NCBI RefSeq assembly: GCF_002848265.1
Contig: NZ_CP025422.1
Location: 496,001 to 560,000, forward strand
DNA: 64,000 nt
Source: Zhihengliuella sp. ISTPL4
GTDB taxonomy: Bacteria; Actinomycetota; Actinomycetes; Actinomycetales; Microbacteriaceae
Reading direction: 5' to 3'
Positions 1 through 64,000 of this stretch are shown in pieces. How positions within the stretch are numbered: position 1 is the stretch's first letter; every line of letters begins with the position of its first letter. A program made the position numbers and the translations under genes. The notes beneath the pieces were generated by a model. It ran no database searches. It saw only the letters and a program-made list of their open reading frames with translations, and was not told the origin of the DNA.

Positions 1-649
1 GGGCTGGGATGTGGAGCCGGTGCGTGCGGTGCGCGGCGCCTACCCCGACCTCGACCTTCACGTGGACGCGAACGGCGCGTATGCCGACGACGAGCGGGCG
101 GCCGCGGTGTTCGCACGCCTGGATCGCGAGGCGCTCACCATGATCGAGCAGCCCTTCGCGCCGCGGGATCTCGTGGCCCACGCTGATCTGCAGGCGCGGC
201 TCGACACGGACGTGTGCCTGGACGAGTCGGTCGTCGACCTCGGCGACCTGCGGACCATGATCCGGCTGGGGGCGGGGCGGGTCCTCAACATCAAGGTGTC
301 GCGGATGGGCGGGCTCACCGTCGCCCGCGCGGCGCACGACGTGGCGCGGGACGCGGGCATCCCCGTGTGGTGCGGCGGGATGCACGAGTTCGGCGTCGGG
401 CGGGCTGCGAACGTCGCGCTGTCCTCGCTCCCCGGTTTCCTGCTGCCGTCGGATGTGTCGGGATCGGACAAGTACTACGAGTCGGACATCATCGCGCCTC
501 CGGTGACCGCCGTCGCCGGTCGCGTCACGGTCCCCACCGGACCGGGGATCGGACACGAGGTGCTCGCCGAGCGCATCGCCCGTGACGCGTCCCGCGTCTT
601 CGACTCCTCCGCGGCCGAGGCCCCTGAGGCCGTCCTGACCGCGGGCTGA
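1..649 (+). CDS. N-acylamino acid racemase / o-succinylbenzoate synthase family enzyme (3' part)
   Basis: Only the C-terminal 215 residues are in the window; the reading frame is open from base 2, so the gene starts outside it. The protein is an enolase-superfamily member. Visible family marks are GWDVEPVRAVR, the metal-ligand stretch HVDANGAY, the IEQP motif, the LDES motif, the NIKVSRMGG strand carrying the second catalytic lysine, and PVWCGGM followed by a GxGRAANVALSSLPGF segment. This pattern fits the OSBS/N-acylamino acid racemase subgroup better than dipeptide epimerases. With a dipeptidase, an aminotransferase and a peptide importer following, racemisation of N-acyl amino acids is more likely than menaquinone synthesis, but that is inference. 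The next gene starts 32 bases downstream on the same strand. Confidence 0.85.
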   Translation, partial: GWDVEPVRAVRGAYPDLDLHVDANGAYADDERAAAVFARLDREALTMIEQPFAPRDLVAHADLQARLDTDVCLDESVVDLGDLRTMIRLGAGRVLNIKVSRMGGLTVARAAHDVARDAGIPVWCGGMHEFGVGRAANVALSSLPGFLLPSDVSGSDKYYESDIIAPPVTAVAGRVTVPTGPGIGHEVLAERIARDASRVFDSSAAEAPEAVLTAG

Positions 650-681
650 CCGGCCCCCGAACCCTGCGAGAGCGGAATCCC

Positions 682-1569
682 ATGCGCGCACTGCTGCTGT
701 ACCGGCTCGATCTCGCCGCCGAGGCGGCGGAGGACGGGATCCATGCCGTCGATCCGCGGGAGCCGATCATCCGGGCGACCGACCTCGGCGTCGCCCGCGG
801 CGACGGCGTGTTCGAGACCGCCGTGGTGCGCGGAGGAAGGCCGCAGGCCCTGGAGGCGCATCTCGTGCGGCTGGAGCGGTCCGCGCAGCTCCTGGGGCTG
901 CCCGCGCCGGGCCGCGAGCGGTGGGCACGGGCGGTGCTCCGCGCGGCCGCCGAGGTCTCCCGCCCCGGAGTGCTGCGGGACGGGGAGATCGCCTCGATCA
1001 AGTTCGCGATGACCCGCGGAGACGAGATCGACCCGGCCGGGCCGACGGGGTGGGTGCTCGGCTTCGCGGGCGAGGACCCGGAGGTCGTCCGCGCGCGCGG
1101 CGTCTCGGCGGTGGTCCTCGACCGCGGGTACCGGCACGACGTCATGGAGACGGCGCCCTGGCTGCTGCAGGGAGCGAAGTCCCTCGCCTACGCCGTGAAC
1201 CAGGCGGCCCTGCGGGAGGCGCGGAGCAGGGGCGCGGACGACGTCCTCTTCGTCAGCGCCGACGGGTTCGTCCTCGAAGGGCCGCGGTCGACGCTGATCG
1301 CGCGGCTCGACGGCGCGCTGGTCACGCCACCGCCCGAGTACGGGGTGCTCCCCGGGACGACCCAGGCCGACGTCTTCGCGGGACTCGCCGAGGTGCCCTC
1401 CCGCGTCGGTCCGATGGTGCGGGACGATCTGGAGCGGGCGGACGCCCTCTGGCTCTGCTCCAGCACCCGCGGTGCGGTGCCCGTGCGGGAGCTGGACGGC
1501 GTCGCGCGCGCCGTGGACTCGGCGCTCACCGCGCGGATGAACGCGGTGCTGGATGGACGAGAGGACTGA
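682..1569 (+). CDS. Class IV aminotransferase (PabC / D-amino acid aminotransferase type)
   Basis: 295-residue PLP enzyme of fold type IV. Evidence is RGDGVFET at about residues 39-46, the catalytic lysine in LLQGAKSLAY (about K166), and FVLEGPRSTL near residue 205, where this family binds the PLP phosphate. The family includes 4-amino-4-deoxychorismate lyase, D-amino acid aminotransferase and branched-chain aminotransferase; sequence inspection alone does not separate them. pabB lies about 42 kb away, so a PabC role is possible, while the local neighbours (racemase-like enolase, dipeptidase) favour amino acid or D-amino acid metabolism. The start is preceded by a weak GAGAG-type ribosome site. 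The stop lies just before the likely start of the dipeptidase gene, which suggests cotranscription. Confidence 0.85.
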   Translation: MRALLLYRLDLAAEAAEDGIHAVDPREPIIRATDLGVARGDGVFETAVVRGGRPQALEAHLVRLERSAQLLGLPAPGRERWARAVLRAAAEVSRPGVLRDGEIASIKFAMTRGDEIDPAGPTGWVLGFAGEDPEVVRARGVSAVVLDRGYRHDVMETAPWLLQGAKSLAYAVNQAALREARSRGADDVLFVSADGFVLEGPRSTLIARLDGALVTPPPEYGVLPGTTQADVFAGLAEVPSRVGPMVRDDLERADALWLCSSTRGAVPVRELDGVARAVDSALTARMNAVLDGRED

Positions 1570-1570
1570 G

Positions 1571-2683
1571 ATGGTCGACGCGGACCTGCCGATCGATCGG
1601 GTGATCGACGGCCACAACGACCTCGCCTGGGCGAGTAGGACGCTGCTCGGCTACCGGGTCGCGGAGCTCTCCGGCCGGGTGACGGCCACGCAGACCGATC
1701 TGCCGCGACTGACCGCGGGCGGGGTCGCCGGCCAGTTCTGGTCGGTCTGGGTCGATCCCGTGCTGGAGGGGGCGGAGCAGGTCGTGGCCACGCTCGAGCA
1801 GATCGACTTCGTGCACCGCCTCGTCGACGCCCACCCGCAGCGCTTCGCGATCGCTCGGACGGCGGCCGACGTGCGTGCGGCGATGGCGGAGGGGCGGATC
1901 GCCTCGCTCATCGGCATCGAGGGCGGCGACCAGCTCGGCGGATCGCTGGCCGTGCTGCGGCAGTTCGCGCGGCTCGGCGCGAGGTATCTGACGCTCACCT
2001 GGTCGCGGACGATCGCCTGGGCGGACTCCGCGACCGACGAGGCGCGCCACGGCGGTCTGACGGACTTCGGACGCGAGGTGGTGCGCGAGATGAACCGCAT
2101 CGGTGTGCTCGTCGACCTCTCGCACGTCGCTCCGACGACCATGCGGCATGCCCTGGAGGTCACGACCCGCCCGGTGATGGTCAGCCACTCCGGCGCCCTC
2201 GCTCTGTGCGACCACCCCCGCAACGTGCCGGACGACGTGCTCGCCGCGATCGGCGCGCAGGGCGGCGTCGTGATGGTGCCCTTCGTCCCCACGTTCGTCT
2301 CGCAGGCCCGTCGCGACTGGTGGGAAGCCGGGGAAGTGGGAGAGGCGCCGCGCGTCGGCGTCGCAGACGTCGCCGATCACCTGGACCACGTGCGTCGCGT
2401 GGCCGGCGCACACGCGGTCGGGATCGGCGCCGACTACGACGGCTCCGACGCGATGCCGGACGGTCTCGGCGACGTCTCCGGGTACCCGGCGCTGTTCGCC
2501 GAGCTGCGGCATCGCGGCTGGTCGGAGGACGACCTCCGGGCGGCGGCGCACGAGAACGTCCTCCGCGTGCTGGAGGCGTCGGACCCCGACCACGAGGCCT
2601 TCCTCGCCGGCCGCGCAGGAGAGCCCGCCGCGGCCGCGCTCGTGCCGGCGGTCGACACGACGATTCGGGAGGGGGCGCTGTGA
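1571..2683 (+). CDS. Membrane dipeptidase, peptidase family M19
   Basis: 370-residue zinc dipeptidase of the renal dipeptidase family, which hydrolyses dipeptides and often accepts a D-residue at the second position. Visible marks are the zinc-binding HxD in DGHND (about 13-17), the bridging glutamate in LIGIEGGDQLGG, the histidine in VMVSHSGA, and IGADYDG near the C-terminus. I chose ATG 1571 because GAGAGGAC lies at normal ribosome-site distance before it; an in-frame ATG at 1553 would overlap the upstream gene and lacks such a site. No signal peptide is visible, so the enzyme is probably cytoplasmic and acts on peptides brought in by the importer encoded at 4999-9920. The 3' end overlaps the next gene's GTG start by four bases. 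Confidence 0.9.
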   Translation: MVDADLPIDRVIDGHNDLAWASRTLLGYRVAELSGRVTATQTDLPRLTAGGVAGQFWSVWVDPVLEGAEQVVATLEQIDFVHRLVDAHPQRFAIARTAADVRAAMAEGRIASLIGIEGGDQLGGSLAVLRQFARLGARYLTLTWSRTIAWADSATDEARHGGLTDFGREVVREMNRIGVLVDLSHVAPTTMRHALEVTTRPVMVSHSGALALCDHPRNVPDDVLAAIGAQGGVVMVPFVPTFVSQARRDWWEAGEVGEAPRVGVADVADHLDHVRRVAGAHAVGIGADYDGSDAMPDGLGDVSGYPALFAELRHRGWSEDDLRAAAHENVLRVLEASDPDHEAFLAGRAGEPAAAALVPAVDTTIREGAL

Positions 2684-3393
2684 ACCCGCGCGTCCTCGTG
2701 ATCGTGAACTCCGCGAGCTCCGGCCCGCGCCGCCTCGGCACCTGGCTGCGGGAGAAGGCGATCGACGTCGACGAGATCGTGGGAGCCGAGCAGCCGCTGC
2801 CCACCTCCCTGGACGGCTACGCCGGACTCGTCATGCTGGGCGGCGGGCTCATGCCCGACGAGGATGACCGCGCGCCGTGGCTCGCAGCCGAGCGCGCGCT
2901 CGCCGCGGAGACCATCGCCCGCGACCTCCCCACCCTCGGCATCTGCCTGGGCGGTCAGCTGCTCGCCCACGTGGCCGGCGGCGAGGTCGCCGAGAAGACC
3001 GGACCCATCGAACGCGGCGCGACCCCCATCCGCCCCACCGCGGCCGGGCGTGCGGACGCCCTGCTCGCAGCCCTCGGCGATGAGGCTCCGATGATCGAGA
3101 ACCATCAGGACATGATCACGCGGCTCCCGCCCGCGGCGGTGCTGCTGGCATCGAGCGCCGCCGTCGAGAACCAGGCCTTCCGGCTGGGGGCGCGGGTGCG
3201 CGGCGTGCAGTTCCATCCCGAGGCCTCCGCGGCCGATCTCGCCCGGTGGGACGACGCGGCACTGCGGGGAGAGGGACGCTCGCTTCCCGCGCTCATCGCG
3301 GACGCCGAGCGCGTGCACGACCACAACACCGCGGCCAGCCGCGCGCTGATCGAGGCCTTCGCGGACGAGGTGCGCGCGGGGGTCCCGGCATGA
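2680..3393 (+). CDS. Class I glutamine amidotransferase-like protein
   Basis: 237-residue stand-alone class I glutamine amidotransferase domain. The nucleophilic cysteine is in GICLGGQLLA (about C89) and the catalytic His/Glu pair is in QFHPEAS (about H179 and E181), so the triad looks intact. Members of this stand-alone group are often labelled GMP synthase-like, but no synthetase domain is present, so a synthase name is not justified. The start is GTG 2680, overlapping the dipeptidase stop as GTGA; the open frame upstream of it belongs to the shadow of the dipeptidase gene. The end overlaps the next gene as ATGA. In this cluster a role in gamma-glutamyl amide hydrolysis or transfer is possible but unproved. 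Confidence 0.85.
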   Translation: MNPRVLVIVNSASSGPRRLGTWLREKAIDVDEIVGAEQPLPTSLDGYAGLVMLGGGLMPDEDDRAPWLAAERALAAETIARDLPTLGICLGGQLLAHVAGGEVAEKTGPIERGATPIRPTAAGRADALLAALGDEAPMIENHQDMITRLPPAAVLLASSAAVENQAFRLGARVRGVQFHPEASAADLARWDDAALRGEGRSLPALIADAERVHDHNTAASRALIEAFADEVRAGVPA

Positions 3394-4916
3394 CCGGGGA
3401 GGATGCGGGTTTCCTCGTCCCGGAGGAGACCGCCGCGGAGGCCCTCCGCCACGGCCTGGACGAGCGCGCGCGTCGTGCCGCCCCGGCCGCGATCGCCGCG
3501 GTGGCCGAACGGGGAAGCGTCCGCGCAGTGCTCACCCACGGCCATCCCCTCGTCGATGAGGCCCCGACGACGCGGGACACCGTCTTCCGCATCGCGTCGA
3601 TGTCCAAGAGCTTCCTGGCCGCCACCGTGCTCTCCCTTCGAGACCGCGGCCTGCTCGACCTCCACGCGCCGATCCGCACCTACCTGCCGGAGGTCCGGCT
3701 GAGGCATCGGGGTGCCGACGTCGAGGTCACGGGCGACCTGCTGCTCTCCAACCGTTCGGGTCTGGGAGAGGACAACGCCTGGGTGGACCGACATCTCGGC
3801 GCCTCCCGCGCGGAGATCGCCGCCCTGTTCGCGGGTGGGGTGCGCCTCGCGGCCGCACCGGGGACCGTCTACCAGTACTCCAACCTCGGCCAGTCGCTGC
3901 TCGGCCGCGCCGTGGAAGCGGTGACGGGGTGGGCCGTAGAGGACGTGATCCGGGAGGCCGTGCTCGAGCCCCTCGGGCTGCGCCGGACGGCGGCCGCGTC
4001 GGACGGGTACGCCCCGGAGGTGCTGGCCGGCGGCTTCCGGACCTTCGACGACGGCGCCACGTTCCGCCCCGAGCCGTTCGTGGGCTCCGGGGCGCTGGGC
4101 TGCATCGGCAGCATGTTCAGCACCGTCGACGACATCGCCACGTGGATGTGGTTCCTCGGCTCGGCCTTCACCGACGACCCGGTCGCGCCCGACGTGCTGG
4201 CTCCGGCGTCGCGACGGGAGCTGCAGCAGGCTCGCACACCGATCCCCGTGCCCTCGACGATGTTCGACGGGCGCGATCTCGCGGGGGCCGGCTACGGCTA
4301 CGGCCTCTTCATCGAGGACGATCGGCGGTTCGGCCGCGTCGTGCAGCACTCCGGCGGCCTCCCCGGCTTCTCGGCGCACATGCGCTGGCATGCGGCCACC
4401 GGCGTCGGCGTCGTGGCCTTCGGGAACTCCGACGAGTTCGGTGCTCGGCGGATCGCAGGCGCCGCGCTCCAGCAGCTGCTCGAAAGGACCGACGCCCCCT
4501 CCGCGGTCCTGCACCCGTGGGAGGAGACGGTCGCCGCCGCGCGGGCTCTCGACGTCGCGCTCCAGTCCGGTCGGCCCGCCGCGGAGTACCCGTTCCTCGC
4601 CGACCACGTGCTCGATGACATCCCGGCCGATGTCCGCGATGCCCGACTGGCGACCCAGATCGAGGAGATCGGCGGATTCTGCGCGGAGCAGGAGCCCTTC
4701 GGTGATCGCGTGGTCAGCGCGGCAACGGAGGCCGAGATGCGCTGGCGGATCGCGGGGAGGCGCGGCGACCTCCTCGTCGACGTACGGCTGGTCGGACTTC
4801 CGGAGCCTCGCGTGCAGGGGGTGAGCGCGGCGGTGGTCGCGCCGGGACAGACCCTCCTCGAGGGAGAGCGCGCCGGAGCAGCCGAGCGGCACCGGATCGT
4901 CCTGCCGTCGGGCTGA
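3390..4916 (+). CDS. Serine hydrolase, class C beta-lactamase / penicillin-binding protein family
   Basis: 508-residue serine hydrolase. Active-site motifs are SMSK (about 70-73, the SxxK nucleophile motif), YSN (about 163-165) and HSGG (about 320-323, the third, KTG-equivalent motif), all correctly ordered for the class C beta-lactamase/D-aminopeptidase/esterase superfamily. The last ~130 residues form an extra domain typical of longer members. No signal peptide is visible, which argues against a periplasmic beta-lactamase and for a cytoplasmic peptidase or esterase. Start ATG 3390 overlaps the previous stop as ATGA. The operon context (dipeptidase, racemase-like enolase, peptide importer) suggests a D-aminopeptidase or peptide-derivative hydrolase; the substrate is unknown. 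Confidence 0.88.
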   Translation: MTGEDAGFLVPEETAAEALRHGLDERARRAAPAAIAAVAERGSVRAVLTHGHPLVDEAPTTRDTVFRIASMSKSFLAATVLSLRDRGLLDLHAPIRTYLPEVRLRHRGADVEVTGDLLLSNRSGLGEDNAWVDRHLGASRAEIAALFAGGVRLAAAPGTVYQYSNLGQSLLGRAVEAVTGWAVEDVIREAVLEPLGLRRTAAASDGYAPEVLAGGFRTFDDGATFRPEPFVGSGALGCIGSMFSTVDDIATWMWFLGSAFTDDPVAPDVLAPASRRELQQARTPIPVPSTMFDGRDLAGAGYGYGLFIEDDRRFGRVVQHSGGLPGFSAHMRWHAATGVGVVAFGNSDEFGARRIAGAALQQLLERTDAPSAVLHPWEETVAAARALDVALQSGRPAAEYPFLADHVLDDIPADVRDARLATQIEEIGGFCAEQEPFGDRVVSAATEAEMRWRIAGRRGDLLVDVRLVGLPEPRVQGVSAAVVAPGQTLLEGERAGAAERHRIVLPSG

Positions 4917-4956
4917 CCCCGGACGGCACAGATCGACCGAGTCCAAAAAACCGCCC

Positions 4957-4962
4957 TAGGAT
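4957..4962 (+). promoter_or_regulatory. Possible -10 element upstream of the ABC importer operon
   Basis: TAGGAT lies 36 bases before the start codon of the substrate-binding protein, in the 82-base gap after the serine hydrolase gene. A TCGACC hexamer at 4933-4938 lies 18 bases upstream and could act as a weak -35 box. This is pattern matching only; it would give the importer its own transcript in addition to read-through from the upstream genes. Confidence 0.35.
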
Positions 4963-4998
4963 GGGGACATCCCGACCCGTCCGTTCTGAGGAATCCTC

Positions 4999-6612
4999 AT
5001 GCCCGCCACCCCCGTGCGTCGCCTCCTGCCCTTCGCCGCGCTCGCCGCCGCCACCGCCCTGGTGCTGAGCGCGTGCGCCGGCCCGTCGACGGAGAGCGAC
5101 GGCGGTGAGCTCGTCTGGTCGATCGAGGGCGCGAACCTGTCCGCGGGGCACATGGACCCGCAGGTGAGCCAGCTCGACGTCTCCGGTATGGTGCAGCGGG
5201 CGGTGCTCGACTCCCTGGTCTTCCAGGAGGACGACGGCACGTTCAGCCCGTGGCTCGCGAAGAGCTGGGACGTCTCGCCGGACAGCACGGAGTACACCTT
5301 CACGCTGCGCGACGACGTGACCTTCACCGACGGCGAGTCGTTCGATGCGGAGGCCGTCAAGGCGAACTTCGACCGCATCGTCGACCCGGAGACGGCGTCA
5401 GCCCAGGCGGCGAGCATGATGGGCGCGGACTTCTACGCCGGCACCGAGGTCGTCGACGACCACACGGTCAAGGTCTCGTTCACGCAGCCCTACGCGCCGT
5501 TCCTGCAGGCGGCGAGCACCGCGCAGCTCGGCTTCTACTCGCCCGCGGTGCTGGCCGAGTCGGCCGACAAGCTCAAGGCGGGCGGTCCCGACGTCACCGT
5601 CGGCACCGGACCCTTCGTGCTCACCGAGTACACCGCCGACCAGGAGATCGTCTACACGCGCAACGACGACTACGCCTGGGGCCCGCACGAGACGAAGGCG
5701 CCGGCGTTCGAGACGCTGCGCGTGCAGATCCAGCCGGAGGCGTCGGTGCGTACCGGAGTGATCGAGAGCGGAGAAGCCGACCTCGCCAGCAACATCCCGC
5801 CGAACCAGGTCGCCGGTCTGGACGACGCCGGCGTCACGGTCGACTCGGTGGAGTACCCCGGCCTGCCCTATTCGCTCTACCTGAACGAGAAGTACGGCGT
5901 CTTCGCCGACGAGAAGGTGCGGCAGGCGTTCGCCCGCGGCATCGACGTGGACGCGGCGGTCGAGGAGATCTACTTCGGGCAGTTCCCGCGGGCGTGGAGC
6001 GTCCTCGGCAGCACGACCCCGGGGTACGACGCGTCGCTGGAGGACTCCTGGCCGTTCGATCAGGACGCCGCGAACGCCCTGCTCGACGAGGCCGGCTGGA
6101 CGGAGCGCGACGCGGACGGCATCCGCATGAAGGACGGCGAGCGCCTGTCCGTGCGGTGGATCGCCTGGACCCCGGTCCCCGACGACCGCGCGGCGCTGGC
6201 CAACGCGATCCAGTCGGACCTCAAGGCCATCGGCTTCGAGGTGCAGCGCGAGGAGCTGGAGCCCGGCGCCTACAACGCCCAGTACGAGCCCAAGACGTTC
6301 GACCTCACCGACTGGGGCTTCTCCGGCGTGGACGCCGACTTCCTCCGTGCGCACCTGCACACCGACGGCTTCCAGAACGCCTCGCAGGTGAGCGATCCGG
6401 AGATCGACGCGCTCCTGGAAGAGGCCGTCGCGTCGAGCGATCAGGACGCCCGCAACGAGCTCTACACGCAGCTGCAGGAGTGGAACGCGGAGTACACGGC
6501 CATCGTCCCGCTCTACAGCCCGTCGGCGATCACGGCGGTCGGGGAGCGCGTGCAGGGGCTGGAGTACGACCTCTACGGGCGGCCGCTCTTCTACGATGTG
6601 AGCCTCGGCTGA
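4999..6612 (+). CDS. ABC transporter substrate-binding lipoprotein, family 5 (peptide type)
   Basis: 537 residues. The N-terminus is a lipoprotein signal peptide with lipobox LSAC, cysteine about residue 26, so the mature protein is anchored to the outer face of the membrane. The rest matches the oligopeptide/dipeptide/nickel-binding family 5 pattern (LDSLVFQEDDGTFSPWLAKSW, FTLRDDVTFTDG, GTGPFVLTEY). It would capture the substrate for the two permeases and the fused ATPase encoded directly downstream. Family members bind peptides, opines, glutathione or nickel, so the ligand is unknown; neighbouring dipeptidase and racemase genes favour a peptide or N-acyl amino acid. Confidence 0.93.
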   Translation: MPATPVRRLLPFAALAAATALVLSACAGPSTESDGGELVWSIEGANLSAGHMDPQVSQLDVSGMVQRAVLDSLVFQEDDGTFSPWLAKSWDVSPDSTEYTFTLRDDVTFTDGESFDAEAVKANFDRIVDPETASAQAASMMGADFYAGTEVVDDHTVKVSFTQPYAPFLQAASTAQLGFYSPAVLAESADKLKAGGPDVTVGTGPFVLTEYTADQEIVYTRNDDYAWGPHETKAPAFETLRVQIQPEASVRTGVIESGEADLASNIPPNQVAGLDDAGVTVDSVEYPGLPYSLYLNEKYGVFADEKVRQAFARGIDVDAAVEEIYFGQFPRAWSVLGSTTPGYDASLEDSWPFDQDAANALLDEAGWTERDADGIRMKDGERLSVRWIAWTPVPDDRAALANAIQSDLKAIGFEVQREELEPGAYNAQYEPKTFDLTDWGFSGVDADFLRAHLHTDGFQNASQVSDPEIDALLEEAVASSDQDARNELYTQLQEWNAEYTAIVPLYSPSAITAVGERVQGLEYDLYGRPLFYDVSLG

Positions 6613-6658
6613 CATCCGGCGGCCGTCGTTTCGAGGGAGCGGGCGGAGTGATCGAACC

Positions 6659-7606
6659 GTGAAGGCGGTGCTCGGCCGCGCCCTCGGGCTGGTCGCTTCG
6701 GTGGTCATCGTGCTGTGGGGGGCCGCAACCGTCGCATTCCTGGCCTTCCGGGTGATCCCCGGCGACCCGGTCTCGGTGATGCTGGGCCCGCAGGCGCAGG
6801 TGAGCGAGGCGGTCAAGGACGGCATCCGCGCCGACCTCGGGCTCGACCGTCCGCCGCTCGAGCAGTACGTCGGCTTCATCGGGCAGCTCGCCCGGGGTGA
6901 CCTCGGCGAGTCGTACCAGCTGCGGCTGCCGGTGACCGAGGTCATCGGACGGCAGCTGGGTGCGACCGTGCAGCTCTCGGCCCTGGCTCTGGGGATCGCC
7001 GTCGTTCTCGCCCTCGTGGTCGCGGTCTTCGTGCGGGGCCGTGTCGGGCGCACCGTCGCCGCCGGCGTCGAGCTCGTGGTGCTCTCCTCGCCGGTGTTCT
7101 GGATCGGGCTGCTGCTGCTCAGCGTCTTCGCGTTCGGACTGGGGTGGTTCCCCGTCTCGGGCACCCGCAATCCGGCGACCATCGTCCTGCCGGCGATCAC
7201 GCTCGCGCTCCCGGTCGCGGCACTGCTCAGCCAGGTGCTGCGTGATGGGTTGATGCAGGCGGAGCGGATGCCGTTCGCGGAGACGGTCCGTGCGCGGGGC
7301 GCCGGGCCGACCTGGTTCACGGTGCGGCACGGGGTACGGCACGGCGCCGCGTCGGCGGTCACCCTCGCGGCCTATCTCACCGGATCGGTCCTCGGGGGCG
7401 CGGTGCTCGTCGAGACCGTGTTCGCCCGACCCGGCCTGGGGCGGGTCACCCTCGCCGCCATCAACGACCGCGATCTCCCCGTCCTCACCGGGATCATCCT
7501 GTTGAGCGCTCTCGTCTTCGTCGTCATCAACGTGGTGGTGGAGCTCGTGCATCCGCTCATCGACCCCCGCGTCGCCGCCTTCTCGCGACCGGGAGCCGTC
7601 CGATGA
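6659..7606 (+). CDS. ABC transporter permease, DppB type
   Basis: 315-residue integral membrane permease of the binding-protein-dependent type. It starts with GTG 6659 and has a first membrane helix at about residues 7-28, the DppB-type segment FRVIPGDPVSVMLGP after it, and further hydrophobic helices. The cytoplasmic coupling loop (FAETVRARGAGPTW, about 207-220) would contact the ATPase. It forms the translocation pore with the next gene product. The last codons overlap the start of the following gene (ATGA). Confidence 0.92.
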   Translation: MKAVLGRALGLVASVVIVLWGAATVAFLAFRVIPGDPVSVMLGPQAQVSEAVKDGIRADLGLDRPPLEQYVGFIGQLARGDLGESYQLRLPVTEVIGRQLGATVQLSALALGIAVVLALVVAVFVRGRVGRTVAAGVELVVLSSPVFWIGLLLLSVFAFGLGWFPVSGTRNPATIVLPAITLALPVAALLSQVLRDGLMQAERMPFAETVRARGAGPTWFTVRHGVRHGAASAVTLAAYLTGSVLGGAVLVETVFARPGLGRVTLAAINDRDLPVLTGIILLSALVFVVINVVVELVHPLIDPRVAAFSRPGAVR

Positions 7607-8415
7607 GTCGGGGGCAGCGGCTCCTCCTCGGCGCCGCCGCGCTCGTGCTGGCCGTGGTCGCCGTCGCCGCCCTGTGGCCGGGACTGCTCGCCACCCACGA
7701 TCCGCTGCAGACCGAGGTCCGGGCCGCTCTGCTGCCGCCGAGTGCCGAGCACGTCTTCGGCACCGACCAGAGCGGCCGCGACGTGTACTCCCGCGTGGTG
7801 TTCGGCGCGGGGCGCTCAGTCGGGATCGGCCTGCTCGCCACCGCCATCGCCCTCGCCGCGGGCCTGCTCGTCGGGGCGCTCGCCGGCATGTCGCCCCGGG
7901 GCGTGGACGTCACGCTCATGCGCATCAACGACGTGCTCATGGCGTTCCCGGAGTTCCTGGTGGCGCTCGTCGTGGTGGCCGTGCTGGGTCCGGGACCGGT
8001 GAACATCGCGATCGCGGTGACGCTGGCCGCCGCGCCGGTGTACGTGCGGCTCGCCCGCGTGCAGACCCGAACGCTCCGCGTGGCCGAACACGTCGAGGCC
8101 GCCCGCATCCTGGGCGTGCCGTCGCTGCGGGCATTCCGCCGCCACGTCATCCCGGGAGTGCTGGGGTCGCTGAGCGTGCTGGCGACCATCGGGATCGGAT
8201 CGAGCATCCTCGCCGCCGCGGGGCTGAGCTTCCTGGGCCTCGGGCCGTCGGAGCCGACCCCGGAGTGGGGCCTCATGCTCGCCGGCGGCCGCAACGTGCT
8301 GGGACAGGCGTGGTGGGTATCGGTCTTCCCCGGTCTCGCGATCACGCTGACCGTGGTGTGCGCGACCATCATCGGGCGGATCCTCCGTGCGCGGGCGGAT
8401 GGGAAGGACGCATGA
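7603..8415 (+). CDS. ABC transporter permease, DppC type
   Basis: 270-residue second permease subunit. It has an N-terminal helix, the DppC mark HVFGTDQSGRDVYSRV (about 47-62), several membrane helices, and the coupling loop EAARILGVPSLRAF. Gene order SBP - DppB - DppC - ATPase is the usual one for family 5 importers. It overlaps the upstream and downstream genes by four bases each, so the subunits are almost certainly translated from one message. Confidence 0.92.
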   Translation: MSRGQRLLLGAAALVLAVVAVAALWPGLLATHDPLQTEVRAALLPPSAEHVFGTDQSGRDVYSRVVFGAGRSVGIGLLATAIALAAGLLVGALAGMSPRGVDVTLMRINDVLMAFPEFLVALVVVAVLGPGPVNIAIAVTLAAAPVYVRLARVQTRTLRVAEHVEAARILGVPSLRAFRRHVIPGVLGSLSVLATIGIGSSILAAAGLSFLGLGPSEPTPEWGLMLAGGRNVLGQAWWVSVFPGLAITLTVVCATIIGRILRARADGKDA

Positions 8416-9920
8416 GTGCGGCGCTGGAAGTCGAGGGGTTGCGGATCGCCTTCGCGGGGACCCCCGTGGTGGAGGACGTCTCGTTCGCCGTGCAGCCCGG
8501 CGAGTGCGTGGCGATCGTGGGGGAGTCGGGGGCAGGGAAGTCGCTCTCGGCGCGCGCCCTGCTCGGCCTCACGCCGCGGGCCGCCGAGGTCGTGGTCGAC
8601 CGGCTCCGCATCGGCGGCGTGGACGCCGCCGCGCTGACGGAGCACGCCTGGCGGCGGGTCCGCGGGGCCGAGATCGGTCTCGTCTCGCAGGACGCCCTCG
8701 TGTCGCTGGACCCGCTGCGCCGGATCGCGGACGAGATCGCGGAACCGCTGCGGCTGCACCGCCTCGTGCGCGGGCGCGCGGCGGTCGCTGCGCGGGTGCG
8801 GGAGCTTCTCGGACGGGTGTGGATGCCCGACCCCGACCGCCGTGCACGGCAGCGTCCACAGGAGCTCTCCGGAGGATTGCGGCAGCGCGCGCTCATCGCC
8901 TCGGCGCTGGCCGGGAACCCCGCGGTGCTCGTCGCGGATGAGCCCACCACGGCCCTGGACGCGACCGTGCAGGCGCGGATCCTCGTGCTGCTGCGGGAGA
9001 TCGTCGACGACGGCACCGCCGTGGTCTTCATCAGTCACGACTTCGCGGCGGTGCGCCGGGTGGCGGACCGCGTGCTGGTGATGAAGGACGGCCGGATCGT
9101 GGAGTCCGGCCCGGTCGCGGCTGTGCTCGCCTCTCCCGAGCACCCGTACACGCAGCAGCTCATCGCGGCGACGATGCACGAGCCGCGAGAGGAGCGCGCC
9201 GCGCTCTCCGAGGCCGTACTCGTCGCGGAGGGCTTGTCCAAGGCGTTCGGCGGGGTGCCGGCCGTCGTCGACGCGTCGTTCACGGTGTCCGCGGGGCGGA
9301 CGCTGGGCGTCGTCGGCGAATCCGGATCGGGCAAGACGACCCTGGCGCGGATGCTGGTCGGTGTCGAGAGGCCGGATGCGGGCGTGTTGCGCTGGACCGG
9401 GACCCGACGCGTGCAGCTCGTACACCAGAACCCGCTCGGCGCCTTCGACCCGCGGTGGACGATCGGGCGATCGCTGGAGGAGGCTCTGGAGGCAGGAGGC
9501 GTGCCGCGCGGGGAGCGTCGGACGCGGGTGCGTGCGCTGCTCGCGGAAGTCGGGCTCGATGAGAGTCTGGCGGCGCGGCGGCCGGAGGCCCTGTCGGGCG
9601 GGCAGCGGCAGCGGGCGGCCCTGGCCCGAGCGCTCGCCGCCGATCCCGAGGTCCTGGTCCTGGATGAGCCCGTCTCGGCTCTCGACCCGTCGGTGCGGGA
9701 ACGCGTGCTCCGCCTTCTCGCGCGGGTGCAGGAGGAGCGGCGGCTCACGATGGTCTTCGTCTCCCATGACCTCGACGTCGTCGGCGCCGTCGCGGACGAC
9801 GTGGTGGTCATGCAGGACGGCCGGATCGTGGAGCAGGGGCCTGCGCAGGAGGTGTTCGCCGCCCCGCAGCATCCGTTCACCCGGGAGCTGCTCGCGGCGA
9901 GTGGCCCCGTCAGTCCGTGA
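8412..9920 (+). CDS. ABC transporter ATP-binding protein with two fused ATPase domains (DppD-DppF type)
   Basis: 502 residues containing two complete ABC ATPase domains. Domain 1 has Walker A GESGAGKS (about 37-44), signature LSGGLRQR, and Walker B VLVADEPT. Domain 2 has Walker A GESGSGKTT (about 302-310), signature LSGGQRQRAALARAL and Walker B LVLDEPVSALDP. Dipeptide importers often use two separate ATPases; fusion into one chain is common in actinobacteria and keeps the 1:1 ratio. The start at ATG 8412 follows from the four-base overlap with the permease stop and from the domain 1 N-terminus. The 3' end overlaps by 11 bases the end of a convergent gene on the other strand. Confidence 0.93.
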   Translation: MSAALEVEGLRIAFAGTPVVEDVSFAVQPGECVAIVGESGAGKSLSARALLGLTPRAAEVVVDRLRIGGVDAAALTEHAWRRVRGAEIGLVSQDALVSLDPLRRIADEIAEPLRLHRLVRGRAAVAARVRELLGRVWMPDPDRRARQRPQELSGGLRQRALIASALAGNPAVLVADEPTTALDATVQARILVLLREIVDDGTAVVFISHDFAAVRRVADRVLVMKDGRIVESGPVAAVLASPEHPYTQQLIAATMHEPREERAALSEAVLVAEGLSKAFGGVPAVVDASFTVSAGRTLGVVGESGSGKTTLARMLVGVERPDAGVLRWTGTRRVQLVHQNPLGAFDPRWTIGRSLEEALEAGGVPRGERRTRVRALLAEVGLDESLAARRPEALSGGQRQRAALARALAADPEVLVLDEPVSALDPSVRERVLRLLARVQEERRLTMVFVSHDLDVVGAVADDVVVMQDGRIVEQGPAQEVFAAPQHPFTRELLAASGPVSP

Positions 9921-10551
9921 CGATGATCCCCAGCCCCGCCGCCATCACCGACGCGAGCTGCTGCACCTGCACCGAAGAGAGAGTCGCTCCGCGCAGGCTC
10001 TGGACGTCGAGGTAGGACAGCGCGTCGAGACCGCGGAGATCGAGGTCCTTCGCCCGCAGGCCCCGAGGGTCGACCTCGTCGCTGCGCGTGGTCTGGAACC
10101 GGACGCGCGTCAGTTCGGCCTGCGGGAGGTCGATCGTGCGCATGTCACAGCCCACCACGTCGACGTCTTCGGCGCGGGCGGCGCCCAGGTTCAGGTAGTC
10201 GATGCGCACGTCCCGCAGCTCGAGCTCGGCCACGCGGGCGTCACCCAGGTCGAGGGTCCCGATGCGGCCGCCCGTGATCCGGAGTCGACGGATGCTCGCG
10301 TTCCGCAGCCGGAGCGACGCGATGCGCGGTTCGGGCAGGTCGACATCGAGGAGCGTGGCCCCGGTGAGGTCGATGCTGTCGGCGTCGGCCTGCACCGCGC
10401 ACTGCTCGAGCGTGGCGTACGCGAGGTCGACGGTGCCCGCGAGGTCCATTGCGGCGGCGAGGAGGTCGGCCCGGCGCGCGGCTTCACGGGGCTCCAGCAC
10501 GGGCGGGAGGTCGGGCGCGGACACACGGGGTGCGGTCGGGGAGTTCGGCAT
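9910..10551 (-). CDS. Pentapeptide-repeat-like protein of unknown function
   Basis: 213 residues. From about residue 40 onward the sequence has five-residue periodicity with a leucine, isoleucine or phenylalanine at every fifth position (for example IDLTGATLLDVDLPEPRIA, TLDLGDARVAEL, LRDVRIDYLNLG), the hallmark of a right-handed quadrilateral beta-helix. Such proteins are sometimes DNA mimics that protect gyrase, but most have no known role. There is no signal peptide or membrane helix. It lies convergent to the ABC operon, overlapping it by 11 bases, and divergent from the ileS leader. Confidence 0.7.
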   Translation of the reverse strand: MPNSPTAPRVSAPDLPPVLEPREAARRADLLAAAMDLAGTVDLAYATLEQCAVQADADSIDLTGATLLDVDLPEPRIASLRLRNASIRRLRITGGRIGTLDLGDARVAELELRDVRIDYLNLGAARAEDVDVVGCDMRTIDLPQAELTRVRFQTTRSDEVDPRGLRAKDLDLRGLDALSYLDVQSLRGATLSSVQVQQLASVMAAGLGIIVTD

Positions 10552-10663
10552 CCTCCGAGGCTATGTCCTCCCTCCGACACCTCCGTCCCTTCTCCCGGGC
10601 CGAGCAGGTTCCGGCGGGTCTTGCCGCGACCTCGAAGGGAATCCGCAAGGGGAGGAGCACGCG

Positions 10664-10669
10664 TACAAT
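10664..10669 (+). promoter_or_regulatory. Possible -10 element of the ileS transcript
   Basis: TACAAT lies about ten bases before the point where the T-box stem I would begin. No convincing -35 hexamer is present at 17-18 bases. Its position fits the start of the ileS leader RNA, but this is inference. Confidence 0.4.
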
Positions 10670-10675
10670 GGCGGT

Positions 10676-10890
10676 ACGAGCATCGATCCGGCCATCACCG
10701 GGGAGCTCTCGGAAGAACGGTCCGGCGACGGACTCAGTAGAACCGAGCGGGGCAGGCCCGTCACAGCCGCAGTGAGAGTGGTCCGTGGGTCCCCGAGCTT
10801 GTCGAGGGGATGCAGGGGCACGCGAGGTGGTACCGCGGTCCGCGAGGATCGTCCTCGCAGCAGCATCCGCCACGACGACCACTGCGAGAG
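10676..10890 (+). promoter_or_regulatory. T-box leader of ileS, isoleucine specifier, translational type
   Basis: The 342-base gap before ileS holds a T-box RNA that senses uncharged tRNA-Ile. The specifier codon is ATC at 10694-10696 inside GGCCATCACCGGGGAGC, followed by TCGGAAGAAC. The T-box core GGTGGTACCGCGG at 10826-10838 would pair with the tRNA acceptor end. A perfect 7-bp hairpin (GCGAGGA/TCCTCGC, 10842-10858) follows, and the ribosome site GAGAG sits just before ATG 10894. No U-tract terminator is visible, in line with the actinobacterial ileS T-boxes that act on translation rather than termination. A REP-like palindrome is embedded at 10789-10809. Confidence 0.88.
10789..10809. repeat. 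REP-like palindrome inside the ileS leader
   Basis: The segment TCCCCGAGCTTGTCGAGGGG folds into an imperfect hairpin with one bulged A and a GCTTG loop. It resembles a short palindrome (CTGAGCCTGTCGAAGGG type) that I know as frequent in Microbacteriaceae genomes; that recollection is not checked. Its reverse complement core (TTCGACAGGCTCAG) recurs inside the ileS gene at 13083-13096. Confidence 0.6.
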
Positions 10891-10893
10891 ACC

Positions 10894-13800
10894 ATGACCT
10901 ACCCGCGCTCCTCCTTCGGCCCCGCTGCCGACCAGGCCGCCACTGTGGCGCCGAGCCCCCGCTTCCCGCAGATCGAGGAGGAGGTGCTCGACTTCTGGAA
11001 GACCGACGACACCTTCCGCGCCTCCATCGAGCAGCGCGAGGGCGCGCCGGAGTGGGTGTTCTACGACGGTCCTCCGTTCGCGAACGGCCTCCCACACTAC
11101 GGCCACCTGCTCACGGGCTACGCGAAGGACGTGTTCCCCCGCTTCCAGACCATGATCGGGCACAAGGTCGACCGTGTCTTCGGGTGGGACACCCACGGGC
11201 TGCCGGCCGAGCTCGAGGCGATGAAGCAGCTCGGGATCACCGAGAAGAGCGAGATCGAGGAGATGGGGATCGACGTCTTCAACGAGAAGGCGCGCTCCTC
11301 GGTCCTGAAGTACACGCGGGAGTGGGAGGACTACGTCACCCGTCAGGCCCGGTGGGTGGACTTCGAGCGCGGCTACAAGACGCTCGACCTCGGCTACATG
11401 GAGAGCGTGCTCTGGGCCTTCAAGACCCTGTACGACAAGGGACTCGCCTACGAGGGCTACCGCGTCCTCCCGTACTGCTGGCGCGATGAGACGCCGTTGT
11501 CCGCCCACGAGCTGCGCATGGACGACGACGTCTACCAGATGCGACAGGACCCGTCGGTCACGGTCACCTTCCCGCTCACCGGGGCGAAGGCCGAGGCGCT
11601 GGGTCTCACCGGGGTCCGAGCCCTCGCCTGGACGACGACCCCGTGGACCCTGCCGACCAACCTCGCGCTCGCGGTGGGGCCGGACATCGAGTACGTCGTG
11701 CTGCCCGCCGGTCCCGCCGGCGCCTCCGACGTGCACCAGGGGCGCGCCGCTCCCTCGGCCGACCAGCTCGCCGTCGAGGCCTCCGCACACCGCTACCTGC
11801 TCGCGAAGGACCTGCTCGGCGGCTACGCCAAGGACCTGGGCTACGAGAGCCCGGAGGACGCGCTCGCCGCGGTCGACGCCACGCTCCGCGGCGCCGAGCT
11901 TGCCGACATCACCTACGACCGCCTGTTCGACTACTACGCGGACGAGGAGACCTACGGCACGGGGAACGCCTGGCGCATCCTCGTCGACGACTACGTCACC
12001 ACGACCGACGGCACCGGCATCGTCCACCAGGCACCCGCCTATGGTGAGGACGACCAGCGCGTCGCCGGCGGGGCCGGCATCCCGACGATCCTGTCCCTCG
12101 ACGACGGCGGGCGCTTCCTCCCGAACGTCACCGATGTCGCGGGCGAGTTGTGGATGGAGGCGAACACCCCGCTCGTGCGGATCATCCGTGACAACGGCCG
12201 CCTGGTGCGGCTGCAGAGCTACGAGCACTCCTACCCGCACTGCTGGCGCTGCCGGAACCCCCTGATCTACAAGGCCGTGTCGAGCTGGTTCATCCGGGTC
12301 ACCGACATCAAGGACGACCTCCTCGCGAACAACGAGCAGATCACCTGGGTGCCGGAGAACGTGAAGGAGGGGCAGTTCGGCAAGTGGCTCGAGGGCGCTC
12401 GCGACTGGTCGATCAGCCGCAACCGCTACTGGGGCTCACCCATCCCGATCTGGAAGAGCGACGACCCGGAGTACCCGCGCGTCGACGCCTACGGCTCGCT
12501 GGAGGAGCTGGAGCGCGACTTCGGCACGCTGCCGCGCAACCCGGAGGGCGAGGTGGACCTGCATCGCCCCTACATCGACGATCTGACCAGGCCGAACCCG
12601 GACGACCCCACGGGCAAGAGCACGATGCGGCGCATCGGCGACGTCTTCGACGTGTGGTTCGACTCCGGCTCGATGCCGTACGCGCAGGTGCACTATCCGT
12701 TCGAGAACCAGGAGTGGTTCGACTCGCACTCCCCGGCGGACTTCATCGTGGAGTACATCGGCCAGACCCGCGGCTGGTTCTACGTCATGCACGTGCTCTC
12801 GACGGCGCTGTTCAACCGGCCGGCGTTCACGGGCGTCAGCTGCCACGGCATCGTGCTCGGCAGCGACGGCTACAAGATGTCGAAGTCGCTGCGGAACTAC
12901 CCTGACGTGTCCGAGGTGCTCGACCGCGACGGGTCCGACGCGATGCGCTGGTTCCTCATGTCCAGTGCGGTGCTCCGCGGCGGCAACCTCATCGTCACCG
13001 AGGAGGGCATCCGGTCCGGCGTGCGGGAGTTCCTGCTGCCGCTGTGGAACTCGTGGTACTTCTTCGCGACGTACGCGAATGCTTCGACAGGCTCAGCAAC
13101 CCAGGGAGGAGCAGGCTCAGCAACCCAGGGAGGCGGGTACGAGGCGTCGTGGCGCACCGACTCGACCGACGTCCTCGACCGGTACATCCTCGCGCGGTTG
13201 GGCCACCTCGTCCGCGAGGTCCGGGCCGATCTGGAGGGTCTGGACTCGACCACCGCGTCCGCGCGACTGCGCGACTTCGCCGAGGTGCTGACGAACTGGT
13301 ACATCCGCCGCTCGCGCGATCGGTTCTGGGTGGGCGTGACGGACGACCCGAAGAGCCGCGAGGCCTTCGACACGCTGTACACCGTGCTGGAGACCCTGTG
13401 CCGCGTGGCCGCGCCGCTCGTCCCGCTCATCAGCGAGCGCGTGTGGCAGGGCCTCACCGGCGGGCGCAGCGTGCACCTGCAGGACTGGCCGGATGCGGAC
13501 CAGTTCCCTGCCGCCGACGAGATCCGCGACGCCATGGATGCCGTCCGTGAGCTGTCGAGCGTCGGCAACGCGCTGCGCAAGAAGGAGAAGCTGCGCGTGC
13601 GGCTGCCGCTCGCACGGCTCACGGTGGTCTCTCCGCTCGCGGCCGACCTCGGCCAGTTCGAGGACATCCTCCGCGAGGAGCTCAACGTGAAGACCGTGGA
13701 GCTCGTCCCGCTGACCGATGAGGCGGCCGGGGAGTACGGCATCAGCCACCGGCTGAGCGTGAACGCCCGCGCCGCGGGTCCGCGCCTCGGCAAGGACGTG

Positions 13801-14352
13801 CAGAAGGCCATCCAGGCCGCGCGCTCGGGTGAATGGTCCGAGACCGACGGCGTCGTGACCGCCGGCGGCATCGCGCTGGAGCCCGCCGAGTACGACCTCG
13901 TCCTCGAGACCACGGGTCGCCCCGAAGGGGAGGCCCTGGCCATCGTCCCGTCCGGAGGGTTCGTCCTGCTCGACACCGACACGACGCCGGAGCTGGAGGC
14001 CGAGGGTCTGGCGCGCGACGTTATCCGCGCGACCCAGGAGACGCGGAAGAACGCGGGACTTGACGTGAGCGACCGCATTCGACTGAGGCTCTCCTTCGCT
14101 AACGCCGACGATGCGGACGCCGTTGCCGCCGCATTCGACGCCGCGCGAGTCGCTGAAGAAACGCTGGCCGAGGAGTATGCCGTCGTGGATCCGGATGGTT
14201 CCATCGCCCTCGGATACGCAGCCGTGTTTGCGGCGTCGGCGGACTCCGTTGCCGATGCTGCTATCGAATTCGCCGTGGATGTTCCGAGCGGGAAGTATGC
14301 CAACCGCGGTGACTTCACGATCTCCGTAACCAAGATCGAGGTGGGCGCATGA
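10894..14352 (+). CDS. ileS: Isoleucyl-tRNA synthetase
   Basis: 1152 residues; charges tRNA-Ile with isoleucine in the cytoplasm. It has the HIGH-type motif HYGH (about 68-71), the [11 protein letters not shown] segment of the editing domain, the WFDSGSMP region, KMSKS (about 661-665) and the anticodon-binding C-terminal half. Length and architecture fit the eukaryote-like long form common in actinobacteria. Start ATG 10894 follows a GAGAG ribosome site and the T-box leader; the longer open frame from 10810 runs through the leader RNA and is rejected. About residues 730-748 are a low-complexity insert ([17 protein letters not shown]) made by two copies of a 24-base repeat. The stop overlaps the folC start (ATGA). 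Confidence 0.97.
13083..13134 (+). repeat. REP-like core plus two tandem 24-base repeats inside ileS
   Basis: CAGGCTCAGCAACCCAGGGAGG occurs at 13088 and again at 13112, a 24-base period that keeps the reading frame. The first copy is preceded by TTCGA, giving TTCGACAGGCTCAG, the reverse complement of the REP-like core in the leader. Encoded residues are mainly Gly, Ser, Ala, Thr and Gln, consistent with a surface loop between the catalytic core and the anticodon-binding region. Confidence 0.85.
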
Positions 14353-15701
14353 GTGCGAGAGACCGGGCCGACGCCGTCTACGAGACGCTGCTGAGCCGAG
14401 CCGGGGAACGGTGGGTGCAGCCGCGCAAGGAGCGGACGGCGCGCATCCTCGAGTATCTCGACGATCCGCAGCGCACCTACCGTGTCATCCACATCACCGG
14501 GACCAACGGCAAGACGTCGACCGCGCGGATGATCGAGAGCCTGCTGCGCGCCCATGATCTGCGCACCGGCCTGTTCACGAGCCCGCACCTGGAGCGCTTC
14601 ACCGAGCGCATCATGATCGACGGCGAGCCGATCGCGGACGAGGCCGTCGCCGACGCCTGGGACGAGATCGAGCCCTTCGTGGGGATCGTCGACGCCGAGC
14701 TCGAGGAGGCGGGGGAGGCCCCGCTGACGTTCTTCGAGCTGCTCACCGTCCTCGCCTTCGTCGCGGTCGCCGATGCGCCCGTCGATGTGCTCGTGCTCGA
14801 GGTCGGCATGGGCGGCGAGTGGGACTCCACGAACACCGCGGACGGCGACGTGGCGGTGTTCGCTCCGATCGACATCGACCATGCGGACCGCCTGGGAAGC
14901 ACCATCGCCGAGATCGCCCAGGTCAAGGCCGGCATCATCAAGGAAGGCGCTGCCGTCGTCTCCGCTCAGCAGCCCGCCGAGGCCGCCGACGTGCTGCGTC
15001 GCGTGGCCGCGGAGCGTCATGCCACCATCGCCTTCGAGGGGGAGGACTTCGGGCTCGCCGAGCAGAAGCTCGCCGTCGGCGGTCAGCTCCTCACCATCCG
15101 CGGCCTCGCCGGGCAGTACGAGGAGGAGTACCTGCCGCTGTACGGCGCCCACCAGGGCCACAACGCCGCCCTGGCCGTGGCCGCGGTCGAGTCGCTCATC
15201 GGCGGCGCCGCTCAGGCGATCGCGGGCGGAGTGATCTCGGACGGACTGCAGGGCAGCACGTCTCCCGGGCGCCTGCAGCTCCTCGGCATCGCCCCCACCG
15301 TCATCGTCGATGCCGCGCACAATCCGCATGGCGCCGCCGCGCTCGCCCAGGCTCTGGACGACAGCTTCGACTTCGACGAGTGGGGACTCGTGCTCGGCGT
15401 CCTCGCAGACAAGGACGCGGCGGGCATCGTCGCGCGTCTCGCACCCGCCGCCGCGCATGTGTTCGCGACCGCGCCGGAGTCCGACCGCGCCAGCGATGCC
15501 GACCTCATCGCCGACCTCGTCGAACAGGCCGGACAGCGCGCCACCGTGCACCCGTCGCTCGCGGACGCCGCTGATGCGGCCAGGGAGTGGGCGGCTTCGT
15601 CGGATCGTCGGGCGGTGGTCATCGCCGGCTCCGTCGTCCTCGCGGGCGAGGCGATCGCGCTCTCCGAGGAGGAGGACTGGAAGTCCGGGTGGCGCGCATG
15701 A
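14349..15701 (+). CDS. folC: Folylpolyglutamate synthase / dihydrofolate synthase
   Basis: 450 residues of the Mur ligase-like ATP-dependent family that adds glutamate to dihydropteroate or tetrahydrofolate. The ATP-binding P-loop is [11 protein letters not shown] (about 50-60), followed by [13 protein letters not shown], the [12 protein letters not shown] segment and, further on, DAAHNPHG. These match FolC closely. It begins with a four-base overlap with ileS and ends with a four-base overlap with the DUF4233 gene, so the four genes from ileS to ndk probably form one transcript. Confidence 0.95.
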
Positions 15702-16111
15702 ACGCCGCGGCCCCGCGTCGACCGCGCGCACCGCGTACTCTCGTCCAGAAGCTCGCCCCGGTGGTGCTCGGTTTCGAGGCGATCGTCGTCTTCCTCGTCG
15801 GCCTCACCATCTTCGGCCTGAAGGCACTGCCGGCGGGCATCGAGCAGTGGTGGGGGATCGTGGGCGGCGCCGTCGTCGCCGTGGCGTGCGTCGTCATCGC
15901 GGGCATGATCACGAAGCCCTGGGCGATCCCCGCCGGCTGGATCGTGCAGATCGTCGTGGCCCTCTCGGCCATCGCCGTCCCCGCCGTGCTCCTCGTCGTC
16001 CTGATTTTCGGCGGCATGTGGGCGTATGCGACCATCATGGGGGCCCGCCTGGACGCACGACGCCCGAGCGAGTCTCCGACCGTGCAGAACGCAGACACAG
16101 AGAGTGAATGA
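15698..16111 (+). CDS. DUF4233 family membrane protein
   Basis: 137 residues with a basic N-terminus and about three to four hydrophobic helices (roughly 19-45, 50-70, 75-105). Its position directly after folC and before ndk is the usual place for DUF4233 proteins in actinobacteria; the function is unknown. ATG 15698 overlaps the folC stop and is preferred over the longer open frame starting at 15587, which lies inside folC. The ndk start is one base beyond its stop codon. Confidence 0.85.
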   Translation: MNAAAPRRPRAPRTLVQKLAPVVLGFEAIVVFLVGLTIFGLKALPAGIEQWWGIVGGAVVAVACVVIAGMITKPWAIPAGWIVQIVVALSAIAVPAVLLVVLIFGGMWAYATIMGARLDARRPSESPTVQNADTESE

Positions 16112-16112
16112 C

Positions 16113-16529
16113 ATGGCCACCGAAGAAACCCTCGTCCTCGTCAAGCCGGACGGTGTCGCCCGCGGCCTCACCGGCACGATCCTTGCCCGCATCGAGGCCA
16201 AGGGCTATGCGCTCGTCGACATCCGCCTCGTCGAGCCCGACCGCGACCTCCTCGCCGCTCACTACGCGGAGCACGAGGGCAAGCCGTTCTACGAGCCCCT
16301 TCTCGAGTTCATGATGTCCGGCCCCTCGGTGGCGATCCGTCTCGCGGGCAACCGCGTCATCGAGGGGTTCCGCTCCCTCGCGGGCACGACCGACCCCACG
16401 ACCGCCGCGCCGGGCACCATCCGCGGCGACTTCGGCCGCGACTGGGGCCTCCAGGTGCAGCAGAACCTCGTGCACGGCTCGGACAGCCCCGAGTCGGCCG
16501 CCCGCGAGCTGGGCATCTGGTTCGACTGA
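16113..16529 (+). CDS. ndk: Nucleoside diphosphate kinase
   Basis: 138 residues, the normal family length. It transfers the gamma phosphate between nucleoside triphosphates and diphosphates through a phosphohistidine. The active-site motif NLVHGSDS is at about 118-125 (catalytic H121), and the N-terminal LVLVKPDGVARG and IRGDFGRD segments are typical. ATG 16113 lies one base after the DUF4233 stop; the longer open frame from 16026 lies within that gene. A strong hairpin terminator follows. Confidence 0.97.
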   Translation: MATEETLVLVKPDGVARGLTGTILARIEAKGYALVDIRLVEPDRDLLAAHYAEHEGKPFYEPLLEFMMSGPSVAIRLAGNRVIEGFRSLAGTTDPTTAAPGTIRGDFGRDWGLQVQQNLVHGSDSPESAARELGIWFD

Positions 16530-16540
16530 CCCCGATCCTC

Positions 16541-16583
16541 ACGACGAAGCCCGTCCGCCGGAATGGCGGACGGGCTTCGTCGT
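16541..16583. terminator. Bidirectional hairpin terminator between ndk and the VKOR gene
   Basis: A perfect 19-bp inverted repeat (ACGACGAAGCCCGTCCGCC and its complement) with a five-base loop sits between two convergent genes. There is no long T-run, so it may act as a high-GC hairpin terminator in both directions. Confidence 0.85.
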
Positions 16584-16597
16584 TCGATCGAGCGGAC

Positions 16598-17209
16598 TCA
16601 GAAGAGGATCCTCGCCATCTCGCCGAGGAAGTCGAGTCCCTGCAGCTGCGCCAGGAAGATGATCAGCGCGTAGGCGATGACCGTCGCCAGCGGCACCCAC
16701 GGCATGAGCTTGTCGGCCGTGGCGCGGACCTTCGCGTTGCGCGTGAAGGTGCCGTTGCGGGCGAGGTGGACCATGGTCGCGAAGAAGGTGGGGATCGTCA
16801 CCGCCCAGGTGACCATGCACCAGGGGCAGAGCACGAAGAGGCTGTACAGGCTCTGCGCGATCAGCCAGCACACGAGGCCGAACGCGAAGGTGATGCCGAC
16901 GCCGAACGCCGCCCAGAACCACCGCGGGAACCGCGCGCCGGCGAGGATCGCGACGCCGACGACGAGCGGCGCCATCCAGCCGGTGAGGCCGATGATCGGG
17001 TTCGGGAAGCCGAACACCGATCCCTGCCACGACTGGAGGTTGACGCTGCACTGGATGAACGGGCTGAGGTCGCACCCGAGCGCTTCCTGCGGGTTCTCCA
17101 GCAGCGCGAACTTCTCGACGGTGAGCTGGAAGGCGGCGTACCAGCCGATGACGCTCGCGATGATCAACCACACGGCATAGACGACGGGGCGGGTGCGCTG
17201 CTCGCTCAT
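16598..17209 (-). CDS. Vitamin K epoxide reductase (VKOR) family membrane protein
   Basis: 203 residues with about five membrane helices. Actinobacterial VKOR reoxidises an extracytoplasmic DsbA-like thiol oxidase using menaquinone, driving disulfide bond formation. The loop cysteines C46 and C54 and the active-site CPWC motif (about 128-131) are all present, so the electron relay looks complete. A fused thioredoxin domain is not present, so the DsbA partner must be encoded elsewhere. It is convergent with ndk and divergent from the rne leader. Confidence 0.9.
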   Translation of the reverse strand: MSEQRTRPVVYAVWLIIASVIGWYAAFQLTVEKFALLENPQEALGCDLSPFIQCSVNLQSWQGSVFGFPNPIIGLTGWMAPLVVGVAILAGARFPRWFWAAFGVGITFAFGLVCWLIAQSLYSLFVLCPWCMVTWAVTIPTFFATMVHLARNGTFTRNAKVRATADKLMPWVPLATVIAYALIIFLAQLQGLDFLGEMARILF

Positions 17210-17490
17210 GCTCGGGATTATCCCAGCGACGGCTATGGAAAGGGCGAGAACCGCCCGGAGAAAACGGCTGAGGCCGGCGGGATGCCGCGATCAGACCGAT
17301 GTGGTGCGATAATGACCTGTGATGCGATGAACGGCGTTGCCGCGACACGCGTCGAGCAGACTTCGGGGCCCATGCCCCACGCGACCAGAGCCATGAGCCG
17401 GTCGCAGGCCGATTGAGTTCGCGGCACCCGCGGGTGCCGCATGAGATTTCACGGGACACGCAGTGACCCGTGCCAGGGAGCACGCCAGAG
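17210..17490 (+). promoter_or_regulatory. Long leader region upstream of the RNase E/G gene
   Basis: The 281 bases between the divergent VKOR and RNase E genes contain no convincing gene. Near its end is a perfect 20-base palindrome (GCGGCACCCGCGGGTGCCGC, 17421-17440), and GGGGCCCATGCCCC near 17367-17380 can form a small hairpin. A GATAAT hexamer at 17308-17313 could be a -10 element. RNase E genes in several bacteria are controlled through their own 5' leader; whether that holds here is inference. Confidence 0.4.
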
Positions 17491-19977
17491 ATGGCCGATG
17501 AGAACAATGACAACAACGCCCCCGCCCTCGACGCCCCGGCTGACGCCGCGGAGCCGCTGACGGCGCCCACCGACGAGGCTGCTGCAGCGGAGGCTGACGC
17601 TCCCGCGGAGCAGGCGCCGGTCGAGCACGTCTCGGCCCCGGATTCTTCCGCCGACGAGGCTCCGACGAACGAGGCGCCCGCCGAAGGCGATCAGCCTGCG
17701 GCGGAAGCTCAGTCCGCGGACGACGCTCCTGCCGAAGAGCAGCCCGCCGACGAGGCGCCGACGGAGGAGAAGTCCGCGGACGAGGCTCCTGCCGAAGAGC
17801 AGCCCGCCGACGAAGCCCCGACAGAGGAGAAGCTCGCGGAGGAGGCTGCGGCTGCGCCGGAGCCGGAGAAGCCGGCCGCCGTGACCGCAGTGTCCCTGGG
17901 GCTGCTGCCCGAGGTCTTCGTGTCGCAGGTGTCGACGCAGCTGCACTTCTACGCGCCGGAGGTGGTCCCGCTTCCCGCGCGCCCCGGTCGGGACGACCGT
18001 GCGCCGGAGCGTGACCAGGAGGAGTCCGGGGGAGGGCGCCGCGGGCGCCGTCGCCGCGGCGGATCCGAGGGCGATGACCAGCGCGAAGAGCCGCGCCAGC
18101 GCCAGCGGGTCGTCGAGTACATCACCGAGCCGAAGGCGATCAAGGGTTCGACCCGGCTCGAGGCCAAGAAGCAGCGGCGTCGTGACGGCCGTGACGCCGG
18201 TCGTCGTCGTCCGGTCGTGACCGAGGCCGAGTTCCTCGCGCGTCGCGAGTCCGTCGACCGCAAGATGGTCGTGCGCTCCAAGAACGGCCGCACGCAGATC
18301 GGTGTGCTGGAGGACGGCGTGCTCGTGGAGCACTACGTCGCCCGCAACCAGGACGCTTCGCTGATCGGCAACGTCTACCTCGGTCGCGTGCAGAACGTGC
18401 TTCCCAGCATGGAGGCCGCCTTCGTCGACATCGGTCGCGGCCGGAATGCGGTGCTCTACTCGGGCGAGGTGGACTGGGATGGCGTCGAGACCGGCAACCA
18501 GCCCCGTCGCATCGAGCTCGCGCTGAAGCCCGGCGACCGCGTGCTCGTCCAGGTCACCAAGGACCCGGTGGGCCACAAGGGCGCCCGCCTCACGAGCCAG
18601 ATCTCGCTGCCAGGCCGTTACCTCGTGTACGTGCCCGGCGGCTCCATGAACGGCATCAGCCGCAAGCTCCCCGACAACGAGCGTGCGCGCCTCAAGCGCA
18701 TCCTCAAGGAGGTGCTGCCCGAGTCGTCCGGCGTGATCGTGCGCACGGCTGCGGAGGGCGCGACCGAGGAGCAGTTGACCCGCGACGTGCAGCGTCTCAC
18801 CTCGCAGTGGGAGCACATCCAGAAGCAGGTCGAGAGCCAGCAGGCACCGGCGCTCCTGCACGCCGAGCCTGATCTGCTCGTGAAGATCGTCCGTGATGTC
18901 TTCAACGAGGACTTCACGAAGATGCTCATCCAGGGCGAGGAGTCGCAGCGCACCATCCGGGCATACCTGGAGAGCGTCGCGCCCGACCTGCTCGAGCGTG
19001 TCGAGGCCTACGAGGACGACGTCGACCCGTTCGACGCGTTCCGCATCACCGAGCAGATCGAGAAGGCCCTGGATCGTAAGGTCTGGCTGCCTTCCGGCGG
19101 TTCGCTCGTGATCGACCGCACCGAGGCCATGACGGTCGTCGACGTCAACACCGGCAAGTTCGTCGGCTCCGGCGGCAACCTCGAGGAGACCGTCACCAAG
19201 AACAACCTCGAAGCCGCCGAGGAGATCGTCCGTCAGCTGCGGCTGCGCGACATCGGCGGCATCATCGTCGTGGACTTCATCGACATGGTGCTGGAGTCCA
19301 ACCGCGACCTCGTGCTGCGCCGCCTCATCGAGTGCCTGAGCCGCGACCGCACGAAGCACCAGGTCGCCGAGGTCACCTCGCTCGGTCTCGTGCAGATGAC
19401 CCGCAAGAAGCTCGGTCTCGGGCTGCTGGAGACCTTCAGCGAGGCGTGCGAGGTGTGCGCCGGCCGCGGCGTGATCGTGCACCACGACCCGGTCGTGAAG
19501 CACCGCGCGAACGGCAGCGGCAACGGCGGTGGCAACAACGGCAACGGCGGACGCCGCCAGCGCGGGAACGGCGGAAACGGCAACGGCAACGGCGGTGGCA
19601 ACAACCACGCCGCGCCCGCCGCCCCGCCGGTCACCCACAGCATCACGGAGGGGGCGAAGTCGGCCCTCGCGCAGATCGCCGCTTCCACGATCGCGCCGGC
19701 CGGTGAGCCGGCCGCCGAGGTGCCGGCCGTCGAGTCCGCGCCGGCGCCCGCAGCCGAGCGTCCGAAGAAGGCGCGGAAGAAGCGCGGCGACCGCAAGGGA
19801 CCGAAGACGCCGACCGAGGAACTGCTCGACTCGGTGCTGGACGCGCTGCCGGAGCCGAAGGCGCCGGGTCAGGGTCGTGGACGGCGTCGGGTCACCACCG
19901 CCGCCCTCTCCGGGACGCCGGTGTCCGTGAGCTCGGAGGGCTCAGCGCCGGTCGCGCCCGCGGACCCTGAGGCCTGA
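17491..19977 (+). CDS. rne: Ribonuclease E/G family endoribonuclease
   Basis: 828 residues. A disordered acidic N-terminal extension of about 140 residues comes first, with a tandem 20-residue repeat; then a basic patch; then the S1 RNA-binding domain (IGNVYLGRVQNVLPSMEAAF), the catalytic DNase I-like domain with VDVNTGKFVG and IVVDFIDM (metal-binding aspartates), and the zinc-link cysteines in CEVCAGRG. After this comes an Asn/Gly/Arg-rich linker and a Lys/Arg-rich tail. N- and C-terminal extensions around a central core are typical of actinobacterial RNase E. ATG 17491 was preferred to an in-frame GTG at 17470 because an AGGGAG box lies upstream of it. The 3' end overlaps the convergent DUF4031 gene. 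Confidence 0.92.
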   Translation: MADENNDNNAPALDAPADAAEPLTAPTDEAAAAEADAPAEQAPVEHVSAPDSSADEAPTNEAPAEGDQPAAEAQSADDAPAEEQPADEAPTEEKSADEAPAEEQPADEAPTEEKLAEEAAAAPEPEKPAAVTAVSLGLLPEVFVSQVSTQLHFYAPEVVPLPARPGRDDRAPERDQEESGGGRRGRRRRGGSEGDDQREEPRQRQRVVEYITEPKAIKGSTRLEAKKQRRRDGRDAGRRRPVVTEAEFLARRESVDRKMVVRSKNGRTQIGVLEDGVLVEHYVARNQDASLIGNVYLGRVQNVLPSMEAAFVDIGRGRNAVLYSGEVDWDGVETGNQPRRIELALKPGDRVLVQVTKDPVGHKGARLTSQISLPGRYLVYVPGGSMNGISRKLPDNERARLKRILKEVLPESSGVIVRTAAEGATEEQLTRDVQRLTSQWEHIQKQVESQQAPALLHAEPDLLVKIVRDVFNEDFTKMLIQGEESQRTIRAYLESVAPDLLERVEAYEDDVDPFDAFRITEQIEKALDRKVWLPSGGSLVIDRTEAMTVVDVNTGKFVGSGGNLEETVTKNNLEAAEEIVRQLRLRDIGGIIVVDFIDMVLESNRDLVLRRLIECLSRDRTKHQVAEVTSLGLVQMTRKKLGLGLLETFSEACEVCAGRGVIVHHDPVVKHRANGSGNGGGNNGNGGRRQRGNGGNGNGNGGGNNHAAPAAPPVTHSITEGAKSALAQIAASTIAPAGEPAAEVPAVESAPAPAAERPKKARKKRGDRKGPKTPTEELLDSVLDALPEPKAPGQGRGRRRVTTAALSGTPVSVSSEGSAPVAPADPEA
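17713..17832 (+). repeat. Tandem 60-base coding repeat in rne
   Basis: Two consecutive 60-base units encode SADDAPAEEQPADEAPTEEK and SADEAPAEEQPADEAPTEEK. The units differ by a handful of bases. They lie in the acidic, presumably unstructured N-terminal extension, where slippage could change the length without harming catalysis. Confidence 0.85.
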
Positions 19978-20208
19978 GGCGATCAGGCGCCGGACCAGCT
20001 CCTTGCCGGGGACCCGCTGGGCACCGCCCGCGACGAGCCGGGGGACAGCGTCCTCCGGGACGTCGTAGTGGTCGAGGTCGAAGGCGCGAGCAGGGATGCC
20101 GTGCGCGCGAGCGAACGCGTGCAGCTCGGCGAGATTGTCGTCGCTGACCAGGTGCGCCCACAGGCGTCCGTGGGCGGGCCAGCGGGGGTCGTCGACGAGT
20201 ACGGTCAC
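19942..20208 (-). CDS. DUF4031 domain protein
   Basis: 88 residues, starting MTVLVDDPRWPAHGRLWAHL and containing DLDHYDVPEDAVP, which together match the small DUF4031 family of unknown function. It overlaps the 3' end of rne by 36 bases on the opposite strand. No partner operon is visible. The family is common next to rne/rplU in related actinobacteria as I recall, but the function is not known. Confidence 0.8.
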   Translation of the reverse strand: MTVLVDDPRWPAHGRLWAHLVSDDNLAELHAFARAHGIPARAFDLDHYDVPEDAVPRLVAGGAQRVPGKELVRRLIASGLRVRGRDRR

Positions 20209-20246
20209 CCCGTCAGCCTACGACCGGACGCGCGACGCGGCTCACT

Positions 20247-20275
20247 TTGCGAGGTCAGCCGGCATCCGGTAAAGT
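20247..20275 (+). promoter_or_regulatory. Promoter of the rplU-rpmA operon
   Basis: TTGCGA (20247-20252) and TAAAGT (20270-20275) are separated by exactly 17 bases, a good sigma-70-type pair for a high-GC genome. Transcription would start near 20282, leaving a leader of about 140 bases before rplU. That leader contains several GC-rich inverted segments and could be a ribosomal protein leader; no specific fold was established. Confidence 0.65.
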
Positions 20276-20421
20276 AGTCCCTTGGTGCGCATGCCGCGTC
20301 GTCCTCGACGGCCGAAGCGGAGAGTCTTGCATTCGCGCCCGTCGTACCAGCGACGCATGCAAGCAACAGTCTTCCCGTGAGATTCTCGGAGCCGCGTGCT
20401 CCCCAACGAAACAGGTATGAA

Positions 20422-20730
20422 GTGGTTTACGCAGTAGTGCGCGCCGGTGGCCGGCAGGAGAAGGTCGAGGTCGGCACCATCGTTCAGCTCGACCGTGTTC
20501 AGGCTGCCCAGGGCGACCAGATCCAGCTGCCCGCTGTGCTGCTCGTCGACGGCTCCACGGTGACCACCGACGCCGACGCGCTGGCCAAGGTGACCGTCAC
20601 GGCTGAGGTCGTCGGCAACCTCCGCGGCCCGAAGATCGTCATCCAGAAGTACAAGAACAAGACCGGCTACAAGAAGCGTCAGGGCCACCGCCAGGAGCTC
20701 ACGCGCGTCAAGATCACCGGCATCAAGTAA
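20422..20730 (+). CDS. rplU: 50S ribosomal protein L21
   Basis: 102 residues, the family length, beginning [18 protein letters not shown] and ending with the RKKRQGHR-like segment ([13 protein letters not shown]) and TRVKITGI. It binds 23S rRNA in the large subunit. The start is GTG 20422; the open frame extends upstream to 20377, but those residues do not resemble L21. It is followed 18 bases later by rpmA, the standard order. Confidence 0.95.
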
Positions 20731-20748
20731 GACCGAGGAGACCAGGAC

Positions 20749-21006
20749 ATGGCACACAAAAAGGGCGCAAGCTCCACCCGTAACGGTCGTGACTCCAACG
20801 CACAGCGCCTCGGCGTGAAGCGCTTCGGCGGTCAGCAGGTCCTCGCCGGCGAGATCATCGTCCGCCAGCGCGGCACGCACTTCCACCCCGGCGCCAACGT
20901 CGGCCGTGGTGGCGACGACACGCTGTTCGCTCTGGCCGCCGGTGCGGTCGAGTTCGGCGCGAAGGGCGGCCGCAAGGTCGTCAACATCGTCGCTGCTGCT
21001 GAGTGA
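20749..21006 (+). CDS. rpmA: 50S ribosomal protein L27
   Basis: 85 residues beginning [20 protein letters not shown], the classical L27 start without the cleavable N-terminal extension found in some Firmicutes. It sits near the peptidyl transferase centre. It is preceded by a GAGGAG ribosome site and follows rplU closely. A UUCG-capped hairpin follows its stop. Confidence 0.97.
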
Positions 21007-21023
21007 TCACAGCACCACGCTAA

Positions 21024-23386
<2,363 letters not shown>

Positions 23387-23395
23387 ACTGGACGG

Positions 23396-24649
23396 ATGAC
23401 CGACCTCACCCCTCAGACGCGCTTGGAGCGAGCCAAGGAGGCCTCTCGAGCGACCGCGGCCCTCACGAGCGATGACAAGGCGCGGGCGCTGGAAGCGATC
23501 GCCGTCGCACTCGAGGCGAATGCTGCTCGGATCATCGAGGCGAACGAGCGGGATGTCGTGCGCGGACGTGAGGACGGCATCGGCGAATCGCTCATCGACC
23601 GGCTCCGTCTCGATGAGAAGCGCGTCTCCGCTCTGGCCGCAGCCGTCCGCGATGTCGCGGCGCTGCCGGATCCGGTGGGTCGTGTGGTCGGCGGCCACCG
23701 CATGCCGAACGGCGTGGCTCTCGAGCAGGTGCGCGTCCCCTTCGGCGTCGTCGGGGCGATCTACGAGGCGCGTCCCAACGTCACGGTCGACATCGCCGCC
23801 CTCGCTCTACGCTCCGGTAACGCGGTCGTCCTGCGCGGGGGAAGTGCGGCGCGTGATTCCAACACCATCCTCGTCGACGTCATGCGCTCCGCCCTCGGCG
23901 GGGCCGGCGTGACGCCTGAGGCGATCCAGACCGTGGATGACTTCGGGCGCGACGGGGCGAAGGCGCTCATGCACGGCCGTGGTCTCATCGATGTGCTCGT
24001 GCCCCGCGGCAGCGCCGGACTCATCGAGACGGTGGTGACCGAGTCGACCGTGCCCGTCATCGAGACGGGGGCGGGCAACGTGCACATCCTGCTCGACGAG
24101 AGTGCCCCGGACGACTGGGCCTGCGACATCGTCGTGAACGCCAAGGTGCAGCGTCCGAGCGTGTGCAACGCGGTCGAGACGGTTCTCGTCCACCGACAGG
24201 CCGCTCCGCGCCTCATCCCGCTGGTCGCGAGCGCCCTCATGAGCGAAGGGGTGGCGATCCACGGCGACGACGTGGTGGCCGGACTCGTCGCCAACATCAT
24301 CCCGGCGACGGAGGAGGACTGGGCGACGGAGTACCTGAGCCTCGATGTCGCCATGAAGGTCGTCGACTCCATCGACGACGCTCTCGACCACATCCGCCGC
24401 TACAGCACGGGCCACACGGAGTCCATCGTCACCACCGACTCCCGGAACGCGGAGCGGTTCCTGAACGAGGTCGACTCGGCGGTCGTCATGGCGAATGCGT
24501 CCACGCGATTCACCGACGGCGCCGAGTTCGGGTTCGGCGCCGAGGTCGGGATCTCGACCCAGAAGCTGCACACACGCGGTCCGATGGGGCTCTCGGAGCT
24601 GACCAGTACCAAATGGCTCGCGCGTGGGGCAGGTCAGACGCGCGGCTGA
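23396..24649 (+). CDS. proA: Gamma-glutamyl phosphate reductase
   Basis: 417 residues of the aldehyde dehydrogenase superfamily; it reduces glutamyl phosphate to glutamate semialdehyde with NADPH. The catalytic cysteine is in RPSVCNAVET (about C257), and YEARPNVT, GNAVVLRGGSAA and GAEVGISTQKLHTRGPMGL are typical. A TAGACT hexamer lies seven bases before the ATG, so a second, nearly leaderless transcript is possible besides read-through from proB. Confidence 0.96.
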   Translation: MTDLTPQTRLERAKEASRATAALTSDDKARALEAIAVALEANAARIIEANERDVVRGREDGIGESLIDRLRLDEKRVSALAAAVRDVAALPDPVGRVVGGHRMPNGVALEQVRVPFGVVGAIYEARPNVTVDIAALALRSGNAVVLRGGSAARDSNTILVDVMRSALGGAGVTPEAIQTVDDFGRDGAKALMHGRGLIDVLVPRGSAGLIETVVTESTVPVIETGAGNVHILLDESAPDDWACDIVVNAKVQRPSVCNAVETVLVHRQAAPRLIPLVASALMSEGVAIHGDDVVAGLVANIIPATEEDWATEYLSLDVAMKVVDSIDDALDHIRRYSTGHTESIVTTDSRNAERFLNEVDSAVVMANASTRFTDGAEFGFGAEVGISTQKLHTRGPMGLSELTSTKWLARGAGQTRG

Positions 24650-24715
24650 GGACTAGACTGGGGGACGCTGTATCCCACAGGACCCCCGAGACAGCACGCC
24701 ACGAACGGAGTCAGG

Positions 24716-24937
24716 ATGAACCTCGTCGCACAGATCGCGATGGCCGCCGCAGAGACCGAGCACCACGGCAACGTGGCTCTCGACACCCTGATCTTCGGAG
24801 TCATCGCCGCGATCGTGTTCGCCGCGCTCGGACTCGTGACGCTGTCGTACAAGAACGTCGCGAACCGTCACTCGGCGAAGGCGGAGGCCTGGGCGGCCAA
24901 GCACGGTAAGGACCACGAGGCGGGACACGGCCACTAG
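24716..24937 (+). CDS. Small single-helix membrane protein, unknown function
   Basis: 73 residues: an N-terminal segment ending in ETEHHGN, one membrane helix at about residues 22-45, then a Lys/Ala-rich and His-rich tail ending HEAGHGH. A good ribosome site (GGAGTCAGG) precedes ATG 24716. It lies between proA and nadD, six bases before nadD, so it is probably translated with nadD. The His-rich ends could bind metal, but nothing shows it. Confidence 0.75.
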   Translation: MNLVAQIAMAAAETEHHGNVALDTLIFGVIAAIVFAALGLVTLSYKNVANRHSAKAEAWAAKHGKDHEAGHGH

Positions 24938-24943
24938 GCCCTC

Positions 24944-25546
24944 ATGAGCACCGCGACCACGCGCGCACCGCGCATCGGCGTGATGGGCGGAACCTTCGAT
25001 CCGATCCATCACGGCCATCTGGTCGCCGCCAGCGAGGTCGCGCACTCGTTCGATCTCGACGAGGTGGTGTTCGTCCCGACGGGGCGGCCATGGCAGAAAG
25101 CCGACGTGACGCCCAGCGAACACCGCTATCTGATGACCGTGATCGCGACGGCCTCCAACCCGCAGTTCACCGTGAGTCGGGTCGACATCGACCGTGCAGG
25201 ACCCACGTACACGATCGACACCCTCCGTGATCTCAAGGCGCAGCGCCCGGACGCCGAGCTGTTCTTCATCAGCGGCGCCGACGCCGTGGCGCAAATTCTC
25301 AGTTGGAGAGACCATGATGAGTTGTGGGAGCTGGCCCACTTCGTCGCGGTCTCCCGCCCAGGACACGTCCTGAGCATCGACGGCCTCCCGAGCGACGACG
25401 TCAGCCAGCTCGAGGTGCCGGCGTTGTCGATCTCGTCGACGGATTGCCGTGAGCGCGTCCGTGACGATCAACCGGTCTGGTACCTCGTCCCCGATGGGGT
25501 CGTCCAGTACATCGCGAAGCATCATCTGTATCGGAGCAAGGCATGA
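24944..25546 (+). CDS. nadD: Nicotinate-nucleotide adenylyltransferase
   Basis: 200 residues. Converts nicotinate mononucleotide to deamido-NAD in NAD synthesis. The nucleotidyltransferase motif [12 protein letters not shown] is at about residues 17-28, and the second ATP-binding motif appears as [11 protein letters not shown] near residue 165. The cysteine in place of the usual hydrophobic residue in ISSTxIR is a minor variation. The stop overlaps the next start (ATGA); rsfS follows two genes on, the standard order. Confidence 0.95.
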
Positions 25547-26598
25547 GCACATCGGATCAGCGAGGTCCGCTGACGCGGAAGCAGCTGCGGGAGATCCGGT
25601 TGACGGGATCGACCCCGATCATCAGTGAAGAAGAAGCGAGCGCCGCCGCGAAGGCAGCGTCCACCGCCCAGCCGCTACCGCGCGCCGCCGAGCCCGTCGT
25701 CGTTCCTCCCACCCCGATCGTCGACACGTCGGCAGATCCGAGCGCCACGCCGTTGACCAGGCGTCAGGTGCGGGAGCAGGAGAAGATCAGGACCGCCGCG
25801 GTTCCGGCCGTGGACGCCGAGCAGCCGGAGACGTCCGACGCGACCGAGCCGGCGGAGAACGCAGCGACGACCAAGGACGACGTCGTCGACGACGAGGTCA
25901 CCGCGGAGCCGGTCCGCGCGGCCGACGTCGCCGAGAATGCCGGCGACATGCCGCTCGTCGAAGACCAGGCCATGCAGGCGGAGTCCGGACACGAGGACCT
26001 CTCGGCTGTCCTCGGTGTGTCCGACGATGAGCCGACCGCTGAGGAACTGCTCGATGAGGACGCGGATGACGACGTGGAGCCGGGAGAGCGCCCGACGGTC
26101 AGCCCGACGTTCGGCAAGGGAGTGCTGCAGGAGGACACTCCCGCCGAGCCGACGCCGTTCCGGCCTTCTTTCGACGAGCTGCTGACCTCGAACGACTCCG
26201 GTGGGACCCAGCACTCGGCGCCCAACGCGCTGATCTTCACGCCGTCACCCGGCGAAGGCTCGCTGTCGGGGCCGGTCGCATCCACGGGGGAGATCCTCGT
26301 GACGGGTTCGTACGAGCTGCCGAAGGGGCTGGGGTCCCAGGGGCACGCCCACGGCACCACGGATGGGAAGGATGTCGACGCCGTCCTCATCGACGGAGAG
26401 CTTCCTCCCGCGTCTTCGCCCACCCCGATCGCCGCGAGTTCCGCGGTGAGCACCATCAAGCCTGCCGGTGAGGTGATCCGGCCGCCGGCTCCCGAGAAGG
26501 GCAATCGGCTGATGCTGATCGCCGCGATCGTCGCCGGCGCCCTCGCGCTCGGCCTGGGCACGGCCCTGGTCATCGCCTTCACAGGAAACGTCTTCTGA
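25543..26598 (+). CDS. Hypothetical acidic protein with C-terminal membrane anchor
   Basis: 351 residues. Two related motifs, [10 protein letters not shown] (about 7-16) and [10 protein letters not shown] (about 68-77), bracket a Pro/Ala-rich stretch. A long acidic, low-complexity middle follows. One membrane helix lies near the C-terminus (about 324-347), so most of the protein would be cytoplasmic. The arrangement nadD - this gene - rsfS with start/stop overlaps on both sides suggests cotranslation. The function is unknown; a scaffold or cell-envelope role is speculation. Confidence 0.75.
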
Positions 26599-26978
26599 TG
26601 CAATCACCCGAAACCGCCGAAGAGATGCTGCGCATCGCCGCCGAAGCCGCCGTGGCCAAGGGCGGTGAAGACCTCGTCGCGCTGAACGTCTCCGAGCCGC
26701 TCCCGCTCGTCGACATCTTCCTTCTCGTCACCGGGAACAGCGAGCGGAACGTCGCCGCCATCGCCGACGAGATCGAAGATCGTCTCGTCGAGTCCGGGCA
26801 CAAGCGGGTGCGTCGAGAGGGCCGCGCCGAAGCGCGGTGGGTCCTGCTGGACTTCGGTGACCTCATCGTGCACGTCTTCCACCAGGAGGAGCGGGTCTAC
26901 TACGGGCTCGAGCGCCTGTGGAAGGACTGCCCGGTGATCCCGCTCGAAGTCGCCGAGACCTCGGCCGACAACCGCTGA
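26598..26978 (+). CDS. rsfS: Ribosomal silencing factor RsfS
   Basis: 126 residues. RsfS binds ribosomal protein L14 and blocks subunit joining in stationary phase. Family marks are the segment PLVDIFLLVTGNSERNV, RREGRAEARWVLLDFGDLIVHVF and the end HVFHQEERVYYGLERLW. The start overlaps the upstream stop by one base. The nadD-rsfS pairing is widespread in bacteria. Confidence 0.95.
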   Translation: MQSPETAEEMLRIAAEAAVAKGGEDLVALNVSEPLPLVDIFLLVTGNSERNVAAIADEIEDRLVESGHKRVRREGRAEARWVLLDFGDLIVHVFHQEERVYYGLERLWKDCPVIPLEVAETSADNR

Positions 26979-26979
26979 C

Positions 26980-27669
26980 ATGGCGACGCACCTGCTGACC
27001 GGTGCGGGCTCCGGCATCGGCGCCGTTCTGGCCCGCCGGCTCGTGGAGCGCGGCGACAACGTCGTGGTGCTCGCGCGGGATGCGGGACGGGCGCGGCAGA
27101 TCGCCGAGGAGCTGCCCGGTGTCTCGGCGCTCGTCGGCGACCTCGCGCAGCCCGGTCGTCTCTCCTGGGCGCTCTCGAAGCAGAGTCTGCCCGATCGCAT
27201 CGACTCCCTGGTGCACGCGGCCGGTGTCGTCGACCTCGGAACGGTGGGGGAGCTCACCCCGGCGCTCTGGGAACAGCAGCTCGCGGTCAACCTCGTCGCT
27301 CCGGCGGAGCTCACGCGCCTCCTGCTTCCCGTCCTCCGCGTCTCGCGGGGGCACGTCGTCTTCGTGAACTCCGGCGCAGGGTTGCGAGCCAGCCCGGGGT
27401 GGTCGGCCTACGCGGCTTCGAAGCACGGTCTGAAGGCGCTCGCGGACGCGCTCCGGCAGGAGGAGGGCGAGCACGGCCTTCGCGTGACCTCGGTCTATCC
27501 GGGACGCACGGCGACGCCCATGCAGGAGCGTGTGCACCGGCAGGAGGGGCAGGAGTACGACGCTACGCGGTTCATCACGCCGGAAGCGGTGGCGACGACG
27601 ATCATCACCGCGATCGATCTGCCGAGGGATGCGCATCTCACGGATCTCACCGTGCGGCCTCAGGGCTGA
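26980..27669 (+). CDS. Short-chain dehydrogenase/reductase (SDR)
   Basis: 229 residues with a Rossmann cofactor motif TGAGSGIG (about 7-14), a Ser in VNSGAG (about 131), and the catalytic YxxxK as YAASK (about 144-148). This is a complete classical SDR core, somewhat short. The substrate cannot be predicted. It begins one base after the rsfS stop, so it likely shares that transcript. Confidence 0.88.
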   Translation: MATHLLTGAGSGIGAVLARRLVERGDNVVVLARDAGRARQIAEELPGVSALVGDLAQPGRLSWALSKQSLPDRIDSLVHAAGVVDLGTVGELTPALWEQQLAVNLVAPAELTRLLLPVLRVSRGHVVFVNSGAGLRASPGWSAYAASKHGLKALADALRQEEGEHGLRVTSVYPGRTATPMQERVHRQEGQEYDATRFITPEAVATTIITAIDLPRDAHLTDLTVRPQG

Positions 27670-27780
27670 TCACGCCGATCACACCATTCTCCTGCATCTC
27701 CTCGCACGGGTGTCAAGGCCCTTCCCTTCCCCGGCGGGGTATCGGAGGCTCGTCTCCAGAGAGTCCTGGAGGGCCGACCG

Positions 27781-28065
27781 ATGTCAGAAGTTCCTGATCC
27801 CCGTTTCGTGCTTCACCGCATCACGCCGTCGGAGTGGGTGATCAACGACCTGCGCTATCCCCAGAATGACCCGCGTCATGTCGTCGCCTGCGTGTACGAG
27901 CTCGCCGACACCGAGGTCGAGGTGACGTGGCTGCGCGACCTTCCGCTCGCGATCCGCTACGGAACCGCGTTCGAGGTCCTGGAGGAGGTCGAACGGATGC
28001 AGGGGGCGAGCCGCGCGACGCGGCCGATCGCGATCCCGCACCGTCCGCCGCTGCTGGCCACCTGA
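27781..28065 (+). CDS. Hypothetical protein
   Basis: 94 residues, no signal peptide or membrane helix, rich in charged and aromatic residues (PSEWVINDLRYPQNDPRHVVACVYE). It is preceded by GGAGGG ahead of ATG 27781, a usable ribosome site. The 110-base gap before it holds no other feature I can identify. A strong terminator follows. I do not recognise the family. Confidence 0.7.
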   Translation: MSEVPDPRFVLHRITPSEWVINDLRYPQNDPRHVVACVYELADTEVEVTWLRDLPLAIRYGTAFEVLEEVERMQGASRATRPIAIPHRPPLLAT

Positions 28066-28076
28066 GCCGCACGAGT

Positions 28077-28119
28077 GTGAGAAAGGGCACCCCTCCGTCG
28101 AGGCGGTGCCCTTTCTCAC
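28077..28119. terminator. Bidirectional hairpin terminator
   Basis: A perfect 15-bp inverted repeat (GTGAGAAAGGGCACC and its complement) with a 13-base loop lies between convergent genes. Confidence 0.85.
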
Positions 28120-28126
28120 GTCCGGC

Positions 28127-28306
28127 TCAGTCGTCGTCGCCGACGACCGCCGCGCGGTCGGCGTCGGCGCTATCGATCTGGGCGTCGTCCGCGTCCTCGT
28201 CGAGCACCTCTTCGCCGTCGACTTCACGCGTGGGGACCTCTTCTGCGTCTCCATCTCCGTCCGCGATCGGCGGGAGGGGCGGGATCGGGGGAGTCGTGTT
28301 GGACAT
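28127..28306 (-). CDS. Small acidic protein, unknown function
   Basis: 59 residues: a proline-rich start (MSNTTPPIPPLPP) and then an Asp/Glu/Ala-rich tail. The start at 28306 is set by AAAGGAG six bases upstream; a further upstream ATG lacks such a site. It looks disordered and has no recognisable domain. It is convergent with the hypothetical gene before it. Confidence 0.6.
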   Translation of the reverse strand: MSNTTPPIPPLPPIADGDGDAEEVPTREVDGEEVLDEDADDAQIDSADADRAAVVGDDD

Positions 28307-28409
28307 GTCGTCTCCTTTCATCGGATGCACTCTGTCTACGCGGGCACGCGCACGCGGGGGAGACCGTTGACGAGCGGTGGCGGGGGCGGCTACGGAGGCC
28401 GCTTCGATT

Positions 28410-29615
28410 TCAAGAGGCGGGAGGTGTGCCGCCGCCTCCCGGGCCGCCGCTCATGCCGGACCCGGCCTGCTGTCTGACGCTGTTCGCATAGTCATTGGTC
28501 GGATCGCGGTAGATGGTGTGCACGTGCCCCCAGCCCGATGTCGTCACCCCCTCGACGTCGGCGCCCGCGGAGCCCTGCTGCGCCTGGAAGGCGACGTACA
28601 CCTTCGGGCCGGAGATCGAGAAGTCGATGCCGTTCCCGGTGCTCATGTCGTACGTCGTCGCCCCGGACCAGGCGATGACGGTGTCGTCCAGCGTCTCCTC
28701 GATCTCGGCCAGTGCGGCGGCCGTGGTCTCCTCGTCGCTCATCCCGGCCCAGTTCGCGATGAGCTGGAGCAGCAGGTCTCGCTGCTCGTCGGAGAGGTCG
28801 GCCCCGGACAGCCCGGCTCCGCTGGCGAAATCGCACGTGTCGCCCGGTGCGCACATGCTCACGTCGCCGGAGGTCAACGTGGCCTGCTGGTCGGCGGTGA
28901 GGCTGTCGAAGAACGCGAAGGCGTCCGTGTAGATCCCGTCGAACGGCTGCACCTCCTCGCCGTGCTCGTTCGTGTAGACGGCGGGCTGGACGCCGAGGTG
29001 CGTGGGAGCGAACGTGATCGCGTCGGCGTCGCCGTCCAGCGTGGCGTTGATACCGAGGTGGTGCCCCCCGAACTGCACCTCGAAGGCGCTGTCGGTCGCC
29101 GTCGGATCGCCGAAGAAGGCGATGTAGTACTGCCCGAGGGAATCCTCGGTGCTGCTGCTGTTCTCGGCGAGGTACTCGTCTCCCCCCATGATCCCGGTGA
29201 CGGTCGTGTAGGCCTCGTCGCTGAGCAGCGCCTCCATCACGGAAAGGGCCGCGGTCCGCTGCTCCTCCGTCAGGTCGGCGAGGTTCAGACCGGCTCTCTG
29301 CACGAAGGTCACCGGGAAGTTCGACCAGGATGTCGTCTTCGTCTCGTCGTCGAAGTCGTACAGCAGGGCCTCCCGCTGCTCGTCGGTCAGCGTGGCGAGG
29401 AAAGCCTCGGCGGCGGCGGACGTGTCGGCGATCGTCTCCGCGGTCGATCCGGCGTCTGTCGACGCGGCGGTTGAGGTCGCGGCGGACGATGACGCGGAGG
29501 TCGTCGGTTCGGCGGTCGTGGCTGCCGCGCAGCCGCTCAAGACGAGGCCGCCCGCGAGGACGAGGCCGGAGAGCCAGGCGAGGCGTTTCGTTGCGGGAGA
29601 GGTTGTCGTGTTCAT
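28410..29615 (-). CDS. DUF3500 domain lipoprotein
   Basis: 401 residues with a lipoprotein signal peptide (lipobox LSGC, cysteine about 29), a Ser/Thr/Ala-rich linker, and a domain with features of DUF3500: TLTDEQREALLYDFDD, FGGHHLGINATL and a C-terminal SGPKVYVAFQAQQG. The C-terminus is Gly/Pro-rich. Such proteins are exported or surface-anchored with no established activity. It is probably its own transcription unit; the 245 bases to the next gene hold no gene. Confidence 0.8.
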   Translation of the reverse strand: MNTTTSPATKRLAWLSGLVLAGGLVLSGCAAATTAEPTTSASSSAATSTAASTDAGSTAETIADTSAAAEAFLATLTDEQREALLYDFDDETKTTSWSNFPVTFVQRAGLNLADLTEEQRTAALSVMEALLSDEAYTTVTGIMGGDEYLAENSSSTEDSLGQYYIAFFGDPTATDSAFEVQFGGHHLGINATLDGDADAITFAPTHLGVQPAVYTNEHGEEVQPFDGIYTDAFAFFDSLTADQQATLTSGDVSMCAPGDTCDFASGAGLSGADLSDEQRDLLLQLIANWAGMSDEETTAAALAEIEETLDDTVIAWSGATTYDMSTGNGIDFSISGPKVYVAFQAQQGSAGADVEGVTTSGWGHVHTIYRDPTNDYANSVRQQAGSGMSGGPGGGGTPPAS

Positions 29616-29860
29616 GGCATCAAGCTAGGGAGACGGCCGATGCGGACTCTTTGCGCCTTCGATGCCCTTCCTATGAGATGCGCCGTTTTCGTGTTCTCGG
29701 ATGACCGGGTCTTCATCCGCACGGGGGAGCGTGGAGGTGTGAGCACAACCAGCCGACCGATTCCCGCATCATGTACGAGCTCCAGGGTCTGAGTGGGGAC
29801 TCAGGCATTCGCATGCGGGGAGGGTCGGGGCTCCCTCCCGCGTTCTCACCGGGGGCCGCC

Positions 29861-31138
29861 TCAGACGGCTTCTGTATGCGCTGGCTTCGTCGGGACGACC
29901 GCCACCGGTGCGTTCCAGCTCGGCGTGAGCCTGCTGAGCAACCGATAACCGGCATTCCACGACCATTCGAGAGGACCGCGGGCGAATCGACGCCGCCACA
30001 GACTCGCGAACACCACGACGATCGTGGCGACGATCGCGTAGCAGGCGACGACCTTTCCGATCTCCCAGCTGTCCGGGATGAGGCGATCGAGATTCAGCGC
30101 CCAGTCGGAGAAGAAGAAGGTGGCGACGATGTTCTGGCCGACATAACAGGTCAAGGCCATCCTGCCCACATCTTCCAGCCGTGTGCCGGCCCAGCCGATC
30201 CGGCGCCTCTGGTAGAACATGACCACGACGGCGAGGATGCCGAAGCTGATAGCTGTGGCGACGAAGTAGCGGCCGAAGTTCCCGGGCGGATGGGGAACCA
30301 CTTCCGGCACGAGCAGCACTGCCAGCTCGTACGCCGCTGCAACGAAGCCGACGATCATGAGCATCGTTCGGATTCTGCGCCCTCGCGGCTCCAGGACGCC
30401 GGCGCGAAGCAACATGGCGCCGATGAGGAACAGAGCGATCCCCATGGGCAGGATGAAGACGGCCTCACCGCGGTAGTCCCAGAAATCGGTGACCCGCGCG
30501 ACGACGCCGGACCACCAGGTTTCCAGCTCCGCACTCTCTCCGACCGGCTCTGTGATGCTGCGAAGCACTCCGGTGTCCTCTGTCTCCCCCGCGGGTGTGG
30601 TCGAAGGGGCCCACTCGCCTGTGGCGAGTGCGACCCCGCCCGGGAGGGGAACGGAGATGCCCAGGACCGGCAAGGTGAGGAGGACCAAGTGCACGGTCAG
30701 CGCGACGCCCAGCACCACCCGCTGCACGCCCCGCGAGGTCGACAGGATGTACGCGACGACGAGACCCGTCACGGCGTACGCCATCAGGACATCCCATTGG
30801 AACAGCAGGATGTAGTGCAGCACGCCGTCGAGCAGGAGCAGGACGCCCCGCCAGATGTACACGAGCGGCCACCGTCGGTGTCGGCGCAAGGCGGCGTCCT
30901 GCTGGATGGCGAGACCGATCCCGAACATGATCGTCAAGAGGCCGAGGAACTTCCCGTTCGTCAGCCCGCTGAGAAGGGTGGCGGCGAAGCTCGTGCCGAT
31001 GTCGACGTCCACGAACAGGAAGATGTTCGTTCCGAGCGTGCCGAGGATGGCGATGCCGCGCAGAATGTCCAACGAACGGTGGCGCCCGTCGTTCGCGGTA
31101 ACGGTTGCGGTGTCGTGCGCGGCGGGGATGGTTGTCAC
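29861..31138 (-). CDS. DUF418 family membrane protein
   Basis: 425 residues with about nine to ten membrane helices. The N-terminal RSLDILRGIAILGTLGTNI and the later LEDVGRMALTCYVGQNIV are characteristic of DUF418 proteins, an acyltransferase-like membrane family with no settled function. It reads in the same direction as the efflux operon but ends that group; the 46-base gap to the permease gene allows either read-through or a separate promoter. Confidence 0.85.
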   Translation of the reverse strand: MTTIPAAHDTATVTANDGRHRSLDILRGIAILGTLGTNIFLFVDVDIGTSFAATLLSGLTNGKFLGLLTIMFGIGLAIQQDAALRRHRRWPLVYIWRGVLLLLDGVLHYILLFQWDVLMAYAVTGLVVAYILSTSRGVQRVVLGVALTVHLVLLTLPVLGISVPLPGGVALATGEWAPSTTPAGETEDTGVLRSITEPVGESAELETWWSGVVARVTDFWDYRGEAVFILPMGIALFLIGAMLLRAGVLEPRGRRIRTMLMIVGFVAAAYELAVLLVPEVVPHPPGNFGRYFVATAISFGILAVVVMFYQRRRIGWAGTRLEDVGRMALTCYVGQNIVATFFFSDWALNLDRLIPDSWEIGKVVACYAIVATIVVVFASLWRRRFARGPLEWSWNAGYRLLSRLTPSWNAPVAVVPTKPAHTEAV

Positions 31139-31184
31139 TGTTATCTCCTTTGGGGCCGAGAGCGAGGGGTGCGGGGCGACCGCG

Positions 31185-32369
31185 TCACCCGGTGAGGGCG
31201 ATCGTCGGGGGGAGCCGTGCTGCGCGGATCGCCGGGTACAAGCCGGCGATCGCCCCGATGACGAGCGTCGCGCCGATGGCGGCGACGAAGACGACGGGAG
31301 GGATGGAGAGCAGCCAGCCGTTGGCGACGGCGAACACCGCCGTGACCCCGAGGCCGATCACGGAGCCGGCTACCCCGCCGAGGAAGGAGAGGATGAGCGC
31401 CTCGGTGACGAACTGCACCCGGATGTGTGCGCGGGTGGCGCCGAGTGCTCGCCGGAGCCCGATCTCTCGGCGTCGCTCCAGGACCGAGATGATCATCGTG
31501 TTCGCCACACCGATCCCGCCCACGAGCAGCGCGACGGAGCCGAGCCCGACGAGGAGGCCCGTGAAAGCCTGATCCGTGGCTTGCTTGGCGGCGAGGGCGT
31601 CTGAGGGACGGCTGACAGCGACCTGCCCGGGGTTTTCCGGATTCGCCGCCGACGGCAGAAGGTCACGGACGCGGTCGACGTTCTCGTCCGCCGAACGCTC
31701 GAAGATCGTGCTCGGAATCGCCTCGTGGTCGAAGAGGGTCCGTGCATTCTGCGGGCCGATCAGCACGAGGCTGTCGAGCTCAGGAGCGAGGACGACAGGC
31801 TCCAGAATGCCGATCACGGTGTGATACTCGCCTCCGATGAGCACCTGCGTCCCCGGCGTGGTGATTCCGAGGCGCTGTGCGGCGTCCGCGCCGAGGACGG
31901 CTGCGGGGTATGCGCCGGAGGCCTCGTTCAACCACCCTCCCGATCTGATGCGTCCGCCGACCGTCTGCAAGAGGTCCTCACTGGCGGTCGCCACCGAGAG
32001 GCCGCCGGTGTTGGCCGGGTCGATGTGCTCGTTTCGGTAGACGGGCGTGTCCTTCACAGTGCTGAGCTGCGCGACATCGGTCACGCCCGGAAGCCGTTTG
32101 ATCGACGCTGCCGCTGTCTGCGGCAGCTCTGCTTCTTTGCCGGCGATGTCCTTGCCTGCGCTGACCGTGAGGAGGTTGGTTCCCAGGCGTTCGAACTCGG
32201 CGTTCAACCGCGCCTGACCGGAGGTGGAGAGTCCGACGACCGCGATCATCGCCGCGATGCCGATCGCGATGCCGAGCGCGGAGAGGATCACGCGGGTGGG
32301 GCGGGATCGCAGTCCGCTGTAGCCGAGGGCGACGACATCTCGCCAGCGAAGCGAGGAACGTTCGTTCAT
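31185..32369 (-). CDS. ABC transporter permease, MacB/FtsX type
   Basis: 394 residues: a first membrane helix at about 25-48, a large extracytoplasmic domain (MacB-type core), then three helices in the last 130 residues, with the conserved turn ISVLERRREIGLRRALGATR. This topology is that of mechanotransmission ABC proteins, which move lipoproteins, peptides or drugs from the outer membrane leaflet. It overlaps the ATPase gene by four bases. Confidence 0.92.
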   Translation of the reverse strand: MNERSSLRWRDVVALGYSGLRSRPTRVILSALGIAIGIAAMIAVVGLSTSGQARLNAEFERLGTNLLTVSAGKDIAGKEAELPQTAAASIKRLPGVTDVAQLSTVKDTPVYRNEHIDPANTGGLSVATASEDLLQTVGGRIRSGGWLNEASGAYPAAVLGADAAQRLGITTPGTQVLIGGEYHTVIGILEPVVLAPELDSLVLIGPQNARTLFDHEAIPSTIFERSADENVDRVRDLLPSAANPENPGQVAVSRPSDALAAKQATDQAFTGLLVGLGSVALLVGGIGVANTMIISVLERRREIGLRRALGATRAHIRVQFVTEALILSFLGGVAGSVIGLGVTAVFAVANGWLLSIPPVVFVAAIGATLVIGAIAGLYPAIRAARLPPTIALTG

Positions 32370-33070
32370 GCGGAGTCCTGACCTTTCCGATCTGTGCCGC
32401 GCGTGTCCTCCGTGAGGAGTCCGTCGCGGATGCGCACCCGTCGGGGGAGCTGCTGCGCGAGGGCGTCGTCGTGCGTGATCACGACGATCGTGGTGCCACC
32501 GGTATTCAGGCGGTGGAGGAGCTGGACGATGCCGATCCCAGTGCGGGTATCCAGATTTCCCGTCGGCTCGTCGGCGAGGAGCAGGGTGGGTTGCGCGACC
32601 AGTGCACGCGCGATGGCGACCCGCTGCCGCTCACCTCCGGAGAGCTGATGAGGCTTGTTGTCGAGGCGGTGCCCCAGCTCCACATCGATCAGCGCCGCGG
32701 TCGCTCGCGACAGACGCTCGCGCTCCGGGACGCCCTGGTACAGCAGGCCGTCGGCGACGTTCTCCCGCGCGGAGCGACCCTCCGCGAGATGGAACTGCTG
32801 GAACACGAACCCGATTCGATGCGCGCGCAACCCGGCGAGCTCGTCGTCGCTCAGGCCGGCGATGTCACGCCCCTCGATCGACGCGGTGCCGCTCGTCGGC
32901 AGATCGAGGGATCCCAGGATGTTCAGCAACGTCGACTTTCCCGATCCGCTGGGCCCGACGATCGCGACGAACTCGCCATCGTCGATGCGCAGGGAGACGC
33001 CGCGGAGAGCCTGTACCGGGGGACTTCCGTAGCTGCGGGTGATGTCTTCGAGCTCGATGACCGTCGTCAT
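32366..33070 (-). CDS. ABC transporter ATP-binding protein, MacB/LolD type
   Basis: 234 residues with Walker A GPSGSGKST (about 39-47), signature LSGGERQRVAIARAL, Walker B LLLADEPTGNLD and the H-loop VITHDD. It energises the FtsX-type permease encoded next to it. The gene overlaps its neighbours on both sides by four bases. Confidence 0.94.
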   Translation of the reverse strand: MTTVIELEDITRSYGSPPVQALRGVSLRIDDGEFVAIVGPSGSGKSTLLNILGSLDLPTSGTASIEGRDIAGLSDDELAGLRAHRIGFVFQQFHLAEGRSARENVADGLLYQGVPERERLSRATAALIDVELGHRLDNKPHQLSGGERQRVAIARALVAQPTLLLADEPTGNLDTRTGIGIVQLLHRLNTGGTTIVVITHDDALAQQLPRRVRIRDGLLTEDTRGTDRKGQDSA

Positions 33071-34158
33071 CCCGGCACCACCACATCGTCGCCCGCGGAG
33101 AGCTTTCCGTCGGTGACCTCGACCATGCCGTTCGCGAAACGGCCGGTCGAGACGGGAACGGTCCGCGTCTTGCCGCCGCTGTAGACCTCGACGGCGAAGG
33201 CGCCCGGCTTGATCGCCAGGAGGGCGCCTACCGGGACCTGGAGCACGTCCTCTTCACCGGGGGTCGTGATGGTCAATTGCGCTGTCAGTGGAGCGAGCGC
33301 GGCGACGGCAGCGGGATCGTCCGGCTTCACCGTGAGGGGAATGAGGAGCTGTTTCTTCCCCTCGACGTCCTTCTCGACCGCGCGTCCCACCGTCGAGACG
33401 GTGCCGGTACTCGTGCCCCCGCCTGGCAGAGCGATCTCGACCTTCGCCCCCACCGCCACCGCCCCCTGTTGCGACACCGGGAGCTGCGCGGTGAGGACCG
33501 GATCGGGACTGCTCCGGGTGTAGATCGGCGTACCGGGCGTGACATGGTCGCCGACCGTCGCCTTGTGAGCGCCGACGCGGACGTCGGTGGCGGAGAAAAC
33601 GATCCGGCCGAGCGGGACGATGCCGTCCTGCGGAAGCCCTACGGACTTCTGCCAGGCCTTGAGATTCATCTCGGTGACGGCGGTGAACCGCTCGTCGACG
33701 GTCAGGTTCCGGCCGAATCCCATGTCGGTGAGGTTCTGCTCCAGCTGCCGGACGTCCGGACCGTCGGACATCCCTCGGGAGAAGTCGCGCCAGGCTGGCA
33801 ACGCGCCCCGGAAGAGGACCACCGGGGCGTTCGCCACGCGGTAGAGCTCTCGTCCCGCGCTCACGACCGTGTCCGGAGCGGGAAGCGCCGTCAGCGCCCC
33901 ATCGACCCCTGCCGTCAGATCGCGTGATCCGCCGAAGCCGATCGTTCCGGGCGTCCGTATCGAAGACGACAGCGGGCTCGAGGTCACCGGTGTGGTCTGC
34001 GGAGCGGCGGCGGCCGTCGAGGGCGTGGAGGCCTGAGAAGCGTTCCACCAGACGAAGCCGGCTCCGCAGGCCAGAGCGGATGCCAGGACGACGGCGATGA
34101 TCACGGTGGTACGGCGACGAGACGGGTTGCCGTGGGAGCTGTTGTCGAGAGCGGTCAT
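33067..34158 (-). CDS. Membrane-anchored efflux adaptor (HlyD/MacA-like) with peptidoglycan-binding-like segment
   Basis: 363 residues. One N-terminal membrane helix (about 18-38) anchors the protein. Between about residues 115 and 150 is a peptidoglycan-binding-1-like segment (VRQLEQNLTDMGF followed by NLKAWQKSVGLPQDG), then a lipoyl/beta-barrel adaptor fold. Such adaptors are common in actinobacterial MacAB-like systems. The start at 34158 has GAAGGA upstream; the frame is open to 34278, but the extra residues are arginine-rich and lie over the next gene. Confidence 0.85.
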   Translation of the reverse strand: MTALDNSSHGNPSRRRTTVIIAVVLASALACGAGFVWWNASQASTPSTAAAAPQTTPVTSSPLSSSIRTPGTIGFGGSRDLTAGVDGALTALPAPDTVVSAGRELYRVANAPVVLFRGALPAWRDFSRGMSDGPDVRQLEQNLTDMGFGRNLTVDERFTAVTEMNLKAWQKSVGLPQDGIVPLGRIVFSATDVRVGAHKATVGDHVTPGTPIYTRSSPDPVLTAQLPVSQQGAVAVGAKVEIALPGGGTSTGTVSTVGRAVEKDVEGKKQLLIPLTVKPDDPAAVAALAPLTAQLTITTPGEEDVLQVPVGALLAIKPGAFAVEVYSGGKTRTVPVSTGRFANGMVEVTDGKLSAGDDVVVPG

Positions 34159-34160
34159 GC

Positions 34161-34664
34161 TCACTGTCCTTCGGTGGTGAGGCACTTCTCGATCGCCTCT
34201 TCGCTCGCGTCGGCGGGAACCCCGAACGCCTCGCCCGGCTTCGGGTCTTCGACGTCGTATCCCTCGTCCCGGAGGCACTGCGCACTCTTCAGCTGCTGTT
34301 CCTGCACGGCCTGTCCGGTGTCGCCCGTCGCGGCGGGGGGCGGGCCCAGCTTCTTCTCGCAGGTCTCCGCCGCGGCGGTGTATGCCTCCTCATCGCCGAG
34401 GTTGAGGTCGACGGACCCGTCCTCGCTCGGGTCGGACTGGTCGATGCCCTCGCCGCGCAGGCACTCGGCGAACTTCAGCTGCCATTCTTGGAACGCCTTG
34501 TCGGGTGACGAGGCCTCGGACTCGGCCTGCCCTGTCGATTCTGAAGGCTGCGCAGTGGAGCTCGCACTCGGGGACGAGCAGGCGGCTAGGGCCGCGAGCA
34601 TCGCGACTCCGACGCCCGCGAGGACTCCGGCTCGAATGCGGCGTGTCGAGAAACGGGTGAACAT
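34161..34664 (-). CDS. Lipoprotein with an internally duplicated Cys-containing domain
   Basis: 167 residues. The signal peptide ends in a lipobox (LAAC, cysteine about 29). Two halves are related: EWQLKFAECLRGEGID and EQQLKSAQCLRDEGYD start each one, and each half has a second cysteine some 40 residues later (ETCEKK and EKCLTT). The paired cysteines may form a disulfide in each repeat. It is the first gene of the efflux operon, two bases before the adaptor, so it may be a substrate-handling or sensing partner. I know no function for this type of protein. Confidence 0.75.
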   Translation of the reverse strand: MFTRFSTRRIRAGVLAGVGVAMLAALAACSSPSASSTAQPSESTGQAESEASSPDKAFQEWQLKFAECLRGEGIDQSDPSEDGSVDLNLGDEEAYTAAAETCEKKLGPPPAATGDTGQAVQEQQLKSAQCLRDEGYDVEDPKPGEAFGVPADASEEAIEKCLTTEGQ

Positions 34665-34741
34665 GAGATGACCTCCTCAGTCAGTGAATCGAGATGTCTC
34701 GATTGCAGCGAAGGGGACGTTGCGGTCGTGTAAGCCGGACT

Positions 34742-34758
34742 TTTACGTGTTCTTTACG
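34742..34758. promoter_or_regulatory. Direct repeat, likely OmpR/PhoB-type operator
   Basis: TTTACG occurs at 34742-34747 and 34753-34758, an 11-base spacing. OmpR/PhoB-family regulators usually bind direct repeats with this spacing. The site lies in the 170-base gap between the efflux operon and the response-regulator gene, so it could control both. Confidence 0.5.
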
Positions 34759-34834
34759 GTCGATGTGATGCACTGGGGGAATCACCGTGACTGTTCCGGC
34801 TGGGTAACGGGACACTCACAGGAGGGGAGGCAGT

Positions 34835-35512
34835 GTGCGAGTTCTGTTGGTCGAGGACGACTCTGCGCTCGGGGAAGCGGTACGGCACGGACTGAGTCTG
34901 GAAGGCTTCGCGGTCGATCTGGTCACCGACGGGACTGATGCTCTGCACGCCGTGGAGGTGACTCCGTACGACGCTCTGGTTCTCGACCGCGACATCCCCG
35001 GGGTGCATGGCGACGAGGTGTGCGCGCGTCTCGCGGCTCTGCCCGACTCGCCGCCGATACTCATGCTCACGGCGGCGGCCACCCTGACCCAGCGTGTGTC
35101 GGGTTTCGAGCTCGGTGCGGACGATTACCTGCCGAAGCCGTTCGAGTTCTCCGAGTTGGTCGTCCGGCTGCGCGCGCTCGGTCGTCGACCGACTGCAGCC
35201 ATCCCGCCGGTGCTCTCTCGGAGCGGTGTCGAGCTCGACCTCTTCCGTCGCACGGTTCGACGTCAAGGTGCCAGCATCAGGCTCACCCGCAAAGAGCAGG
35301 CGGTCCTGGAAGTCCTGCTTCGTGCGGACGGCGGTGTCGTCAGCGCTGAGCAACTCCTCGACAAGGCATGGGACGAGAACGCCAATCCGTTCACGAACAC
35401 GATCAGGGTGACCATCAGCTCCCTGCGCAAGAAACTCGGTGAGCCCTGGGTGATCGAGACGATCCCAGGGAGCGGGTACCGGATCATCGACCAGGCCGAC
35501 GAGATCTCCTGA
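34835..35512 (+). CDS. Two-component response regulator, OmpR/PhoB family
   Basis: 225 residues. Receiver domain with acidic pair EDD (about 7-9), phosphoacceptor Asp in LVLDRDIPG (about D51), and the lysine in LPKPF; then a winged-helix DNA-binding domain (ISSLRKKLGEPWVIETIPGSGYR). The GTG start is preceded by a very strong ribosome site, GGAGGGGAGG. It shares a one-base stop/start overlap with the histidine kinase gene. Divergent orientation to the efflux operon suggests that the operon is a target. Confidence 0.94.
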   Translation: MRVLLVEDDSALGEAVRHGLSLEGFAVDLVTDGTDALHAVEVTPYDALVLDRDIPGVHGDEVCARLAALPDSPPILMLTAAATLTQRVSGFELGADDYLPKPFEFSELVVRLRALGRRPTAAIPPVLSRSGVELDLFRRTVRRQGASIRLTRKEQAVLEVLLRADGGVVSAEQLLDKAWDENANPFTNTIRVTISSLRKKLGEPWVIETIPGSGYRIIDQADEIS

Positions 35513-36645
35513 TGCCTCTCCGCCGCGTCCGCCAGAGGCTGCCCTACCGTGTCCAGCTCGCCATCGCGTTCGGGGCGACCGCACTCGGAGCCGGGCTCCT
35601 GGTGATGACCCTGCTGTACGCGTTCCTCCGCTACGTTCCCAGCTACCTCATCACGCCGATCGATCCCTCGGAAACCTCCGTGGTCGGCGAGACGACCTCG
35701 GATGGCGGGGGAGGCGAGGGCGGCATCAACATCACCGATGTCTCGAGTCTTCTCGACACGGTCCTGTGGGCGGGGATCGCCATCCTCCTGCTGCTGTCGG
35801 CGGTCGCGGCCGCATTCGGGTGGTTCATCGCGGGACGGATGCTCGCGCCGCTGTCACACGTCGGGGAGGCCGCGCGCAAAGCCGGCGAAGGCACCCTCAG
35901 CCACCGGATCGCGCTGACCGGTCCTCGTGACGAGATCCGCGACCTCGCCGACACCTTCGATCGCACGCTCGACCGGCTGGAACACGCCTTTCACGCCCAC
36001 GAGCGCTTCACCGCGAACGTGGCTCACGAACTCCGCACGCCGTTGACGACTGCGAAGACACTGCTGGACGTGGCATCCGCATACCCCGAAGCCACCGAAC
36101 CGACGCGACTCGTCCAGCAGCTCAAGTCCAACAACGATCGCAATATCGAACTCGTGCAGGCTCTGCTCGCGCTGACCGAGCTCGAGCGGCCGGCGCCGTC
36201 GTCGGACGACATCGACCTCGCTGATCTCGTCCATGAGGTGGCTCAGGAAACCATCCCCGGTTCGAGGCCGACGACGATGGATCTGCGCGCCGCGCCCACC
36301 CGGGCGGATGCCGTCCTCGCGAGACTGCTCGTGCACAATCTGGTCCAGAACGCCCTGCGGCACAACGATGACCGTGCGGTCATCGAGATCACCACTCGCG
36401 AGGCCGAGGGCCAGAGCACGATCCGCATCGAGAACACCGGCGCGGTCCTCACCCTCGATGAGGTGAGCAGGCTCTCCGAGCCGCTGTACCGCCCCGACCG
36501 CTCGTCGCAGGAAGGCCATGGGCTCGGACTCGCGATCGTCGAATCGATCGCCAGGGCACAGGGCGCATCGCTCGCGCTGGAACCCCGTCCGGGAGGCGGC
36601 CTGATCGCGACGGTCTCCTTCCGCGCAGCCGGCCATACGATCTGA
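35512..36645 (+). CDS. Two-component sensor histidine kinase
   Basis: 377 residues. Two membrane helices (about 16-40 and 83-106) enclose a short, Gly-rich extracytoplasmic loop, so a small envelope signal or membrane state is likely sensed. A HAMP linker follows, then the phosphorylation site FTANVAHELRTPL (about H172) and an ATPase domain with LVHNLVQNALRHND and GHGLGLAI. It is cotranscribed with the regulator gene upstream. Confidence 0.94.
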   Translation: MPLRRVRQRLPYRVQLAIAFGATALGAGLLVMTLLYAFLRYVPSYLITPIDPSETSVVGETTSDGGGGEGGINITDVSSLLDTVLWAGIAILLLLSAVAAAFGWFIAGRMLAPLSHVGEAARKAGEGTLSHRIALTGPRDEIRDLADTFDRTLDRLEHAFHAHERFTANVAHELRTPLTTAKTLLDVASAYPEATEPTRLVQQLKSNNDRNIELVQALLALTELERPAPSSDDIDLADLVHEVAQETIPGSRPTTMDLRAAPTRADAVLARLLVHNLVQNALRHNDDRAVIEITTREAEGQSTIRIENTGAVLTLDEVSRLSEPLYRPDRSSQEGHGLGLAIVESIARAQGASLALEPRPGGGLIATVSFRAAGHTI

Positions 36646-36752
36646 TCGCGGCGGGGTGAACGCAGGCTCGCGCGCGGGGCAGGCAGTTAGGGCAAGAAGA
36701 ACCTGATGCGGCGTGACGGCCGGATCTCGCGGGATGCCACGGGCTCAAGAAA

Positions 36753-36787
36753 CACGAAAACCCCCGGCGAACCGAGGGTTTTTCGTG
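36753..36787 (-). terminator. Terminator of the tRNA-Ala gene
   Basis: An inverted repeat (CACGAAAACCC / GGGTTTTTCGTG) with a 12-base loop lies immediately downstream of the tRNA on the minus strand; its outer arm touches the tRNA 3' end. Confidence 0.7.
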
Positions 36788-36858
36788 GACCTGAGGGGAC
36801 TCGAACCCCTGACCCCCTGCATGCCATGCAGGTGCGCTACCAGCTGCGCCACAGGCCC
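36786..36858 (-). tRNA. tRNA-Ala (anticodon GGC)
   Basis: The minus strand folds into a full cloverleaf: acceptor GGGCCTG/CAGGTCC with the G3-U70 pair that identifies alanine tRNAs, D arm GCGCAGCTGGTAGCGC, anticodon stem CCTGC/GCAGG with loop ATGGCAT (anticodon GGC), and T arm AGGGGTTCGAGTCCCCT. The CCA end is not encoded. A possible promoter lies on the minus strand at about 36924-36897 (TTGGTG, 16 bases, TAGTAG). Confidence 0.96.
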
Positions 36859-36993
36859 AGACGCTGCTCCGGAGTGCTCCGGGCAACGTGAAAACACTAC
36901 TACACGAATCCGCATCCGCACCAATCGGGACGGGCGGCCCGGGCGCGTCGGTGCGCGAGGAACATCCGGAGGAGCGACGGCGTTCGATCCATC

Positions 36994-38061
36994 GTGAGCA
37001 CTCTCGACAGCATCGTGATCGGCGCCGGCCAGGCCGGGCTGTCCGCGTCGTTCCACCTGCGCCGCCGCGGGATCGAGCACGTCGTTCTGGATGCCGATGC
37101 TCGGGCCGGGGGAGCATGGCAGCACCGGTGGGACGCCCTCACGATGCGCGACGTGCACGGGGTCGCCGAGCTCCCGGGAGACGCCGCGCCGCCACGGGAC
37201 GAGCGCCGGGCCAATATCGCGGTGCCGGAGTACTTCGCCGCGTACGAGAAGGCCCACGATCTGCCGGTGCTGCGGCCGGTGCACGTCCGTCGAGTCCACG
37301 ATGACGACGGGGTTCTCGTCGTGCAGGCCGACGAGGGGGAGTGGCGCACCCGCACCCTGGTCAACGCGACCGGGACCTGGACGCAACCCTTCATCCCTCA
37401 CTACCCGGGGATGGAGACGTTCCTCGGGGAGCAGTTCCACACCGTGGACTACCCGGGGCCGGAGCACTTCCTGGGCAAGCGGGTCCTGGTCGTCGGCGGC
37501 GGTGCGTCCGCCGTGCAGTTCCTCGGTGCCCTCGCCCCCCTCACGGAGACGCTGTGGGTCACCCGTCGCCCTCCCGTCTGGCGCGACGACGACTTCACGC
37601 CGGAAGCCGGCGCTGCTGCCGTCGCGCTCGTCGAGAAGCGTGTGGCGGCCGGCCTGCCCCCGGAGAGCGTGGTCAGTGTGACGGGTCTCATGCTGCGCCC
37701 CCAGGAACGGGAAGCGGAGCGTCTCGGGGCGTATGCCGACCGTCGCCCGCTCTTCCAGCGGATCGAGCCCGATGGTGTGCGGTGGGCCGACGGATCGTTC
37801 GAACGCGTGGACGTGATCCTGTGGGCGACGGGGTTCCGACCCGCGATCGGCCACCTCGCTCCGCTTCATCTGCGCAGCGCCGCCGGCGGGATCCAGCTCG
37901 ACCGCGGAGGTCGCGGCACGACGGCGGTGGCGGATCCGCGCGTGCAGCTCGTCGGCTATGGGCCTTCCGCGAGCACGATCGGCGCGAACAGGGCAGGAAG
38001 GGCCGCGGCCGCCGGCGTCGTTCACGCTCTGGCGGAAGCAGGAGCGGCAGTCTCCTCCTGA
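36994..38061 (+). CDS. Flavin-dependent NAD(P)-binding monooxygenase-like oxidoreductase
   Basis: 355 residues. FAD-binding motif GAGQAG (about 10-15), a second dinucleotide-binding motif VVGGGASAVQ (about 166-175), and VNATGTW / ILWATGF between them place it in the flavin-containing monooxygenase/BVMO-like group. The usual FMO fingerprint is only partly present. The start is GTG 36994. The gene is divergent from the tRNA. Substrate unknown. Confidence 0.85.
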   Translation: MSTLDSIVIGAGQAGLSASFHLRRRGIEHVVLDADARAGGAWQHRWDALTMRDVHGVAELPGDAAPPRDERRANIAVPEYFAAYEKAHDLPVLRPVHVRRVHDDDGVLVVQADEGEWRTRTLVNATGTWTQPFIPHYPGMETFLGEQFHTVDYPGPEHFLGKRVLVVGGGASAVQFLGALAPLTETLWVTRRPPVWRDDDFTPEAGAAAVALVEKRVAAGLPPESVVSVTGLMLRPQEREAERLGAYADRRPLFQRIEPDGVRWADGSFERVDVILWATGFRPAIGHLAPLHLRSAAGGIQLDRGGRGTTAVADPRVQLVGYGPSASTIGANRAGRAAAAGVVHALAEAGAAVSS

Positions 38062-38085
38062 CCGGTTCGTCCGTGGGGGTCGCCG

Positions 38086-38895
38086 ATGAATACGCTGGGA
38101 GGCATGCTGCGCATCATCCTGACCGTCGTCTGGCTGCTGCTGTCCGCCTGGCTCGTGGTGTGGGTGGGCGAGGGCTTGTTCGGGGTGAACCAGCGCGAGT
38201 CGATCCTTCCGTTCGCGAGCGACGACGGTCCCGGCGGTCCGATCGTGATCGGCGTCGCCTGGGGCCTGCTCCTCACCTTCGGCGGGTCGATGTCGGGCCT
38301 GGCGCGGCGCAAGAAGGTCCGCGGTCCGGCGCAGATCGGCGTCGGAACCATCGTCGAGATGTCGCGCACCGGCGTGACGGTGAACGATGTGCCCCAGTAC
38401 GACCTCTTCATCCGTGTCAGCCCGAGCGTCGGCGACGACTTCATCGGGCAGCTGCGCATGCTGCTCGATGCCGGCGACGTCGGAGCGCTGCAGGTCGGAC
38501 AGCCCGTCCCCGTCCGCTACAGCGTCGAGGATCCGGACACCGTCGAACTCGCCGATCTCAGTGACCCGAGCGTCCGAGAGGCGATGCTGCAGTGGCGCAT
38601 CGATCGCGGCCTCATCGATCCGTCCCAGGTCCGCGCGCGCACGACGGGGACCCAGGTTCCCGCCTCTGTCGTCGAGGTCCGTCCGACCGGGCGGCGTCGC
38701 GAGGGGCAGAGCGAGCTCGCGCTGAAGGTGCTGGTGGCCCCGGAGGGCGCGGAGCCATGGGAGGCTGACACCACCGTGTTCGTCTACCCGCAGGCCGTCT
38801 CGCGGCTGCAGGTGGGGGCTCCCGTCTGGGCCTTCTATCGGCGGGAGGACCCGCACACCGTCGCCGTCACCATCGAGAAGGAGGCGGGCCGATGA
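38086..38895 (+). CDS. Hypothetical membrane protein
   Basis: 269 residues with two membrane helices (about 8-28 and 50-68), then a soluble part of about 200 residues with two related beta-rich halves (GVGTIVEMSRTGVTVND and ASVVEVRPTGRRREGQ), each resembling the extracellular or cytoplasmic OB-like segments of DUF3592-type proteins. The start could also be ATG 38104. It overlaps the next gene by four bases, so the two membrane proteins may work together. Function unknown. Confidence 0.75.
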   Translation: MNTLGGMLRIILTVVWLLLSAWLVVWVGEGLFGVNQRESILPFASDDGPGGPIVIGVAWGLLLTFGGSMSGLARRKKVRGPAQIGVGTIVEMSRTGVTVNDVPQYDLFIRVSPSVGDDFIGQLRMLLDAGDVGALQVGQPVPVRYSVEDPDTVELADLSDPSVREAMLQWRIDRGLIDPSQVRARTTGTQVPASVVEVRPTGRRREGQSELALKVLVAPEGAEPWEADTTVFVYPQAVSRLQVGAPVWAFYRREDPHTVAVTIEKEAGR

Positions 38896-39419
38896 ACCCC
38901 CTGGACACGCTGATGTGGCTGGTCAACTTCCCTGCCGCGCACGGCTACACGATGGTCTTCATCGCGGCGTTCTCGATCCTCGGGCTGTTCGCGATGTCCG
39001 CGCGAGGCACGGGCGGAGGCGGCTCGCTGCGCGCCGTCCGCGAACGCGAGGGGCTGCTCCCCGCAGAGAGCCGATCCCGCGGCAACGTCGGCGGCACCGT
39101 GGTCCGGGTGATCTTCCGTGTCCTGGCTTTCGTGATGCTCGGCTCTCTCGTGATCGGTATCCTCAGCCTGACCGGGGTGCCCGTCACCCGCGCCTACATC
39201 TTCGAGAACGGCCGTCCGACCACGGGCACCGTCGACGGGGATTGGGTGACGTTCACGGCCGCGGACGGCACCGAGTACACCCTGGAGAGCGATTTCTTCA
39301 CGCCCGCGGTGTACCCGGACCGCGACGTGTGGATCCCCAGCGAGGCACCCGTCGTCGTGCGCTACCTTCCCTCGCACCCGCAGGCGTTCGTCATCGACAG
39401 TTCGCAGACTCCAGGCTGA
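38892..39419 (+). CDS. Hypothetical membrane protein, DUF3592-like
   Basis: 175 residues with two membrane helices (about 17-38 and 74-98) and a C-terminal domain (RPTTGTVDGDWVTFTAADG, then VVVRYLPSHPQAF) resembling small DUF3592 proteins of unknown function. ATG 38892 overlaps the stop of the preceding membrane protein gene. Confidence 0.72.
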   Translation: MNPLDTLMWLVNFPAAHGYTMVFIAAFSILGLFAMSARGTGGGGSLRAVREREGLLPAESRSRGNVGGTVVRVIFRVLAFVMLGSLVIGILSLTGVPVTRAYIFENGRPTTGTVDGDWVTFTAADGTEYTLESDFFTPAVYPDRDVWIPSEAPVVVRYLPSHPQAFVIDSSQTPG

Positions 39420-39447
39420 CGTCCGTGAGGGCGCGTAGGGTGAAGGC

Positions 39448-40104
39448 ATGTCGCGCATCCTCGTCTTCGGCGGCCACGGCCGCATCGCCCTGCTGCTCGC
39501 CCCTCTTCTCGTCGCCCGCGGCCACGAGGTCACGGGGGTGATCCGGAATCCGGACCATGTCTCCGAGGTCGAGGAGGGCGGAGCCATCGCTCTCGTCGCC
39601 GACATCGAGACCATGGACGTGGACGCCCTCGCCGAGATCATCCGCGGACACGACGCCGTCGTGTGGTCCGCGGGCGCCGGTGGGGGGAGCCCCGAGCGCA
39701 CCTACGCGGTCGACCGCGACGCGGCCGAGCGTTCCATGGACGCGGCCGAGCGCGCGGGCGTGCGGCGGTACGTCATGGTGTCCTGGATCGGCTCCACGGC
39801 CGACCACGGCGTTCCGGAAGACGACTCCTTCTTCCCGTACGCGGACGCGAAGTGGGCGGCCGACGAGCACCTCCGCGCCTCCGATCTCGACGGGACGATC
39901 CTCGGCCCCGGCGCGCTCACCTTCGACGACCCGACCGGCCGTATCCGCATCGACCCCGAGGGACGCGGTGAGGTCTCCCGCGCCGACGTGGCGGCCGTCA
40001 TCGTCGCTGCCCTCGAAGACCCGGGCACGATCGGGCGCACGATCCGCTTCGGCAACGGTGACGAGGAGACCTCGGTGCCGATCCCCGAGGCGCTCGCGCG
40101 CTGA
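39448..40104 (+). CDS. NAD(P)-binding protein, atypical SDR (NmrA/YwnB-like)
   Basis: 218 residues with an N-terminal Rossmann motif VFGGHGRIA and later VVWSAGAG, RRYVMVSWIGS and YADAKWAADEHL, as in atypical SDRs related to NAD(P)H-binding epimerases. The position equivalent to YxxxK is Y-A-D-A-K, so a catalytic pair may remain. A TAGGGT hexamer just before the ATG suggests an almost leaderless transcript. Substrate unknown. Confidence 0.85.
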   Translation: MSRILVFGGHGRIALLLAPLLVARGHEVTGVIRNPDHVSEVEEGGAIALVADIETMDVDALAEIIRGHDAVVWSAGAGGGSPERTYAVDRDAAERSMDAAERAGVRRYVMVSWIGSTADHGVPEDDSFFPYADAKWAADEHLRASDLDGTILGPGALTFDDPTGRIRIDPEGRGEVSRADVAAVIVAALEDPGTIGRTIRFGNGDEETSVPIPEALAR

Positions 40105-40109
40105 GGGCG

Positions 40110-41324
40110 ATGGATCGCAGAAGGTACCGGGGACCGTCGCTGCGACGCGGGGGCGCTGCCGCGTTCGTCGTGACCGCCCTCCTCGGCGCGGGCGCTGTCT
40201 CCCCGTCGGCGGCCGCGCCGTCGCCTTCGCCTGCAGACGTGGTGACGGTGCAGGCGGCCGAAACAGATGGTGTGCAAGAGCACGCCGCGGCGCTCGTCGC
40301 CGAGATGAGCACCGCCGAGCAGGCGTCCTCCATCGTCATGGGTCACATCGGCGGGACAGACCCCGCGGCGCTGCGTGCCTACATGGCGTCGGGCCTCGGC
40401 GGCTTCATCCTCATGGGCGGGAATATCCCGTCCACGGAGGTGGAACTCCGAACGCTGACGGATGCCCTGACGGTCGACCCGGCGCTTCCGCCGCTGATCG
40501 CGGTAGATCAGGAAGGTGGCATCGTCTCGCGGCTGCCCTGGGACACGTACCCGGCGTCCTCGACCCTGAAGAACCGCCCGGTCGACGAGACCGCGGCGGC
40601 GTTCGCGGCGCGCGGGGCGCTCGTCGCGCGTGCGGGGATCACGGTCGATTTCGGGACGGTCGCCGACGTCCCCGCCGACCCCGGCTCCTTCATCTTCGGT
40701 CGGGCCCTCGGAACCGATCCGCAGGGTGTCGCCGACCGCACCGCCGCCGCGACGGAGGCGCAGGAGCGGTTCGTCGCCTCGACGCTCAAACACTTCCCCG
40801 GCCACGGCGCGGCTCCGGGCGACTCGCATCACGCGATCCCGACCACGAATGTGTCGAAGGCGGCGTGGGAGCGCGCGGACGGCGTGCCTTTCGCTGCGGG
40901 CATCGAGGCCGGAGCTTCGCTGCTCATGTACGGGCATCTGGCCTACACCGCGGTGGACGCGCGTCCGGCCTCGCTGTCGGCCGAGTGGCATCGCATCGCT
41001 CGGGACGAGCTCGGTTTCGACGGCGTGGCCGTGACCGACGATCTCGGCATGCTGTTGTCCTCCGGGGACCCGGCGTACGCCGACCCGGTCGCGAACGGGG
41101 TCGCGGCGGTGGCCGCCGGCAACGATCTCGTGCTCATGATCGCGGGCTCGGATGCGCAGACCGCGGGCGAGATGGCCGCCGGGATCGCTGCGGCTGTCGA
41201 TGATGGCACGCTCCCCGCCGACCGCGTGGCGGATGCCGCGACGCGCGTGCTCGCCCTGCGCCTGCAGCTCGCGGCCGCGTCGTCGTCGTGGTCCATCTGC
41301 GCGGACTGCGCCGCCGCGGGATGA
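40110..41324 (+). CDS. Secreted glycoside hydrolase family 3 protein (beta-N-acetylhexosaminidase-like)
   Basis: 404 residues with an N-terminal signal peptide (hydrophobic stretch about 15-30, Ala-rich cleavage region). GH3 marks are GGFILMGGN, AVDQEGGIVSRLPW, and KHFPGHG followed by DSHHAIP, which carries the His/Asp dyad used by NagZ-type enzymes. The nucleophile region is VAVTDDLGM. The enzyme probably removes beta-linked N-acetylglucosamine from cell wall fragments outside the membrane; substrate is inferred from family type. No C-terminal domain is present. Confidence 0.88.
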   Translation: MDRRRYRGPSLRRGGAAAFVVTALLGAGAVSPSAAAPSPSPADVVTVQAAETDGVQEHAAALVAEMSTAEQASSIVMGHIGGTDPAALRAYMASGLGGFILMGGNIPSTEVELRTLTDALTVDPALPPLIAVDQEGGIVSRLPWDTYPASSTLKNRPVDETAAAFAARGALVARAGITVDFGTVADVPADPGSFIFGRALGTDPQGVADRTAAATEAQERFVASTLKHFPGHGAAPGDSHHAIPTTNVSKAAWERADGVPFAAGIEAGASLLMYGHLAYTAVDARPASLSAEWHRIARDELGFDGVAVTDDLGMLLSSGDPAYADPVANGVAAVAAGNDLVLMIAGSDAQTAGEMAAGIAAAVDDGTLPADRVADAATRVLALRLQLAAASSSWSICADCAAAG

Positions 41325-41327
41325 CCC

Positions 41328-42191
41328 TCAGGCCGCGGCGAACCCCGCGGGGCCGAGCCAGGCGGTGAGGAGGGCGCGGCGCAGAGCGGTGCCCCGCTCA
41401 GCGAAGCCCCGCTGACGCCGGACGTACTCCGCTTTGCCCCCCGGCGTCTCGATGCGGACCGGCTGGACGTCCCAGGCCGACAGATCGTACGGCGCCGCCT
41501 GCATATCCAGCAGCCGGATGTCCCGCGCGAGCTCGAAGGCATCGAGCAACAGCTCGCCGGGGATCAGCGGTCCGAGCTTCATCGCCCACTTGTAGAGGTC
41601 CATTCCGGCATGCAGGCAACCGGGCTGCTCGACCTGGGGCTGATCGATCCTCGTCAGCGCCGCCCGGTTGCGGGGCACCGCGTCCGGGGTGAAGAACCGA
41701 AAGGCGTCGAAGTGCGTGCATCGGAGGTCGTGCGCCTCGACCACCGCGTCCGTGCCCGCCTGCCCGAGCCGCAGGGGAACGGCATGCCGGTGTTCGTCCG
41801 CGCGATAGACCATCGCCCACTCATGCAGGCCGAAGCAGCCGAACTGTCCGGGTCGCGAGCCGGTGCGGCGCAGCATGAGGGACACGAGGCGGGCGAGCTC
41901 CGGCTTCTCCGCTGCGAAACGTGCGGCATCGGGCACCACGCCGCCGGGCGTGCTGCCGGGCGCGTACCAGCGCCACGTGGTCCGCTCGGGCGCATCCTGC
42001 AGTTCCACCCTTGCCCCGGGGTGCCAGCGGCGGAGGTGCGCGGGCTTGTATGAGTAGTACGTGAAGAGGAAGTCCCACACGGGGTGCTTCTCGCCACGGG
42101 CGATGCGGTCCCGGTGCGCTGCCGTCAGCGCATCGGCGCGCTCCTGATGCGCGCTTTCGCGCCGGAGCCACTCGTCACGCGTGAGGACCAT
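41328..42191 (-). CDS. Conserved protein often labelled 3-methyladenine DNA glycosylase
   Basis: 287 residues, rich in Trp, His and Arg, with conserved-looking stretches HPVWDFLFTYYSYKP, GQFGCFGLHEWAMVYR and QPGCLHAGMDLYKWAMKLGP. Homologues in actinobacterial genomes are commonly labelled 3-methyladenine DNA glycosylase, but I see neither a helix-hairpin-helix nor the AlkA or MPG signatures, so the name is doubtful. It lies four bases from the GH3 gene on the opposite strand and directly downstream of the App1-type phosphatase gene. Confidence 0.7.
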   Translation of the reverse strand: MVLTRDEWLRRESAHQERADALTAAHRDRIARGEKHPVWDFLFTYYSYKPAHLRRWHPGARVELQDAPERTTWRWYAPGSTPGGVVPDAARFAAEKPELARLVSLMLRRTGSRPGQFGCFGLHEWAMVYRADEHRHAVPLRLGQAGTDAVVEAHDLRCTHFDAFRFFTPDAVPRNRAALTRIDQPQVEQPGCLHAGMDLYKWAMKLGPLIPGELLLDAFELARDIRLLDMQAAPYDLSAWDVQPVRIETPGGKAEYVRRQRGFAERGTALRRALLTAWLGPAGFAAA

Positions 42192-42192
42192 G

Positions 42193-43218
42193 TCAGTGCA
42201 GGATGCCGACGTCGCCGAGCTGATCCCGCAGCCCCGCGCCGTCCTCTGCGCTCACCCACGGCACCTCGTCCGCCTCGTGAGATTCCATCTCTGCGCGGCC
42301 ACCGGCGAGCACCGCCTCTGCCGGCAGCAGTCGCCGGATGGCGACGCCGGCGACAGCCTCGGGGTGCTCCTCCTGGAACTGCGTGTAGATGGACTCGTCA
42401 TGCTGGCCGTCGTCGCCGATGAGGAGCCACTTCACATCCGGGAACTCGGTGGCCAGCCGTCGCAGGTTCGTGAGCTTGTGCTCGCGGCCGCTGCGGAACC
42501 AGCGGTCGTGCGTGGGGCCCCAGTCGGTCAGGAGGAGGGAGCCGGCGGGGAACAGATGCCGTCCGAGGAACCGGGACAGGGTGGGGGCGACGTTCCAGGC
42601 TCCGGTGGAGAGGTAGACCATGGGGGCGCCGGGGTGCTGTCGGAGGAGCTGGTCGAGCAGCACCGCCATTCCCGGCACCGGGATGCGTGCGTGCTCGTCG
42701 ACGACGAAGGAGTTCCAGAAGGCGATGAAGGGCCGGGGGAGCGCCGTGACCATGACCGTGTCGTCGACGTCGGAGACGACGCCGAAACGGGTGCTCTCCG
42801 CCACGATGAAGGCGCGGGCCTCGATGGGCTCCTGCCCCTCGACCGTGATCGTGAACGTCTGCCAGCCGGGCTCGAGGTCCGCGCGGATGACGGTGTCGAT
42901 GACGCCCCCACGGTCGGCGACGACCCGGTGCGTGCTGTCGCCGACATGGACGTCGACAGAGGCGAAGCCCACGGGGATCCCGACGAAGCTGCGCCAGCCG
43001 CGGATGCTCGCGGGTTCGCCGTCGCGGTTGCTCCGCTGCGGGGGGACGATGAGCACACGACCGAGGACGCGGACCCAGCCGGGACCGCCGTAGCCGGGGA
43101 AGGGCAGGACGGTGGCGTTCCGCCCGCGGCGGCGCGCTCGTCCCTCGCGCCACACGTGCAGGCGGTGCTCGAGACGGGCGAACCAGTGGATCCTGGGCGC
43201 CGGGGGTGCGGGGGCCAT
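42193..43218 (-). CDS. App1-type phosphatidate phosphatase domain protein (DUF2183)
   Basis: 341 residues. The HAD-like catalytic motif DVDDT (about 150-154) sits in GVVSDVDDTVMVTALP; downstream are VYLSTGAWN, the LLLTDWGP segment and LLIGDDGQHDESIY. These match the catalytic domain of App1, a phosphatidate phosphatase of actin patches in yeast; bacterial members are uncharacterised. The N-terminal 130 residues form a beta-rich domain. No membrane helix is seen. Confidence 0.85.
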   Translation of the reverse strand: MAPAPPAPRIHWFARLEHRLHVWREGRARRRGRNATVLPFPGYGGPGWVRVLGRVLIVPPQRSNRDGEPASIRGWRSFVGIPVGFASVDVHVGDSTHRVVADRGGVIDTVIRADLEPGWQTFTITVEGQEPIEARAFIVAESTRFGVVSDVDDTVMVTALPRPFIAFWNSFVVDEHARIPVPGMAVLLDQLLRQHPGAPMVYLSTGAWNVAPTLSRFLGRHLFPAGSLLLTDWGPTHDRWFRSGREHKLTNLRRLATEFPDVKWLLIGDDGQHDESIYTQFQEEHPEAVAGVAIRRLLPAEAVLAGGRAEMESHEADEVPWVSAEDGAGLRDQLGDVGILH

Positions 43219-43222
43219 TGCC

Positions 43223-43894
43223 TCAGTCTTTCACGTCGGCGTCGGACTCCGCCGCCGGGGCCTCCAGATGACGAGCTTCCAGGCGGTGCAGCAGCCGCTT
43301 GCCCAGATAGGCGAGCACGAGGAACAGGGCGATGACCCCGACGAACAGGTAGCCGGCGAAGTGCACGCGGTCGACGAGTTCGCGGAAGCTGCCGGCGGCG
43401 AGCGAGGTGACGCTCACGTAGGCCGAGGCCCAGATGATGCATGCCGGGGTCGTCCAGGCCAGGAAGCGCCGATACGGGTACTCGCTCATACCGACCGTGA
43501 GGGGGACGAGCGAGTGGAGGACCGGGAGGAAGCGGGAGAGGAAGATGGCGATGCCGCCGCGCCGGGCGAGGTAGTTCTCCGCGCGCACCCAGTTGTGCTC
43601 GCCGATCCGCCGCCCGAGCCAGGAGGCGCGGATGTAGGGACCCAGCCAGCGGCCGAGCCAGAACCCGATGCTCTCGCCGATGAGGGCCCCGACGACCACG
43701 GCCACTCCCATCGCGATGCCCTCCAGGGGAGTGGCGACGCCCATCGAAGCGATGATGACGATGGTGTCGCCCGGGACGATGAGGCCGATGAGGATGCTCG
43801 TCTCCAGCATGACGGCGAGACCTGCGACCAGCGTGCGCGTGACCGGATCGATCGACTGCACGGTGTCGAGGAGCCAGAGCAGGAGGTCGTCCAC
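43223..43894 (-). CDS. DedA family membrane protein
   Basis: 223 residues with about five membrane helices. The conserved loop is present as GLIVPGDTIVIIASMG near residue 45, followed by GESIGFWLGRWLG and, later, RFLPVLHSLVPLTVGMSEYP, which match the DedA/SNARE-associated fold. DedA proteins act in lipid flipping and membrane homeostasis. It is followed on the same strand by the App1-like gene, an interesting link between two lipid-related families. Confidence 0.93.
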   Translation of the reverse strand: MDDLLLWLLDTVQSIDPVTRTLVAGLAVMLETSILIGLIVPGDTIVIIASMGVATPLEGIAMGVAVVVGALIGESIGFWLGRWLGPYIRASWLGRRIGEHNWVRAENYLARRGGIAIFLSRFLPVLHSLVPLTVGMSEYPYRRFLAWTTPACIIWASAYVSVTSLAAGSFRELVDRVHFAGYLFVGVIALFLVLAYLGKRLLHRLEARHLEAPAAESDADVKD

Positions 43895-43935
43895 CTCATG
43901 AGGATACGGGAGCGGCCCGGTCCTAGGCTGGAAAG

Positions 43936-45258
43936 GTGCCCGACCGCCTGAGCCCCCGACCGCTGCCGTCCTGGGTGGCGCCGGAGCGACTGTTCGCGGC
44001 GCTCAGCCAGCAGCACGCCGACGTGTTCTGGCTCGACGCGGGCTCCGACGCGACCGAGGGGTGGAGCTTCCTCGGCATCGGCGACGCGGAGGCGCTTCCC
44101 GAGAAGGTGCGCCTCGACGTCGGCTCCGTCGACGAGGGGCTACCGCCGTTCCGCGGGGGATGGGTCGGCTGGCGCGACTACGAGAGTGGTACGGCCCGCG
44201 CGGGGGCTCCGATCGCCGCGGAGCTCGAGCCGGACGCCCGGACGTGGCTGCGTGTGACCAGGGCCTTGGCCGTCGATCATGCCGCGCGTCAGCTGTGGCT
44301 GCTGGCCCCGGAGGAGGAGACGGACGAGGGGGAGCGCTGGCTGCAGAGTCTCCTGAACGCGTCCATCCCCGACGGGGCGACGCAACGGGCGGCGGAGGAG
44401 AAGCACACCGCCGAGGCCCGGCACACGCCCGACGCGTACGAGGAGCTCATCGATCGCTGCCGTGACCTCATCCGTGCGGGGATCGCTTACCAGCTCTGCC
44501 TCACGACGCGGTTCACCGTGCCCGGAGCGCACGACGCCGTCGCCGTGTACGGACGGCTCCGGGCGGCGACGCCGGCGCACCACGGCGGATTCCTGCGGAT
44601 CGACGGGCGAGCACTCCTCAGTGCCAGCCCCGAGCAGTTCCTTCATGCGAGCGGGGGCATCATCCGGACCCGGCCCATCAAAGGCACCCGTCCGCGCGGA
44701 GCCGACGCGACGACCGATGCGGCGCTCGCCGCAGAGCTCGCCGCGGACCCGAAGGAGCGGGCCGAGAACGTCATGATCGTCGATCTCATGCGCAATGACC
44801 TGTCGCGGGTCTGCGTCCCTGGTTCGATCAGGGTCGAAGGGCTCTGGGTGGTGGAGAGCTACCCGGCGGTGCATCAGCTCGTCAGCACCGTCAGTGGCAG
44901 GGCCGCGGAGGGGACCACGGTCGGAGCGCTGCTGGAGGCGGCGTTCCCCGCCGGGAGCATGACCGGAGCTCCGAAGCTCTCGGCGATGACGCAGCTGCAC
45001 GATCTCGAAGGAGGCCCGCGCGACATCTATGCCGGCTGCTTCGGCTATATCGGCGTGGACGGGGCGCTCGACCTCGCGATGGTCATCCGCAGCATCGTCG
45101 TCGACGCGGGGGCGGCATTCGTCGGCGCCGGCGGCGGGATCACCTGGGGATCGGTGCCCGCGGCCGAGGTCCGCGAGGTGGCGACGAAGGCCCGGGCGCC
45201 CCTCGCGGCACTGGGCGCGGAAATGCCCGCGACCTGGCGTTCCGATATCCTGAACTGA
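43936..45258 (+). CDS. pabB: Aminodeoxychorismate synthase component I
   Basis: 440 residues of the chorismate-utilising family. The catalytic region includes [31 protein letters not shown] and [12 protein letters not shown]. Length and lack of a fused amidotransferase fit PabB (or anthranilate synthase component I) needing a separate PabA. A TAGGCT box six bases before the GTG start suggests a leaderless message. Folate synthesis is the likely role; the class IV aminotransferase at 682 could be its lyase partner, though far away. TrpE is a less likely alternative. Confidence 0.85.
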
Positions 45259-45304
45259 TCCCGTTTTTTCCTTCAGATTGGTCGTGCGTTCGTTGTCCGA
45301 GAAC

Positions 45305-47869
45305 ATGTCCACCGCTCCCGTCGACGAGGAGTTCTCCTCGCCGCACGCCATCCAGGCCAAGTGGCAGAAGTACTGGGCGGAGCACGAGACGTTCCTCACG
45401 GGCGGAGACGAGGACACGCGACCGCGGCGCTACGTGCTGGCCATGTTCCCGTACCCCTCCGGCGACCTGCACATGGGGCACGCGGAGAACTACCTGTACT
45501 CCGACATCGTCGCCCGCTTCTGGCGTCACCGCGGTCACAACGTCCTGAACCCGATCGGCTGGGACTCCTTCGGACTGCCCGCGGAGAACGCCGCGATCCG
45601 CCAGGGTGCGGACCCGCGCGAGTGGACGTACCAGAACATCGCGCAGCAGAAGGTGGGCTTCCAGCAGTACGGCGTCTCGTTCGACTGGAGCCGGGTGCTG
45701 CACACGTCCGACCCCGAGTACTACCGCTGGAACCAGTGGCTCTTCCTGAAGATGTACGAGCGGGGCCTGGCGTACCGGAAGAAGAGCCCGGTCAACTGGT
45801 GCCCCAATGACCAGACCGTGCTGGCGAACGAGCAGGTCATCGACGGCCGCTGCGAGCGCTGCGGCTACGAGGTCGTCAAGAAGAAGCTCACCCAGTGGTA
45901 CTTCCGCATCACCGATTATGCGGACCGCCTGCTGGACGACCTGAACCAGCTCGAGGGGTTCTGGCCGCACAAGGTGCTGCAGATGCAGCGCAACTGGATC
46001 GGCCGCTCCGTCGGCGCCGACGTCGACTTCCGTATCGAGGGGCGTGAGGAGCCGGTGACGGTGTTCTCGACCCGCCCGGACACCCTGCACGGTGCGACCT
46101 TCTTCGTCGTCGCCCCGGACGGCGACCTGGCCGCTGAGATCGCCGCGGATGCCGAGCCCGAGGTGCGTGAGCGCTTCCAGACATACCTGGCGGAGGTGCA
46201 GAAGACCACGGACATCGACCGGCAGTCCACCGACCGCCCGAAGACGGGGGTGTTCCTGGGCCGGTACGCGATCAACCCGGTCAACGGCGAGAAGCTGCCG
46301 ATCTGGGCCGCCGACTACGTGCTGGCCGACTACGGGCACGGCGCCGTCATGGCCGTTCCCGCGCACGACCAGCGTGACCTGGACTTCGCGCGGGCGTTCG
46401 ACCTGCCGGTGAAGGTCGTCGTCGACACGACCGCCCCGGTCACCGGAGCCATGCCGGTCATCGAGGTGGACGAGGACGGCGTCCCCGTTGATGCCGATGC
46501 CGCCCTCGACGAGCAGAACCCGGCGAAGACCGGCGTCGCGCTCACCGGCGAGGGGCGCATGATCAACTCCGGAGCGCTGAACGGACTGTCGAAGCGCAAC
46601 GCGATCGCCCGCGCCATCGAGCAGCTGGAGGCCTCAGGCACCGGCCGCGCGGCGAAGAACTACCGCCTCCGCGACTGGCTGATCTCGCGTCAGCGGTTCT
46701 GGGGAACGCCGATCCCGATGCTGCACGCTGAGGACGGCCGGATCATCCCCGTGCCGGAGGACCGGCTGCCGGTGAAGCTGCCGAGTGTGGAGGGCCTGGA
46801 CCTCAAGCCGAAGGGCACGTCGCCGCTGGGCGGTGCGGAGAGCTGGGTGCGCACGACCGACCCGGAGACCGGCGACCCGGTGCTGCGCGATCCGGACACG
46901 ATGGACACCTTCGTCGACAGCTCCTGGTACTTCCTCCGCTTCCTGTCGCCGAACAGCGACACGATGGCGTTCGACCCGGCCCAGGCGGCGCGCTGGGCGC
47001 CGGTCGATTCGTACATCGGCGGCGTCGAGCACGCGATCCTGCACCTGCTCTACGCCCGCTTCATCACGAAGGTCCTGTTCGACATGGGACTGATCGACTT
47101 CACCGAGCCGTTCTCCAACCTGATCAACCAGGGCATGGTGCTGCTCGACGGGCAGAAGATGTCGAAGAGCAAGGGCAACCTGGTGCTGTTCCAGGAGGAG
47201 CTCGACGCCCACGGCGCCGACGCTCTCCGCGTCGGGCTGGCCTTCGCCGGTCCGGTGGAGGACGACAAGGACTGGGCCGACGTCTCGATGACCGGTGCGC
47301 AGAAGTTCCTTTCGCGCGCCCTGCGTATCGCCCACGAGGTCGCCAGCCCGGTCGACGTGGTCTTCGACGGCGGCGACGCGGCGCTGCGGCGTGCGACCCA
47401 CAAGCTGCTCGCCGAAGCGCCCGCGCTGGTCGAGCAGACGAAGTTCAATGTGCTCGTCGCCCGTCTGATGGAGCTGGTCAACGTGACCCGCAAGACGATC
47501 GACGGCGCTTCCGGTGCCGCCGACCCCGCCGTGCGCGAGGCCGCGGAGACCATCGCCGTCATGCTCGACCTCATCGCCCCGCACACCGCGGAGGAGATGT
47601 GGGAGATCCTGGGGCACGAGCCGTCGGTCGGACTCGTGTCGTGGCGCTCCGCCGACCCTGCGCTTCTCGTGGAGGACACCGTGACCGCGGTCGTCCAGAT
47701 CGGCGGCAAGGTGCGCGCGCAGCTCGAGGTGCCGGCACGCATCGGCGAGGCCGAGCTCGAGGCGCTGGCGCGGGCCGACGAGCGGGTCATCCGCTCGATC
47801 GGCGACCGCGAGATCGTCAAGGTCGTCGTGCGGGCCCCGAAAATCGTCAGCATCGTCGTCAAGGGCTGA
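45305..47869 (+). CDS. leuS: Leucyl-tRNA synthetase
   Basis: 854 residues. HIGH motif HMGH (about 56-59) within [16 protein letters not shown], a zinc-type segment [14 protein letters not shown], the editing domain ([14 protein letters not shown]), and KMSKS at about 618-622. All domains of a bacterial LeuRS are present. ATG 45305 is preferred to the in-frame TTG at 45278 because [20 protein letters not shown] is a typical N-terminus. No T-box is seen upstream, unlike ileS. The 152 bases downstream hold no gene, only a 20-base palindrome. Confidence 0.97.
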
Positions 47870-47971
47870 GGCACCCGGGCGTCGAGGTCCCTCTCCGACG
47901 TGACGACCTGACCGACCCGCTGCGTGCGCCCTTCTGCACGGTCGGTGGTGCACGAGGGGTTGTCCACGACG

Positions 47972-47991
47972 CCCGGGCTTTCAAGCCCGGG
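47972..47991. terminator. Palindrome downstream of leuS
   Basis: CCCGGGCTTTCAAGCCCGGG forms a nine-base-pair stem with a two-base (TC) centre. It sits between leuS and comEA without a T-run; it may end the leuS message or be an operator for comEA. Confidence 0.45.
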
Positions 47992-48021
47992 AGGGGTGCG
48001 GTGGACGGTTACCGTGGCCAG

Positions 48022-48618
48022 ATGACCCCGTCCCCGCCACCACCCCCGTCTCATCGCGGGTTCCGTCTCGGGCTCGGCGCCGCGGTGGTGCTGGCGATCG
48101 TCGTGCTGGCCGTAGCCGTCGGGCTCGGCCTGCTGCGGGAGCAGCCCGCGTCCGTCGATTCCGTTCCCCTGGTGCAGAGCTCGGCGTCGGTGGCCCCCGC
48201 TGCGGCCGAGACCTATGTGCACGTGCTCGGGGCGGTGGCCCGGCCGGGTCTGTACGTCCTGCACGCAGAGGCTCGAGTCGTCGATGCTCTCGCGGCTGCC
48301 GGCGGGGCGACGGACGCGGCCGATCTTGCGGGAGTGAACCTCGCCCGTCCGGTGGAGGACGGCGAGCAGATCGTCGTGCCGGTGGCGGGTACGGTAGCTG
48401 ACCCCGTGATCCCGCCTCCCGATGACGGGACAGTGGACCTAAACAGCGCTGATCAGGCGGCGCTGGAAGAGCTTCCGGGCATCGGGCCGGCGCTCGCTCA
48501 GCGCATCATCGCGTGGCGTGAAGAGAACGGTCGATTTCAGGCGGTGGACGACCTTCTGGCCGTTCCCGGGATCGGGGAGAGGGTCCTGGAGGGGTTGCGT
48601 GACGGCGTCAGGGTGTGA
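48022..48618 (+). CDS. comEA: Competence protein ComEA (helix-hairpin-helix DNA receptor)
   Basis: 198 residues: a membrane helix (about 18-39), a soluble SLBB-like segment (YVHVLGAVARPGLYVLHAEA), and a C-terminal double helix-hairpin-helix domain (LNSADQAALEELPGIGPALA and AVDDLLAVPGIGERVL). It is the envelope DNA-binding protein of natural transformation. The start is ATG 48022; the upstream open frame is leuS shadow. In this genome its partner comEC is broken, so a transformation role is doubtful, although ComEA could retain another function. Confidence 0.93.
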   Translation: MTPSPPPPPSHRGFRLGLGAAVVLAIVVLAVAVGLGLLREQPASVDSVPLVQSSASVAPAAAETYVHVLGAVARPGLYVLHAEARVVDALAAAGGATDAADLAGVNLARPVEDGEQIVVPVAGTVADPVIPPPDDGTVDLNSADQAALEELPGIGPALAQRIIAWREENGRFQAVDDLLAVPGIGERVLEGLRDGVRV

Positions 48619-48647
48619 GGGCTGACGGCGTTTGATAGCGTCGCGAG

Positions 48648-49466
48648 GTGAGCAGTCCGCCGCCCGAGTCCGACTCGGCACCAGCCCCAGCATCCCGCGG
48701 TCCGCGCAATGGCGGTGCGGGAGAGCCGCCCTCGATCGTCAAGCCGTGGGTCAGCATCCTCCGCTTCGTCATCGGCCTCGTCATCGTCGGCGTGGCCGTG
48801 GGCGCGCTGCTGCTCTGGGCGCTCGAGCCGTCGTCGAACGACGGAGCCCCGCAGTTCGTCGCCCTCGTCGGCATCCCCCTGACTGTCACCGCCCTGACGA
48901 TTCAGATGGTCGCGCGCAACTCCTTCGCGAACCGTCGCACCCGCTTCGACTTCCTCTGGTGGCTGTTCGCCGTCCTGCCCGCGGGGCTGCTCGCGGTCTC
49001 TCTGCCCTCGATCCTCGCCAACCCAGGGTACTTCGGGGCGGCGTCCACGGGCGAGGTCCTCGGGGTCCTCGCCATGAACGTCGTCTTGGTCGTGCTGGGA
49101 TACGGCTTCGGTGCCCTGGCGTGGTTCTTCGTCGTCTGGCCGCTGTTCCATCTCGTGGGCACCCTGATCCGCGTGTTCCGCGGTGAGAAGCACGCCGCGG
49201 CGGGGCTGATCATGCCGCTCGTTCTCCTGACGCTCTCGGGGGTCATCCTCGTCGGCGCAGGTGCGCTGGATCTCAGCGATGCGGGCCCTGGACGCTTCGC
49301 GTGGCCGCAGATCCTCCTCGCGCTCCTCGGCATCCCCGGAAGCTACGGTGTGGAGTCGGAATTCGCCCTGTGGATCGTCCGTCTGCTGATACTCAGCGTC
49401 GTGCTGCTCTTCTTGATCCCTTGGCTGCTCTCACGCCGCGAGACTCGATCCGCACGGGCCGAGTGA
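48648..49466 (+). CDS. Hypothetical multi-pass membrane protein
   Basis: 272 residues: a Pro/Ser-rich N-terminus, then about six membrane helices in pairs (about 36-62, 68-88, 97-118, 130-160, 185-205, 235-265). No motif known to me. It lies between comEA and comEC, which are normally adjacent, and it shares orientation with both. A GATAGCGT segment upstream resembles a -10 box. Function unknown. Confidence 0.75.
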   Translation: MSSPPPESDSAPAPASRGPRNGGAGEPPSIVKPWVSILRFVIGLVIVGVAVGALLLWALEPSSNDGAPQFVALVGIPLTVTALTIQMVARNSFANRRTRFDFLWWLFAVLPAGLLAVSLPSILANPGYFGAASTGEVLGVLAMNVVLVVLGYGFGALAWFFVVWPLFHLVGTLIRVFRGEKHAAAGLIMPLVLLTLSGVILVGAGALDLSDAGPGRFAWPQILLALLGIPGSYGVESEFALWIVRLLILSVVLLFLIPWLLSRRETRSARAE

Positions 49467-49473
49467 GAGCCGG

Positions 49474-50223
49474 CTATCCCTGCGGGTCGCAGGTCAGCGT
49501 GGCATCCGTGATCACCTGGGTCGCCAGCTCCCGCTCGGACTCGAGCGGATCGCGTCCGTCGACCAGGAGCTGGACGCTCTCGTCGGACAGCTCGGAGTCG
49601 TAGACGTACTGCCCGACGCAGGGATAGAAGTCCGGCATGTCGTCATAGGTGGTGAGGCCGTTCGAACGGTTGATCTCCTCCGCGGACGCACCGATCTCCT
49701 CGGGTGTCGGACGGCTCTCACTTGTACTGCCCGGCGTGTCCGACGGCGCGGCGGTGGCCGGGGGAGCGTTTTCGGCGGGCGACGAGTCGTTCAGTGCCGA
49801 CGAGGTCAGCACGAGGGACACGACGAGCACGGTGACTCCGATCACGGCGCCGACGACGGACACGACCATGCCGACGATCGACGGCCACTTCGCTGCGTTC
49901 TTCGTGAACAACCCGATGAGCGACACGACGAACCCGGCGAGCAGGACGACCGCACCGACCACGAAAAGCACCGGAAAGCAGGCGAGAACGGTGCCGATGA
50001 CGGCCAGACCCAGTCCGATGAACCCGAGGATCGGTGTCGCCCGGGAGCCGGCGTCAGGGGTATCTTGCGCCGGGGTGGCAGAGGAGTACGTCGGCGCCTC
50101 GAGTCGGGGCTGAGAGGAGCTCGTCGCGCCCGCAGCGGGGGCGTAGGCGTCGGTCCACCGTGCTCCGTCCCACCAGCGCTGACGCCCGGAACCATCGTCG
50201 TACCACCCAGCCGGCACATTCAT
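49474..50223 (-). CDS. DUF2510 domain membrane protein
   Basis: 249 residues. The N-terminus PAGWYDDGSGRQRWWDGARW is the DUF2510 module found on many actinobacterial membrane proteins. Two to three membrane helices follow (about 68-110 and 118-145), then a Ser/Pro-rich linker and a small C-terminal extracytoplasmic domain with two cysteines (FYPCVGQYV and TLTCDPQG) that may pair. The ATG at 50223 has AGGAGGAG in the right place and is preferred to an upstream GTG. It lies opposite to comEA and comEC. Confidence 0.82.
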   Translation of the reverse strand: MNVPAGWYDDGSGRQRWWDGARWTDAYAPAAGATSSSQPRLEAPTYSSATPAQDTPDAGSRATPILGFIGLGLAVIGTVLACFPVLFVVGAVVLLAGFVVSLIGLFTKNAAKWPSIVGMVVSVVGAVIGVTVLVVSLVLTSSALNDSSPAENAPPATAAPSDTPGSTSESRPTPEEIGASAEEINRSNGLTTYDDMPDFYPCVGQYVYDSELSDESVQLLVDGRDPLESERELATQVITDATLTCDPQG

Positions 50224-50483
50224 GCGCACTCCTCCTCGTCGCTGCGGCCCTTGCCACGCCAGTACTCACGCTACTCAATGGCTTCCGCCGATGCCGTCCT
50301 CTGCCCGGTCGTGTCTGATGCCAGCCGTCAGCCCACCGCCGGAAAAGCGCTCCTCCACATTCCGACCGCGAGACAGGTTCTCCTCGGCTCCTGCTCGCGA
50401 GGGTCAGGGCGGTCGGAGCGGGCGAATGGGCGACTTTAGCGTGATCGGATGGATGAGCCGCAGCGTTCCTCCCCGGGGTCGGA

Positions 50484-52155
50484 ATGGGGACCCGGGTGAC
50501 GCGCGATCTGCGCCTGCTGCCGGTGGCGGTCGGTGCATGGGGTGCGGCCCTGGTCTGCGTGTTCGCGCCGGGAGCGGCGGCGTGGCTGGCGGGTGGCTGC
50601 CTGGCATCCGCGCTCGTGATCGGCGTCATGATCGCGAGCGGGCGTCACGCAGCCGTGGCGGTCAGCGGACTGGTCATCGTGGTCCTCGCGGCGGCGGCAG
50701 CCGTGGCGCTCACCGTGTCCGCGCAGTCGACGAGCCGCGAGACCGTGCGCGGATGGGGTGGCAGAGTCGTCGAAGCGGTCGGTGAGGTGTCGTCCTCGGC
50801 GACCGTGGGGCGGGATGGGCGCCTGTGGATGGAGGTGCAGCTGAGCGGCATCGGTTCGCCGGGCGCCGTGGAGCCGGCTGCCGGTCCGGTGCGCATCGGG
50901 ATCGAGCGCGGTGAGGGGTTCGTCCTCGGTGCGGAGGTGCGAGTGACCGGCGAGAGCGCAGCAACGGACCCGGGGGAGCGGGCGGTGCTCGTCGTCTTCG
51001 TCACTGCGGCAGACGTGGAACGGCCCGCGTCGGGCGTCTTCGGACTCGCTGCCGACCTCCGCCGGTCGTTCGTCGAGCGCGCGACGCGACTCCCGGAACC
51101 CGGTGCGGGACTCCTTCCCGGGCTCGCTGTGGGGGACACCACCGCCGTTCCGGTAGACCTCGACGCCGATATGCGGATGAGCGGCCTCAGCCACCTCACG
51201 GCCGTGTCAGGGGCGAACTGCGCAATCGTCCTCGCCGCGGTGTTCGGAATCGTCGCGCTCTGCGGGGGGGATGCGGGCGCTGCGGGTCCTGCTCGCCGCC
51301 GGCGCGCTGGCGGCCTTCGTGGTGCTCGTGACGCCGGAGCCGAGCGTGGTCCGGGCTGCCGCGATGGCCGCAGCGGGCATGCTGTCGATCCTGCTCGGGC
51401 GTCCGAGCGCGGGGGCTGGAATCCTTGCGCTCAGCGTCACCGCTCTCCTCGTGGCCGACCCCTGGCTCGCATCCACGCCGGGGTTCGCTCTGTCTGCGGT
51501 GGCCGCCGGCGCGCTCATCCTGCTCGCCCCTGCCCTGGCGAACGGGATCGCGCGAGGGGTGCCTCGTCCGCTGGCCCTCGCGATCGCGGTGCCGCTGGCG
51601 GCGCAGCTCGCCTGCGCCCCCGTGATCGCGCTGTTCGCGGAGCAGGTGTCGCTCGTCGCCGTGGTCGCGAACCTCCTCGCCGAGCCGGCCGCTCCGGTCG
51701 CGACGGTGATCGGGCTCCTCGCGTGTCTGGCCGCGCCGCTTCCCGCCGTGGCCGACGTCCTGTCGGCCTCGGCATGGCTGCCGTCAGCCTGGATCGCGAT
51801 GGTGGCTCGGGTCACCGCCGGGCTTCCCGGTGGGCAGGTACTGCTGCCGGCTGGCCTCGGCAGCGCGCTGCTGGTCGCCGTGGTGAGCAGCGCCATCGCC
51901 GTCATCTGCTGTCGCGGACGGTCCCGGTCTCGCGAGCCCGCAGTGACGAGGGGCACGACACGGTCGGGCCGTCTGCTCCGGTCGCGGACCGCGGGCGCGC
52001 TGCTCCCCGTGGTCCGACGCGCAGCGGCGGCGCTCCTCATCGTTGTGGCGGCCGTCGGCGTTTCCCGGGCGGTGCTCGACGGGCCGCTCGCGGCGCTGCT
52101 GACGCCGCAGGGGTGGGTCATCGCTGCGTGCGACCAGTTCTGTAGTGAAACCTAG
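50484..52155 (+). pseudogene. comEC: Broken comEC (DNA uptake channel), frameshifted and cut by an integrated element
   Basis: Reads as ComEC from ATG 50484 through the N-terminal helices, the OB-like domain and the competence core (LSHLTAVSGANCAIV). At a run of seven G (51264-51270) the frame must shift by one base to continue as MRALRVLLAAG and VLVTPEPSVVRAAAMAAAG, after which the membrane helices run on in the new frame. The reading ends near 52140 at GWVIAACD; the next residues, normally VGQGDAVLVR, are replaced by QFCSET and a stop. The metallo-beta-lactamase-like domain is missing from the whole right part of the window. Both defects would abolish function; the frameshift could also be a base-calling error in a homopolymer. 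Confidence 0.92.
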
Positions 52156-52190
52156 CTGTTGTACGCCAAGTGTTGCAGACTGAGTCGTGA

Positions 52191-53699
52191 GTGTTGGGAA
52201 AGGACATCGTGGCAGGATGGCGCGTGCGCTGGGTCGAGCTGAACGCGGGGGGATCTTCTCACAGCGCCGAACTATGGAGTGCTACAGAGCTGATGCGCCG
52301 CGAGCGCGCCGCGGGCATCCGGTTCGGCTCCCCATTCATGACAGACCCGACGGGGATGGCCGACCCGACTTTGACTGCGTACTTCAACAGTCCGCGCTTC
52401 GCACGACTCGCGAAGTCGACCAAACTCGCCTACACGGGCGACTATGTGGTCTTCTTCAATTTCCTGTGGCAGCGAAATGAGCGACGGTGGACCGAAGCCA
52501 CGGTTGGTGATGTTGAAGACTACGAAGACTGGAGGAACCGCGGTCCTAGCAACCCGCGGACGATAGGCGGGTCGAAATGGGCGCGTGAGTTGGCAGCCCT
52601 CAACCGTTTGTATAAATGGGCAGTTCAAGAGCAGGTCCTCGAGACTTCACCGATCCGTACGGTCGCCTCCCGAGGCCGGGATGGGGAGAAGATCGAGGTT
52701 GTTGAGCTCAGCCCAACGAGTCGTCGCGTCGTCGACATGAAGTGGTTAACCCCTCGTCTCGCCGAACGATGGCGAGATGTCGGCCTTAGAGGCCTTTCTC
52801 CCGATGGAAGCGTGAACCCCGCATACCGAGGACGTAACGCTGACCGGAATGCTGCCTTTTTCGATCTGCTGTTCGATTCCGGGCTTCGACTGACGGAAGC
52901 GTCGTCCCTGCTCTCGATGGAGTTACCGACGAGTGACGGTGTCAATCGCATGCGCTGGGGCAGAGTTGCTAAGGCGGCTGCGAAGAATGGTAGCGGCAGG
53001 CCTTTCGCCGTAACAGAGCGCACACTCTCCTCTATTCGTTCTTACGTGGCCACGAGCAGGGATGCCGCGGTGCGGTCAGCCCAGGCGAAGGGCCGCTTCG
53101 ATGACTTGCCAGGCAAGCTTCACGTCCAGCGGATATTGCGGACCGCGAGGGGCACAAGCTTGCAGTGGTGGGATGAATCGAGTCGCGTTGTGCGCACATT
53201 GCCGGTGGACCGAATCGACGTCGAAGAGAGGATGAGACTTTTCTCGACAACGGAGCGTGGCTTGGAGCCTATGTGGCTATGGCTGTCCGAGCGCGGAACC
53301 CCTTTCCAGCCTCACTCTTGGGAAGACGTGTTCTCATCCGGGACTCTTCGATGCCAGCGAGCGCTTGGTGACGAGGCGCCGTTCTGCACACCGCACATGT
53401 TGCGGCATTCGTTCGCTCTCGTGATGCTTGTCGCGCTTCAGCATGCTTACGACGAGAGGTTTGGCCTCACGCCCGAGCAACGGCGGGATTTCGCGATCCT
53501 TTATCGAGATCCGTGGCGAATCGTCAAAGACCTTTTGGGGCACTCCTCTGAGGAGACGACACGCGAGATCTACCTCGCACCCGTGCGGGACGTGCAAGTT
53601 CGCACCCTCCTCGAGAACGGCGTAACCGCAGGAGCCGACTTCTTGCGCGCGCTTGCGGCCGCGGGAGGAAGCGTCCTCGACTTGGCAACTGATGAGTAG
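52191..53699 (+). CDS. Tyrosine recombinase, first of a trio (TnpA-like)
   Basis: 502 residues. C-terminal catalytic domain complete: first arginine in DSGLRLTEAS (about R233), HMLRHSF (about H402 to R405), GHSSEET (about H451) and nucleophile in TREIYLAP (about Y461). The N-terminal part is an SAM-like core-binding domain (LAKSTKLAYTGDYV). GTG 52191 gives the longest protein; GTG 52209 has AAAGG in better ribosome-site position, so it may be the true start. It begins about 50 bases from the comEC junction and overlaps the second recombinase gene by eight bases, the usual arrangement in Tn554-type and recombinase-in-trio elements. Confidence 0.88.
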   Translation: MLGKDIVAGWRVRWVELNAGGSSHSAELWSATELMRRERAAGIRFGSPFMTDPTGMADPTLTAYFNSPRFARLAKSTKLAYTGDYVVFFNFLWQRNERRWTEATVGDVEDYEDWRNRGPSNPRTIGGSKWARELAALNRLYKWAVQEQVLETSPIRTVASRGRDGEKIEVVELSPTSRRVVDMKWLTPRLAERWRDVGLRGLSPDGSVNPAYRGRNADRNAAFFDLLFDSGLRLTEASSLLSMELPTSDGVNRMRWGRVAKAAAKNGSGRPFAVTERTLSSIRSYVATSRDAAVRSAQAKGRFDDLPGKLHVQRILRTARGTSLQWWDESSRVVRTLPVDRIDVEERMRLFSTTERGLEPMWLWLSERGTPFQPHSWEDVFSSGTLRCQRALGDEAPFCTPHMLRHSFALVMLVALQHAYDERFGLTPEQRRDFAILYRDPWRIVKDLLGHSSEETTREIYLAPVRDVQVRTLLENGVTAGADFLRALAAAGGSVLDLATDE

Positions 53700-55410
53700 G
53701 GGACGGCCGGCGGCCTTGCCTGGTATCGGGAGTCATGTTCGACCCGAGAATCTCGAAGGACTTGTAGTGACGCATGTAACTGAGAAGGGAGACGCGAGTG
53801 CGAAATATGACTTCGGGGTTCTTCCATTCTCGGCCGATTTTCGGCAGGAGGTTGCGGAACTCTTCGCGGCGCGCACCTCACCGAGCGGATCGTGGCGCAC
53901 CCTCGATACGAGTTCCGACGGATTCTGGGCCCTCGGATACTTTGCACGATGGCTGGCCGCTAACGGTCATGCACCATCGAGAGTGGGGGAGCTGACTCGG
54001 AGTACCTGGCAGGAGTTCCGCCTGGTAGCCAAGAGCGAGAGCTCGGCGAGCCTGTCCGCTCTGAGACTGGTGCGCATGTTTCTTCGAGATTCCGGTCTGT
54101 TGCATCCCTCGACGAGTGCAGAGGTTTCGCTTCGTATCCCCGCGGCCGCTCCGAAGGAGACCGCTTACAGCGATGAGGAGTTCCGTCGCGTGCGCACCGC
54201 GGCACGGCGCGTCTTCAGGCGAGCCCGAAAGCGCATCATGGAGAACGCAGAACACCTACGCCGTCACAGGCGGGGTGAGTTTCGCGAGGACAGCAACGAC
54301 TATCTACTCGGAGAGGCACTCGAGACCATCGCGGCGACCGGGGATGCCCCGCGCAACTGGCAACACCGCGACCGCCCTGTTGCAGCAGAATACGCGGCTG
54401 TGTTGGGAGGGAACAAGCGCATCAACACCTGGATGCGACTCTACCTTGACGCTTCCGAGATCACAGCGGCACTCATTCTCATCGCGTGTAAGGAAGGCTG
54501 GAACGCCACGTCAATCGACGAACTCGAAGTCCCGACGAGAGTCGACGGCACCCCGCTGGCCGGCGACCACAGCCTCATGAGGGTCGAACTCGAGAAGCGG
54601 CGGCGGCACCAGCGAAATCGCTTCGAGGTGCGCACGCTCCGTGATACCGGCGCTGGTTCTACGGCGCGCCTGCTCACTCACATCCTGGAGATGACCCGAC
54701 CGGCGCGGGAGCTGCTGGCAGCACATGGCGCCGATACTTCGCGACTGCTGATCTCTAGGAAAACACCGGTTACGCCCGACGTGCACGCAGTCTTCTCGGT
54801 AGGCGTGACGAACGAACAGAAACGCATTTTTGTGCACAGCACCGGCGTTTCCTTCAACTTGCGACGGATCCGGAAAACGGTGAACACCCGCCATCTCCGT
54901 CAGCCGAATCAGAATACCCAGGATACGCACGATAGCCAATATGTTGTCCGAGACCCCGAAGTCATTCGCAGGTCAGAGGACACAATCGCGCGAGGCCTTG
55001 AGCGCGCCGTCACTCACGCTTCGGAAGTACTTGCCACAATCTCTGATTTCGACCATGAAAGCGGCGATGAAACACCCACGGCTGAGTGCACCGACATCCT
55101 TCAGAGCCCGTTTTCGCCGTGGGGTGCGCCGTGCACTGCCTCATTTCTCCTTTGTCTTTCATGTGTGAATGCGGTAGTCATGCCAAAACACCTCGGTCGG
55201 CTAGCTCTCCTTCATGAAGCGCTCGCGAATGTGCATGGCGCGATGAGAGAAGAGGCGTGGGATCGCCAATGGGCGGTACATTTCCGGAGACTTGAGTCTT
55301 TGCGGCACGATCATTACACTGATGCTCAATGGGCTCAAGCGCTGCGGTCCGTCACCGATGTTGACCGACGCACCGTGGGGCACCTGCTTGAGGGGAGTTT
55401 GGGCGCATGA
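53692..55410 (+). CDS. Divergent tyrosine recombinase, second of a trio (TnpB-like)
   Basis: 572 residues. The C-terminal half has the arrangement LRRIRKTVNTRHLR (about 390-402) followed by HDSQYVVRDP (about Y417), which fits the box II arginine and nucleophile region of an atypical tyrosine recombinase. The box I region reads ACKEGWNATSID, where the usual arginine is not obvious. A long C-terminal tail follows with cysteines in TAECTDIL, GAPCTASFLLCLSCV, possibly metal-binding. ATG 53692 is assumed; the frame is open further upstream inside the first recombinase gene. Assignment relies partly on its place between two clear recombinases. Confidence 0.72.
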   Translation: MSRGRPAALPGIGSHVRPENLEGLVVTHVTEKGDASAKYDFGVLPFSADFRQEVAELFAARTSPSGSWRTLDTSSDGFWALGYFARWLAANGHAPSRVGELTRSTWQEFRLVAKSESSASLSALRLVRMFLRDSGLLHPSTSAEVSLRIPAAAPKETAYSDEEFRRVRTAARRVFRRARKRIMENAEHLRRHRRGEFREDSNDYLLGEALETIAATGDAPRNWQHRDRPVAAEYAAVLGGNKRINTWMRLYLDASEITAALILIACKEGWNATSIDELEVPTRVDGTPLAGDHSLMRVELEKRRRHQRNRFEVRTLRDTGAGSTARLLTHILEMTRPARELLAAHGADTSRLLISRKTPVTPDVHAVFSVGVTNEQKRIFVHSTGVSFNLRRIRKTVNTRHLRQPNQNTQDTHDSQYVVRDPEVIRRSEDTIARGLERAVTHASEVLATISDFDHESGDETPTAECTDILQSPFSPWGAPCTASFLLCLSCVNAVVMPKHLGRLALLHEALANVHGAMREEAWDRQWAVHFRRLESLRHDHYTDAQWAQALRSVTDVDRRTVGHLLEGSLGA

Positions 55411-57488
55411 TCAACTTCGAACTCATGAATTCCGACCCGCCGAGTGTGTTGCCGTCGCGAACAGATCCCATCTATGACAAAGACAAGGCGCCGTCCAAGC
55501 GTGACAAAATCCCTGAGTTCGGGGCTGCAGTGTGGCCGATTCGGTTCTTCAGTGACAATCCGTCATCGCACGATCTACGAATCAAATGGAACGGATTTCC
55601 CGCAGAATATCGGGAACATTTTCGGCTCGCAACTTGGGCGCTATTCAATCTTCCGATGCCAGCGGAGATTCTTGCGCAGCTCGGAACACGTGTTGTCAGC
55701 AGACTCAGTGCGGGGCGCATCTATCACTCGGCCGTTGATTGGCGGACGCTGGCGAAGTGGATGCGCGCCAACGGAATCGAACACGTCAGGGACCTCGATG
55801 AAGTTGCCTTGACGTCCTACGCAACATACCTTCGAGAAACGCGGCGCCTCGACAGGGGAACCATGGGGAATCACTTCATGGCTATCAACCGGCTCTGGAT
55901 TATCGGTCTTCAAATCCCTGCTCTCGAATTGCGAGAAGCGCCGCCTTGGTTGACCGGCTCAAGCGATGATCTTCTGCCGGAGTCTCGAGGCGAAGCAGGT
56001 GAGAACATTACGGACCCCATCTCGACTCCGACAATCTCCGCGCTTCTGGACGCCGCACTGGCGTTCGTGAACATGGCGGGTCCAATCGTCGATGCAGTCG
56101 TATTGCAGGAGGACATCAAAAAGCATGCTAGTTTACTCCCCGAGCGTGGCGAGTACGGCGCTAACAAGAGGCTCGCCCAGTATGTCGCGGAACTGCGGGA
56201 GTCGGGTTCGCCGATTCCTCTAAAGGAGCATCGGGGACGGCGCATCATCGATGCTCCGTATCTGGCCCTGCAGTCGGGACTGTCTGTAGGCGTCGTGCAA
56301 AATTGGGCGTTAACCAAGTCTGCGCGTGAACTGGCTAGAGCGGCTGGCGAGGTCGTCCACGTCGACCTCGGCGATGGCAAACTCGCCCCGCTGAAAGTAC
56401 CCTTGTCCAGGGTCGTGACCTATCGTCGCCTTCTCGAAACTGCTTGCTTCATCACGATTGCGTACCTCACGGGCATGCGGCCGGGCGAGGTGCTCGCGCT
56501 TGAATCTGGTGTCTTGCATCCTTCCCAGCGAGGTGGATGGATGCTGATTAGGTCGAGAGCCTTCAAACCAGTCCGCGACGATGATGGTAACCATGACAGC
56601 CGAGGGCGCACACGAGCTGCGCCCTGGGTCGCAATCACTCCCGTGGTGCAGGCGATACGCATACTCGAGCGACTAAGTCCACTGAGTGGGCTGCTGTTCC
56701 CATCGAAGCATCATGTCAAGAATGCGGGGCGCTCGACGAGCCCCAACACAATATCCAGAGGCATTCAATTCTTCATCAAGTACGTCAACGCGAGTGGCAA
56801 CCGGCGAATTCCAGACGATCCCCTTGGTCCCGTCAATCCGCTTCGCCTCCGCCGCACGCTAGCGTGGCACATTGCAAATCAACCCGGCGGGCTCGTCGCC
56901 CTTGCCGTGCAGTATGGACACCTGCGTACCGCTATCTCCGAAGGCTACGCCAGTCGCGTGCGCAACGGTATACACGATTTGATAGACTTCGAAACCGCGC
57001 GGTCCATAGCACTACGCCTCAGCGAGATGTCAGAGGCGGCTGATGCTGGTGAAGAGATTTCCGGTCCAGCAGCCTTCAGGCTTGCAACGGCATTGCGCGA
57101 ACGAAACGCTGGATTTCCAGGCCTGGTGACCAGTCAGCGCCAAGCAAGTCTGTTGTTGAGTAATCCGGACCTGACGATTTTTGACAGTGACGACGCTCTA
57201 TTCGTGTGTGCTTTCGACCGTGACACCGCACGATGCTTGAGTGACACTGAGGAAGCATTTGCTCCGCGCATAGATCTGTGTCATCCGAATTGTACAAATA
57301 TTGCTCGTATGGATCGGCATGCAACACGACTGCGCTTGTCCGCAACACGTCTCCGCGGTGATGCGGAAGTGCTACCAGCGCCAGCGGCAGAACGACTTCG
57401 GATTCGCGCGAGCGAACTAGATCAAGTAGCACAAATGCACGATGAACAGCGTCGCGCGATTGGAGAATACGATGACTCCGCCGGATGA
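55407..57488 (+). CDS. Tyrosine recombinase, third of a trio
   Basis: 693 residues. Catalytic residues are visible as AYLTGMRPGEV (about R358), LRLRRTLAWH (about R483), QYGHLRTA (about H505) and SEGYASR (about Y514). The N-terminal segment has a core-binding region (TLAKWMRANGIEHVRDL). The C-terminal ~170 residues contain FVCAFDRDTARCL and DLCHPNCTNIAR, a probable zinc-binding set, then a helical tail. It overlaps the second recombinase by four bases and the next small gene by 17. Confidence 0.85.
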   Translation: MINFELMNSDPPSVLPSRTDPIYDKDKAPSKRDKIPEFGAAVWPIRFFSDNPSSHDLRIKWNGFPAEYREHFRLATWALFNLPMPAEILAQLGTRVVSRLSAGRIYHSAVDWRTLAKWMRANGIEHVRDLDEVALTSYATYLRETRRLDRGTMGNHFMAINRLWIIGLQIPALELREAPPWLTGSSDDLLPESRGEAGENITDPISTPTISALLDAALAFVNMAGPIVDAVVLQEDIKKHASLLPERGEYGANKRLAQYVAELRESGSPIPLKEHRGRRIIDAPYLALQSGLSVGVVQNWALTKSARELARAAGEVVHVDLGDGKLAPLKVPLSRVVTYRRLLETACFITIAYLTGMRPGEVLALESGVLHPSQRGGWMLIRSRAFKPVRDDDGNHDSRGRTRAAPWVAITPVVQAIRILERLSPLSGLLFPSKHHVKNAGRSTSPNTISRGIQFFIKYVNASGNRRIPDDPLGPVNPLRLRRTLAWHIANQPGGLVALAVQYGHLRTAISEGYASRVRNGIHDLIDFETARSIALRLSEMSEAADAGEEISGPAAFRLATALRERNAGFPGLVTSQRQASLLLSNPDLTIFDSDDALFVCAFDRDTARCLSDTEEAFAPRIDLCHPNCTNIARMDRHATRLRLSATRLRGDAEVLPAPAAERLRIRASELDQVAQMHDEQRRAIGEYDDSAG

Positions 57489-57885
57489 GCGTCGGATGAT
57501 TCGCGACGCGATGGACCGTCTGCTGACAGGGAATGTTCTCCGCTCCACTGGCGCACTAACAATCGTGAGCCTCGCCCAGGAAGCTGGAGTCAAGCGCCAT
57601 TTGCTGACGCACCGCCATACAGATCTGAAGGATGAGTTCTACGCCAAGGTTCGGGCGCAGGGCAAGGTGCCGCAAAGTGAAGTCGCACTACGAGACCGCG
57701 TCAAGGCGCACGATGAGTCGCTCGAAGAGCTGCGAACTACAGTAAGGCAACTTCGGTCCGAGAACGAAGCGTTGCGAAGGATGAATAATGTGTTGGCTAT
57801 CGAGAAGGCTGGAGCTGAGGAGGCGCTCAAAGAGGTCCTAGGTGGAGGCGTGACTTCGATTTTCCGAAAAGGCGGCGGGCGGTAA
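57472..57885 (+). CDS. Small coiled-coil accessory protein of the recombinase cluster (TnpC/DUF6262-like)
   Basis: 137 residues: an N-terminal helical, helix-turn-helix-like part (TIVSLAQEAGVKRHLLTHRH, about 31-50) and a coiled coil (about 70-120). This matches the small fourth protein that accompanies Tn554-type recombinases, which helps DNA binding or orientation during transposition. Start ATG 57472 has GGAG eight bases before it. It ends the recombinase operon. Confidence 0.75.
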   Translation: MTPPDERRMIRDAMDRLLTGNVLRSTGALTIVSLAQEAGVKRHLLTHRHTDLKDEFYAKVRAQGKVPQSEVALRDRVKAHDESLEELRTTVRQLRSENEALRRMNNVLAIEKAGAEEALKEVLGGGVTSIFRKGGGR

Positions 57886-58026
57886 GTCGAGAGTCCGTGC
57901 GTCAACCTAGGACGGGGCCCAGAACACGTGTCGGCTGACGACACACCGAGAACCTGAGCCGTTCGTGTAGCGCACACAGATTCGAGAACCATCGGGCATT
58001 CGATTACTTGCCTTGTATGAAAGTTG

Positions 58027-58263
58027 ATGGCCACATCCTACGGCGGGCGAACGTTGCACTCCGGCCTGAAGTGCTACGGCATGGGCACGCTTCGGCTGAA
58101 AGACACCTGCGGCATTCCGCGTTTCGGGAACCACGCAGGCGGCGTGACGCTCAACGGGAAGTTCGACAGCCAGTGGAACGAGCGCTGGTCCACCCCGTCG
58201 TGCTTCGGGAGGGCGTCAAGCGTGGTCACGGCAGTGCCGGTCGAGTCGAGGACGGTCAGCTGA
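58027..58263 (+). CDS. Possible small protein or gene remnant
   Basis: 78 codons (starting MATSYGGRTLHSG, later CGIPRFGNHAGGV and DSQWNERWS) with high third-position GC and more purines in first position than the antisense reading. The antisense frame is also long and shares the same wobble position, so strand choice is uncertain. No clear ribosome site. Two stops interrupt a possible continuation to 58458 in the same frame (reading [15 protein letters not shown]), which would fit a decayed gene. Confidence 0.3.
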   Translation: MATSYGGRTLHSGLKCYGMGTLRLKDTCGIPRFGNHAGGVTLNGKFDSQWNERWSTPSCFGRASSVVTAVPVESRTVS

Positions 58264-58478
58264 GGGAAGACCTGCTGGGCGATGTAGGAGGACTGGCCCA
58301 TCATGCCCGTCGACTATGCCGGCTTCTGGCTCAAGCCGTACGGCTTTCTTGATGCGAACCCGGCCATTGATATCCCGGAGTCCAGTCAGGCGCACGGCCA
58401 CTCGAATGAGGCAGCCGACGGCGGCTGCGGCCAGGGAGCGAACTGCATCTGCGGTTGACGCGAGACGGGCACCGAACC

Positions 58479-58646
58479 TCAGCCGAAGTACTCTTTGCGG
58501 TTGGCGGAGCGAGCGTGACGCTTCCACCCATTCACCGCCGAGCTCTGTGAAGCCCCGGAACCCGTCCGACCGCACTCGCACGTCCAGACGACGCGTGGGC
58601 GTCCTTGGCGATCCTCCCCGCCGCCCACGTCGATGATCTGATGCAT
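58479..58646 (-). CDS. Possible small Cys-containing protein
   Basis: 55 codons reading MHQIIDVGGGEDRQ, then VVWTCECGRTGSG and VNGWKRHARSANRKEYFG. The C-x-C-G motif and charged tail resemble small phage or element proteins. The ribosome site is weak (GGAG about 14 bases upstream). Too short to call firmly. Confidence 0.28.
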   Translation of the reverse strand: MHQIIDVGGGEDRQGRPRVVWTCECGRTGSGASQSSAVNGWKRHARSANRKEYFG

Positions 58647-58759
58647 GACTACAGCATGCTCCGGGATTCGGACATCGCCGGCATCGCACAGTAGCGGTCA
58701 CCTCCTCGAGGGTGGGCCACTAGGCCAGGGACCGCGACATCCCCGGCCTAGTGGTGTGG

Positions 58760-58912
58760 TCACGAGGAGGTCGTGACCCACGGGGCGACGGCCACCGACA
58801 CAGCGGCAACCAACAGCGCGACATCGACGGTCACGACGACCGTCACGATGCTCCGTTTCCTGCCCCGGCGTGTCGGTCGCTGGCCACGACCCTGTCTGCG
58901 TTCTACACTCAT
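58760..58912 (-). CDS. Possible small single-helix membrane protein
   Basis: 50 codons: a very basic start (MSVERRQGRGQRPTRRGRKR) and one hydrophobic segment (SIVTVVVTVDVALLVAAVSV) near the end. This topology is plausible for a small membrane protein; the frame opens further upstream but without a good start. It is unsupported by neighbours. Confidence 0.3.
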   Translation of the reverse strand: MSVERRQGRGQRPTRRGRKRSIVTVVVTVDVALLVAAVSVAVAPWVTTSS

Positions 58913-59130
58913 CTCGTCACAACCTTCCTCATTCCGATGGAGACGAAGACACTGGCCCGCTTCCATGCGACGGAAGCGGGTCTCTCCGTTAAGAGAGAAG
59001 GTACGGGCAGAAGTCCACATTGCGGACCCTCGACACGCCCTCCTTTCGTTACAACAATGAAGACTGAATCACCGCCTGAGCTTCGGAATCTTCGGCGCGC
59101 CTGCTCCGTTCCCGGGTTTGAGGAGATATA

Positions 59131-59147
59131 GGGGTTTCGCCCCTTTT
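59131..59147. terminator. Small hairpin with T-run downstream of the SIR2 gene
   Basis: GGGGTTTCGCCCC followed by TTTT on the plus strand; on the minus strand the same stem is followed by TATAT. It lies about 170 bases beyond the stop of the SIR2 gene and could end its transcript. Confidence 0.4.
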
Positions 59148-59315
59148 CGCTTCCCTTCAGGGATTTTCCGACCGAACTGAAGTGAGCGCTGGTCACCTTG
59201 AATTGCCCATGACGCCTTGGTTTCGACGGCGGTGCCTGTCGCGCGAAGTAGCCGATCTCGGGTCGTGCCGCGCACCTGTGGTTCTTCGATAACCGCCCCG
59301 CGGGGTCAGACGAAT

Positions 59316-60983
59316 TCAGCCTTCGCGTCGTGCCTGCCTCGCACTGCGTCTTTCCCTGCGACGACCTCGCCCAGCCGAAGCCTTCGCGTTCCAGCGGGCG
59401 GCCGTGGGCTGCTTGTTCATCAGGTAGTCGTAGAAGAACACGCCTTTGATCCACTTCGTTGAAGCGTCAATGGTGCCTCCCGAGAAGAGGTTCTGATGAT
59501 CCAGGAGATATGTCTGGAGCTTCGAAGAGTCCACCGTCGCGGGGTCAAGGAACGGGATAGCGAGTAGTGCGTCTCCCGGGGACAGATGGTCCACCAGGCA
59601 GTCGAAGTCTGAATGCTCTGCGAGTAGGCGATGAGCGCGCTCCCCGAAGTAGCCGTTGGGGCGCAGCGTTTGGAGCCCGAGCCGAAGGCGGGCGCGGATG
59701 CCGGGTGCGACGTCCGCGTCTGAGACCAGGTCGCCATTCTCGTCGAGAAGGTTCGCCCCTCGGAGCCACTGGTGAATGGGCGTGTGGGTGCGCTGATGCG
59801 CCAGAGAGGGGAGCACATCCGTCACGATCTGCGGATAGTTTTCGAGCTCGATCTTCGGCTCGAGGACGTCGAGCATCAGGTCGCGACGAGTGAGGCCCGT
59901 CACGCCCTTGTCTTGGAGTCGCTTCGAAACACCGACCCCGATGACGACATCCACCTGGTCGAGGTTCGTGTCGGATTCAAGGTCGGACACGACGACGGTC
60001 TTGGAGGGTTCGCTTGTTCGCGCGAGTTCGTAGACCTCGTGTTTCAAGTGCCGCAGGATCTTCGCGGGAAAGCGTCGATGAAGCTGGCCCAAGACGCGGA
60101 ACGTCGAAAGAAAGTCAGGGGCGGTGATGAGGCGGATGGGGATGCTCGTTTCGTCCAGCGCGAATGTGGACGGTGCGACCGTCGGCTCGGTCGCATCTGG
60201 GTCCCAGTTGAGGAAGATCAGTCGATTCTCAAGCTGATGAATGTTGTCGTTCGTGAGCACGGAGGCGATGCTCGTGATGATGGAGCGAACGTTCGGATCG
60301 CTAAGGGAGTATCCGACGAAGATGACCGGGTGTTCGACGAAGATGGTGAGCAGCTTCGCAGCGAGGTAGGGGTTTCGGGGGCGGAAACGCTCGAAGTCGG
60401 CGGACGTGATGACGAGTGATTCTGGTTGAGCGGCGCTCCCATGGATCTTGTAGATCTCAGCTACGCCCTTGGGGTCTTTGAAGAGAAGTTCGTCCTGTCC
60501 GACGTACGGTACGAAGTCGGGGAAGACGTACTCCAAGATCTCGTCGAAGTTGGTTGTGATGATGCCTTCGATGGTCGCTACACGGAGCGCCTCTAGCTCG
60601 TCGTTGAGTGGTCCGACGTCCGGCAGTCGCGAAGCGATGTCCTTGAGCGACTTGGCGACCTCGTACTTGAACGGAGACTCGCGTCCGGCGGGTGACGGGA
60701 ACGCCGCACGGCTGGCCGCGAATTCTGGCTCGGTCCACCAACGCTCCCGGAGGTCTTCGGCAATGAGAGTTGCAGTCTGCAACGGATCACCGTTCGCGCT
60801 GGAGGAGTAGTACGCGTACGGCTTGCCCGCCAGCCCAGCCATCCGCTCAAGGAGCTGAGCCCAGTTGTCCGACTCGGCGTAGCGGAGGGAGAAGCCGCTG
60901 CCGACGAAGAGGAAGGGTGCACTGGTGAACTGATTGAGGTGGTCGAGTAAACCTGTTCCGAAGGCATCGGTGGAGTCGGTCAT
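59316..60983 (-). CDS. SIR2-family NAD-binding protein, likely defence NADase
   Basis: 555 residues. N-terminal SIR2 fold: cofactor loop FVGSGFS (about 27-32), catalytic asparagine in ITTNFDEIL (N145), histidine in KIHGS (H181), and VGYSLSDPNV (about 223-232). Stand-alone SIR2 proteins in bacteria usually destroy NAD after phage detection (for example the DSR, Thoeris and SIR2-HerA systems). The remaining 320 residues are not recognised; the last 20 are very basic. It has no deacetylase-type zinc cysteines in the core. AAGGA seven bases upstream supports the start. It is divergent, across 120 bases, from the PD-(D/E)XK protein gene, in an integrated element, which suggests a defence role. Confidence 0.85.
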   Translation of the reverse strand: MTDSTDAFGTGLLDHLNQFTSAPFLFVGSGFSLRYAESDNWAQLLERMAGLAGKPYAYYSSSANGDPLQTATLIAEDLRERWWTEPEFAASRAAFPSPAGRESPFKYEVAKSLKDIASRLPDVGPLNDELEALRVATIEGIITTNFDEILEYVFPDFVPYVGQDELLFKDPKGVAEIYKIHGSAAQPESLVITSADFERFRPRNPYLAAKLLTIFVEHPVIFVGYSLSDPNVRSIITSIASVLTNDNIHQLENRLIFLNWDPDATEPTVAPSTFALDETSIPIRLITAPDFLSTFRVLGQLHRRFPAKILRHLKHEVYELARTSEPSKTVVVSDLESDTNLDQVDVVIGVGVSKRLQDKGVTGLTRRDLMLDVLEPKIELENYPQIVTDVLPSLAHQRTHTPIHQWLRGANLLDENGDLVSDADVAPGIRARLRLGLQTLRPNGYFGERAHRLLAEHSDFDCLVDHLSPGDALLAIPFLDPATVDSSKLQTYLLDHQNLFSGGTIDASTKWIKGVFFYDYLMNKQPTAARWNAKASAGRGRRRERRSARQARREG

Positions 60984-61103
60984 CGGCGGATCCTTCCCGT
61001 GTCTAGTGACAGCGTATTGGGCGCAAGGGGAGTGCGCTGTCTTTAGCGCGAACTCCGCCGACCGTAGCTACTTCCGTGCCTGTCCCGCTAGCGCATCGAT
61101 TGG
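60984..61103. promoter_or_regulatory. Divergent promoter region between SIR2 and nuclease-like genes
   Basis: 120 bases between two outward-facing starts. It contains GCGCTGTCTTTAGCGC (61032-61047), a small inverted repeat that could be an operator, and no clear sigma-70 pair. Shared control of both genes is possible. Confidence 0.4.
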
Positions 61104-62537
61104 GTGCGGTTGAATGAACTCGTGAACATCCCCATCCACATCGGAACTTCGTCACCACAAGAATGGGACGCCTACGAGTCGCAGGTGCCGAAGACGCCGC
61201 TTGCAAGTTTGGCGAGACACAGCAATCCGCGTCGCCGACCATCGGTTGCCTCCAGCGCAACCCCGTGGGAAGAGCTAGGGTTTGTCCCGCACTGGGAGGG
61301 AGATGACGCTTCTGAGTGTGTCGTTGCATTCGAACCCCGCATGTTCGCGGACTACAACATCAATCAGCTAGAACGCTTCGTCGAGGGCTCTCGACAGCGA
61401 GGTGAAGTTGCGCTCGTGGTCAGTTCGATGCGTGGTGACGACGACTCCGATGACGACGGCATTCTCAATGTCTTCGGTGCGGGCGGTTCTGAGTACATCG
61501 TCGAGTGGGATACGCAGATCAGCTCTCGACCGCTCGGCTCCAAGAGCCGCATCAGACCAGCTGACATGCTGACTGGGGCAGATAAGGACCTCGCACTCCG
61601 ACTCGTCGACGAGTCACTCGCCTGGCACGCCCTCGAACTGCACGGTCACGATGAGCACACGCCCTTCGGGGTCAAGAAGCATCCCGCGGTCGGTGTTCTC
61701 GAGCCGATCCTCGTCACCGCATTAGGGGAGCCGGTAGTAGCCGCATGGGTTGCGCCCGACCGTGTCGAGCGTCGCTACATCGTTCCGGCCGATATCGACT
61801 GGAAGGTGATTGCCGAGTGGGTACGCGATAAGGCGCTACCCGAGATGAACATTGATGCGGTTCGAAGATTCCGGCCTGAGCAGGCGGTCCCTGACGCACT
61901 GCGAACCGCACGCGAGCTTCGGGTCGCCGCGAGTATCGCTGACCTGGACGCCGAGTACGCTGCCGCGCGGGAGAAGCTCGACGCCGAGCAGGCTGAAGCG
62001 GTGGCGGAAGCATCGGAGGTTCGCGAGCAGCTGCTGTACAGTCAGGGCGCCGATCTCGAGAAGGGTGTTGCTCGCGTGCTACGCGATGCCGGAGTGATGG
62101 TCTCGGAACTCGATAAGATCATCGGCACGCAATCCGCCGACCTGCTCTTGGTTTGGCAGGGCCGTCGTCGCTTGGTGGAAGTGAAGTCGGCCGCTGGAGC
62201 CGCTGGGGAGAACTTTTATAGCCAACTGCGGAAGCACCTTGACGCATGGGCCGCAGCTGGGCGCGAGTCCGTAGAAGGCGGCGCCCTCGTCGTCAGCCAC
62301 AGCCTGAAGGTGCCGCCCATGCGGCGAGATCGAAAGGTGTACACCCGACCGGAGTTCGTCCGGTCTCTAGAGCACCCCGTTGTTTCTGCGCTGGTCCTTT
62401 TCGATGCATGGCGTGAAGGTGACTGGGACGGGGTCCGGGAGATGTTCTTCCCTGCGACCTCGACTTCGGTTGCGCAGAGCGAGACGGAGCGGAAGCGTCG
62501 AGGGTGGCGGTGGCATCGTTCGGATTCCGGCGCCTGA
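61104..62537 (+). CDS. Protein with C-terminal PD-(D/E)XK nuclease-like domain
   Basis: 477 residues in three parts: an unrecognised N-terminal region of about 270 residues, a coiled coil (about 275-312), and a C-terminal domain with the PD-(D/E)XK pattern: E319 in GADLEKGV, D346 in TQSADLLLV, and E359-V-K361 in RRLVEVKSA. This fold is used by restriction and repair nucleases. No membrane segment. The start is uncertain: GTG 61104 gives the longest reading, GTG 61122 is an alternative, and neither has a strong ribosome site. It faces away from the SIR2 gene; a two-gene defence module is the simplest reading but unproved. Confidence 0.75.
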   Translation: MRLNELVNIPIHIGTSSPQEWDAYESQVPKTPLASLARHSNPRRRPSVASSATPWEELGFVPHWEGDDASECVVAFEPRMFADYNINQLERFVEGSRQRGEVALVVSSMRGDDDSDDDGILNVFGAGGSEYIVEWDTQISSRPLGSKSRIRPADMLTGADKDLALRLVDESLAWHALELHGHDEHTPFGVKKHPAVGVLEPILVTALGEPVVAAWVAPDRVERRYIVPADIDWKVIAEWVRDKALPEMNIDAVRRFRPEQAVPDALRTARELRVAASIADLDAEYAAAREKLDAEQAEAVAEASEVREQLLYSQGADLEKGVARVLRDAGVMVSELDKIIGTQSADLLLVWQGRRRLVEVKSAAGAAGENFYSQLRKHLDAWAAAGRESVEGGALVVSHSLKVPPMRRDRKVYTRPEFVRSLEHPVVSALVLFDAWREGDWDGVREMFFPATSTSVAQSETERKRRGWRWHRSDSGA

Positions 62538-62870
62538 GCACACCTAGCGGAGATTAGGGCATACGAGCCTCGGCCGGACGTCCAAGTTGGCTATGCCTTA
62601 GGCGCCATGGATCGTCGTACACGAAATCATATACGATCCGATCTTCATCCCGCAATGACTGTTTTCGCAGGCATCGCTTGCAAGCCCAGGTTGCGTCCAG
62701 AGGCGCGTGATCCAGTCACGATTGGCTGTCGGTCCGCGAATCTAGCGTTCTCACGCTCCGGGACGCGGTGGTCGTGCCGTCAAGAAATACACGGAACATC
62801 GGCACGGCACGGCTGACGTGAGCCGCGCGAGGGAAGGTGGGCTTCGTGGGGTGTCCGCTATCGTGACCGC
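62538..62870. other. Intergenic region between nuclease-like and GIY-YIG genes
   Basis: 333 bases with no convincing gene. CGTGCCG and its complement (near 62774-62780 and 62801-62810) could form a hairpin; ATCATATACGATCC near 62627 is AT-richer and could hold promoter elements. Nothing firmer can be said. Confidence 0.5.
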
Positions 62871-63632
62871 ATGGGCTTCGTCTATGTCCTCCTCAACTGC
62901 GACTCCAGTCACCAGGTGAAGATCGGCATGACGCGTGGCGCCCCAGAAAAGCGGGCAAAGCAACTTCGTTCGACCGGCGTCGCTCGCCCGTTCGTTGTGC
63001 TCTGGGCTCAACGCGCCGAGGACCCCGAGGAGCTCGAGCGGGCAGCGCACGACGAGCTCGCCGCATTTCGCGTGGACCCGAAGAGGGAGTTCTTCCGGAT
63101 CACCCCCCAGCACGCAATCGAAACACTCATGCGCTTAGCTGCTGACGCTGGTATTCCGGTCATGCACTCCGCCACGGACCGCGACATCACTGAAGAGCTA
63201 CGCCGGCAGTGGGGTCAGCTCATCGATCCAGCGCTCGTTTATGTCCATCTCACCCATTCGCCAAGCGGGACCGTGCTGACCGAGCGCCGCGGTGTGGGGG
63301 CCAATCAGACGATTATCAAGAGGGACCTGGGCATCATCATCTCGGACGACGATACTCCGGTGTTCAGCAATGCTCTCACGGTGGACGAAGCGGTCACGCT
63401 GTTCAGTGAGCTGGGTCTCGCTACATTGATGGCGACCACCAGCCTGATTGCCGACGAGGTCATTCAGGTTGTCGGCGCCGCGCAGACAGCTGGCGCTGAC
63501 GTTGCGGAGATCGAGCAACTGATCACCGGCATGTTGGCATCCGGTCAGGAGCTCGCAGAGATGCTTGCCGCGATTGCATCGGCATACAGACAGGCCGAAG
63601 AACGTGAGCACCGCGATAGCCTCGACGGATGA
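62871..63632 (+). CDS. GIY-YIG nuclease-like protein (T5orf172/MUG113 type) with unknown C-terminal part
   Basis: 253 residues. The N-terminal ~95 residues match the MUG113/T5orf172 variant of the GIY-YIG fold: GFVYVLLN, QVKIGMTRGAPEKRAKQLRST, then AHDELAAFRVDPKREFFRI. In this branch the first motif is GxVYVL and the second KIGxT, followed by an arginine and a late glutamate. The C-terminal 150 residues are unrecognised and contain a helical segment (about 180-240). ATG 62871 has no clear ribosome site. The stop overlaps the next gene as ATGA, so the two are coupled. Confidence 0.78.
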   Translation: MGFVYVLLNCDSSHQVKIGMTRGAPEKRAKQLRSTGVARPFVVLWAQRAEDPEELERAAHDELAAFRVDPKREFFRITPQHAIETLMRLAADAGIPVMHSATDRDITEELRRQWGQLIDPALVYVHLTHSPSGTVLTERRGVGANQTIIKRDLGIIISDDDTPVFSNALTVDEAVTLFSELGLATLMATTSLIADEVIQVVGAAQTAGADVAEIEQLITGMLASGQELAEMLAAIASAYRQAEEREHRDSLDG

Positions 63633-64000
63633 TTGACCCCGGACTCGCCGCAGTTATCGCGGCATGCGTCTCGCTGCTGCTAGGTCTTGCGAGCATCTGG
63701 CGTTCTGCGTTCGACTCCCGAAGGGCAGACCGCCGGGAGCGCCAGCAGCGCCGTGCTGAGGCATACGTCAAGGTGCTACGCATAGTTGAGACGCGTGGGC
63801 TCGCAGTCCAAGACGAGATGTACAACTACACCGAAACCGGTGACACCGCATACGATGTCTACGCTCCGACGCTTCCGAAGCGAGACATCAGCATGCCGGA
63901 TCGAAACGACAGAGCTGAAGCCCGAGCCCTCCTCGCGGCGTTCGGAACGGTCGCAACACGCCAGGCGTTCGAGAAGTGGCTTGCGGTAGTCGTCGAATGG
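63629..64000 (+). CDS. Membrane-anchored protein, cut by the window edge
   Basis: The first 124 codons are seen; the frame is open to the window end. One N-terminal membrane helix (IDPGLAAVIAACVSLLLGLA, about 2-23), then a charged stretch with Arg/Glu-rich helices (about 28-50). The four-base overlap with the GIY-YIG gene suggests joint translation. Not recognised; small single-helix proteins with cytoplasmic tails are common in defence operons as membrane effectors, but that is speculation here. Confidence 0.6.
   Translation, partial: MIDPGLAAVIAACVSLLLGLASIWRSAFDSRRADRRERQQRRAEAYVKVLRIVETRGLAVQDEMYNYTETGDTAYDVYAPTLPKRDISMPDRNDRAEARALLAAFGTVATRQAFEKWLAVVVEW

Follow-up and report, generated by a model that had tools for sequence, protein, structure and literature searches.

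Introduction

The closest catalogued relative of the SIR2-domain protein described here is PDC-S25, a candidate family of the PADLOC collection, which it resembles over nearly its full length, including the C-terminal part, and whose relatives are found on plasmids, in viral contigs and in other genomes. The only difference seen is an arginine-rich C-terminal tail of about 30 residues, which is longer here than in nine relatives of the SIR2-family set A2. A full-text literature search for PDC-S25 returned no paper naming the family, and no paper that tests it was found.

Named SIR2 systems resemble the protein in part. ThsA of Thoeris has the SIR2 NADase region in common with it, with its N and H residues, and the significant match is confined to that region (E 4.5e-7). 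Thoeris, in which a gene for the TIR protein ThsB adjoins ThsA, was rejected, as no TIR match was found among the element proteins scanned. DSR1 and DSR2 also have the NADase region in common with it and match only within that region, whereas the DSR profiles and chains run to approximately 1000-1275 aa compared to 555 aa for the window protein. DSR1/DSR2 were rejected on this length and on a score of 16 bits for NCBIfam Dsr1 against a cut-off of 1400. In SIR2-HerA, also named GAO_19 and Nezha in excerpts of PMC11514479 and PMC12322248, the SIR2 gene adjoins a second defence-like gene, as in the window; this system was rejected since the PD-(D/E)XK partner has no HerA or ATPase match in Pfam or PADLOC. 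For the partner, the nearest described enzymes are the Mrr-type nucleases (Pfam PF04471), which share its core order and the D-X12-E-X-K spacing, but the window nuclease itself has no Mrr_cat match and its N-terminal part matches nothing.

The window (the whole stretch of 64,000 nucleotides that was analysed) derives from Zhihengliuella sp. ISTPL4, and an earlier note had proposed that the following two genes form a single undescribed defence module:

59316..60983, minus strand, SIR2-domain protein of 555 aa, PADLOC candidate PDC-S25, ATG start
60984..61103, no strand, gap of 120 bp separating the divergent SIR2 and nuclease genes
61104..62537, plus strand, PD-(D/E)XK nuclease of 477 aa, GTG start

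The head-to-head arrangement with 120 bases between the genes is borne out by the ORF coordinates and strands. The GTG at 61104 is the earliest possible start of the nuclease ORF, and translation may begin downstream of it. Our preferred reading, with a probability of about 0.72, is that the pair consists of two independent single-gene defence proteins carried next to each other by a single mobile element.

The SIR2 protein and its family

A search of both proteins against defence profiles, as the earlier note had proposed, placed the SIR2 protein in PDC-S25 and gave no PADLOC match for the nuclease. The PDC-S25 profile (PDLC04968; E 3.7e-145) covered protein residues 12-524 and profile positions 14-515 of 517, Pfam SIR2_2 matched residues 141-262 (E 1.1e-26) and phrog_2695 of PHROGs also matched (E 1.8e-96). 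The predicted structure (mean pLDDT 83.9, pTM 0.60) is alpha/beta up to approximately residue 290 and is followed by a mostly helical C-terminal part (approximately 300-555); its pTM is modest, as is the 0.54 of the nuclease model, so the mutual arrangement of the parts is unsure in both. The C-terminal part, given earlier as 320 residues of no recognisable kind, is thus nearer 260 residues and falls largely within the span of PDC-S25.

In its catalytic region the protein can be aligned with SIR2 proteins of solved structure, among them ThsA, KomC and DSR2. The cofactor loop, N145 and H181 had been read as intact, and alignment A4 agrees, with G28, G30, N145, D147 and H181 identical in 35 of 35 rows. 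By motif (TTN-D and KIHG), the invariant N145 and H181 correspond to N133 and H171 of DSR2, and according to an excerpt of PMC11290490 a change of either DSR2 residue stops NADase activity. These features suggest that the SIR2 gene is a probable NAD-destroying antiviral gene of a catalogued candidate family, with NAD+ hydrolysis as the predicted activity of its product.

Among the fetched loci, 69 ORFs matched the A2 profile with an E-value of 1e-20 or lower, the source gene being counted twice, and 44 of them span at least 500 of the 530 model positions. The remaining ORFs are shorter, partly since the match is limited to the SIR2 part. The architecture of the family is therefore stable without a nuclease partner. 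SIR2 matches were present in 188 plasmid records (in four of these a single place spans 80% or more of the query), at 59 loci in viral contigs and in eight phage records, none of the latter covering 80%. Three plasmid relatives (L007, L008, L009) lie near recombinase or transposase genes and a fourth (L006) near a type I restriction system.

The nuclease and its relatives

Four catalytic residues had been assigned to the nuclease, E319, D346, E359 and K361, and the last three are conserved and placed as expected. D346 and E359 were identical in 15/15 rows of alignment A1 and 16/16 rows of alignment A5, both of which include the window protein, and K361 was kept in 15/15 and 15/16 rows, respectively, being replaced by R in L133. 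E319 is located on the first helix of the core in the model but varies between E, V, A and K in relatives; it therefore does not belong to the conserved motif and was rejected as a catalytic residue. The AlphaFold2 model (mean pLDDT 83.0, pTM 0.54) consists of an N-terminal alpha/beta part (1-256), a long helix (269-311) and a nuclease core (316-398). Within the core a helix (316-328) is followed by strands 332-335, 347-351 and 354-362, a second helix (370-384) and a final strand (392-398), an alpha-beta-beta-beta-alpha-beta order that we take to be that of the PD-(D/E)XK core. D346 stands immediately ahead of strand 347-351, with E359 and K361 on the next strand. As modelled, the 477-aa protein has the PD-(D/E)XK core order with D, E and K on neighbouring strands, and in both alignment and model the catalytic residues other than E319 occupy the predicted active-site positions. 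Model and motif together point to DNA cleavage as its likely activity.

No Pfam model matched the window nuclease above cut-off, and NCBIfam, PADLOC and PHROGs gave no match. Weak matches to Mrr_cat were seen in 4 of 15 family members (best E 0.0032); in the three with coordinates examined these cover the motif region, and all three fall below the Pfam cut-off. Against solved structures, the best hit of the family profile was unrelated (E 0.95), and the best of a single-sequence search had an E-value of 0.14. Phage records searched with the nuclease gave no match, and 50 pattern matches in viral contigs included no true relative. Plasmids gave relatives in 23 records, with at least 80% of the query covered in 20 of these, and a contig scan with two peptide patterns recovered 16 loci, of which 15 carry actinobacterial titles and one is titled as an Armatimonadota MAG.

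Neighbouring genes were scanned at seven nuclease loci, the larger neighbours being chosen by eye, and three of the seven had strong defence matches. A relative lies beside Gabija-like GajA/GajB in L139, beside PDC-S53 and ZacC in L129 and beside PDC-S28 in L132. The neighbours in L142 gave no defence match. Weak matches in L133 (E 0.001) and L065 (E 8e-5) were not counted as defence, nor was a CARF-model match in L128 (E 2e-8), since Pfam assigns a LuxR-type domain there.

At five of the 16 contig-scan loci (L128, L130, L131, L132, L134), a gene of 253-254 aa overlaps the start of the nuclease gene by four bases. It holds an invariant R-NEVG-H stretch, which we assume to be HEPN-like, and it was not recognised as HEPN by Pfam, PADLOC or PHROGs. 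The gene is absent from the remaining 11 contig-scan loci (one of them, L138, cut by the contig end and another, L143, with a broken nuclease) and from all eight plasmid nuclease loci fetched, and no such partner was found in the window.

The strongest alternative for the nuclease is that it belongs with this HEPN-like protein in a different two-gene system, and that the window copy is an orphan, having lost the partner or now acting alone. We regard this as a possible but tentative explanation. It is favoured by the gene overlap at the five loci and by the tree (rooted at midpoint for drawing only), in which the window nuclease groups with a 10-row clade holding all five partner-bearing loci with support of 100/96, but the window row has a long branch, the partner is missing from the contig-scan and plasmid loci given above, and no library searched names it. 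Moreover, four of the partner proteins are 77-86% identical to that of L131, and this likeness means that the partner may reflect one recent acquisition. With similar reserve, the nuclease family could be put forward as an undescribed actinobacterial defence family, partly arranged as a translationally coupled pair in which the HEPN-like protein would sense or restrain and the PD-(D/E)XK protein would cut.

A maintenance or DNA-processing role on plasmids or other elements, in place of defence, appears unlikely for the nuclease. Many of its relatives are on plasmids, some of them near ParA, dnaE or recombinase genes, and the protein lacks a PADLOC match, as such a role would allow, but the defence genes beside relatives at three of the seven scanned loci argue against it. 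Both of these explanations concern the nuclease alone and are compatible with two independent genes in the window.

Co-occurrence of the two families

Among 299 genomes of the family, a nuclease match was present in four (two near full length) and a match to the SIR2 query in 16 (six strong). A sample of 394 class genomes yielded 9 and 26, respectively, the only strong SIR2 match being that of the source genome. In both the family and the class sample, the source genome was the sole genome on both lists. Leaving the source aside, strong SIR2 relatives occurred in five genomes across the two samples, none with a nuclease match, and strong nuclease relatives, one of them broken, in seven, none with a SIR2 match.

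The fetched loci comprised 37 with a nuclease match, 34 of which scored at least 100 bits, and 103 with a SIR2 match of any strength. Their flanks were approximately 1.5 kb long in the genome samples, 5 kb on plasmids and up to 10 kb in the contig scan (less at contig ends). Both matches were found together only in L001 and L013, each of which is the source locus. Some loci are redundant: L036 and L039 represent the same gene twice, and L010 and L135 are identical sequences. The clustering of neighbours mostly gave ORFs overlapping the anchor gene, and only clusters outside the anchor were used. Neighbour gene calls, made by a script based on GC content by codon position, are approximate, and they missed the nuclease itself in L067, L003, L002, L013 and L143. 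Wider stretches of 18 kb around seven relatives (L146-L152) revealed no co-occurrence. One of the 16 contig-scan nuclease genomes, that of L142, also has a SIR2 relative, which is in two pieces on contig C21, with the nuclease on C33. On plasmids, none of the 40 listed of the 188 SIR2 records was among the 23 nuclease records when compared by eye, and a search of plasmids with the whole region at near identity gave no match.

The recurrence of the two genes as neighbours in unrelated genomes, for which the earlier note had suggested looking, was therefore absent from the genomes and loci sampled, and the pair was rejected as a recurrent module, with no sampled locus outside the source genome holding both genes. 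Since both families are rare in the samples, their joint absence has limited power, and the sampling speaks more strongly against an obligate pair than against an occasional one. As the two genes do not stand together elsewhere in the sampled genomes, they are most likely separate defence genes.

The mobile element in comEC

The two genes are located within an element of 18,844 bp that splits comEC, from window position 52135 to G000:C1:566978. Its borders were set by comparison with relatives whose comEC is not interrupted. Of 11 same-genus loci, eight contain both the comEC part that here lies to the left of the recombinases and the part that precedes holA, and the other three gave no match to the left comEC part. 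The translation of L155 runs uninterrupted through AACDVGQGDA. GAC is present at both junctions, and the element has imperfect inverted ends (TTCTGTAGTGA and TTCTGTACTGA). Its GC content is 61%, compared to 70% and 68% outside, with 60.8% and 62.1% for the SIR2 and nuclease genes. The SIR2 and nuclease genes are thus cargo of an 18.8-kb element of lower GC content, the other features of which within the window are:

52135..64000, no strand, window part of the 18,844-bp comEC element, which continues 6,978 bases past the window end
52191..53699, plus strand, tyrosine recombinase, Phage_integrase and Phage_int_SAM_1 both above cut-off
53653..55410, plus strand, 585-aa protein between two recombinases, a recombinase by place only, no Pfam match
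55407..57488, plus strand, probable third tyrosine recombinase, Phage_integrase E 5.7e-4, below cut-off
57442..57885, plus strand, DUF6262-like small protein directly after the recombinases, E 4.3e-5, below cut-off
62871..63632, plus strand, GIY-YIG (T5orf172/MUG113) protein, N-terminal 109 of 253 residues matching PADLOC PDC-S57

Tn554-like TnpABC elements carry two tyrosine recombinases and a small TnpC-like protein and insert site-specifically. The DUF6262-like protein may be TnpC-like, judged by its place after the recombinases, and the recombinase module with this small protein may resemble that of such elements. The insertion here is at one clean site, in comEC. The 585-aa protein had matches in 6 other genomes of 249. 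Further cargo of the element includes an AAA protein that partially matches AriA, GajA and Old, a metallophosphoesterase whose tail is VbhA-like, a helix-turn-helix protein and a DUF4365 protein.

A recent two-gene module of this lineage, in which the nuclease or its N-terminal part would sense phage DNA, the SIR2 protein would be the effector and the 120 bp would form a shared promoter region, is very improbable: it would fit the close divergent arrangement, the two frames open over full family length, the active sites conserved in both proteins and the similar GC content of the genes, but that GC content is common to the whole element, other element genes are also separate defence-like genes, SIR2 relatives have the same length beside other neighbours, and the pair neither recurs outside the source genome in the samples nor stands together in the sole other genome with both families.

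Discussion

The interpretation in the earlier note holds for the individual proteins, one resembling a defence NADase and the other a PD-(D/E)XK nuclease, and fails for their union in a single module. As to whether the pair is an already named system, the SIR2 gene alone is catalogued, and no named system was found for the pair itself. We favour two independent defence genes on one element, and phage defence is the function that we infer for each. One point against their independence is the 120-bp divergent layout, through which the two genes might be regulated jointly in this single strain.

Under this preferred reading, a tyrosine-recombinase module would have put the 18.8-kb element into comEC. 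The SIR2 protein would most likely act alone, its helical C-terminal part probably sensing a phage product and thereby releasing the N-terminal SIR2 NADase; the released domain would hydrolyse NAD+ and the infected cell would stop (abortive infection). In the nuclease, the N-terminal alpha/beta part, joined by the long helix, would probably select the target, and the C-terminal PD-(D/E)XK domain would cut it, the target presumably being invading DNA.

Telling a chance neighbourhood apart from a system avoids the description of a false new defence module. What the locus provides is a new member of PDC-S25 with a conserved active site in a clearly bounded mobile element, together with a nuclease family that existing models do not cover and that has defence genes among the other neighbours of some members. 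The part worth following is this nuclease family with its occasional HEPN-like partner and, if the family is shown to defend, the catalogue of actinobacterial defence would be extended.

Genes associated with the nuclease relatives

In five fetched loci, the start of the relative of the PD-(D/E)XK nuclease was overlapped by four bases by a gene of 253-254 aa:

L128, 2037-2798
L130, 9228-9989
L131, 2630-3391
L132, 9243-10007
L134, 9246-10007

This gene carries an invariant R-NEVG-H stretch, which we take to be HEPN-like, and had no naming match in Pfam, PADLOC or PHROGs. The HEPN-like gene was absent from the locus of a further nuclease relative (L133:7320-8768), in which the catalytic K361 is replaced by R.

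The element and its insertion site

The next gene along from the SIR2/nuclease pair, on the same element, encodes a GIY-YIG protein, and the element also carries a metallophosphoesterase gene:

window 62871-63632, GIY-YIG (T5orf172) gene, N-terminal part matching the PADLOC defence candidate profile PDC-S57
L144:4946-6124 (G000:C1:562946-564124 on the source contig), metallophosphoesterase whose tail resembles the VbhA antitoxin (E 8.8e-11)

The metallophosphoesterase gene is unusually paired on this element, overlapping a gene of 126 aa. In another part of the source genome, a distant second SIR2-like match (G000:C1:29420-29713, locus L029; E 5.3e-4) sits inside a 1047 aa open frame.

Pfam matches to the part of comEC left of the element are spread over two reading frames (50484-52145 and 51271-52155). 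The element interrupts comEC at its CDVGQGDA codons (window 50484-52155 and G000:C1 around 566979), and the competence gene of the host is therefore broken.
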